Source of the DNA: an uncultured Alistipes sp.
Lineage (GTDB): Bacteria > Bacteroidota > Bacteroidia > Bacteroidales > Rikenellaceae
Direction of reading: 5' to 3'
DNA length: 35,916 nt
Assembly: GCA_947178025.1 (NCBI GenBank)
Contig: CAMWWU010000003.1
Coordinates: 1-35,916 of the forward strand
A model generated the notes under the pieces. That model was not told the origin of the DNA. It was given only the letters and a program-made list of their open reading frames with translations, and made no database searches. Shown piece after piece: positions 1 through 35,916 of this stretch (positions are counted from its first letter, which is position 1; every line of letters starts with the position of its first letter). The position numbers and the translations under genes are program-made.

Positions 1-1
1 C

Positions 2-541
2 TACAAGCCCTGCGTGCCGCGCATCGTTCAGATCACCATCCCGCAGGATATGATCGGTCCGGTTATCGGCCCCGGCGGCAAGGTGATCCAGGACATCCAG
101 AAGACCACCAACACCACCATCACCATCACGGAGGTGGACAACAAGGGTATCGTCGACATCTTCGGTATCGACAAGGAGGCGCTCGACGGTGCGCTGGCCC
201 GCATCAAGGCCATCGTCGCCATCCCCGAGGTGGGCGAAACCTACCACGGCAAGATCCGTTCGATCGTGGCCTTCGGCGCCTTCGTGGAGATCATGCCGGG
301 CAAAGACGCGCTGCTCCACATCTCGGAAATCGACTACAAGCGTTTCGAGACGATGGAGGAGACCGGCCTGAAAGAGGGCGACGAGATCGACGTGAAGCTC
401 ATCGGCGTCGACCCCAAGACCAATAAACTCAAGCTGTCGCGCAAGGCCCTGCTGCCCAAACCGGAGGGTTACGTGGAACGCGAGCGTCGCCCCCGCCCCG
501 AGCGCGGCGAGCGTCGTGAGCGCCGCGACCGCCACGAGTAG
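2..541 (+). CDS. pnp: Polyribonucleotide nucleotidyltransferase (PNPase), C-terminal part
   Basis: Phosphorolytic 3'-to-5' exoribonuclease acting in cytoplasmic mRNA decay. Only the C-terminal RNA-binding part is in the window: the frame is open from base 2, so the start and both RNase PH domains lie upstream. A KH domain is visible with the GPGG loop (GxxG), followed by an S1 domain beginning near VGETYHGKI with the typical AFGAFVEI...LLHISEI pattern. The protein ends in a strongly basic Arg/Glu-rich tail after PEGYVERE, as in many Bacteroidetes PNPases. The stop is TAG at 539-541. No terminator is obvious downstream; the next promoter follows within about 60 bases. Identification is firm from domain order alone; the 5' boundary is simply the window edge. 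Confidence 0.95.
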
Positions 542-596
542 CGAACTCCGCAACGGGCGATCCGCTGGCAAAAAACGTCATTTCGACCGGCGGATA

Positions 597-627
597 TTGC
601 ATAATTGTTGAGAGTTTTCTATATTTG
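597..627 (+). promoter_or_regulatory. Bacteroidetes-type promoter of the lipoprotein gene
   Basis: A TTG at 597-599 is followed after 20 bases by TATATTTG at 620-627, matching the Bacteroidetes primary sigma consensus (TTTG, 19-21 nt, TAnnTTTG). It lies about 97 bases upstream of the ATG at 724, implying a 5' leader of roughly 90 nt. The region 542-723 holds nothing else recognisable. Confidence 0.7.
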
Positions 628-723
628 CGATGTTCGGAGGGACCGCATTCGCGGCCCGCTCCGGACAGCAGCAGACAGAAGGTAACGAAAAACATCAAAA
701 ATAAAACATTAACTTACCTGATT

Positions 724-2457
724 ATGAAAAATTTACTTAAGATGAGCATGGTGCTCGCAGTCGCCGCCCTGGCGTTCTCGAGCTGCAACTGCTTCAAAAA
801 AATGGCCAAGAACCGGGACGACATCAAGCTGACGGTCAACCCCGAGATTCTGACGCTGAACAACGGCATCGTAGCCGCTGACATCAACGTAACCATCCCC
901 GAGCAGTATTTCAACAAGAAGGCTGTCGTTAAGGTAACTCCCGTCATCGTATTCGAGGGCGGCGAGGTTGTCGGCACCTCCAAATACTATCAGGGTTCGA
1001 AGGTAGACGAAAACTACACGGTCGTAGACAAGAAGAACGGCGGCAACTTCACGCAGCACGTCGAGTTCCCCTACGATCCCCGCATGGACCAGTGCGCACT
1101 CCAGCTCCGCGCCGAGATCAAGTGCCCGAAGGGTGCCTGCAAGGAGTTCACGCTCGTCAACCTGAACACGGGCGCCGTTCCGACCAAGGAGCAGGCTGCC
1201 GTGCTCGCCGGCAACGACGCTGCCGCCAAGGCCGCCATCGCCAAGGAGTTCGGTCTGACGGTCGCTTACGGTCTGAACACGCTCCAGAAGGATCTCAAGT
1301 ACGGCGATCTGATGGCTCCGATGGCCAACAACTACAAGAAGGTGACCACCGTAGTCGAGAAGACCGACCTGCTTTACGCCATCAACTCGTCGAAAGTCAC
1401 CAAGAAGAACGAGAAGGCCGCCAACCTCGACGCTTTCAAGGCCGACGTAGACGCCAAGCTCGGCAACGACCGCGCCACGCAGAACATCGCCGTGAAGGGT
1501 TACGCTTCGCCCGACGGTCCGGAGAAGTTCAACGACAAGCTCTCGAAGGCCCGCAGCGAATCGGGTAAGAAAGTGGTTGTCAAGCTGCTCAAGGATTCGG
1601 GTCTGGATGTGGACGCCGCCGCTTACGGTGAGGACTGGGAAGGCTTCAAGGAGCTGGTCGAGAAGTCGAACATCAAGGACAAGAACCTCATTCTCCAGGT
1701 ACTGAGCCTCTACACCTCGTCGTCGCAGCGCGAGAACGAGATCAAGAACATGTCGACGGTATTCACCGAGCTGAAGAAGGACATTCTGCCCGAGCTGCGC
1801 CGTTCGCAGATCGTCAACAGCACCGACATCCAGGGTAAGACCGACGCCGAGATCATGGCTGCCGTGAAGAACGGCAACGAGCTCACCGTCGAGGAGTACC
1901 TCTACGCTGCGGAGACGCTGGCCAGCAACCCCGACGAGCAGGTATTCATCCTGACCGCCGCTTCGAAGAAGTACAACGACGCCCGCGTATGGAACAACCT
2001 GGGTATCGCCCAGACCAAGGCCGGCGACAAGGCTGCCGCCCTGAACTCGTTCGCCAAGGCCGCCAAGACCGATTCGTCGAAGGAGATCAACAAGAACCTG
2101 CTCCTGGCCAACCTGGCTAACGGCAACACCGCCGAGGCCAAGAAGTACGCCAAGGGTGCCGACGCCGAGGCTCAGGCCGCCATGGCTGCCGCCGAGGGCA
2201 ACTACGCCGCTGCCGCCAAGAACCTGAGCGGTTACAACGAGGCTGTCGCTCTGGTGATGAACAACAACCTGGCCGGTGCCAAGAAGGCCATCGCCAAGGA
2301 CAACTCGGCCGATGCCGACTACCTGCGCGCCGTAATCGCCGCCAAGGAGGGTGACACCAAGACCGCCGAGGCTCAGCTCAAGAGCGCCGTTTCGAAGAAC
2401 CCGAAACTCGCCGAGAAGGCTGCCAAGGACATCAACCTGAAGGCCATTCAGAAATAA
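724..2457 (+). CDS. OmpA-like/TPR lipoprotein
   Basis: A 577-aa exported lipoprotein. The N-terminus is a classic lipoprotein signal: positive MKNLLK, hydrophobic core, then SSC with the lipidated Cys at residue 21. An OmpA-like segment with a GYASPDGPEKFNDKLSKAR pattern starts near residue 255, similar to peptidoglycan-binding OmpA_C domains, though the following part diverges. From about residue 400 to the end the protein is Ala/Lys-rich with TPR-like helices (VWNNLGIAQTKAGDKAAALN). ATG 724 is chosen over an in-frame ATG at 625, which would place 33 residues ahead of the signal peptide and precede the likely transcription start. Codon use is very regular (AAG, AAC, GCC), suggesting high expression. 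The gene is monocistronic between its own promoter and terminator. A structural role tethering the outer membrane or a periplasmic scaffold is inferred; the exact function is unknown. Confidence 0.85.
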   Translation: MKNLLKMSMVLAVAALAFSSCNCFKKMAKNRDDIKLTVNPEILTLNNGIVAADINVTIPEQYFNKKAVVKVTPVIVFEGGEVVGTSKYYQGSKVDENYTVVDKKNGGNFTQHVEFPYDPRMDQCALQLRAEIKCPKGACKEFTLVNLNTGAVPTKEQAAVLAGNDAAAKAAIAKEFGLTVAYGLNTLQKDLKYGDLMAPMANNYKKVTTVVEKTDLLYAINSSKVTKKNEKAANLDAFKADVDAKLGNDRATQNIAVKGYASPDGPEKFNDKLSKARSESGKKVVVKLLKDSGLDVDAAAYGEDWEGFKELVEKSNIKDKNLILQVLSLYTSSSQRENEIKNMSTVFTELKKDILPELRRSQIVNSTDIQGKTDAEIMAAVKNGNELTVEEYLYAAETLASNPDEQVFILTAASKKYNDARVWNNLGIAQTKAGDKAAALNSFAKAAKTDSSKEINKNLLLANLANGNTAEAKKYAKGADAEAQAAMAAAEGNYAAAAKNLSGYNEAVALVMNNNLAGAKKAIAKDNSADADYLRAVIAAKEGDTKTAEAQLKSAVSKNPKLAEKAAKDINLKAIQK

Positions 2458-2478
2458 TTCGGTTCGCCGAATGAACTT

Positions 2479-2512
2479 GAGGCCCGGACTTGCGAGTTCG
2501 GGCCTCTTTTTT
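2479..2512 (+). terminator. Rho-independent terminator after the lipoprotein gene
   Basis: GAGGCCCG at 2479-2486 pairs with CGGGCCTC at 2499-2506, the inner stem extends through a G-T and three Watson-Crick pairs, and a run of six T follows (2507-2512). Confidence 0.9.
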
Positions 2513-2617
2513 GCAAGAGGCCCCAAAAAACACGGCCCGTTCGACCGGTCTGAAAGACCGGACCGACGGAAATCCGAAAAATAATCGCAACGGCATGGGA
2601 CGAACGAGATTTTTTGC

Positions 2618-2625
2618 TACTTTTG
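2618..2625 (+). promoter_or_regulatory. -7 box of the deoC promoter
   Basis: TACTTTTG matches TAnnTTTG and lies 18 bases upstream of the deoC ATG, giving a very short leader. No good -33 TTTG is seen at the expected distance. Confidence 0.5.
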
Positions 2626-2642
2626 TAAAAAACAGCCATACT

Positions 2643-3524
2643 ATGGAATACGCCAATCAACTCAACGAATATGCTCCGGCCTGGAGTGCGGAGCGCGTCG
2701 ATGCGGAGGTCTCCCGAATCCGGGAAATCGCAGCCGCACGCAACCACAACACCGACGTATACAAATTCTGCTACTCGTCGATCGACCTGACGACCCTCTC
2801 GTGCAACGACTCCGTGACCTCGGTGACCGAATTCGCCCGCAAGGCGGCCGAGTTCTACCAGCTCTACCCGGAGATTCCCAACGTGGCGTCGATCTGCATC
2901 TACCCCGCGTTCGTCGAGACCGTCGGACTGGCTGTCGACGGCACGCCGATGCGCATCACCTCGGTGGCCGGCGGCTTTCCCGCAGCTCAGACGTTCCTCG
3001 AAGTGAAAGCGCTGGAGGTGGCTATGGCCGTAGAGAACGGCGCCGACGAGGTGGACATCGTGCTCAACGTCGGCCGCATGCTCACGGGCGAATACGACGA
3101 AGCCGCCAATGAGGTGGAGGTGATCCGTTCGGAGATGGACGCCGACGTGGTGCTGAAAGTCATCATCGAATCGGGCGCCCTGAAGACACCCGAACTGATC
3201 CGCAAGGCATCGCTTCTCTCGATGTTCGCCGGCGCCGACTTCGTGAAGACTTCGACCGGCAAGATCGACGTCGCCGCCACGCCCGAAGCAGCCGTCGTGA
3301 TGTGTCAGGCCATCCGCGACTACTACGAGAAGACCGGCCGCAAGGTGGGCTTCAAAGCCGCCGGAGGCGTCCGCACGGCCGAAGACGCCGCACTCTACTA
3401 CACCATCGTGGAGGAGATCCTGGGCAAGGAGTGGCTTACGACCGACCTCTTCCGCATCGGCGCGTCGTCGGCCGCGAACAACATCCTCTCGGCCATCCAG
3501 GGCGAGCCGGTGAAGTACTATTGA
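2643..3524 (+). CDS. deoC: Deoxyribose-phosphate aldolase
   Basis: Class I aldolase that cleaves 2-deoxyribose-5-phosphate to glyceraldehyde-3-phosphate and acetaldehyde in deoxynucleoside catabolism. The 293-aa product has the DeoC TIM-barrel signatures: catalytic Asp138 in VDIVLNVG, the Schiff-base Lys202 in DFVKTSTG, and the proton-relay Lys238 in VGFKAAGGVRT. It is longer than the E. coli enzyme (about 259 aa) through an N-terminal helical extension, as in other long-form DeoC. The ATG at 2643 is the first after a TAnnTTTG box at 2618; an upstream in-frame start would run through the terminator of the preceding gene. It stands alone: terminators flank it on both sides and no other deo genes are present. 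Confidence 0.95.
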   Translation: MEYANQLNEYAPAWSAERVDAEVSRIREIAAARNHNTDVYKFCYSSIDLTTLSCNDSVTSVTEFARKAAEFYQLYPEIPNVASICIYPAFVETVGLAVDGTPMRITSVAGGFPAAQTFLEVKALEVAMAVENGADEVDIVLNVGRMLTGEYDEAANEVEVIRSEMDADVVLKVIIESGALKTPELIRKASLLSMFAGADFVKTSTGKIDVAATPEAAVVMCQAIRDYYEKTGRKVGFKAAGGVRTAEDAALYYTIVEEILGKEWLTTDLFRIGASSAANNILSAIQGEPVKYY

Positions 3525-3545
3525 CCATACCCGCAACCGACAGAA

Positions 3546-3577
3546 AAATCCTCCGGCCCGCTCCGGAGGATTTTTTT
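3546..3577 (+). terminator. Rho-independent terminator after deoC
   Basis: An 11-bp perfect stem (3546-3556 with 3563-3573), loop CCCGCT, and T tract 3571-3577 immediately after the deoC stop region. Confidence 0.92.
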
Positions 3578-3637
3578 CATAAAAATGCCGACCTTCGAAA
3601 ATATGTTCCTCGCCCGTTCGTCTGCATAAGAGAACAC

Positions 3638-3644
3638 AAGGAGA
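3638..3644 (+). promoter_or_regulatory. Shine-Dalgarno-like AAGGAGA before the ferredoxin-like gene
   Basis: AAGGAGA sits a few bases before the ATG at 3648. Most genes here lack such a site, as usual in Bacteroidetes, so this one both supports the chosen start and is locally unusual. Confidence 0.5.
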
Positions 3645-3647
3645 AAC

Positions 3648-4061
3648 ATGAAACCGGAACTCAAACTCTACACCTATCATTGCACGGGCTGCGGCCGTTG
3701 CACGAGGGCTTGCCGCCGAGACGTGCTGCAATTGGCGGATAACGGCAGCTGCCGATTCGTCACGATCGCCGACGCCTCGCGCTGCCGCGGATGCGGCCAT
3801 TGCGTCCGCTCCTGCCCGCACGAAGCGATCGCACTGCACAAAACGGCCGAAGTCGAAAAATTCCGCTGGTGGCAGCGGCTACGCATGGTTCTGCAATTCG
3901 TTCTGCCCGTAACGATCGCCTGGCCCTGGGCCTCCGGAGCCGCAGCCTGGAAAGAAGCCGACTACTGGCAGCTATTCGGATTATTCGCGCTGCTGCATCT
4001 GCTGCTGTTCCATCTCCGCCTGCCGCGCTTCCTTCGCAAAACACAGAAAAACATCGAATAA
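3648..4061 (+). CDS. Membrane-anchored 2[4Fe-4S] ferredoxin-like protein
   Basis: A 137-aa protein with two complete 4Fe-4S motifs at the N-terminus: Cys12, 15, 18, 22 and Cys46, 49, 52, 56, in the bacterial ferredoxin arrangement. After residue 75 it turns hydrophobic, with two likely membrane spans at about 80-97 and 107-123, then a basic tail. The second span carries the motif WK-x3-YWQ-x2-GL-x4-HL-x4-H (W101, Y106-Q108, H117, H122), which is repeated in the next gene. The clusters would lie on the cytoplasmic side if both termini are inside. It is followed by a one-base gap to the next gene and then an ECF sigma factor, so a redox-sensing or electron-donating role tied to that sigma factor is plausible but inferred. 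No specific family name is assigned. Confidence 0.8.
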   Translation: MKPELKLYTYHCTGCGRCTRACRRDVLQLADNGSCRFVTIADASRCRGCGHCVRSCPHEAIALHKTAEVEKFRWWQRLRMVLQFVLPVTIAWPWASGAAAWKEADYWQLFGLFALLHLLLFHLRLPRFLRKTQKNIE

Positions 4062-4062
4062 C

Positions 4063-4422
4063 ATGAAACACTCATTCGGAAAGCACGCCTTGTATCTGGC
4101 AGGCGGCATCGCCCTGCTGGCAGCGCTGGTCGCCGCAACCATGTGGCTGTGGAATGCGCTCATTCCCGACATCATCGGTTGGAAAAGCATCACCTACTGG
4201 CAGGCCGCCGGTCTGCTGATTCTGATACACCTGATCTTCGGACACATCGCCCGGCCGTCGCTCAACGACCGGCAGCACGAAAAACATCTGCACGAGATGA
4301 TGCACGGCATGTCGCGCGACGAGAAGCGGGAGTTCATCCGACGTCGGATGCGGAGGCTCTGCGAGCACGACACCCGGGATCCGCAATCGGAAGCGAAGAG
4401 ACGGGATGAAGTCGACGAATAG
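4063..4422 (+). CDS. Small two-span membrane protein upstream of sigma factor
   Basis: A 119-aa protein of unassigned function. Hydrophobic spans lie at about residues 9-30 and 46-61, followed by a charged tail with a His/Met-rich stretch (HEKHLHEMMHGM) and a basic helix (REFIRRRMRRL). The second span carries the same WK-x3-YWQ-x2-GL-x4-HL-x4-H signature (W40, Y45-Q47, H56, H61) as the preceding ferredoxin-like protein. It starts one base after that gene ends and overlaps the sigma factor by 17 bases, so the three are almost certainly co-transcribed and this pair co-translated. The position just ahead of a sigma gene would suit an anti-sigma factor or membrane sensor; the cytoplasmic tail does not look like a FecR or zinc anti-sigma domain. 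A metal- or redox-sensing role is speculation. Confidence 0.7.
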   Translation: MKHSFGKHALYLAGGIALLAALVAATMWLWNALIPDIIGWKSITYWQAAGLLILIHLIFGHIARPSLNDRQHEKHLHEMMHGMSRDEKREFIRRRMRRLCEHDTRDPQSEAKRRDEVDE

Positions 4423-4957
4423 CCCCGAAGCGATCTTCGGCCGCTACCGACGGCAGCTGTTGGCCTTCATCGCCCGCCGGGCTCCGGCCGACGAAGCGGA
4501 AGATATTCTTCAGGAGGTATTTCTACGCTTCGTGCAGACCGATGCCATCAGCCCGATCGAACAGGTTGCAGCCTGGCTCTTCCGCACGGCCCGCAACCGC
4601 ATCATCGACCGGCTGCGCAAGCGGCGTGAAGAGACGCTGCCCGCAGCCCGGCAAGCTCCGGACGACGACACGGGCCTCGTAAGCGAAATCACCGCCCTGC
4701 TGACCGACGACCGGGAGTCGCCCGAAATGGAGTATTTGCGCAAACTGGTCTGGGAAGAGTTGGAGAAGGCGCTCGACGAACTGCCCGAGGCGCAACGCGA
4801 CATCTTCTGGCTCACCGAGATCGAGGGCTTCTCGTTTCGGGAGCTGGCCGAAGACACGGGCATCTCCGTCAACACGCTGCTCGCGCGCAAGCACTATGCC
4901 GTCCGCCACCTGCGCAAACGCCTGGCGGATATCTACGAAGCGCTGCTCGGCGATTAG
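4406..4957 (+). CDS. ECF-type RNA polymerase sigma factor
   Basis: A 183-aa group 4 sigma factor that would direct RNA polymerase to alternative promoters. Region 2 is seen at about residues 9-76 (AEDILQEVFLRF, then AWLFRTARNRIIDRLRK), region 4 at about 119-175 (LDELPEAQRDIFWLTEIEGFSFRELA, then a helix-turn-helix SVNTLLARKHYAVRHLRKRL). There is no region 3. The start overlaps the preceding membrane-protein gene by 17 bases. No canonical anti-sigma gene follows; the downstream gene is on the opposite strand and the two stop codons overlap (4954-4957). The partner controlling it is therefore most likely one of the two membrane proteins encoded just upstream, which is an inference from gene order. 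Confidence 0.92.
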   Translation: MKSTNSPEAIFGRYRRQLLAFIARRAPADEAEDILQEVFLRFVQTDAISPIEQVAAWLFRTARNRIIDRLRKRREETLPAARQAPDDDTGLVSEITALLTDDRESPEMEYLRKLVWEELEKALDELPEAQRDIFWLTEIEGFSFRELAEDTGISVNTLLARKHYAVRHLRKRLADIYEALLGD

Positions 4958-5184
4958 TTCTCCGTCAGCGAATCGGCCCTCTGCCCGAGGTCGTCCACCC
5001 CGACGGCCGCATCGGACGCTGCGGCAGCCGAATCCGCCGAACCCCGGGCCGGACCGGCAGCGGCCGTCGCCGGCTCCGAAGCGTCGAAACACATCGACCG
5101 ATAGGCATCGCGGTGCATCACCGTCCATACGATCACGGCCGCCACCGCCAGCGCCGCAACCACTCCGATCATTCGTTTAATCAT
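4954..5184 (-). CDS. Small Ala/Ser-rich single-span membrane protein
   Basis: A 76-aa protein of unknown function: one hydrophobic span right at the N-terminus (about residues 5-21, MIKRMIGVVAALAVAAV), then a low-complexity Ala/Ser/Asp-rich acidic tail likely exposed to the periplasm. The ATG at 5184 overlaps the end of the S41 protease gene by 8 bases, so translation is probably coupled to it. An alternative upstream start at 5217 would overlap the protease further and put a polar leader before the span. Codon use matches the neighbours. It may be an accessory or substrate of the protease, but only the position supports that; it could also be a fortuitous short frame. Confidence 0.5.
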   Translation of the reverse strand: MIKRMIGVVAALAVAAVIVWTVMHRDAYRSMCFDASEPATAAAGPARGSADSAAAASDAAVGVDDLGQRADSLTEN

Positions 5185-6814
5185 CGTTCCGCGATTCGTC
5201 GAGTACCTCGATGGCACGCAGGATCACGTTGTCCACGGGGTAGATGTTAGCATAGAATCCGTTGTCTTCGAGCGCCGTATTGCGACCGATGTAGGCCCTC
5301 AGCTGCGCCTCGATCAGCCGGCGCGAACGGGCGATGTCCGCCTGCCGCGGCGCCACGCCCTGCCGGGCCGCATAGCGCACGAAATCCTCGACCAGCGTCC
5401 GGTCGGCGTCCAGCAGCGCCTGCAACTCGTCGAGCGTCTGCACGGCGTTGAGCGCCTCGCGATGCCGGTCGGCATACTCGATCGTATACCTATATAAAAT
5501 ATTCCGTCCCGCTACCTCGACGTAATACTTCGTCAGATCGGTCGTGTCGGCCGGCACGAAGAGATCGGGCATGATGCCGCCCCCGCCGTAGACCACCTTG
5601 CCGGCGGGCGTCACCCGACGCAGCGAATCGGCGAAACGGATGCTGTCGGCCGAGAAGTATTCGTTGTTCCGATAGCGGTTCCACAGATCGGCCTCGTAGC
5701 TCTCCTCGTCGCCGATCGTGTAGGGTTTCTGGATGGAGCGGCCGGTCGGCGTGTAGTAGCGCGCCGTGGTGAGCCGCAGGGCCGAGCCGTCGGCGAAAGG
5801 CACCTGCCGCTGCACGAGCCCCTTGCCGAACGATCGGCGGCCGATGATCGTACCGCGGTCGTTGTCCTGCAAGGCGCCGGCCAGAATCTCGCTCGACGAG
5901 GCGCTCCCCTCGTCGATCAGCACGGCGACCTCCATATCCTGGGCCGATCCGGTACCGTCGGCGTATTCGCGCAGCTGCTCCCGCTTACGGTCCTCGGTGT
6001 AGACGATCAGCTGCCCCTCGTGCAGAAACTCGTTGGCGATCAGAATCGCCTGATCGAGATAGCCGCCCGAGTTGCCGCGCAGGTCGAAGATCAGCTTCGT
6101 GACCCCTTCGGCCCGCAGCGAAGCCAACGACCGTTCGAGCTCCTCGAACGACGTGCGGGCGAACTGCCCGAGCCGCACGTAGCCGATGCCCTCGGCGATG
6201 CGGAACGACGACTCGATGCTCCGGATCGGAATGACGTCGCGCACGACGTCGACGTCGACCAGCCCCTCGATCCCCTGCCGGCCGAGGCCCAGCCGCACGG
6301 TCGTGCCGCGCGGACCGCGCAGCCGCTTGACGATCCTGTTCTGCGGAATCTTCCGTCCGGCGACCAGCGAATCGTCGATCTCGATGATCCGGTCGCCGGC
6401 CTTGATGCCGGCCTTGTCGCTCGGCCCCTTGGGGATGACGTTCAGCACGATCACCGTGTCGGTCGCCATGTTGAATACCACGCCGATGCCGTCGAACTCC
6501 CCTTCGAGCGGCTCGTTCAGCTCGGCCATCTCCGAAGCGGGGATATAGACCGAATGGGGATCGAGCTCCTCGACGAGCAGCGGAATGACCCGCTCGGCGA
6601 GCGAGTCCATCGGCACGGGGTCGACATACTGGTTCTCGATGAGCGAGAGGGTCTGCGTGAGCTTGTTGTGGGGCATACTCGCCTGCTGCAACAGCCCGCG
6701 CAGCTGCGTCGCCGTGTCGTGACGCCCCAGCCAGTTGCCCAGCAGCAGTCCCGCCGCGACGCCCGCCGCGAGCAGCAGCGGGAAGAGAACGGTGCGTTTC
6801 GTATTCCGGTACAT
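5177..6814 (-). CDS. S41 family C-terminal processing protease
   Basis: A 545-aa periplasmic serine protease of the CtpA/Prc type, which trims or degrades exported proteins from their C-termini. An N-terminal signal anchor (residues about 8-30) precedes a dimerisation segment, a PDZ domain (about 95-180, with GIGVVF and GDRIIEIDD), and the protease core. The Ser-Lys catalytic dyad is visible: Ser306 in GSASSSEI and Lys331 in RRSFGKGLVQ, the family's 25-residue spacing. A long C-terminal region after about residue 390 is typical of Bacteroidetes members. The start codon directly abuts the stop of the DUF3078 outer-membrane protein gene (6815), so the two are surely co-transcribed and probably linked in envelope maintenance. 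Confidence 0.93.
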   Translation of the reverse strand: MYRNTKRTVLFPLLLAAGVAAGLLLGNWLGRHDTATQLRGLLQQASMPHNKLTQTLSLIENQYVDPVPMDSLAERVIPLLVEELDPHSVYIPASEMAELNEPLEGEFDGIGVVFNMATDTVIVLNVIPKGPSDKAGIKAGDRIIEIDDSLVAGRKIPQNRIVKRLRGPRGTTVRLGLGRQGIEGLVDVDVVRDVIPIRSIESSFRIAEGIGYVRLGQFARTSFEELERSLASLRAEGVTKLIFDLRGNSGGYLDQAILIANEFLHEGQLIVYTEDRKREQLREYADGTGSAQDMEVAVLIDEGSASSSEILAGALQDNDRGTIIGRRSFGKGLVQRQVPFADGSALRLTTARYYTPTGRSIQKPYTIGDEESYEADLWNRYRNNEYFSADSIRFADSLRRVTPAGKVVYGGGGIMPDLFVPADTTDLTKYYVEVAGRNILYRYTIEYADRHREALNAVQTLDELQALLDADRTLVEDFVRYAARQGVAPRQADIARSRRLIEAQLRAYIGRNTALEDNGFYANIYPVDNVILRAIEVLDESRNDD

Positions 6815-7981
6815 TTACTTGTTCTTGAACGTATAGGTCAGGCCGACGCTGAGCAGGGTCTTGGTCTGCACGTCGAAATTCTGCGCACGGTTGTAGTAGA
6901 GTTCGAAGCTCAGCGTCGTGGAGAGATACTTCGTCGCCTTGATGTCGATCGTATTGGTCCAACGCACCACCGGATGGATCGGCAGCCGGGGCTTGGTCTT
7001 GATATTGCCGTCCTCGGCTTCCCACTTATCCTTGGCCGCCAGGTAGTCGTGGTAGTCGCTGATCTTGTTGGCCTGTCCCATGTCCGAGATCCAGCCGTAG
7101 AAGGAGTAGAGCATCGTGCGGTAGCGCAGGAAGCCCGTCTTGCCGAACGTGCGGTCGAAGTCGATCTGGATCGAGGAACCGCCCTCGTATTTCGAGGTCT
7201 GGTCGGGATCCTCGATACCGTAGGAGTAGGCGGGCTTGATCTCCGTGCCGTCCGCATCGACCTGCCGCATACGGATCCAGTCGTTCTCGGCGAACGTGGC
7301 GTTGAGGGCTATGGGCGAGAGGTTGACCGTGATCGGGAACTTCTCCTTGGGACACTTGTAGGTGAAACCGAGCGACACGTCGAGGTAACCGGGGGTCATG
7401 AAGCGGCTCTTGCGGTCCTCCTTCTCCTGCTCCGTGCGCGACTTGTAGCCGTTGACGAACTGGCTGCGGAACTTGGCGATGGCTCCGTAGGACCAGTTCT
7501 TGGACATCTTGAACGACGGGGCCGTCGAGATCTCGAACTCGTCCTGGTTCTTGAACCAGATTCCCTTCTCGCCCTCGTCGATCTCTACTTTCATGCGGTT
7601 GTAGCCCAGTTTGGCAGTCACCTTGTTCTCGATGTTGAAGGTGTGCTTCGTGAAAGTGTGCTTGAGGTTGAACGTAGCCACCAGCGCGATGGAGTTGTCA
7701 CCGCCCGACACGGCCACCCACGGATCGTTGTAGGCCGTCAGCGCCCCCTGCAGGCCGCTGCTGATTTCGAGGTAGTTGCGCTCCTTGCGAATCGCGGCCC
7801 GTTCGGCCCGGTAGCGGGCGCGGTTGAAATATTCGGTCGACACCGGGATCGATTTCATCTCGTCCCGGAAAGATACGTTGTCCGACGGTGCCTCCACTTC
7901 GTCGACGGAGAACTGGGCCGCAGCGGGCCAGGCGGCGAGCAGCGTCGCGGAGAGCAGGAAAATCCGGTAGAATCGTTTCAT
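6815..7981 (-). CDS. DUF3078-type outer-membrane beta-barrel protein
   Basis: A 388-aa exported protein. Signal peptide at residues 1-22 (MKRFYRIFLLSATLLAAWPAAAQ, cut before Gln). The remainder is rich in alternating hydrophobic/aromatic strands ending in an aromatic-free but strand-like LTYTFKNK tail, consistent with an outer-membrane barrel. The pattern (LKHTFTKHTFNIENKVTAKLGYNRM, WSYGAIAKFRSQFVNGY, YLDVSLGFTYKCP, VNLSPIALNATF) fits the DUF3078 family known in Bacteroidetes. ATG 7981 is chosen because it begins the signal peptide; an upstream in-frame start would run through the promoter. First gene of an operon with the S41 protease and a small membrane protein. Molecular role unknown. Confidence 0.8.
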   Translation of the reverse strand: MKRFYRIFLLSATLLAAWPAAAQFSVDEVEAPSDNVSFRDEMKSIPVSTEYFNRARYRAERAAIRKERNYLEISSGLQGALTAYNDPWVAVSGGDNSIALVATFNLKHTFTKHTFNIENKVTAKLGYNRMKVEIDEGEKGIWFKNQDEFEISTAPSFKMSKNWSYGAIAKFRSQFVNGYKSRTEQEKEDRKSRFMTPGYLDVSLGFTYKCPKEKFPITVNLSPIALNATFAENDWIRMRQVDADGTEIKPAYSYGIEDPDQTSKYEGGSSIQIDFDRTFGKTGFLRYRTMLYSFYGWISDMGQANKISDYHDYLAAKDKWEAEDGNIKTKPRLPIHPVVRWTNTIDIKATKYLSTTLSFELYYNRAQNFDVQTKTLLSVGLTYTFKNK

Positions 7982-8002
7982 GTATAACTGGGATTTGGCC
8001 CA

Positions 8003-8010
8003 CAAATTTA
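8003..8010 (-). promoter_or_regulatory. -7 box for the outer-membrane protein/protease operon
   Basis: On the minus strand TAAATTTG (8010 to 8003) matches TAnnTTTG and lies about 22 bases before the ATG at 7981. No clear -33 element at the right distance. It faces away from the nfo promoter at 8033. Confidence 0.5.
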
Positions 8011-8032
8011 TGAATTTATTTACAAAATTCCG

Positions 8033-8040
8033 TACCTTTG
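8033..8040 (+). promoter_or_regulatory. -7 box of the nfo promoter
   Basis: TACCTTTG matches TAnnTTTG and lies 26 bases upstream of the nfo ATG, in an AT-rich divergent spacer. Confidence 0.5.
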
Positions 8041-8066
8041 AACGACGATAAATCCTTTCGAACGAC

Positions 8067-8912
8067 ATGAAATACTTCGGAGCACACGTAAGCGCCTCGG
8101 GCGGTGTCATGAACGCCCCCGTCAACGCGCACGCCATAGGAGCCACCGGCTTCGCCCTCTTCACCAAGAACCAGCGGCAGTGGACGGCCAAACCGTTCGC
8201 CGAGGGCGAGATCGCCGGTTTCCGCACGACATGCGGCGAGCTGGGCTACGCGCCGCAGCAGATTCTGCCCCACGATTCGTACCTGATCAACCTCGGGCAC
8301 CCCGATCCGGAGGCGCTGGCCAAGTCGCGCGAAGCGTTCTTCGACGAGATGCGCCGCTGCGAGCAGCTGGGGCTCGACCGCCTCAACTTCCATCCGGGCA
8401 GCCACCTGAGACAGATCTCCGAGGAGGCCTCGCTCGACCGCATCGCCGAGTCGATCAACCTGGCGCTCGACCGCACGCACGGCGTGACCGCCGTCCTCGA
8501 AAACACCGCCGGGCAGGGCTCGAACCTCGGCTACCGGTTCGAGCAGCTGGCCTACATCATCGAGCGCGTGGAGGACAAGCGCCGCGTCGGGGTCTGCATC
8601 GACACCTGCCACGCCTTCGCCGCCGGCTACGACCTCCGCACGGCCGAGGCCTGCGACGCCACGTTCGCCGAGCTGGACCGGACGGTCGGCCTGGAGTATC
8701 TGCGCGGCATGCACCTCAACGACGCCCTCAAGCCGCTCGCGAGCCGCGTCGACCGCCACGCCCCGCTGGGCGACGGCCAGATCGGCTGGGAGTGCTTCCG
8801 CTACATCGCGCGCGACCGGCGTTTCGACGAGATGCCGCTCATTCTGGAGACCCCCGACGAGAGCCGCTGGCCCGCTGAGATCGCCGCGCTGAAAGCCCTG
8901 AGCGAAGCGTAA
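8067..8912 (+). CDS. nfo: Endonuclease IV
   Basis: Zinc-dependent AP endonuclease that cuts 5' of abasic sites in base-excision repair, cytoplasmic. The 281-aa length matches E. coli Nfo (285 aa). All nine trinuclear zinc ligands are present and fall at the E. coli residue numbers: His69, His109, Glu145, Asp179, His182, His216, Asp229, His231 and Glu261, in motifs [54 protein letters not shown] and LILETPD. The ATG at 8067 gives the standard [13 protein letters not shown] start. Single gene, divergent from the outer-membrane protein gene and convergent with the nan operon. Confidence 0.98.
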
Positions 8913-8917
8913 TGCAG

Positions 8918-8945
8918 CGGGGGTCCTCCGATCGGAGGACCCCCG
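8918..8945. terminator. Perfect 28-bp inverted repeat between convergent genes
   Basis: A 28-bp perfect palindrome with centre 8931/8932, located 5 bases after the nfo stop and 19 bases after the end of the convergent nan operon. It would form a strong GC hairpin in transcripts from either side, but neither side has a long T tract (TTT on plus), so it may work as a weak bidirectional terminator or as 3'-end protection. Confidence 0.65.
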
Positions 8946-8964
8946 TTTCACAGGCTGGCGCGTT

Positions 8965-9729
8965 CTACTCCTGCGTATAGATCGGCTCGGTCGCGAACTG
9001 ACGGAAAGCCGCCGCGAGCCGATCCGTCACCGCCTCGGCAAAACGGGCTCCCTTTTCGGCCGTCGCGCCGCGCGGATCGCCGATTCCGGTATCCGAGGTG
9101 ACTTTCGACCAGTCGCGCGGAAGCCAGAGCGTCTTTTCATTCAGGCACGCCATGGCGAAGGGCCGCGCACGCCCCTCCCCCGCCGCCGGCAGATCCACCA
9201 ACTCGGGCCGATAGTGCAGCATGACGGAGGTTTCGAGTTCGTCGGCATGTTCGCCCGGAGCATCGAAAAATCCCTCGCGGGGCACCATCGCATACCACTC
9301 GCAGCAGGCGATCGCGAAATCGGGATACGCCACGGCCAGATCGCGCACCATGTTCCGGAACGAATTTCCACCGTGCCCGTTGACGATCGCCAGTCGCCGC
9401 ATTCCCTGATGATGGAGCGACGCCACGACGTCGGTCAGCATGGCGCACTGGGTGCGATAGCTCGCATGAATACAGAACGGCTGCTCCCGCTGCCCGGGAT
9501 TCTGCGACCCGAACGTCACGGGCGGCAGCACCATACAGCGCACCGGGGCTGCCTTGCATGCCGCCTCCACGCTCACCGCCTGCGCGAGAATGGCATCGGT
9601 CAGGTAGGGCAGATGACGGTTGTGCGGCTCGGTCGCGCCCCAGGGCAGCACCGCCAGATCGTAATGTACGGCCGACGTATCGGCCAGCGTCGACACGCTC
9701 AGATCGACTCCTTTCATCATTCGGTTCAT
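8965..9729 (-). CDS. Creatininase-family amidohydrolase in the nan operon
   Basis: A 254-aa member of the creatininase (creatinine amidohydrolase) superfamily, metal-dependent hydrolases of cyclic or linear amides that include creatininase, FAPy deformylases and MftE. With the start at 9729 the metal-binding residues are Glu34, His36 and Asp45 (GATEPHNRHLPYLTD), matching the canonical creatininase numbering, then His119 in NGHGGN and the EHADELETS segment (residues 160-168). The ATG at 9729 lies one base after the MFS transporter stop; another in-frame ATG at 9744 would overlap the transporter. It is the last gene of the sialic acid operon, so a role in processing a sialic-acid-related amide is suggested by position only. 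Creatinine itself is an unlikely substrate. Substrate unknown. Confidence 0.85.
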   Translation of the reverse strand: MNRMMKGVDLSVSTLADTSAVHYDLAVLPWGATEPHNRHLPYLTDAILAQAVSVEAACKAAPVRCMVLPPVTFGSQNPGQREQPFCIHASYRTQCAMLTDVVASLHHQGMRRLAIVNGHGGNSFRNMVRDLAVAYPDFAIACCEWYAMVPREGFFDAPGEHADELETSVMLHYRPELVDLPAAGEGRARPFAMACLNEKTLWLPRDWSKVTSDTGIGDPRGATAEKGARFAEAVTDRLAAAFRQFATEPIYTQE

Positions 9730-9730
9730 T

Positions 9731-10966
9731 TTACTGCATATCATCGGTTTTCGGCCGCAGCACGATCAGCTGCATGGCCAGGGCCAGCCCCACGACGGCC
9801 GCCATCAGGGCGAATCCGAGTCCCAGATCGCCCGCCTCGGCCCACCGGCCGAGCACCTTGGTGATGACGGCTCCGGCGAAGACGCCCGTCATGTTCATCA
9901 CCCCGTAAGCCGACGCACGCTGCCGCGCCGGCACGAACTGGCAGAGAATCGGCATGTTGTTGGCATCGAACATGCCGTATCCTACGCCGAAGAAGAGCCC
10001 TGCGGAGACGGCGGCGAACATGCCGCCGCCCATGCCCAGCAGCACCAGGGCCGGAATCATCGCACCCAACCCGATCGCGCTCGTATAGATCCGCCCGCGC
10101 AGGTTGCGCCGCACCCACCGGTCCGAGATCGGACCGCCGATCATCACGCCGACGAACGACGACAGGGCGATCGTAACGGTCGAAACGGGTCCGGCCTGCG
10201 ACATCGGAATCCCGAGGCTCTCGGCGAAGAGGGTCGGCAGCCAGTTCTTGGTCGCCCACCCCGGCAGCGACGACGAGGCGAAGAAGAAGAGGATGGTCCA
10301 GAACGCGACGTTGGAGAAGATCAGCGAGAAGCTCCTCCACACGGGTTCCCCGACGGGTTTCGACTTTTCGCGCACGACGGGCTCCCGGCGTTTTTCATGC
10401 AGGAACAGCACCAGCACCCCGGCATAAAGGATGCCGGCCAGTCCGAACCAGTGGAACGCCGTCTGCCACGAGAAGGCCGCAGCCACCGTGGCCCCGAATC
10501 CGCCGACCGCCTGCCCGAGATAGAGACCCGTCATGTGGATGCCGATGGCCAGGCTGCGCGCCGAACCGGTGAAATAGTCGGCGATGAGCGACAACGCCGC
10601 CGGAATGTAGAGCGCCTCGCTCACCCCCATCAGCGCACGCAGCCAGTAGATCTGCGCAAACGACGAGGAGTAGCCCATCAACAGCGTCACGGCGGACCAG
10701 ACGCCGAGCGACAGCACGATCAGCCATTTGCGGCTGACCCGATCGGCGACGGCCCCCGCCACGGGACTCATGAATCCGTAGATCCAGAGAAAAATCGCCA
10801 TCAGCCGGCCGAAATTGACGGCCGACTCCAGTTCGGCGATGTCGATCTGCATCGCTTCGCGCATGGTCGACAGCATCTGCCGATCCATGTAGTTCAGCAG
10901 CGCCACCACCCACAGCAGCCCCACGACGACCCAGGGATAAATCTTCGAGTTTTTCATTGTCTCCAT
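9731..10966 (-). CDS. nanT: MFS sialic acid transporter
   Basis: A 411-aa, 12-span major facilitator of the anion:cation symporter type, expected to bring N-acetylneuraminate across the inner membrane. The first spans carry LNYMDRQMLS and the MFS loop motif DRVSRKWLIV (GxxxDRxxRR-like), with a second copy-like motif GGPISDRWVRR after span 7. Bacteroides and Tannerella nan operons contain an MFS NanT of this kind rather than a TRAP or SSS carrier. It follows the kelch gene by nine bases and is directly followed by the creatininase-family gene. METMKNSK offers two starts (10966 or 10957). Substrate assignment rests on operon context; the family itself also carries hexuronates. Confidence 0.85.
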   Translation of the reverse strand: METMKNSKIYPWVVVGLLWVVALLNYMDRQMLSTMREAMQIDIAELESAVNFGRLMAIFLWIYGFMSPVAGAVADRVSRKWLIVLSLGVWSAVTLLMGYSSSFAQIYWLRALMGVSEALYIPAALSLIADYFTGSARSLAIGIHMTGLYLGQAVGGFGATVAAAFSWQTAFHWFGLAGILYAGVLVLFLHEKRREPVVREKSKPVGEPVWRSFSLIFSNVAFWTILFFFASSSLPGWATKNWLPTLFAESLGIPMSQAGPVSTVTIALSSFVGVMIGGPISDRWVRRNLRGRIYTSAIGLGAMIPALVLLGMGGGMFAAVSAGLFFGVGYGMFDANNMPILCQFVPARQRASAYGVMNMTGVFAGAVITKVLGRWAEAGDLGLGFALMAAVVGLALAMQLIVLRPKTDDMQ

Positions 10967-10975
10967 TCCGTATTG

Positions 10976-12157
10976 TCATTCGAATTTCAGAAACCACACA
11001 TCGGACGTCCGGATCCCGGGGCGGGTTTCGCCGCCGGCCAGCAGCAGCCCCTCTTCCGTCGCCACGAGCGCTGCGCCGGCACGCGCCGAACGCTCCGACT
11101 CGCCGATCCCGCTCCAACGCTCCGTCCGGGGGTCGAAGCGCCACACCGACCGGCGGAAACGATAGGCCGCGGCAGGCCGCGAGAGATACTCCCGCTGCTG
11201 CGACGCATCGCACCGCAACCCTCCGGTGAAGATCTCCCGGTCGACGCCGCCCGCAACGTACAACGTCCCGTCGGCCGACATCGCCGCCGCCGTTCCGGTC
11301 ATCGTTCCGCCGTCGGGCAATCCTTCGATGCGTTCCCAGCGTCCCGTCGCCAGGTCGCAGCGATATCCGTAATCGGCCGCCGTGCGCCGTTCGGGATCGA
11401 ATCCGCCCCAGACGTACAGCCTCCCCTCGCAAACCGCTGCCACGGGCTGCACGAACGGTTCGGGCATCTCGGCCACGACCCTCCAGGAGCGATCGCCGCG
11501 CCCGGTATCGCAGGCCAGCACAGCCCGCGAGGGCTTCCCGTCCGCCAGACCGCCCGCCAGATAGAGCACGCCGCCGGCCATCGCCGCCGCCCCCTGCTCG
11601 ACGGCGAACGGCAGATCCGCCGATCGACGGACCGTCACCCGACCGCCGTGCGGGCGCAACGAATAGACGCTCCGCAACGGCCCCGAGGCATTGGCCCCGC
11701 CGGCGACGATCAACTCCTCAGGCAGCGAGTAGCTCGCGCCGTAGGCCGCCGGTTCGGGCAGGCTGCCGGCACGGATCCACCCGGCGTGCCGCCCGCCGTC
11801 ATCGCGCAAGAGATGAATCACGTCGTAGAAGCGTTTCGCACCGCCCTCGGCCGCCGGGGTCTCCGGGAAATTGGCACCGCCCGCCACGATCGTCGACGCG
11901 CCGACGCGCCCCGCATAGAGTGCGGAGACCCCCTGCGCGAAATCCGCCCCGGAGAGCGCCAGACCGGGCATCGGCTGCCAGGAGACCGCAGCCGGCTCAT
12001 CCGCCGAGCGGAGCGCCGAAGAGCCCTCCGGCACGCGCTCTTCGCGGAGCTTGTCCGCCGTTCCGCCACCCCGTTCGTCCCCGAACGCCGGCAGCAGCGG
12101 AAGCGTTCCCGTCAGCAACAGCGCGGCGACACCCCGGCGCAGCATGCGGGTCCTCAT
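10976..12157 (-). CDS. nanM: Kelch-repeat N-acetylneuraminate epimerase (mutarotase)
   Basis: A 393-aa exported beta-propeller protein. A signal peptide (about residues 1-25, MRTRMLRRGVAALLLTGTLP) is followed by six kelch-like blades with repeating GG...Y/W patterns (TIVAGGANFPETP, ELIVAGGANASG, VLYLAGGLADGK, RLYVWGGFDPERR, TLYVAGGVDREIF, GLLLAGGETRPG). Periplasmic NanM speeds interconversion of alpha- and beta-N-acetylneuraminate released by sialidases. The start codon overlaps the stop of the epimerase gene (ATGA, 12154-12157), so translation is coupled. The mutarotase call rests on kelch architecture plus nan operon position. Confidence 0.85.
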   Translation of the reverse strand: MRTRMLRRGVAALLLTGTLPLLPAFGDERGGGTADKLREERVPEGSSALRSADEPAAVSWQPMPGLALSGADFAQGVSALYAGRVGASTIVAGGANFPETPAAEGGAKRFYDVIHLLRDDGGRHAGWIRAGSLPEPAAYGASYSLPEELIVAGGANASGPLRSVYSLRPHGGRVTVRRSADLPFAVEQGAAAMAGGVLYLAGGLADGKPSRAVLACDTGRGDRSWRVVAEMPEPFVQPVAAVCEGRLYVWGGFDPERRTAADYGYRCDLATGRWERIEGLPDGGTMTGTAAAMSADGTLYVAGGVDREIFTGGLRCDASQQREYLSRPAAAYRFRRSVWRFDPRTERWSGIGESERSARAGAALVATEEGLLLAGGETRPGIRTSDVWFLKFE

Positions 12158-13341
12158 CGGCTCTCGCCCAATATTTCGTCGCACAGCTGCGCCGCACGGA
12201 TCATCATGCGCGGAACATGGAACGGCCCCTTGAAGAGATTGCCCTTGGCGGGCTGGGCCACGGTTCCGTCCCGATGCAGATAGCCGTACCACTCGCCGTA
12301 CTCGGGGTCGGGGAAGACCCGGAAAGCGTAGTCGTGCGCCAGACGGTGCATCTCCAGATAGCGCTCCTCGCCCGTGGCCCGGTAGGCATACAGGGCGGCC
12401 AGGATCGTTTCGCACTGCGGCCACCAGAACTTCATGTCCTGCGAGTAGTCCTGCGGCGGGAAATTCCGGCAGTCGCGGAAATTGATCATGCCTCCGCAGG
12501 GCTCGTCCCAGCCCCACTTCCAGGCCCAGTCGATGATCGTCGTACCCATCTCGACCAGCTGCGCATCCCCGCCGCGGAACCGCGCCGCATCGAGCAGGAA
12601 CCATCCGGTCTCCATGCAGTGGCCGGGGTTGATCGTGCGGCCGGCCATCGTGTCGAGGAACTCGCCGTGCGGCCCGACGGTTTCGAGCACCGTTTCGAAC
12701 TCGGGGTGCATGAAGCAGCTGCGCAGCGTCTCGACGGAGCGGTCGATTTCGGCGTCGAGCGCCGGATCGTCGCTCACCTGCCGGATCACCAGCGCGACGT
12801 TGATGAGCATCATCGTGATGGAGTGGCCGATCGAAGGCACGGCCGTCTTCGCCGGCAGAAACCCCGGCTCGGAGAGCATGCGCAGCGTGCGGCGGAAGAT
12901 CTCCAGCGCCTTGGCGGCATAGGCGTCGTCGCCCGTGGCCGCCGCATATTCGGCCATCGCCACGGCGGCGAAGCACTCCGAGAAGACGTAGCGGCGCTTC
13001 TGCACCGGCGCCCCCTCGGCCGTCACCGTGAAGAACATGTGTCCATCCGTATCGATGCAGTGCCGCTCGATGAAGTCGAGCGCGCTCTTCGCCGCAGCCA
13101 GCCACTCCGCCCGCCCGCCGACGGCACGCGACGCCGCCGCGCACACGTAGGCGAAACGGCCCTGAAACCACACCGATTTGGTCGTATCCATCAACGTGCC
13201 GTCGCGATCGACGCACGTATAGACGCCGCCGTTCACGCGATCCACGCCGTGCCGCATCCAGAAAGGCAGGATGTCGCCGACCAGATCGGCCCGATAACGG
13301 GCGCGGCACGCTTCGAGATAGGATTTCTGTCGAGTTGTCAT
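12154..13341 (-). CDS. nanE: N-acylglucosamine/N-acetylmannosamine 2-epimerase (AGE type)
   Basis: A 395-aa cytoplasmic (alpha/alpha)6-barrel epimerase that converts N-acetylmannosamine from the lyase step to N-acetylglucosamine. The AGE/renin-binding-protein signatures are present: KSVWFQGRFAYVCA near residue 55, RRYVFSECFAAVAMAEYAA, NPGHCMETGWFLLDAA, DMKFWWPQCETILAA and the C-terminal KGPFHVPRMM, including the conserved histidines of the active site. Length matches the family (about 390-420 aa). This is the eukaryotic-like epimerase used in the Bacteroides nan operon, unrelated to enterobacterial NanE, so the symbol follows Bacteroides use. It begins 22 bases after nanA and overlaps nanM by four bases. 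Confidence 0.92.
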   Translation of the reverse strand: MTTRQKSYLEACRARYRADLVGDILPFWMRHGVDRVNGGVYTCVDRDGTLMDTTKSVWFQGRFAYVCAAASRAVGGRAEWLAAAKSALDFIERHCIDTDGHMFFTVTAEGAPVQKRRYVFSECFAAVAMAEYAAATGDDAYAAKALEIFRRTLRMLSEPGFLPAKTAVPSIGHSITMMLINVALVIRQVSDDPALDAEIDRSVETLRSCFMHPEFETVLETVGPHGEFLDTMAGRTINPGHCMETGWFLLDAARFRGGDAQLVEMGTTIIDWAWKWGWDEPCGGMINFRDCRNFPPQDYSQDMKFWWPQCETILAALYAYRATGEERYLEMHRLAHDYAFRVFPDPEYGEWYGYLHRDGTVAQPAKGNLFKGPFHVPRMMIRAAQLCDEILGESR

Positions 13342-13363
13342 GATTCGATCGTTTTTGAGTCGT

Positions 13364-14281
13364 TCAGAATCGATTGCAGCGTTCGAAGAAGCCGATCCGC
13401 TCCAGTTCGCGCTTCATCGCGGCCTCCTCCTCGTCGGTCATGTTGCGGAAAGGCAGGCGGTTGCGTCCCAGGTCGAGCCCGATGAGCTTCATGATGCGCT
13501 TGCCGCCGACGATGTTGCCGCGATAGTTGCAGATGACGTTGATCACCTCCTGCGAGAAGTTCTGCTTTTCGCGGGCCGTCTCCAGATCCCCGCGCTGCCA
13601 GGCTTCGATGATCCCCACCAGCTCGCGGCCGTTGTAGTTCGTCGTGCCGCCGATGCCGCCCTCGGCACCGCCCATCGCCAGCGAGGGGAGGATCGTCTCG
13701 TCCTGGCCGTGGAGCATGTCGTACTTGCCGCCTCCGTAGAGCCGGCACTGGTTGTACTCGTAGATGCTCTCGAAGGTGTATTTGATCCCCGCGAAGTTGT
13801 CGATGCGTCCGTCCACGGCCCGCAGCAGGTCGACCATCGGCAGGTAGGCCCCGTTGAAAGCCGGAATATGGTAGTAGTAGAACGGCAGCGACGGCGCCGC
13901 ACGGCAGATCGTCTCGCAGTAGGCCGCCAGCTCCTCGACACGTCCGATCTTCGGGAACGGCGGCGCCATGGCGCCGATTCCCCAGGCGCCGATTTCGGCA
14001 GCGTGCTCCGCCAGACGGGCGCTCGACTTCAGGCAGCAGCTGCCCACGTGCACGATCACCTTGAATCCGGCGGGAGCCGCCTCGACCCAGCGCTCGGCCA
14101 GCAACATGCGCTCCTCGTCGGTGAGCATGTAGCCCTCGCCCGACGAACCGTTGATGAATACGCCCTTCAGACCGTTTTTGGCGAGCATCGCCGCATACGC
14201 GGCAATAGGCTCCGGGTTCACCTCTCCGGCCGCATCGAACGGAGTAAAGGGAGCATCGATCAATCCCTTGATTTTTTCCAT
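13364..14281 (-). CDS. nanA: N-acetylneuraminate lyase
   Basis: Class I aldolase of the DHDPS family that splits N-acetylneuraminate into pyruvate and N-acetylmannosamine, first cytoplasmic step of sialic acid catabolism. The 305-aa product shows the pyruvate-binding FINGSSGEGYMLT motif near residue 42, the catalytic Tyr137 in FYYYHIPAFNG and the Schiff-base Lys167 in AGIKYTFES, positions close to E. coli NanA (Tyr137, Lys165). The YHIP and IKYT sequences favour NanA over dihydrodipicolinate synthase. First gene of the five-gene nan operon, with a promoter 41-73 bases upstream. In Bacteroides this gene is also called nanL. Confidence 0.95.
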   Translation of the reverse strand: MEKIKGLIDAPFTPFDAAGEVNPEPIAAYAAMLAKNGLKGVFINGSSGEGYMLTDEERMLLAERWVEAAPAGFKVIVHVGSCCLKSSARLAEHAAEIGAWGIGAMAPPFPKIGRVEELAAYCETICRAAPSLPFYYYHIPAFNGAYLPMVDLLRAVDGRIDNFAGIKYTFESIYEYNQCRLYGGGKYDMLHGQDETILPSLAMGGAEGGIGGTTNYNGRELVGIIEAWQRGDLETAREKQNFSQEVINVICNYRGNIVGGKRIMKLIGLDLGRNRLPFRNMTDEEEAAMKRELERIGFFERCNRF

Positions 14282-14321
14282 ATCCTTATCTGTTAAGAAA
14301 ATTATTTTCTACATACCCTTA

Positions 14322-14354
14322 CGAAAGTAAATACATTTCGCATATATTCCAAAA
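14322..14354 (-). promoter_or_regulatory. Promoter of the nan operon
   Basis: On the minus strand TTTTG (14354 to 14350), 20 bases, then TACTTTCG (14329 to 14322), close to the Bacteroidetes consensus. It would start transcription about 35 bases before the nanA ATG. The surrounding region 14285-14375 is strongly AT-rich against a GC-rich background. Confidence 0.7.
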
Positions 14355-14427
14355 TTCACAAATATTTTTTGCATCCCTGCCGCGACTGTCCGCACCCGCC
14401 ACCCGGAAACAGCCCTCCGCAACGACA

Positions 14428-14457
14428 CGAAAACACTGATTATCACCCGAAAACACT
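14428..14457. repeat. Two direct repeats CGAAAACACT, 20 bp apart
   Basis: CGAAAACACT occurs exactly at 14428-14437 and again at 14448-14457, a spacing of 20 bp or about two helical turns, upstream of the nan promoter. Nearby, ATACT and AGTAT form an inverted repeat (14462-14476). These may be operator elements for a regulator such as the adjacent ROK protein; that is inference. Confidence 0.45.
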
Positions 14458-14516
14458 TAATATACTTATTTAGTATCTACGCATCAAGCCCCGATCCGCC
14501 GGCCTGCCGGCAGCGC

Positions 14517-14551
14517 AAAAAAAAGCGGGGACGCGCCCTGCGCATCCCCGC
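14517..14551 (-). terminator. Rho-independent terminator of the ROK regulator gene
   Basis: On the minus strand GCGGGGA (14551 to 14545) pairs with TCCCCGC (14531 to 14525) with further GC pairing inside, followed by eight T (14524 to 14517). It ends the ROK transcript before the nan promoter, so the regulator and nan operon are separate units. Confidence 0.9.
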
Positions 14552-14571
14552 ACGAAAAAAAACTCCCGCCC

Positions 14572-15783
14572 CTACATCGTCCGGCCGAAAGCCCGTCGCC
14601 GCGCCAGCAGGCAGGCGCCGACCACGCCGGCCCGATCGCGCAGCGTCGAGAAGAGAATCCGCGTGTCGCCGCTCACCAGATTGAGCGAATATTTCCGGAC
14701 GGCGGTTTGGATCGGCTGCATCAGGTAGTCGCCGGCGCCGGCGAGCGTTCCGCCGATCACGACCTGTTCGGGATTGAAGATATTGATCAGATTGGCGAGC
14801 TGCTTGCCCATCTCCCGGCCGACGCCCTCGATCAGTTCGATGCAGAGCATGTCCTCGCGTCCCAACGCGCCGACGATATCGTACAGCGTCACCTCGCGCC
14901 CCTCCAGCACGTCGCACGAAAGCACCGACCCCTCGCCCGCCGCGACATGTTGCAGCAGCTTGCGGTGCAGAGCCGCTCCGGAGGCCTCGGTCTCCAGACA
15001 CCCCTTCTTGCCGCAATGGCACATGATCTCGTTGTTGTAGACGCTCATGTGGCCGAACTCGCCCGCATACCCCGACTTGCCGCAGTAGAGCTCTCCGTCG
15101 ATGATCAGCCCGATGCCGATGCCCCAGCCGGCATTGACGAAGATCATGTTCCGCCCCTCGGGCCGCTTCCGGCCGCAATATTCGCCGTAGGTCATGGCAC
15201 GCGTATCGTTGTCGATCGAAACGCGGCAGCCGATCCGCGCGGAGATCACCTCCGCCAGCGGACGCTCCTCGAAGTTGAAGATGCTGTAGCTGCTCCCCGT
15301 GTAGGGATTCACCCGACCCGAGATGTTGACATTGACATGCAGGATCTTCCGCGCATCGACCCCGCAGCCGGCGATGAATTCGCCGATGCGGCGGCACACC
15401 TCGTCGAGTTTTTCCGGCGTATTCTCGAAGCGGAACGAAGCGTCCTCCGAGACCTCGACCAGCTCGCCCGCGAAATCCATCAGTCCGATATGGAACGAGA
15501 ACCACTTGATGTCGACCCCGACGAAATAGCAGGCCTCAGCATGCAGCCCGTAGGCATTGGGGTGACGCCCTTCGCGCGTCTCCACCTTACCGAAGTCGCG
15601 CAGCAGCCCCGTCCCGCACATCTCAACGACGTACTTGGTAACGGTCGGCACGCTGTATTTCAACTCCTTGGCCACATCGGGAATCGGCAGATTCCCGCGC
15701 CGCAGCAGACAATCGACGATCTGCATCCGGATGGCGGAACTGCGCGACCCGGTCTCCGGCTCCTTAAAAAATGCCTCCAACAT
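14572..15783 (-). CDS. ROK-family transcriptional regulator, probable nan regulator
   Basis: A 403-aa NagC/Mlc-type protein. Residues about 12-70 form a winged helix-turn-helix (IRMQIVDCLLRRGNLPIPDVAKEL, then SVPTVTKYVVEM), followed by a ROK sugar-binding/kinase-fold domain: VGVDIKWFSFHIGLMD, VSIDNDTRAM, FVNAGWGIGIGL, and the zinc motif GHMSVYNNEIMCHCGKKGCLET. ROK regulators usually repress amino-sugar catabolic genes and release DNA on binding a sugar or sugar phosphate. It sits directly upstream of the nan operon on the same strand but with its own terminator, so control of nanA onward by an N-acetylmannosamine or GlcNAc derivative is the natural guess. The VGVDIKW loop lacks the DxGxT of active kinases, as expected for a regulator. 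Confidence 0.85.
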   Translation of the reverse strand: MLEAFFKEPETGSRSSAIRMQIVDCLLRRGNLPIPDVAKELKYSVPTVTKYVVEMCGTGLLRDFGKVETREGRHPNAYGLHAEACYFVGVDIKWFSFHIGLMDFAGELVEVSEDASFRFENTPEKLDEVCRRIGEFIAGCGVDARKILHVNVNISGRVNPYTGSSYSIFNFEERPLAEVISARIGCRVSIDNDTRAMTYGEYCGRKRPEGRNMIFVNAGWGIGIGLIIDGELYCGKSGYAGEFGHMSVYNNEIMCHCGKKGCLETEASGAALHRKLLQHVAAGEGSVLSCDVLEGREVTLYDIVGALGREDMLCIELIEGVGREMGKQLANLINIFNPEQVVIGGTLAGAGDYLMQPIQTAVRKYSLNLVSGDTRILFSTLRDRAGVVGACLLARRRAFGRTM

Positions 15784-15873
15784 AAGTCAATTTCGGATGA
15801 TCGGAATACGGAATCTCCCCATCAAGCCGTGCCGGAACGATCGAATCCCGGCCGCCGGCACGCCCCGCCCCGG

Positions 15874-17076
15874 TCACAGCCGGTCCAGGCATCCGCGGAT
15901 GATCGCGGCGCTTTCGCGCACCTCCTCCTCCGAGATCGTGAGCGGCGGCGAGATGCGGAACGCCGTATCGCAATAGAGAAACCAGTCGCTGAGGATTCCC
16001 GCCTCTTTGAAGAGCTCCATGATGCGGTAGAGCTTCGCCGAATCGCCCAGCTCCACGGCCAGCAGCAACCCTGAGCGGCGGATCTCCCGCACAGCCGGAT
16101 GGTCGGCGAACAGCTCCTCGTAGAGCGCCCCCTTGCGCTCCACCCCCTCCACGACGCGATGGGCGAGCAGGTATTCGAACGCCGCGAGCCCCGCCGCGCA
16201 GCAGACCGGATGGCCTCCGAAGGTGGTGATATGCCCCAACACGGGATTCGCCTGCAAGGTATCCATGATTTCGTGCCGCGCGACGAACGCTCCCAGAGGC
16301 ATGCCGCCCCCGAACGCCTTCGCCAGACACATGATATCGGGCGTGACGCCGTACTTGAGCGACGCGAAGAGTTCGCCCGTGCGGCCCATACCGGTCTGAA
16401 TCTCGTCGAAGACGAGCAGCGCCCCCACCTCGTCGCAGCGTCGCCGCAGCGCTTCGAGGTACCCCGAGGCGGGCGTGCGCACGCCCGCCTCGCCCTGCAC
16501 GGGCTCCGCCACGACGCAGGCCGTGCGGCGGGTGATCCGCTCCAGCTGCGCGAAGTCGTTGAACTCGATGGCCCGGAAGTCGGGCAGCAGGGGCCGGAAG
16601 GCGTTTTTCCACTCTTCGCCCTCGGGCGCCCCCATCAGGCTCATCGCGCCGTGCGTCGAACCGTGGTAGGCGCGGCGCATGGAGATCACCTCCGTGCGGC
16701 GGGTGAAGCGCTTGGCGAGCTTGAGCGCCCCCTCGACCGCCTCGGCCCCCGAATTGACGAAGTAGACGCTTTCGAGCGGCTTCGGCAGCCGTTCGGCCAG
16801 CCGCGCGGCGTAGGTCACCTGCGGCGTCTCGATCAGCTCGCCGTAGACCATCACGTGCATGTAGCGCGCCGCCTGCTCCTGCACGGCCCGCACCACCTCG
16901 GGATTGGCATGCCCGACGTTGCTCACCGAGACCCCGGCGACCAGGTCGTAGTAACGCTTGCCCTCGGGCGTATAGAAAAAGGAGCCCTCGGCACGCGCCA
17001 CCTCGACCAGCATCGGCGAGGGCGACGTCTGCGCCACGTGGGCGAGAAACTGTTTTCTGAGAATATGATCGTTCAT
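15874..17076 (-). CDS. Class III PLP-dependent aminotransferase
   Basis: A 400-aa fold-type I aminotransferase of the ornithine/acetylornithine/4-aminobutyrate group. Visible are NSGAEAVEGALKLA (phosphate binding, residues 108-121), the AYHGSTHGA segment, LLVFDEIQTGMGRTG with Asp224 contacting the PLP pyridine nitrogen, and the PLP lysine Lys253 in CLAKAFGGGMPLGAF. Length fits the subgroup. No arginine biosynthesis genes are nearby, so the amino donor and acceptor cannot be told from context. ATG 17076 begins MNDHILRKQF; upstream in-frame sequence is basic and non-conserved. A 96-base gap separates it from trmH and a 90-base gap from the ROK regulator, all on the same strand. Confidence 0.88.
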   Translation of the reverse strand: MNDHILRKQFLAHVAQTSPSPMLVEVARAEGSFFYTPEGKRYYDLVAGVSVSNVGHANPEVVRAVQEQAARYMHVMVYGELIETPQVTYAARLAERLPKPLESVYFVNSGAEAVEGALKLAKRFTRRTEVISMRRAYHGSTHGAMSLMGAPEGEEWKNAFRPLLPDFRAIEFNDFAQLERITRRTACVVAEPVQGEAGVRTPASGYLEALRRRCDEVGALLVFDEIQTGMGRTGELFASLKYGVTPDIMCLAKAFGGGMPLGAFVARHEIMDTLQANPVLGHITTFGGHPVCCAAGLAAFEYLLAHRVVEGVERKGALYEELFADHPAVREIRRSGLLLAVELGDSAKLYRIMELFKEAGILSDWFLYCDTAFRISPPLTISEEEVRESAAIIRGCLDRL

Positions 17077-17172
17077 CGTTCGTAAGATTTTCGGTTTCCG
17101 GCAGGCCGCAGCCGGGAAAGGCCGCACCCGCCCGGCTCTGAAGCGCCGCAGCAGCATCGGAGGAAGAGATTC

Positions 17173-17856
17173 CTAATCCTTCATGCGCAGCCGAAGGATG
17201 GACTCCGCATCGGCCACGCTCGTGCGCATCCAGCGGTAGAGCACTTCGAGGCGCTCCTCTTCGGGCAGCCGCCAATCCGCGACCGTCTGCCGCATCCGCT
17301 CCGAGAGCATGTAGATCAGAATGGCCGCCGAGGCCGACACGTTCAGGCTCTCGACCATGCCGCACATCGGAATCCGCAGGAACTCGTCGGCCGAAGCGAT
17401 CACCTCGTCCGAGATGCCGGCATGCTCGGTCCCGAAGACCAGCGCGAAGGGGCCGCGCCCGACGTCGAACGTCTCGGGCGTCGCATCCTCGCGATGGGGC
17501 GTCGTGGCCACGATGCGGTAGCCCGAAGCACGCAGCGCGGCGAGCGCTTCGCCCGTCGAGGCGTGCTTCACGACATCGACCCAGCGGTCGGTGCCCCGCA
17601 CCACGGAGGCACTCGGTTCGAACTTGCAGAGCGCCTCCACGGTGTGCATGCGCTGCACGCCGAACGCCTCGCAGTGGCGGATCAGCGCCGCAGCATTCTG
17701 CCCGTGAAACGTATTCTCGGCCAGCACGGTCATGTAGCCCGTGCGCATACCGACCGTGCGGAGCAGCGTTTCGTAGCGTCCCGGCAGCATGAACTCCGCC
17801 AGCAGTTCGATGCGGCGCGCATACCACGCGGCATCCCTATTTGCGGTATTTGTCAT
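17173..17856 (-). CDS. trmH: tRNA (guanosine-2'-O-)-methyltransferase
   Basis: SPOUT-class (trefoil knot) methyltransferase using S-adenosylmethionine, expected to methylate the 2'-OH of G18 in tRNA D-loops. In the 227-aa protein the SpoU motifs are present: VLAENTFHGQNAAALIRHCEAFGV (motif 1 with the catalytic-type N..A...R), FALVFGTEHAGIS (motif 2) and IPMCGMVESLNVSASAAI (motif 3). The short C-terminal helix region after residue 190 (EEERLEVLYRWMR) is typical of TrmH rather than RlmB, which carries an extra N-terminal domain. The gene overlaps rsgA by 20 bases, so cvpA-rsgA-trmH are one operon. Confidence 0.9.
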   Translation of the reverse strand: MTNTANRDAAWYARRIELLAEFMLPGRYETLLRTVGMRTGYMTVLAENTFHGQNAAALIRHCEAFGVQRMHTVEALCKFEPSASVVRGTDRWVDVVKHASTGEALAALRASGYRIVATTPHREDATPETFDVGRGPFALVFGTEHAGISDEVIASADEFLRIPMCGMVESLNVSASAAILIYMLSERMRQTVADWRLPEEERLEVLYRWMRTSVADAESILRLRMKD

Positions 17857-18757
17857 CTTCGTCGAGCATTTTCAGATAGCTTTCGTAGCGCGCCGGGGCG
17901 ATCGTCCCCTCGCGCACCGCACCGACCACGGCGCACCCCGGTTCGTGGGTGTGCGTGCAGTTGTAGAAGCGGCAGCCGGAGGCCGCGCGCATCATCTCCG
18001 GGAAGTAGTGCCACAGTTCGTCGCCCTCGATGTCGATCAGTCCGAACCCCTTGATGCCCGGCGTGTCGATCACCGCCCCGCCGCCGGCCAGGGGATACAT
18101 CGTCGAGAAGGTCGTCGTGTGGCGCCCCTTGCCGTGGCTCTCGGAGATCTCGCCCGTGCGGATGTCGAGCGACGGGTCGATGGCCCGCACGAGGGTCGAC
18201 TTCCCGACCCCCGAGTTGCCCGAGAGCAGCGTCGTGCCCCCCGCGAGCAGCTCGCGCACCCGATCGACGCCCGTTCCGTCGACCGCCGAGACCTCCAGCA
18301 CCTCGTAGCCGGCATCCTCGTAGATCCGGCGAAATTCGGCCACGGCCTCCGCATCCTGCAAATCGCATTTCGAGAGCAGGATCGTGACCGGCACCTTGTA
18401 GGCCTCGCACGTCACCAGAAAGCGGTCGACGAACTCCGTCGGCGTCTCAGGCGCCCGGAGGGTCGCCATCAGCAGCGCCCGATCGACGTTGGCAGCGATG
18501 ATGTGCGACTCTTTCGAGAGGTTCGAGGCGCGCCGGATCACGTAGTTGCGGCGCGGTGCGATATCCACGATCGCCCGGTCGCCCGCGGCGTCCGTCTCGC
18601 ACACCACCCGGTCGCCCACGACCACCGGATTGGTCGAACGCACGCCCCGCAGCCGCAGCCGTCCCCGGATGCGGCATTGCGAACGCACGCCGTCGTGCAA
18701 CACCTCGTACCAGCTTCCGGTGGCCCGGACCACCACCCCTTCGAATCGTTCCGTCAT
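17837..18757 (-). CDS. rsgA: Ribosome small-subunit biogenesis GTPase
   Basis: Circularly permuted GTPase (YjeQ/RsgA) that checks late 30S subunit maturation. The 306-aa protein has an N-terminal OB-fold (residues 1-70), then GTPase motifs in permuted order: G4 SKCD (129-132), G1 GNSGVGKST (180-188), G3 DTPG (231-234). The C-terminal zinc finger has Cys262, Cys267, His269 and Cys275 in the family's exact spacing. It follows cvpA by three bases and overlaps trmH by 20 bases. Membrane of a conserved operon of unrelated housekeeping functions. Confidence 0.96.
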   Translation of the reverse strand: MTERFEGVVVRATGSWYEVLHDGVRSQCRIRGRLRLRGVRSTNPVVVGDRVVCETDAAGDRAIVDIAPRRNYVIRRASNLSKESHIIAANVDRALLMATLRAPETPTEFVDRFLVTCEAYKVPVTILLSKCDLQDAEAVAEFRRIYEDAGYEVLEVSAVDGTGVDRVRELLAGGTTLLSGNSGVGKSTLVRAIDPSLDIRTGEISESHGKGRHTTTFSTMYPLAGGGAVIDTPGIKGFGLIDIEGDELWHYFPEMMRAASGCRFYNCTHTHEPGCAVVGAVREGTIAPARYESYLKMLDEDDKYRK

Positions 18758-18760
18758 CGG

Positions 18761-19270
18761 TCAGTCGTTTTGCGGCTCCCGCGCGGCGGACACCTGTTCG
18801 CCGGCCCACGCCAGAAAAGGGAAAAGCGCATCCGCGGCCCGCAGGACGGGGCGATAGGTCACGGACGACTCGACGGTCTGCGGCCCCACGAGCGCATAGT
18901 CCTCGTTGAGGCGGTCGAACGCCGAGAAGAGCAGGCAGAGCAGCAGCAGCGTCTTGACCGCCGCGACCGCGATGCCCAGCAGGATGTCGGCGACGCCGAA
19001 TCCCACGATGCGGAAGAGCTTGCGGATCAGACGCGACAGCACGGCGACGACCACCAGCACGACGACCAGCACCGCGACGAAACCGCCCGGCGCCGCGACC
19101 TGCTCGTCGAGGCCGAGCCGCGCACCGACGGCCGCCCCCCAGCGCACGGCGCACCAGACGGCTGCGAAGAGCCCCGCCAGGCCGCACGCCTGCACGACGA
19201 ATCCCTGCCGCCAGCCATTCCAGACGGCGACGAGCAGGGCCAGTGCGGTTATCAGATCGATCCAGTTCAT
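18761..19270 (-). CDS. cvpA: CvpA family membrane protein
   Basis: A 169-aa inner-membrane protein with four hydrophobic spans (about residues 5-22, 28-45, 62-85 and 95-117). The start MNWIDLITALALLVAVWNGWRQGFV is the typical CvpA pattern (DLI...L....G..RGF). CvpA was named for colicin V production in E. coli and has since been linked to envelope stress tolerance; its molecular function is unsettled. ATG 19270 is chosen because it begins the first span and follows a good promoter; the frame is open further upstream but without conserved sequence. First gene of the cvpA-rsgA-trmH operon. Confidence 0.88.
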   Translation of the reverse strand: MNWIDLITALALLVAVWNGWRQGFVVQACGLAGLFAAVWCAVRWGAAVGARLGLDEQVAAPGGFVAVLVVVLVVVAVLSRLIRKLFRIVGFGVADILLGIAVAAVKTLLLLCLLFSAFDRLNEDYALVGPQTVESSVTYRPVLRAADALFPFLAWAGEQVSAAREPQND

Positions 19271-19278
19271 TCCGTGCG

Positions 19279-19310
19279 TAAAGGTACGAAAAAAGGGCGA
19301 ACGCGCCAAA
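19279..19310 (-). promoter_or_regulatory. Promoter of the cvpA-rsgA-trmH operon
   Basis: On the minus strand TTTG (19310 to 19307), 20 bases, then TACCTTTA (19286 to 19279), one mismatch from TAnnTTTG. The -7 box is 9 bases from the cvpA ATG, so the transcript would be nearly leaderless. Confidence 0.6.
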
Positions 19311-19382
19311 TCCGCACCTCGGAACGGAGTTTGCTGCCGGCCTCCTGCGGGGTGCGGCAGCGGGCGCCGAAAAAAAAAGGAA

Positions 19383-19413
19383 TTGCATATCCCCGCCGAT
19401 TTTCGTAAATTTG
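19383..19413 (+). promoter_or_regulatory. Promoter of the GH2-fold gene
   Basis: TTG at 19383-19385, 20 bases, then TAAATTTG at 19406-19413, a good Bacteroidetes match 84 bases upstream of the ATG. The divergent spacer 19271-19496 contains this and the cvpA promoter and nothing else recognised. Confidence 0.7.
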
Positions 19414-19496
19414 TACCCGTGATCGTGCCGCCGCGCCCGGGAAACGCCGGCGCAGGCCGACAGCACGATCCCCGCACCGAACAGACGACAACGACT

Positions 19497-21530
19497 ATGA
19501 AACGATTCATCACGCTGCTGCTGACGCTCCTGCTCGCCGCCGAGGCCGGAGCCCGCGAAATATTCCCTCTGAACGAGGGGTGGCGCTTCTTCTTCAAGTC
19601 GGAGAACAGCTCCGACAACGCCCGCCACGTCACGCTGCCCCACAGCTGGAACACCGACCCGACGACCGAAGGCAACTTCCTCGAAACCACGGGCAACTAC
19701 CTCAATACGATCTACATCCCGGCCGAGTGGAAGGAGCAGCGGCTCTTCGTGAAGTTCTACGGCGCCCAGAGCGTCGCCGACCTCTTCGTCAACGGACGCC
19801 ACACGGGGACGCACCGCGGCGGCGCCACGGCCTTCGTCTTCGAAATCACCGACAAGGTGCGTTTCGGCGCCGACAACACGCTGCTGATGACCGTCAGCAA
19901 CGCCGCCACGGGCGACGTACTCCCCACTTCGACCGACATGAACCGCTACGGGGGCCTCTATCGCGAGGCGGAGCTCATCCTCACCGACCGGACCGCCGTA
20001 TCGCCCCTCTACCTCGGCACGGAGGGAGTGCTGATCCGCCCCCACGCCGTGACGGCCGCCCGGGCCGAGGGCGAAGCCGAAATCCACCTCACCTCCCGCA
20101 GCGGCAACGCCTGCACGGTGACGCTCGACATCGCGGCGCCCGACGGCCGGAAGGTCTTCACCCGCCGGCTGCGGGTACGCCCCGACGACAAACCCGTCGT
20201 CATTCCCTTCTCGGTCGACAAACCCGCGCTGTGGAGCCCCTCGACCCCCGCGCTGCACACGGTCACCGTGTCGCTGGGCGAGGACGAGGCCGCCCCGACG
20301 GATCGCGTGACGGTCCGCACGGGCTTCCGCACGATCGTCGTCGACACGCAGAACGGCATGCGGATCAACGGCGGACACATCGGCATCCGGGGTGTCACGC
20401 TCTACCACGACAACGCCACGTCGGGAGGCACGCCCACGGCACAGGATATCGACGAGGATCTGCAACAGATCGCCGACCTGGGGGCCAACGCCCTGCGATC
20501 GGCCGTGATGCCGCACAGCCGCTACCTCTACGACCGCTGCGACGAGCGGGGGCTGCTGGTCTGGATCGACATCCCGCTCCACCGCGTCTTCCTGAGCGAC
20601 ATCGCCTACTACGCGACGCCGGCTTTCGAGCAGAACGGCATGGATCAGCTGCGCGAGATCGTCGCCCAGCACCTCAACCACCCGTCGGTGGCGATGTGGG
20701 GCATCTTTTCGCGGCTCTGGACCCGGGGCGACGACCCCACGGGCTTCATCCGCCGGCTCAACGACGCAGCGCATGCGCTCGACCCGTCGCGCCCCACGGT
20801 GGCATGCAGCGATCAGAACGGCGACATCAACTTCGTGACGGATCTGGTGGTCTGGCAGCAGAACGTGGGCTGGGAGCGCGGTTCGACCGACGACGTGGCG
20901 CTCTGGCGCGACCGGCTGCGTCAGAACTGGTCGCACCTCCGCTCCGGCGTGGCCTACGGCGGCAACGGCATCCCCGGCCACACGTGCTACACGGCACAGA
21001 ACGAGCCCCGCTCCAACTGGCTGCCCGAGGAGCGGCAGACCCGCTTCCACGAGGAGTACGCCCGCAACCTGCAAAACGACTCGCTCTTCTGGGGCGTCTG
21101 GATCAACAACATGTTCGATTACGGTTCGGCGCGCCGTCCCTACGGCCTGAACTGCGAGGGGTTGGTCTCCCTCGACCGCCGCACGCGCAAGGACGCCTAC
21201 TACCTCTACCGGGCGCTGTGGAACGACGCCTCGCCGACGCTCCGTCTGGCCGAGAAGCGCCGCCAGCTGCGCGACGGCGAACGGCAGGCATTCCGCATCT
21301 ATTCGTCGGCCGGCGAACCGCTGCTGCTCGTAGGGGCCGACACGGTAGCCGTAACGGAGTACGCCGCCTGCCAATACCGGTCGGACACGGTGACCCTTCA
21401 GGGACGCGTCGAGGTACGCGTATCGGCCGGAGCACTGCGCGACAGCGTCACTTTGCTGGTAGGCAATATCCTAAGACAGAAGCAGAAGCCGGTCCTTCGG
21501 CGAACAGCAGATCGGCAAACGATAAATTAG
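19497..21530 (+). CDS. GH2-family fold protein lacking catalytic glutamates
   Basis: A 677-aa exported protein with the glycoside hydrolase family 2 layout: signal peptide (1-19), sugar-binding jelly-roll (LNEGWRF...HVTLPHSWNTD...DMNRYGGLYREAEL), immunoglobulin-like domain and TIM barrel (GVTLYHDN at 299-306, NALRSAVMPHS, LLVWIDIPLH). In active beta-galactosidases the acid/base Glu lies in HPSV.MWG..NE; here the sequence is HPSVAMWGIFSR, with Ser405-Arg406 in place of Asn-Glu. The nucleophile motif SEYG reads VAYG (Ala486). The C-terminal part (FWGVWINNMFDYG, CEGLVSLDRRTRKDAYYLYRALW) is well kept, so the frame is intact. Its own promoter lies 84 bases upstream. The 3' end overlaps the opposite-strand WbqC gene by 83 bases. 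It is probably a carbohydrate-binding or otherwise repurposed pseudoenzyme; a non-classical catalytic mechanism cannot be excluded. Confidence 0.85.
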   Translation: MKRFITLLLTLLLAAEAGAREIFPLNEGWRFFFKSENSSDNARHVTLPHSWNTDPTTEGNFLETTGNYLNTIYIPAEWKEQRLFVKFYGAQSVADLFVNGRHTGTHRGGATAFVFEITDKVRFGADNTLLMTVSNAATGDVLPTSTDMNRYGGLYREAELILTDRTAVSPLYLGTEGVLIRPHAVTAARAEGEAEIHLTSRSGNACTVTLDIAAPDGRKVFTRRLRVRPDDKPVVIPFSVDKPALWSPSTPALHTVTVSLGEDEAAPTDRVTVRTGFRTIVVDTQNGMRINGGHIGIRGVTLYHDNATSGGTPTAQDIDEDLQQIADLGANALRSAVMPHSRYLYDRCDERGLLVWIDIPLHRVFLSDIAYYATPAFEQNGMDQLREIVAQHLNHPSVAMWGIFSRLWTRGDDPTGFIRRLNDAAHALDPSRPTVACSDQNGDINFVTDLVVWQQNVGWERGSTDDVALWRDRLRQNWSHLRSGVAYGGNGIPGHTCYTAQNEPRSNWLPEERQTRFHEEYARNLQNDSLFWGVWINNMFDYGSARRPYGLNCEGLVSLDRRTRKDAYYLYRALWNDASPTLRLAEKRRQLRDGERQAFRIYSSAGEPLLLVGADTVAVTEYAACQYRSDTVTLQGRVEVRVSAGALRDSVTLLVGNILRQKQKPVLRRTADRQTIN

Positions 21531-22053
21531 GAGCGAAAGGCAGGCGGTCCGAGAAGACCTGCACATAGGGTTCGGCGACGAAAGCCGAACCCTTTTTTCG
21601 TTTGGGGCGCAGATCCAGATCGTCGGGCCCCGCCTCGACGTAGCGCTCGCTCACGGGCGGCAGCGTCAGCCCCGCCTGCGCGCAGAGCATCCGGGCCAGC
21701 TCCAGATCGTAGTCGGCCAGGAACTCCCATTCGCGGCGGTAGAAAGGCTCGAAGAGCGGGGCGTAGTGCTCGAAATAGGGCGACCCTTTATACGAGGCGA
21801 CCAGCGCCCCCCAGTGCTGATGCTGCCAACGCTTCGAATAGTCGATGCGCACCGACCGCATCGGCGTGTGCGGCCGGTCGGCATGGCAGACATGCACCGA
21901 AAGGTCCATCACGCCGTCCGAGGCGAGGATGCGCGCCCGGTTGCGCTCCGAGCGCTTGACGAAGTGCTCGCCCGCGTCGATGATGCAGTCGCCGCGCCGC
22001 ACGTGGGCGAACCACTCCACCGAAGGGAGGTAGGCCAAAGGGAGGATCGTCAT
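21448..22053 (-). CDS. WbqC family protein
   Basis: A 201-aa protein resembling the WbqC-like family, found in polysaccharide gene clusters and widely as a single copy in Bacteroidetes. The N-terminal LPLAYLPSVEWFAHVRRGD and the ERNRARILASDGVMDLSVHV segments, followed by DYSKRWQHQHWGALVASYKGSPYFEHY, fit that family. It has no signal peptide or membrane span. No biochemical function is established; a role in glycan synthesis is assumed from its relatives. It begins 22 bases after ispG and shares its operon. The last 28 codons overlap the 3' end of the convergent GH2-fold gene. Confidence 0.8.
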   Translation of the reverse strand: MTILPLAYLPSVEWFAHVRRGDCIIDAGEHFVKRSERNRARILASDGVMDLSVHVCHADRPHTPMRSVRIDYSKRWQHQHWGALVASYKGSPYFEHYAPLFEPFYRREWEFLADYDLELARMLCAQAGLTLPPVSERYVEAGPDDLDLRPKRKKGSAFVAEPYVQVFSDRLPFAPNLSFADLLFAEGPASASVLGYCLPAK

Positions 22054-22075
22054 GGAAAGGCGAGGTAATTACGGT

Positions 22076-23563
22076 TTATTGATTATCGTGCCAGTCCCCG
22101 TTCTCGCGGATCAGCTCGACGAGCCGGTCGAGCGCCTCCTCCTGCGGAATGTTGCGCGCGACGACCTCGCGGCCCTTGTAGAGCGTGATGCGCCCCGGCG
22201 CCGCGCCGACGTAGCCGTAGTCGGCATCGGCCATCTCGCCCGGACCGTTGACGATGCACCCCATGACCCCGATACGCAGGTTCTTCAGATGCGACGTGCG
22301 GGCCTTGATCGCCGCCAGGGTCCCCTCCAGGTCGTAGAGCGTGCGGCCGCACGAAGGGCAGGCGATGTATTCGGTATGCGAGAAACGCACGCGGGCCGCC
22401 TGAAGGATCATCAGCTCGATCTCGCGCAGCTGCGCCTCGCCGACACCCGGCGCCTCGATCCGCAGGCCGTCGGCCAGGCCGTCGAGCAGCAGCGGCCCCA
22501 GGTCGGCGGCGGCCTTCACGGCCAGCCGCTCCGGATCGCTCTCGTCGTAGCGGCGCGTCACCACGACGGGACGATCCGCCGGCTCCAGGTCGAGGATCGC
22601 GGCCCGCAGCTCGGCCGTCGGATTGCCCGACACGGCTTCGAGCACGAGAAAACCGTCGCACGGTTCGTCGCGGACGACGGGTACGGTCACGTGCGAGCGC
22701 CGCCGGTAGACGGTCGGCGAATAGCGTTCGGGGTGCGCCACGGGGAAGCGGCCCGGACGTTCGCGGAAGTGGTCCGCGAGGAGCTGCGCCACGGGGATCT
22801 CGTGCTCCGGAGCCTCGGTGAGCGACACGCGGATCGTGTCGCCGATGCCATCGGCCAGCAAGGCCCCGATCCCCACGGCGCTCTTGATGCGCCCTTCGAG
22901 GCCGTTTCCGGCCTCCGTAACCCCCAGGTGGATCGGATAGCGCATTCCCTCGGCCTCCATCGCCTCGACCAGCAGCCGGTAAGCGGCGACCATCACGCGC
23001 GTATTGCTCGACTTCATCGACACGACGACCTGATCGAAATCGAGCCGCCGGCAGACGCGCAGGAACTCCATCGCCGAGACGACCATCCCCTCGGGCGTGT
23101 CGCCGTACTCGTCGAACACCCGCTTGGCCAGCGAGCCGTGGTTGACGCCGATGCGCAGGGCGACGCCCCGCTCGCGGCACTGCTCGACGAGCGCCTCGAA
23201 CTCCCCGCGGTCGGTGCGGTAATTGCCCGGGTTGATGCGCACCTTGTCGACATACCGCGCAGCGATCGCGGCGATCTCCGGCACGAAGTGGATGTCGGCG
23301 ACCACGGCCGTATCGAAGCCGTCGGCCCGCAGTTCGCGGACGATATTCGCCAGATTCTCGCCCTCGCGGCGCCCCTGCGCCGTGAGGCGGACGATCTTGC
23401 CGCCGGCACGGTCGATGCGTTCGATCTGCGCCACGCTGGCCGCCGTATCGCCCGTATCGGTATTGGTCATCGACTGCACGGCCACGGGATGCGAGCCGCC
23501 GATCGTCGTCCGCCCGATCCGCACCTCGCAGGTCGGCCGGCGTCTGTATTCCGAAAGATTCAT
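22076..23563 (-). CDS. ispG: 4-hydroxy-3-methylbut-2-enyl-diphosphate synthase, insertion type
   Basis: [4Fe-4S] enzyme of the MEP isoprenoid pathway that converts MEcPP to HMBPP. The 495-aa protein starts with the TIM barrel (IGGSHPVAVQSMTNTDT, VVADIHF, KVRINPGN, LRIGVNHGS, IHLGVTEAG) and ends with the cluster domain: Cys402 and Cys405 in CPSCGRT, Cys436 in GVMGCIVNGPGE and ligand Glu443. Between about residues 255 and 395 there is an inserted domain absent from the E. coli enzyme (about 370 aa), as in plant and Bacteroidetes three-domain IspG. The window also encodes a polyprenyl diphosphate synthetase. Upstream, the 71-base gap to the oxidoreductase gene has no convincing promoter. Confidence 0.96.
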   Translation of the reverse strand: MNLSEYRRRPTCEVRIGRTTIGGSHPVAVQSMTNTDTGDTAASVAQIERIDRAGGKIVRLTAQGRREGENLANIVRELRADGFDTAVVADIHFVPEIAAIAARYVDKVRINPGNYRTDRGEFEALVEQCRERGVALRIGVNHGSLAKRVFDEYGDTPEGMVVSAMEFLRVCRRLDFDQVVVSMKSSNTRVMVAAYRLLVEAMEAEGMRYPIHLGVTEAGNGLEGRIKSAVGIGALLADGIGDTIRVSLTEAPEHEIPVAQLLADHFRERPGRFPVAHPERYSPTVYRRRSHVTVPVVRDEPCDGFLVLEAVSGNPTAELRAAILDLEPADRPVVVTRRYDESDPERLAVKAAADLGPLLLDGLADGLRIEAPGVGEAQLREIELMILQAARVRFSHTEYIACPSCGRTLYDLEGTLAAIKARTSHLKNLRIGVMGCIVNGPGEMADADYGYVGAAPGRITLYKGREVVARNIPQEEALDRLVELIRENGDWHDNQ

Positions 23564-23634
23564 GTAAAATCCCTATTAATTAAAATGCTCAAGTCAACGG
23601 GTCTCCGCCGCCCGCAGGCTGCGGCCCGCACGGC

Positions 23635-24951
23635 TCAGAGAGCCGCAGCACCGCCCCGCGTAAAGTCCGGCACGGCGACCGGAGCGCTGCCGTGCGCGAG
23701 CGACAGCTCCGTCAGGGAGCCGACGCACGACCACTCGGCCGCATCGTAGACATCCATGTCGAGCGGCAGGCCGTGCCGCAGGCAGTGGACGAGGCGGTAA
23801 TCCATAATGAAATTCATCCCGCCGCGCCGCTTGTCGACCTCGCGGGCCAGCTCCTCGATCCCCTCGACGAACGGATGGCGGTAACGCGCCGTCAGCTCCC
23901 GCACGAGGGGTTCGGGCAAGTATTCGTGGGGCTCCGCCCCGCCTCCGGGGAAGAGCTCCGCGAGCCGGTCGGCCGAAAAGGCGAAACCCTCGGCCGGGTA
24001 CTTCTCGGCGAAACCCTCGCTGCCGACCACCTGAAAACCGCGGCTGTACGGACGGGGCGTGACGACGTTGTGCTGCAACTCGACGGTGCGTCCGCGCTCG
24101 GTGCGCAGCAGCGTCGTGGTCTGATCGCCGTTGGCGAAGTGCTCCGCGGCAGCCCGCCGCCGGCCGTTGACCGACCGGGTATCCATCGCCACGAGGTAAT
24201 CGAGCCGGTCGCTGCGGTGGATGTCCAGCAGCCGGCACGCCGGTCCGAGGCCGTGCGTGGCGTAGAGGTCGCCCCGACGGGTGCGGTTGACCTCCAGCCG
24301 CCAATCCTCCCAGCTGTCGAGGCAGTGGACGTAGGCGCCCCCGACATGCAGCAGTTCGCCGAAGAGCCCCTCCTGCGCCATGCGCAGGGTCGTGAGTTCG
24401 AAGAAGTCGTAGATGCAGTTTTCGAGCATCATGCAGTGGCGCTGCGTCCGCTCGGCCGTGTCGACCAGCTGCCAGCACTCCTCCAGCGACATCGCCGCCG
24501 GAACCTCCACCGCCACGTGCCGCCCCTGCTCCATGGCATAGACGGCCATCGGCGCATGATGCTGCCACGGCGTGCAGATATATACCAGGTCGACATCCTC
24601 CCGACGGCACAGTGCGCGCCACCCCTCTTCGCCGGAATACCCCGCCGCATCGGGCTGCCCCGACTCGGCGAGCTGCCGCCGCACGGTCTCGACCCGTTCG
24701 GGGTCCAGATCGCACAGAGCCCGGATCTCCGCCCCCTCGATGCGGGCGAAGCGCTCCACGGCGACCGGGCCGCGCAGTCCGAGGCCGACGATCCCGATCC
24801 TCACGCACGGCATGGGGGCGGTCCGGAGCCGAAACACCGAGCGCTGCCCGGCGGCCCGGACCGGAGTGTCGAAAGCGAAACGCCCATCGGCATCGCGCCG
24901 GGCCCGCAGGGGCCCCGCCTCCTCGTCGCGACGATATTCGGAAAGATTCAT
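23635..24951 (-). CDS. GH109-like Gfo/Idh/MocA oxidoreductase
   Basis: A 438-aa NAD-dependent oxidoreductase-fold protein. The Rossmann motif GIVGLGLRG lies at about residues 53-61, after an N-terminal extension; the substrate part contains EVPAAMSLEECW, MMLENCIYDFFELTTLRMAQEG and the YATHGLGPACRLLDIH segment. These motifs match the GH109 branch, which removes alpha-N-acetylgalactosamine through an NAD-assisted oxidation-elimination mechanism. Unlike many exported GH109 proteins it has no signal peptide or twin-arginine motif, so it would act in the cytoplasm. The start is set by MNLSEYRR at 24951 following a -7 box; an internal start at the later PMPCVRIG segment would be the minimal domain. 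Enzyme activity on GalNAc is inferred. Confidence 0.82.
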   Translation of the reverse strand: MNLSEYRRDEEAGPLRARRDADGRFAFDTPVRAAGQRSVFRLRTAPMPCVRIGIVGLGLRGPVAVERFARIEGAEIRALCDLDPERVETVRRQLAESGQPDAAGYSGEEGWRALCRREDVDLVYICTPWQHHAPMAVYAMEQGRHVAVEVPAAMSLEECWQLVDTAERTQRHCMMLENCIYDFFELTTLRMAQEGLFGELLHVGGAYVHCLDSWEDWRLEVNRTRRGDLYATHGLGPACRLLDIHRSDRLDYLVAMDTRSVNGRRRAAAEHFANGDQTTTLLRTERGRTVELQHNVVTPRPYSRGFQVVGSEGFAEKYPAEGFAFSADRLAELFPGGGAEPHEYLPEPLVRELTARYRHPFVEGIEELAREVDKRRGGMNFIMDYRLVHCLRHGLPLDMDVYDAAEWSCVGSLTELSLAHGSAPVAVPDFTRGGAAAL

Positions 24952-24970
24952 TGAAATTCGAATTTTACGA

Positions 24971-24978
24971 CAAAAATA
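24971..24978 (-). promoter_or_regulatory. -7 box for the GH109-like gene
   Basis: On the minus strand TATTTTTG (24978 to 24971) matches TAnnTTTG and lies 19 bases before the ATG at 24951. No TTTG at the right distance. Confidence 0.45.
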
Positions 24979-24984
24979 ACCAAA

Positions 24985-25016
24985 TTTTGCGAATCCGGTA
25001 TTTTTCGCTAAATTTC
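24985..25016 (+). promoter_or_regulatory. Promoter of recG
   Basis: TTTTG at 24985-24989, 19 bases, then TAAATTTC at 25009-25016, one mismatch from consensus, 70 bases before the recG start. It abuts the divergent -7 box at 24971-24978. Confidence 0.55.
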
Positions 25017-25086
25017 GCAGCGATTGCACCGCTAACACACGACCCCCGAGGTCGCACCCGAAGCAAAGACACACTGAATCCGCACC

Positions 25087-27201
25087 GTGGAGAACTACCT
25101 GGACAACGACATCCAATTCGTCGCCGGCGTCGGCGAGGCGCGCGCCAAGGTGCTCGACCGCGAGCTGGGCATCCGGACCGTGGGCGATCTGCTGACCCAC
25201 TATCCGTTCCGCTACATCGACCGCACGCGCATCTACCCCGTCGCCGAGATCACCGAAGCCGCCGGGCTCTCCTACGTCCAGTTCCGCGCCCGCATCACGG
25301 GCATCGCCTACGCCGGCGAGGGACGCCGGCGCCGCTTCATGGCCTACGCGCAGGACGCCACGGGGCAGGCCGAACTGGTGTGGTTCCACAGCATCAAATG
25401 GATCGAAAAGCGCATCGAGGTCGGCCGCGAATACATCGTCTTCGGCCGCCCGGCCTTCTACCGCGGTGCGCTGCAAATGGCCCACCCCGAGCTGGAGAGC
25501 GTCGAGCAGGCCCTCTCGCGCAAGAGCGAAAGCGGCATGCAGGGGATCTACCCCTCGACCGAAAAGGTCTCGAACCTGCTCGGCGCCAAAGGGATGTATC
25601 AGATCGTCTGCAACGCCTGGGCGCAGGCCCGCGACCGCATCGCCGATCCGCTCCCCGAAGCCCTGCGCACGCAGTACGGACTCATGCCGCTGCGCGAAGC
25701 CTACCGCAACATCCACTTCCCGCAGTCACAGGAGGGGCTGCGGCAGGCGCAGTACCGGCTCAAGTTCGACGAGCTGCTGGGCATCCAGCTCAACATCCAG
25801 CAGCGGCGCACCGACCGCCTCGCGAAGAGCAACGGATTCCTCTTTCCGCGTGTCGGCGGCGTCTTCAACACCTTTTACAACGAAAAGCTCCCCTTCCCGC
25901 TCACGGGTGCCCAGAAGCGCGTGATCCGCGAGATCCGGCAGGACACCGTGACGGGCTATCAGATGAACCGCCTGCTGCAGGGCGACGTCGGCAGCGGCAA
26001 GACCCTCGTGGCGCTCATGTCGATGCTGCTGGCCGTGGACAACGGCTTCCAGGCCTGCATGATGGCCCCCACGGAGATCCTCGCGCGGCAGCACGTCGCG
26101 ACGATCCGCCGCATGCTCGACGGCATGCCGGTCCGCGTGGCCGTCCTCACGGGTTCGTCGAAGGCCCGCGAGCGCCGCGAAGCCCTCGAAGGGATCGCCT
26201 CGGGCGAGGTCGACATCCTGGTCGGCACCCACGCCCTGATCGAGGACCGCGTGCAGTTCGCCAACCTCGGCTTCGTGGTGATCGACGAGCAGCACCGCTT
26301 CGGCGTCGAGCAGCGCGCCCGGCTCTGGACCAAGAACGCGCAGCCGCCCCACATCCTCGTGATGACCGCCACGCCGATTCCCCGCACGCTGGCCATGACC
26401 CTCTACGGCGATCTGGACGTCTCGGTGATCGACGAACTGCCCCCGGGCCGCCGGCCCATCCGCACCGTCCACTACACCGATGCGGCGCGCATGCGGCTCT
26501 TCGGCTTCATGCGGCAGGAGATCGCCAAGGGGCGGCAGGTCTATGTCGTCTACCCGCTCATCCAGGAGTCCGAAGCGATGGACTACAAGGACCTGACCGA
26601 CGGCTACGAGGCCATCTCGCGCGACTTTCCGCTGCCGGAATACGTCACGACGATCTGCCACGGCAAGATGAAGCCCGCCGACAAGGAGGAGTCGATGCGT
26701 CAGTTCAAGTCGGGCGAGGCGCAGATCATGGTCGCCACGTCGGTGATCGAGGTGGGCGTCGACGTGCCGAACGCCACGGTGATGGTCATCGAGTCGGCCG
26801 AGCGCTTCGGCCTCTCGCAGCTCCACCAGCTGCGCGGACGCGTGGGTCGCGGCGGCGAACAGTCCTACTGCATCCTCATGTCGGGCGAGAAGCTCTCGAA
26901 GGAGTCGCGGGCCCGTCTGGCGGCGATGTGCGAGACGAACGACGGATTCCGGCTGGCGGAACTCGACCTCAAGCTGCGCGGCTCCGGCGACATCAACGGC
27001 ACGCTCCAGAGCGGCATGGCATTCGATTTGAAGATCGCCAATCCGACGCTCGACACCCAGATTCTCGCCGTCACGCGCGAAGCCGCAACCGCCCTGCTCG
27101 CCGCCGATCCGGCCCTCGCCGCCCCCGAACACCGGGGGCTCGACCGGCTCCGGAGACGCTATTCGGGACGCGACGAGATCGATTTCTCCCGCATTTCATA
27201 A
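25087..27201 (+). CDS. recG: ATP-dependent DNA helicase RecG
   Basis: Branched-DNA helicase that regresses stalled replication forks and processes Holliday junctions. The 704-aa protein has the N-terminal wedge (OB-fold) domain with FVAGVGEARAKVL and LLTHYPFRYIDRT, then superfamily 2 helicase motifs: LTGAQKRVI (Q-like), Walker A GDVGSGKT with Lys305, motif Ia APTEILA, DEQH box at 400-403 (VIDEQHRFG), motif III MTATPIPRTLA, motif V TSVIEVGVDVPNA and motif VI QLRGRVGR. The C-terminal FRLAELDLKLRGSGDINGTLQSG is characteristic of RecG. It begins with GTG at 25087; no ATG is available nearby in frame. Full length for the family. Confidence 0.97.
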   Translation: MENYLDNDIQFVAGVGEARAKVLDRELGIRTVGDLLTHYPFRYIDRTRIYPVAEITEAAGLSYVQFRARITGIAYAGEGRRRRFMAYAQDATGQAELVWFHSIKWIEKRIEVGREYIVFGRPAFYRGALQMAHPELESVEQALSRKSESGMQGIYPSTEKVSNLLGAKGMYQIVCNAWAQARDRIADPLPEALRTQYGLMPLREAYRNIHFPQSQEGLRQAQYRLKFDELLGIQLNIQQRRTDRLAKSNGFLFPRVGGVFNTFYNEKLPFPLTGAQKRVIREIRQDTVTGYQMNRLLQGDVGSGKTLVALMSMLLAVDNGFQACMMAPTEILARQHVATIRRMLDGMPVRVAVLTGSSKARERREALEGIASGEVDILVGTHALIEDRVQFANLGFVVIDEQHRFGVEQRARLWTKNAQPPHILVMTATPIPRTLAMTLYGDLDVSVIDELPPGRRPIRTVHYTDAARMRLFGFMRQEIAKGRQVYVVYPLIQESEAMDYKDLTDGYEAISRDFPLPEYVTTICHGKMKPADKEESMRQFKSGEAQIMVATSVIEVGVDVPNATVMVIESAERFGLSQLHQLRGRVGRGGEQSYCILMSGEKLSKESRARLAAMCETNDGFRLAELDLKLRGSGDINGTLQSGMAFDLKIANPTLDTQILAVTREAATALLAADPALAAPEHRGLDRLRRRYSGRDEIDFSRIS

Positions 27202-27243
27202 CATCCGCCCGCTTTTGTACGTTATCTCAGAAAACACCGACCG

Positions 27244-28044
27244 ATGAAACGACTGATCTTCACCATACTTCTGCTCGCAGCCTACGCGCCGCTCGCAGCC
27301 CAGCTCTACCACCCGGGCGAGCGCCTCGAATACCGCGTGAGCTACAAGGCCAAGATGTTCCCCAACACCGAGGTCGGCACCGTGGAGATCGTCACGGCCG
27401 AGGAGTCCGACGCCGATGGCCGCCCCCTTTACCGGGTGGAGGGCACGGGCCGCACGCTGCCCACCTACCGGTGGTTCTACAACATGCTGGACACCTACCG
27501 GATATGGGTCGACGCCGAAGCGCTGCGCCCCGTGCGCTTCGAGAGCGACCTGCGCGAAGGCGACTACACCTTCGAGAGCCACTACGACTACGACTGGGAC
27601 AGCCTGCGCATCGACACCCGCTGGCGGAGCCGGCAGCGGCCGTTCGAGCACAAGCGCATGGAGCTGACCCCGAAGAGCATGGACCCCGTATCGCTCTTCT
27701 TCAACCTCCGTTCGGCGCGGGCCGAGGAGTTCACCGAGGGCGAGCCCTCGACGCTCAGCATGGTGCTTCAGGACACGATCCGCGACATCCGCTACCGCTA
27801 CCTGGGGCGCGAGACGAAGAAGATCCGCAACATGGGCCGTTTCGAGACGCTGAAATTCGAATGCGAGCTCGGCACCACCGAAGAGTACTCGTTCACCGAC
27901 GGCACGATCTTCACGATCTGGATCTCGGACGACGAGAACAAGATCCCGCTCTACATCGAATCGCCCGTGAAGATCGGCAGCATCCAGGCCTACATTTCGG
28001 ATTACAAGGGTCTCAAATACCCGTTGTCGAGCAAGATTAAATAA
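27244..28044 (+). CDS. DUF3108 family exported protein
   Basis: A 266-aa protein with an N-terminal signal peptide (1-19, cleaved after AAA/AQ) and a beta-rich body typical of DUF3108: YHPGERLEYRVSYKAKMF, VEGTGRTLPTYRWFYNMLDTYRIWVD, then KKIRNMGRFETLKFEC and FTIWISDDENKIPLYIESPVKIGSIQAYI. The family is predicted to form a periplasmic or outer-membrane-associated lipid-binding-like barrel; its function is not established. It starts 42 bases after recG and may share its transcript. Followed by a gene with its own -7 box. Confidence 0.85.
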   Translation: MKRLIFTILLLAAYAPLAAQLYHPGERLEYRVSYKAKMFPNTEVGTVEIVTAEESDADGRPLYRVEGTGRTLPTYRWFYNMLDTYRIWVDAEALRPVRFESDLREGDYTFESHYDYDWDSLRIDTRWRSRQRPFEHKRMELTPKSMDPVSLFFNLRSARAEEFTEGEPSTLSMVLQDTIRDIRYRYLGRETKKIRNMGRFETLKFECELGTTEEYSFTDGTIFTIWISDDENKIPLYIESPVKIGSIQAYISDYKGLKYPLSSKIK

Positions 28045-28051
28045 ATTTTCG

Positions 28052-28059
28052 TATCTTCG
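28052..28059 (+). promoter_or_regulatory. -7 box of the coiled-coil gene promoter
   Basis: TATCTTCG, the TAnnTTcG variant common in Bacteroidetes, 17 bases before the ATG at 28077. The nearest upstream TTG is 25 bases away, too far for a normal -33. Confidence 0.4.
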
Positions 28060-28076
28060 CCCTCAAAACCGACCTT

Positions 28077-29015
28077 ATGGAAGAGAACAGAAACGGCTAC
28101 GACCCCTCCGAATACGAAGAGGAGGACTACTTGCCCCGCACGGCGGAGGCCGACAAGTCGATCCGCGGCTACCGCATCGTCATCATCATCCTTTCGGTGA
28201 TCCTGGTGGCGCTCTCGGCGCTCTATTACAGCATCCACCGCCAGCAGGCGTTCGAAAACGAACTGTTGCAGGCCGACCGCGACTCGATCCAGAGCGACCT
28301 CGGACGGCTGATGGTCGACTACGACAACCTCCAGATCTCGAACGACTCGATCTCGGCGAACCTCGACATCGAGCGCAGCCGCGCCGATTCGCTCATGACG
28401 CGTCTGAAGAAGGAGCGTTCGTGGAACCTGGCCAAGATCAAGCAGTACGAAAAGGAGGTCGGCACGCTGCGCACCCTCATGAAGGGCTACATCAAGCAGA
28501 TCGACTCGCTCAATACGCTCAACAAACGGCTCATCAACGAGAACGTCTCCTACCGCAAGGAGATCTCCTCGGCCAACCTGCGCGCCGACATGGCCGAAGA
28601 GAAGGCCGCCGAGCTCAACAACAAGGTACGCGCCGGATCGGTCATCAAGGCCCGCGACATCCGCCTCGCGGCTCTCAACGGCAAGAGCAAGCCCGTATCG
28701 CGCATCAAGAACGCCGAGCGGCTGCGCGCGGACTTCGTGCTCTCGGCCAACGAACTGGCCACGCCGGGCAACAAGGCCGTCTACGTGCGCATCACCTCGC
28801 CCGACGGCTACGTGCTGACCACCGAGGCGATGCCGACCGTCGAGATCGACGGCGAGCGCCTGAGCTACTCGGCCATGCGCGAGGTCGACTACCAGAACCA
28901 GGATCTCGAAGTGGGCATCTACTACAACTCGACGGGTTTCTCGGCCGGCACCTACCTCGTACAACTCTACTGCGACGGCCGCCAGATCGGCGAAGCGCAG
29001 ATCGCAATGAAGTAG
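28077..29015 (+). CDS. Membrane-anchored coiled-coil protein
   Basis: A 312-aa protein of unknown function found widely in Bacteroidetes. An acidic cytoplasmic tail (1-30) precedes one membrane span at about 33-51 (VIIIILSVILVALSALYY). Residues about 55-185 form a long periplasmic coiled coil with heptad-like spacing (NELLQADRDSIQSDLG, ERSRADSLMTRLKKE, KAAELNNKVRAG). The C-terminal 110 residues form a beta-rich globular domain (AVYVRITSPDGYVLTTEAMPT, LEVGIYYNSTGFSAGTYLVQLYCDG) resembling an immunoglobulin-like or sugar-binding sandwich. It may span the periplasm as a structural linker. An intrinsic-terminator hairpin lies just after the stop, inside the next gene. Confidence 0.75.
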   Translation: MEENRNGYDPSEYEEEDYLPRTAEADKSIRGYRIVIIILSVILVALSALYYSIHRQQAFENELLQADRDSIQSDLGRLMVDYDNLQISNDSISANLDIERSRADSLMTRLKKERSWNLAKIKQYEKEVGTLRTLMKGYIKQIDSLNTLNKRLINENVSYRKEISSANLRADMAEEKAAELNNKVRAGSVIKARDIRLAALNGKSKPVSRIKNAERLRADFVLSANELATPGNKAVYVRITSPDGYVLTTEAMPTVEIDGERLSYSAMREVDYQNQDLEVGIYYNSTGFSAGTYLVQLYCDGRQIGEAQIAMK

Positions 29016-29019
29016 GCTC

Positions 29020-30753
29020 ATGAAGCGAAACGAACAATCCGACGGACGCACTGCGGTGCGTCCGTCGCGTTTTTTACGGCCGGTCACGGAGCACCCGCTC
29101 CTCTTCCTCGGAGCAGGCGTGCTGTCGCTGCTTCCGGACCTTCTCCTCCTTTTCCGCGGGCTGCCGGAGATCCATGCGGTCCGCAACTTCTTTTTCTGCG
29201 TACTGCTGGCCGTTTTCCGCTCCTACCTGCTGACGCTTCCGCTACTCATTCCGGGGGGGGGATTTTCCTGGCTCCGGATCGGCAAACGCATCTACCAGAC
29301 CGTCGTTCTGTCGGCGATCGGACTGCTGGCGGTCGCCGAGTGCTTCCTGCTGCTCCGGTTCGACCTCCGCTACACCTACTACATTCTGCTGCTCCTCTGG
29401 GAAACGGACCTCCGGGAAAGTTCCGAGTTCCTGACGGCCTATGCCGCCTCGCCGGCCCTGCTGGGCCCGACCGCCGTCGCAGCGCTTGCCGGCATCGGTC
29501 TCTGCGCGCTCCGGCGCCGTCTCTTCGCGCGATTCGAAGCGGGACGCAAAACCCGGCTCCTCCTGACGATCCTCCTGCTCGCCGGCGCCGGATGTTACGC
29601 CGCCCGGGGATGCCGCCAATACCGGATGACCCTCTCCGACGACTACCCCAGCGAGCTGTTCCGCAGCGCGGCCACCGTCTCGATGTTCGAACGGCTGCAC
29701 ACCGCCACGTTCTGGTTCCGCCAGCAATTCTCCGCCGAGCAGGCCGAACGACTGCTCCGCACCCTCGAAACGGTCGAAATACAGGGGTGTTCGTTCCGTT
29801 CGCCCTGCATCGTCCTCATCATCGGCGAATCCTTCAACAAACACCACTCGGAGCTCTACGGCTACCCGCTGCCGACCAACCCCCGGCTTCGCGAACGCAT
29901 GGAGCGCGGCGAGCTGCATCTCTTCCGGGAGGCCGAGACCTCGGCCAACATCACTTCCGAGGTGCTGACCCGCTTCTTCTCGGTCGCCGACGACATCGAT
30001 CGCTGGGCCGACGCTCCGCTCTTTCCGGCCCTCTTCCGGAAGGCGGGCTACGCCGTCTGCTACCTCGACAATCAATCGGCCGGAGCACATTGCGACTACT
30101 ACGACGTCGGGCTGAAACCGATGTTCAACTCCCGCAGCATCCCGCTGCTCTTCACCGCGGCCAACGACCGCACGTTCCCCTACGACGGGGCGCTCGTCGA
30201 AGAGTACGACCGGATCGTACCCCGCAACGGCACGCCCGAGCTGACGATCTTCCACCTGATGGGGCAGCACATGATCTACCGCGCACGCTTCCCCGAGGAA
30301 TACGCCCTCTTCGAGGCCGACGACATCCCGCGGACAGACCTGGACCGCGACCAGCGGCAGACGATCGCCGACTACGACAATGCCACGCGCTACAACGATG
30401 CGGTGGTCGACGCATTGATCGACCGCTTCGCCGACCGCGACGCCGTGGTCGTCTACCTCTCCGACCACGGGGAGGAGATCTACGACTATCGCGACTTCTG
30501 GGGAAGGTCCCACGGCGAAATCACGCCCGAAGTGTTCCGGCACCAGTACGAGATTCCGATGATGATCTGGACCTCCGCGAGCTATCGGCGCAACCGGCCC
30601 GACCTCGCAGAACGGATCGCCCGGGCCGCCGACCGGCCGTTCCGCTCCGACGACCTGTCGCATCTGCTGCTCGATCTGGCCGGCATCCGCTGCCGCTGGT
30701 CCGCCCCCGCACGCAGCGCGCTCGACGACCGATACGCCCCCTCCGCCCGATAG
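29020..30753 (+). CDS. Phosphoethanolamine transferase-like (sulfatase-fold) membrane protein
   Basis: A 577-aa protein with about five N-terminal membrane spans (roughly 26-46, 55-76, 93-112, 147-165 and 180-193) and a periplasmic alkaline-phosphatase/sulfatase domain. Metal and nucleophile motifs resemble EptA/CptA: Glu270 in VLIIGESFNKHHSELYGY, the probable nucleophile Thr312 in ETSANITSEVLTRFF, LMGQHMIYRARFP and YLSDHGEEI. Such enzymes move phosphoethanolamine onto lipid A or other glycans and can give resistance to cationic peptides. The ATG at 29020 lies four bases after the preceding gene, but the first 20 codons contain a strong terminator hairpin; GTG at 29056 or 29119 are other possible starts. 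The acceptor substrate is unknown. Confidence 0.85.
   Translation: MKRNEQSDGRTAVRPSRFLRPVTEHPLLFLGAGVLSLLPDLLLLFRGLPEIHAVRNFFFCVLLAVFRSYLLTLPLLIPGGGFSWLRIGKRIYQTVVLSAIGLLAVAECFLLLRFDLRYTYYILLLLWETDLRESSEFLTAYAASPALLGPTAVAALAGIGLCALRRRLFARFEAGRKTRLLLTILLLAGAGCYAARGCRQYRMTLSDDYPSELFRSAATVSMFERLHTATFWFRQQFSAEQAERLLRTLETVEIQGCSFRSPCIVLIIGESFNKHHSELYGYPLPTNPRLRERMERGELHLFREAETSANITSEVLTRFFSVADDIDRWADAPLFPALFRKAGYAVCYLDNQSAGAHCDYYDVGLKPMFNSRSIPLLFTAANDRTFPYDGALVEEYDRIVPRNGTPELTIFHLMGQHMIYRARFPEEYALFEADDIPRTDLDRDQRQTIADYDNATRYNDAVVDALIDRFADRDAVVVYLSDHGEEIYDYRDFWGRSHGEITPEVFRHQYEIPMMIWTSASYRRNRPDLAERIARAADRPFRSDDLSHLLLDLAGIRCRWSAPARSALDDRYAPSAR
29040..29075 (+). terminator. Intrinsic-terminator hairpin inside the start of the transferase gene
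   Basis: A perfect 12-bp stem (29040-29051 with 29056-29067), TGCG tetraloop and CG then six T (29070-29075). It lies 25 bases after the stop of the coiled-coil gene, where a terminator is expected, yet within the coding frame that begins at ATG 29020. Confidence 0.8.
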
Positions 30754-30765
30754 ATCAAAAACAGC

Positions 30766-30796
30766 GAGGGCTCCCGCCGCAATGGCGGGAGCCCTC
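30766..30796. terminator. Bidirectional terminator between transferase and SGNH genes
   Basis: A 13-bp perfect stem (30766-30778 with 30784-30796) around a five-base loop between convergent genes. Read on the minus strand it is followed by GCTGTTTTT, so it serves the SGNH hydrolase transcript best. Confidence 0.85.
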
Positions 30797-30814
30797 CGGC
30801 TCTTCTCCGGCATG

Positions 30815-31885
30815 CTACCGGATTCCGTGCTTGCGGAAAATCTTCAGCAGTTCGGGCTGCAGATTCTGCGCCCAGCGCCAGTAGCCCAGATCGGAAGGGT
30901 GGGTGCCGTCGGCCGACGTGGCGTGATCGTCGCCCGTGAGGCCCTCCTTATCGATGAAATATACGTTGTCGAAACGCTTCATCGCCACGGCCATCATCCG
31001 GCGGGCCATCGCTTTCTTCTCCTCCTCGAAGGCCCGCTTCTTGAGGTCGAAGTTGCCGCTCTCGCGGTAGATCGTCTGCACGAAGATGAGCGGCGTCTCG
31101 GGCAATCCCTCGCGGATCCGCTCGATGAAGGGGATCAGGCGCTCCTCGATCATCGCGGCGTCGGGATTCGAGAAAGCGTCGAAGACGATGGCGTCGGCAT
31201 CCTTCGCATCCGCGAGGTAGGCCGCGAAGTAGGGTTGCAGCTTGCAGTTGCCGCTGCACGCGATGCTGCAAAACTGAATGCCGGTCTGCCGTTCGATCAC
31301 CATCGGGTAGCTCATGCCGGCGCGCGACGTGCACACCCCGTGCGTGAAGCTCGATCCGAAGATCACGATCTTGTGCCGGAACGGATTCTCGATCGCCTCG
31401 ATATACGAATCCTCCGTCACGCAGACCTTGAGCGATCCCAGCTCGCTGTAAACGGGCAGATAGAGCAGACACTCCTTCTCGGAGTCGTCCATGTCGGCGA
31501 CGAGCGTCAGCGGCTCGCTCCGCTGGCGGGGCACCTGCGACGCAGCGTAGAGCCACTCGCCGTTCTTCCGGATATAGAGGTCGTAACCGGCGTAGGAGAT
31601 ACCGGGGGCGTTGTCGCCGCGCTGCTCGTAGAGATACTCGGCCACGACGTCGATGCGCGGGGAGTTGGTCTTGAAGGCGACCGCCAGACCGGCCGTGCAG
31701 CGCACCTGCCGGTTCTCGCCGCGCGTGAAGCCTTTGTAGACCGCCGTGTCGATCCGGTGCCAGGGATGCGACGTGGGCAGCACCTTGCCCACCGTCGTCA
31801 GCTCCGTCGCATCGATGCTGCGCATCTGCGCAGCGGCGGCTCCCGCCGCCAGCAGGGCGACGGCCGCCAGAAGAGTCTTTCTCAT
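30815..31885 (-). CDS. SGNH/GDSL hydrolase with N-terminal GxDLY domain
   Basis: A 356-aa exported esterase-like protein. Signal peptide at residues 1-19 (cut after AAAAQ region). The N-terminal beta-domain carries GYDLYIRKNGEWLY, the GxDLY motif of this two-domain architecture. The hydrolase domain has the SGNH blocks: FGSSFTHGVC (nucleophile Ser), IACSGNCKLQP (Gly), FDAFSNPDA (Asn) and DGTHPSDLGYWRWA (Asp/His pair). Such proteins are predicted to remove acyl or acetyl groups from glycans in the periplasm or at the surface. It is 82 bases downstream of a ROK kinase gene on the same strand and may be co-transcribed, though a hairpin lies between. Substrate unknown; sialate or other sugar O-acetyl esters are candidates. 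Confidence 0.88.
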   Translation of the reverse strand: MRKTLLAAVALLAAGAAAAQMRSIDATELTTVGKVLPTSHPWHRIDTAVYKGFTRGENRQVRCTAGLAVAFKTNSPRIDVVAEYLYEQRGDNAPGISYAGYDLYIRKNGEWLYAASQVPRQRSEPLTLVADMDDSEKECLLYLPVYSELGSLKVCVTEDSYIEAIENPFRHKIVIFGSSFTHGVCTSRAGMSYPMVIERQTGIQFCSIACSGNCKLQPYFAAYLADAKDADAIVFDAFSNPDAAMIEERLIPFIERIREGLPETPLIFVQTIYRESGNFDLKKRAFEEEKKAMARRMMAVAMKRFDNVYFIDKEGLTGDDHATSADGTHPSDLGYWRWAQNLQPELLKIFRKHGIR

Positions 31886-31920
31886 GATAGTTGGGTTGAT
31901 TGGGTTAGCTTATCTAAAGC

Positions 31921-31953
31921 CGGGAGGCGAAGCCCCGATGGCCCCGCCTCCCG
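31921..31953 (-). terminator. Possible terminator/attenuator between ROK kinase and SGNH genes
   Basis: CGGGAGGCG (31921-31929) pairs with CGCCTCCCG (31945-31953) with extra inner pairing; on the minus strand only GGCTTT follows, so termination would be partial. Confidence 0.5.
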
Positions 31954-31967
31954 CGCATGCTCCGGAT

Positions 31968-32972
31968 CTATTTGCACTCCTGCTGCCAGATCAGGGCCGA
32001 GGCGCCGAGGATGGCGGCGTTCTTGCCCTGGATGCCGCTCGGGAGCAGCTTCACCTTGTTCTTGAACACGAAGCACATGTTCTCCTCCATGTACCACTGC
32101 GTCGGCTCGAAGATCAGCTTGCCGGCCTTGGAGAGTCCGCCGAAGAGGAAGATCGCCTCGGGCGAGGTCACCGTCACCACGTCGGCCAGCGCCCGGCCCA
32201 GCATCTCGCCCGTGAAGCGGAACGTTTCGAGCGCCACGGGGTCGCCCTGCTCGGCAGCGGCCGAGATCATCGAGGCGTCGAAATCGTCGTAGGCGATGCC
32301 GCGCAGCTTGCTCGGCGCCGACATGCGGGCCATCATCTCGAACGCCGTGCGCTTGATGCCCGTCGCCGAAACGTAGGTCTCCAGACAGCCGCGGCGGCCG
32401 CAGCCGCACTCGCGGCCGTTGCGCTCCACGATCACGTGGCCGAACTCGCCGGCGAAACCGTCGTGTCCGTAGATCATCTCGCCGTTGGCCACGAATCCCG
32501 AGCCGAGCCCCGTGCCGAGCGTAATCATGATGAAATCGCGCATGCCCCGGGCATTTCCGTAGATCATCTCGCCGATCGTCGCGGCATTGGCATCGTTGGT
32601 GATGAGGGTCTTGACTCCGCCGAAACGCTGCGAGATATCCGCCGCCAGCCGGAAGATCCGGCGCGACGGGTCGGTGTCGGTCTCGTCCTCGCGGAAGCGC
32701 CAGAGGTTGGCGGGCGTCTCGACCGTACCTTTATGATAATTGGCGTTGGGAGCGCCGATACCGATACCGGTGAGTTCGTAGTCGAACGACAGGCTGTCGG
32801 CGAGCGCACGCATCGCCTGGCAGAGATCGTCGACATAAGCCGGATAGTCGTCCAGATAAGGGTATTTCTTGGTCGAGATGACCGATTCGGCATAGAGATC
32901 GCCGTTTTCGTCGACCAGACCGAACGCGGTGTTTATTCCGCCGATATCCACGCCGATAGCAAGTTTTTTCAT
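31968..32972 (-). CDS. ROK-family glucokinase-like sugar kinase
   Basis: A 334-aa cytoplasmic sugar kinase, probably phosphorylating glucose or an N-acetylhexosamine with ATP. The phosphate-binding start AIGVDIGGINTAFGLVD, the catalytic-Asp segment ITNDANAATIGE, MITLGTGLGSGFVANGE, the sugar-binding GEFGHV and the zinc motif ECGCGRRGCLET are all present, and there is no helix-turn-helix, so it is an enzyme rather than a regulator. ATG 32972 begins MKKLAIGVDIGG; upstream sequence is promoter. The motif set cannot separate glucokinase from N-acetylmannosamine or fructose kinases; ManNAc kinase is not required if the AGE epimerase acts first. Confidence 0.88.
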   Translation of the reverse strand: MKKLAIGVDIGGINTAFGLVDENGDLYAESVISTKKYPYLDDYPAYVDDLCQAMRALADSLSFDYELTGIGIGAPNANYHKGTVETPANLWRFREDETDTDPSRRIFRLAADISQRFGGVKTLITNDANAATIGEMIYGNARGMRDFIMITLGTGLGSGFVANGEMIYGHDGFAGEFGHVIVERNGRECGCGRRGCLETYVSATGIKRTAFEMMARMSAPSKLRGIAYDDFDASMISAAAEQGDPVALETFRFTGEMLGRALADVVTVTSPEAIFLFGGLSKAGKLIFEPTQWYMEENMCFVFKNKVKLLPSGIQGKNAAILGASALIWQQECK

Positions 32973-33007
32973 AATATCGTCAACGATTAAGAAGTTGGAA
33001 TTTTCTT

Positions 33008-33038
33008 CAAAGTTAGGACAAAATTCGGCCACTCCAAA
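33008..33038 (-). promoter_or_regulatory. Promoter of the ROK kinase gene
   Basis: On the minus strand TTTG (33038 to 33035), 19 bases, then TAACTTTG (33015 to 33008), a full consensus match 35 bases before the ATG at 32972. Confidence 0.7.
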
Positions 33039-33047
33039 CTTTTTTCG

Positions 33048-33055
33048 TAATTTTG
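33048..33055 (+). promoter_or_regulatory. -7 box of the polyprenyl synthetase promoter
   Basis: TAATTTTG matches TAnnTTTG, 34 bases before the ATG at 33090; a weak TTCG lies 20 bases upstream and overlaps the divergent ROK kinase promoter. Confidence 0.5.
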
Positions 33056-33089
33056 GGACATAATAAAAGACGAAAAAGCGATTCAGGTC

Positions 33090-34061
33090 ATGCAAACCAA
33101 CGAGCGACTGCTCTCCGCAATCGAAAATTATCTGGCTCAGGCCGAGTTCCCGGCCGAACCCGAACTGCTCTACGCCCCGATCGGCTACTCGCTCTCGGGC
33201 GGCGGCAAACGGATCCGTCCGATGCTCGTGCTGCTCTGCTGCAACCTCTTCTCGGAGGAGGTGCAGCACGCACTGCCCGCAGCGGCGGCCGTGGAGATGT
33301 TCCACAACTTCACGCTGCTGCACGACGACATCATGGACAACGCCGCCGTGCGGCGCGGCAAGCCGTCGGTATACGCCAAGTGGGGCCGCAACGTAGCGAT
33401 CCTCTCGGGCGACGCGATGCTCATCTGCGCCTACCGGCTCCTCTCGGAGTCTCCGGCGCAGCTGCTGCCGCGCATCCTGAGGACCTTCGACGACATGGCC
33501 CTCGAAGTGTGCGAGGGACAGCAGTACGACATGGATTTCGAGCAGAAGCAGAAGGTCTCGGTCGTGGAGTACATGCACATGATCGAGCTCAAGACCTCGG
33601 CGCTGCTCGCCGGGTCGGCCGTGATCGGCGCCCTCCTGGGCGGCGCTTCGGAGGAGGACTGCCGCAAGCTGCGCCGCTTCGCCGTCGAGTTGGGTCTCGC
33701 GTTCCAGTTGCAGGACGACCTGCTCGACAGCTACGGCGACCAGCGGCTCGGCAAGGCGATCGGCGGCGACATCCTCGAAGGCAAGAAGACCTACCTGATG
33801 ATTACGGCCATGAGCCGCGCCGAGGAGAGCGCCCGCGACGTACTGCGCAACGCCTACCGCGACCCGATGCTCACCGACGCCGAGAAGATCGCCGCCGTGA
33901 AGGCCATCTACGACCGTTACGACGTGCCGCGCCTGGCCGAGCAGCAGATCTCGCTGCGCTTCGAGCGGGCGCTGGGCATCCTCGACACGCTCTCGGTCGA
34001 ACACTCCCGCACGCAGCCGCTGCGCGAGTTCGCCCTGAGTCTGATGGGACGGAGCAAATAG
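33090..34061 (+). CDS. Polyprenyl (trans-isoprenyl) diphosphate synthetase
   Basis: All-alpha trans-prenyltransferase that condenses isopentenyl diphosphate onto an allylic primer. The 323-aa protein has GGGKRIRPMLVLL, the first aspartate-rich motif LLHDDIMD with the following RRGKPSVYAKWG, EVCEGQQYDMDFE, and the second aspartate-rich motif QLQDDLLDSYGD, plus GKAIGGDILEGKKTYL. Residues before the first motif (FHNFT) are aromatic at -5, which fits a chain-length control seen in shorter-chain (farnesyl/geranylgeranyl) enzymes, but product length is uncertain. It is eight bases upstream of the U32 gene and likely co-transcribed with it. Confidence 0.92.
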   Translation: MQTNERLLSAIENYLAQAEFPAEPELLYAPIGYSLSGGGKRIRPMLVLLCCNLFSEEVQHALPAAAAVEMFHNFTLLHDDIMDNAAVRRGKPSVYAKWGRNVAILSGDAMLICAYRLLSESPAQLLPRILRTFDDMALEVCEGQQYDMDFEQKQKVSVVEYMHMIELKTSALLAGSAVIGALLGGASEEDCRKLRRFAVELGLAFQLQDDLLDSYGDQRLGKAIGGDILEGKKTYLMITAMSRAEESARDVLRNAYRDPMLTDAEKIAAVKAIYDRYDVPRLAEQQISLRFERALGILDTLSVEHSRTQPLREFALSLMGRSK

Positions 34062-34069
34062 ACCGCCGG

Positions 34070-35314
34070 ATGAAACGATCGGATATCGAAATCATGGCCC
34101 CCGTGGGCTCCTACGAGTCCCTCGCCGCGGCGATCCGGGCCGGCGCCGACTCGGTGTATTTCGGCGTCGGGAAGCTCAACATGCGCTCGGCCTCGGCAGC
34201 CAATTTCACGCTCGACGACCTGGCCCGGATCGTGCGCATCGCCCACGCGAGCGGCGTGAGGACCTACCTGACGGTCAACACGATCGTCTACGAAGACGAG
34301 CTGCGCGCCGTGCACGAAGTGATCAACCGCGCCCGGGCCGAGGGGGTCGACGCCATCATCGCCTCCGACCTGGCGGCCATTCTCTACGCCCGGCGCATCG
34401 GACAGGAGGTGCACATCTCGACCCAGAGCAACATCTCGAACTCCGAGGCCGTGAAGTTCTACGCCCAGTGGGCCGACACGGTGGTGCTGGCCCGCGAGCT
34501 GACGCTCGAACAGGTGGCGGCCATCCGCCGCGAGATCGTCGAGAACGACATCCGCGGTCCGCGCGGCGAACTGGTCGAAATCGAGATGTTCGCCCACGGC
34601 GCGCTCTGCATGTCGATCTCGGGCAAGTGCTACCTCTCGCTCTACGAAACCAACTGCTCGGCCAACCGCGGCGCCTGCCGCCAGCTGTGCCGCCGCAAAT
34701 ACACCGTCCGCGACCGCGAAACGGGCGCCGAGCTCGATGTCGACGGACGCTACGTCCTCTCGCCCAAGGACCTCTGCACGGTGGACTTCCTGGACCGGAT
34801 GATCGGCGCCGGCGTCCGCGTGCTGAAGATCGAGGGCCGCGCACGCGGCGCGGAGTACGTCAAGCGGGTCGTCGAGACCTACGACGAGGCGCTGCGCGCC
34901 ATCGAGGCCGGCACCTACACCCCCGAAGCGGCCGCGGGCTACAAGGCGCGGCTCGCCGAGGTCTTCAACCGCGGATTCTGGGAGGGCTACTACGCCGGGC
35001 GTCCCGTCGTGGAGCACAGCCCCGCCTACGGCTCCTCGGCCACGCGCCGCAAGGTCTACGTCGGCAAGGTCGTCAACTTCTACAAGAAAATATCGGTCGC
35101 CGAGGTCCTCGTCGAGGCCTCGCCGCTCGACGTCGGCGCGGAGATCTTCTTCCTCGGCCCCACGACGGGCGTCGCCGAGCAGCGCCTCGAAGAGCTGCAC
35201 GGTCCCGACGGCCAGCCCACCGGACGGGTCGTGCAGGGCGAGCTGTGCGCCATCCGCACCCCCGGCGTCGTCCGCCGCGGCGACCAGCTCTGCAAATTCG
35301 AAAAGGCGGAATAG
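34070..35314 (+). CDS. Peptidase U32 family protein (TrhP/YegQ-like)
   Basis: A 414-aa cytoplasmic protein of the U32 family. Although named peptidases, characterised members are RNA- or ubiquinone-hydroxylation factors holding a 4Fe-4S cluster. The start IMAPVGSYESLAAAIRAGADSVYFG is diagnostic, followed by VHISTQSNISNSEAVKFY and the cysteine signature CMSISGKCYLSLYETNCSANRG with further Cys in ACRQLCRRKY. A C-terminal beta-barrel (YVGKVVNFYKKISVAEVLVE to the end) is present as in YegQ/TrhP, which introduces 5-hydroxyuridine in tRNA from prephenate. ATG 34070 lies eight bases after the synthetase stop. TrhP identity is likely but not certain among U32 subgroups. Confidence 0.87.
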   Translation: MKRSDIEIMAPVGSYESLAAAIRAGADSVYFGVGKLNMRSASAANFTLDDLARIVRIAHASGVRTYLTVNTIVYEDELRAVHEVINRARAEGVDAIIASDLAAILYARRIGQEVHISTQSNISNSEAVKFYAQWADTVVLARELTLEQVAAIRREIVENDIRGPRGELVEIEMFAHGALCMSISGKCYLSLYETNCSANRGACRQLCRRKYTVRDRETGAELDVDGRYVLSPKDLCTVDFLDRMIGAGVRVLKIEGRARGAEYVKRVVETYDEALRAIEAGTYTPEAAAGYKARLAEVFNRGFWEGYYAGRPVVEHSPAYGSSATRRKVYVGKVVNFYKKISVAEVLVEASPLDVGAEIFFLGPTTGVAEQRLEELHGPDGQPTGRVVQGELCAIRTPGVVRRGDQLCKFEKAE

Positions 35315-35326
35315 ACGCGCCCCGCC

Positions 35327-35916
35327 ATGCGATCCGCCCCCGACATACCCGACGGAGTGCCGATGCCCCGACGCCTCGGGGCCATCCTCGCCATCGCCTT
35401 CGGCGTCGGGCTCTCGGTCCTCGACAGCGCCATCGCCAACGTCGCCCTGCCGACGCTCGGCCGCGAACTGGCCATCTCGTCGGCCGATACGGTATGGATC
35501 GTCAACGCCTACCAGCTGGCCATCGTCATCTCGCTGCTCCCCTGCTCGGCGCTGGGCGAGCGGATCGGCTACCGCCGGATCTACGTCGCCGGCATCGCGC
35601 TCTTCACTGCCGCCTCGGCCGGGTGTGCGCTGGCCGGATCGTTCGCGACGCTCGTCCTCGCACGCGTCGTGCAGGGCTTCGGCGCCGCGGCCGTCACATC
35701 GGTCAACACCACCCTGATCCGCATCGTCTACCCCCGGGCCCGCCTGGGCCGCGGACTGGGCATCAACGCCACGGTGGTCGCCGTGTCGTCGGTCGCCGGC
35801 CCCACCGTCGCCGCCGGCATCCTCGCCGCCGCCGACTGGCCGTGGCTCTTCGCCGTCAACATTCCGATAGGCAACGCGGCTTTAGCGCGGCGCCGACGCT
35901 TCCTCCCCGCAAATAC
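35327..35916 (+). CDS. DHA2-type MFS drug exporter, N-terminal part
   Basis: The first 196 codons of a major facilitator of the EmrB/QacA (14-span) type; the frame is open to the window end. The start MRSAPDIPDGVPMPRR is followed by the first span with LSVLDSAIANVALPTLGRELAIS (the DHA2 LD.TIVNVALP motif), VWIVNAYQLAIV, the loop motif ALGERIGYRRIYVAG, RVVQGFGAAAVTSVNTTLI, and span 5 with AVSSVAGPTVAAGI (motif C) and WPWLFAVNIPIG. Likely proton-driven efflux of small molecules; substrate unknown. ATG 35327 lies 12 bases after the U32 gene, so it is probably in the same operon. Confidence 0.88.
   Translation, partial: MRSAPDIPDGVPMPRRLGAILAIAFGVGLSVLDSAIANVALPTLGRELAISSADTVWIVNAYQLAIVISLLPCSALGERIGYRRIYVAGIALFTAASAGCALAGSFATLVLARVVQGFGAAAVTSVNTTLIRIVYPRARLGRGLGINATVVAVSSVAGPTVAAGILAAADWPWLFAVNIPIGNAALARRRRFLPAN

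Follow-up and report, generated by a model that had tools for sequence, protein, structure and literature searches.

A creatininase-family gene at the end of a sialic acid operon in an uncultured Alistipes: a candidate accessory hydrolase of amino-sugar catabolism

The gene and its operon

What might a creatininase-family enzyme contribute to an operon for sialic acid breakdown? The window considered here (the whole stretch of DNA analyzed, 35,916 nt from an uncultured Alistipes sp.) contains five minus-strand genes in the order nanA-AGE-nanM-MFS-creatininase, the last of which (8965..9729, 254 aa) encodes a creatininase-family amide hydrolase, as judged by its PF02633 match, its resemblance to the solved structure 3LUB and its metal-binding residues. 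Its reading frame is intact in the window sequence, from an ATG at 9729 to a TAG at 8965–8967, and a single base (9730) separates it from the end of the MFS gene at 9731; the position and the 1-base gap to the transporter are those given in the first-pass annotation of this DNA. Starting at an in-frame ATG farther upstream (9744) would make the gene run into that for the MFS protein, and in an alignment the relatives favor 9729 or a start a few codons downstream of it. In the literature searched, which had most subscription papers outside its reach, no link between creatininases and sialic acid was found; three papers mention both, and from their titles and abstracts appear to be unrelated. 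Metal-dependent bile salt hydrolases, described in a preprint, were set aside as members of a different family (PF07969). If the link is functional, gut Bacteroidota use sialic acid by way of an enzymatic step that the textbook route lacks. This would matter for the range of host sialic acids within their reach (Neu5Ac, Neu5Gc, modified forms), and would provide a function for the solved Bacteroides fragilis structure 3LUB and for a subfamily found across the Bacteroidota.

The operon starts with nanA/nanL, for an N-acetylneuraminate lyase (13364..14281; PF00701, E 1.5e-45; solved N-acetylneuraminate lyases, E 7.5e-56), followed by AGE, for an N-acylglucosamine 2-epimerase converting ManNAc to GlcNAc (12154..13341; PF07221, E 5e-46; 8BRY, E 4.8e-120), and a gene for a NanM-like Kelch mutarotase (10976..12157; PF24996 NANM, E 1e-40), whose start codon is uncertain (12034, 12145, or 12157). 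The Kelch protein resembles E. coli YjhT/NanM, with 2UVK YjhT as its best solved match. None of these three proteins reached an NCBIfam equivalog cut-off in the profile search. The fourth gene (9731..10966) had been described as that of a probable sialic acid transporter; to this the profile search adds membership in the MFS family (PF07690, E 2e-48), while the sialate role remains an argument from context. MFS genes 64–69% identical to it adjoin the creatininase-family gene in other nan operons.

The start of nanA, at 14281, lies downstream of a gene for a ROK-family regulator (14572..15783, also on the minus strand; PF00480, E 3.6e-52), relatives of which (39–55% identity) adjoin nanA in loci L125, L127, L129, L132, L133, L135, and L136. 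The regulator gene is followed by a terminator-like site with a 12-pair stem and T8 (14525..14551, minus strand), and nanA is preceded by a promoter-like sequence of Bacteroidetes type, TTTG-20 nt-TACTTTCG (14322..14353, minus strand), judged by eye against the generally known consensus for that group. At the other end, the creatininase-family gene closes the operon after nanA, AGE, nanM, and the transporter gene, as first annotated; the next gene is convergent. A perfect 26-base palindrome read from the sequence between the two (8919..8944) is possibly a shared terminator, a T run being absent from its operon side.

Family, fold, and active site

Creatininase-family enzymes hydrolyze amides at a two-metal site. 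The assignment of the window protein to this family, made at first reading, agrees with a PF02633 match of 189.1 bits against a gathering score of 31.3 (E 1.1e-55). The metal ligands then named (Glu34, His36, Asp45, and His119) are found in the protein and do not vary among 26 aligned sequences; the window protein also has Glu166. Its AlphaFold model (pLDDT 93.4) matches 3LUB at TM 0.96, with 55% sequence identity, and creatininase at TM about 0.77, consistent with a creatininase fold. 3LUB (YP_211512.1, from B. fragilis NCTC 9343) is a structural-genomics entry for a putative creatinine amidohydrolase and is itself uncharacterized; on the tree it groups with two copies from nan operons (L062 and L068).

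Likeness to the characterized members is more limited. Pseudomonas creatininase (1J2T/1Q3K/3A6 series) has the same fold and shares Glu34, His36, Asp45, and the His of the NGH motif, but is about 23% identical, and at the position aligned with its Glu122 the window protein has a glycine (Gly121), as do all 26 aligned sequences. The mycofactocin peptidase MftE also belongs to PF02633, with an alignment spanning residues 20–247, but no mycofactocin context was seen. IolN, a 3-dehydro-scyllo-inosose hydrolase, shares PF02633 and has a role in sugar catabolism. With the NCBIfam models the window protein scores below the curated cut-off for creatininase (TIGR04448, 91.8 bits vs. 235), MftE (TIGR03964, 84.6 vs. 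172), and IolN (NF041098, 53.5 vs. 245), and membership in all three was dropped. The first-pass annotation had suggested phylogeny to separate such genes from creatininase, ArfB, and MftE; by these cut-offs the window protein lies outside the creatininase, MftE, and IolN equivalogs. Residues N77, Q80, W202, R205, W207, and D213 are invariant in the alignment of close-clade and wider-clade relatives alike (the clades are defined below), which suggests a pocket shared by the two clades and particular to this subfamily. The window protein belongs to a known family, within a distinct and uncharacterized subfamily.

Distribution and gene neighborhoods

Among 393 Bacteroidales genomes, close-clade genes (about 50% identity or more and E <1e-64, a line drawn after the hits were seen) were found in 20, counting a partial match in G011 and leaving out one at 45% identity in G176. 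A close nanA (>65% identity) was found in 22, and both genes together in 13, against 1.1 expected. Counted by taxonomic family, the overlap is nine, from 10 families with the gene and 12 with nanA, of a total of about 119 derived from genome handle numbers. For 268 genomes of the window's own taxonomic family the figures are seven with the gene, 20 with close nanA, and five with both. These statistics ignore ancestry, in both genome sets, and part of the co-occurrence may reflect a common gut-glycan lifestyle and shared descent. Nor is the gene present in every nan-carrying genome, being missing from nine of the 22 with close nanA. G105 carries close nanA, but in the 39 genomes of its genus the gene was not found at E 1e-40. 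In one family of five genomes, nanA adjoins the gene in each of the three genomes that carry it, and the other two are without close nanA.

Within the window's genus, 11 genomes have close nanA and two of these have the gene. It is in the operon only in the window genome; in the other, G560, it stands alone, away from the nan operon, and the remaining nine do not have it. The recurrence in nan operons that the first-pass annotation proposed to survey is found beyond this strain and in several families, but within the genus it comes down to one operon. The same annotation had raised the possibility of an association limited to this strain; apart from the window, close-clade genes lie within 10 kb of nanA in L047, L052, L058, L062, and L068. 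More distant relatives, the wider clade (clade 2, about 44% identity), were found in 26 genomes of a sample of 143 other Bacteroidota, where they share no neighbor and have no nan context. A plasmid search was uninformative, with relatives all at <60% identity and mostly from Rhizobium.

The nan neighborhoods are not alike in detail. L089, a clade 2 copy, adjoins genes for MFS, NanM, NanA, a SASA esterase, and a GH20-like protein. Two more loci have partial nan neighborhoods: in L055 the close-clade gene is beside NanM and two SASA-domain esterases, and in L050 the order is MFS-YhcH-creatininase-NagB/PIG-L. As the neighbors vary in arrangement (MFS, SSF-NanM fusion, YhcH, SASA), this is not one frozen operon. 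On trees made without the outgroup rows L037 and L040, the linkage label (nine nan-linked copies vs. the rest) changes seven times, at least four of them forced by well-supported branches. A separate "no nanA" label, where given to L043–L046, L048, and L049, covers a single contig of each and not its genome. Shuffled labels change 8.4 times on average; being close to this mean, the observed value indicates that linkage is scattered over the tree and not confined to one clade.

Other contexts recur as well. Seven close-clade copies (L043–L046, L049, L064, and L066) share a cluster with the gene of a SIS-domain protein (NF002805, sugar isomerase domain). Genes for a ROK kinase and an MFS protein lie upstream wherever the contig extends far enough; most of these clusters include SusCD, and some have GH20/GH9 downstream. 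In three loci the gene comes after YhcH, close to an NlpC/P60 or enolase-superfamily gene; YhcH adjoins the creatininase-family gene in L050, L056, and L063. Altogether, many close-clade copies are solitary or in clusters other than nan operons. Amino-sugar genes are found in non-nan contexts too (ROK kinase, SIS sugar-isomerase-like protein, GH20). The gene is real and intact, and repeatedly though not obligately nan-linked; the linkage itself is recurrent and looks real.

Some unusual arrangements were noted in these neighborhoods. In the nan operon of L058 a NanM-like Kelch domain is fused to a sodium:solute symporter (L058:2605-5073), and Kelch-symporter-like matches occur near nanA in L131 and L135–L137. 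In that of L047, GDSL, SASA, and NanM domains are combined in one protein of 1053 residues (L047:6788-9949). Genome G308 has two close-clade copies in different contexts (contigs C2 and C6, corresponding to L059 and L066).

Possible roles

The first-pass annotation held that known Neu5Ac breakdown needs no such enzyme, and the gene content of the window genome bears this out. NagA is present over its curated cut-off, on a small contig of the draft assembly; a NagB/PIG-L fusion and a second NagB are encoded; a ROK kinase gene is in the window itself (31968-32972); and YhcH is represented by two fragments only (G000:C140:29-298 and C65:12338-12490), perhaps split by an assembly break. Since the known route is complete in this genome, replacement of either NagA or YhcH is poorly supported. 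A substitute for NagA would deacetylate GlcNAc-6-phosphate, between the epimerase/kinase and NagB. In keeping with this, NagA was detected in two of 13 close-nanA genomes with the gene vs. five of nine without it (Fisher p 0.07), although the absences are soft because no more than four candidates were scored in each genome, and in L050 the gene directly precedes that for NagB fused to a PIG-L de-N-acetylase domain (L050:10488-12437). The window genome has its own NagA, however, and the NagB/PIG-L fusion, with its de-N-acetylase domain, was matched in all 40 of the Bacteroidales genomes tested, making this substitution improbable. That the protein stands in for the Neu5Ac anomerase YhcH is harder still to credit: in the nan operons of L132 and L133 YhcH does follow the MFS gene, in the slot occupied by the window gene, but YhcH (PF04074) accompanies the gene in nearly every genome, adjoining it in the three loci given above, and on this distribution the idea was dropped.

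The reading preferred here is that the protein is an accessory amide or ring hydrolase of sialic acid and amino-sugar catabolism, with a probability of roughly 60%. It would be a soluble, metal-dependent hydrolase of creatininase fold, its amide chemistry suggested by its family and its probable cytosolic location by the lack of a signal peptide apparent by eye, and it would act as an accessory enzyme of amino-sugar catabolism repeatedly recruited into sialic acid operons. More specifically, and only tentatively, it may be an N-deacylase of an amino sugar derived from sialic acid breakdown. Its substrate is a guess; it could hydrolyze the N-acyl amide of ManNAc or GlcNAc, of a phosphate of either, or of a variant with an N-glycolyl or another N-acyl group. 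N-deacylation is favored because N-acyl amino sugars are the common theme of the contexts. Because relatives also occur next to SIS-protein genes, in YhcH/cell-wall settings, and on their own, the substrate is not necessarily a sialic acid, and an N-acyl amino sugar fits more of these contexts than sialic acid does. A family precedent for hydrolysis of an exocyclic N-acyl group is BrbF, a bacterial riboflavin formamidase first annotated as a creatinine amidohydrolase, which acts on an N-formyl group, removing it from a ribosylamino-pyrimidine (PMC9478397). By analogy with that deformylation, the products would be a short acid and a free amine. It is conceivable, if somewhat doubtful, that a distinct creatininase subfamily provides the Bacteroidales with an unrecognized step in sialic acid or N-acyl amino-sugar catabolism, such as taking an N-glycolyl group, or one other than acetyl, off mannosamine or glucosamine derivatives, or rescuing an intermediate that has cyclized. 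Against N-deacylation, the known route has no step in need of the enzyme, nine of 22 close-nanA genomes and the whole of G105's genus do without the gene, operon linkage in the window's genus is limited to the window with the G560 copy standing alone, and about a fifth of the Bacteroidota sample has wider relatives outside any nan context.

The main rival to N-deacylation is a ring-opening metabolite repair, in which a lactam or lactone arising from sialic acid, a different amino sugar, or some related metabolite would be opened for re-entry into the pathway. Creatininase opens a cyclic amide, and the window model is creatininase-like (TM about 0.77); if such a repair role is non-essential, it would also explain the patchy presence in nan operons and the wide, solitary clade 2. 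The glycine found in all 26 sequences in place of creatininase Glu122 argues the other way, and we know of no cyclic metabolite of the sialic acid route that needs an enzyme, so that ring opening appears rather unlikely. Much the same can be said, with slightly less in its favor, of the idea that the enzyme serves Bacteroidota in general, has no relation to sialic acid, and is present in nan operons by chance or hitch-hiking. The spread of clade 2 without a common neighbor, the many solitary or otherwise placed close-clade copies, and the rarity of linkage in the window's genus are all as expected for such an enzyme. The excess of the overlap with nanA (13 vs. 1.1) is not, nor is the agreement of nine of 10 taxonomic families, nor are the four or more changes of linkage on the tree with differing nan arrangements. 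A riboflavin formamidase of BrbF/ArfB type is very improbable. BrbF is annotated to the creatininase family, hydrolyzes an N-acyl amide, and has wide homologues (PMC9478397), but its riboflavin role is in alphaproteobacteria, and its likeness to the window protein is one of family annotation and presumed chemistry. No riboflavin genes were recognized in the neighborhoods read, presence of the gene is patchy, and the ArfB model is not among the NCBIfam matches of the window protein at E 0.001.

A few wider-clade copies have distinctive neighbors of their own. In L209 (8936-11324) the creatininase-family gene and one for an Asparaginase_2 (PF01112) protein share 8 bases, and in L212 and L219 relatives of the latter gene adjoin the creatininase-family gene on the opposite strand. 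In L077 and L086 it is found beside radical-SAM-like and asparagine-synthase-like genes and one for a weakly PIG-L-like protein of 780 residues.
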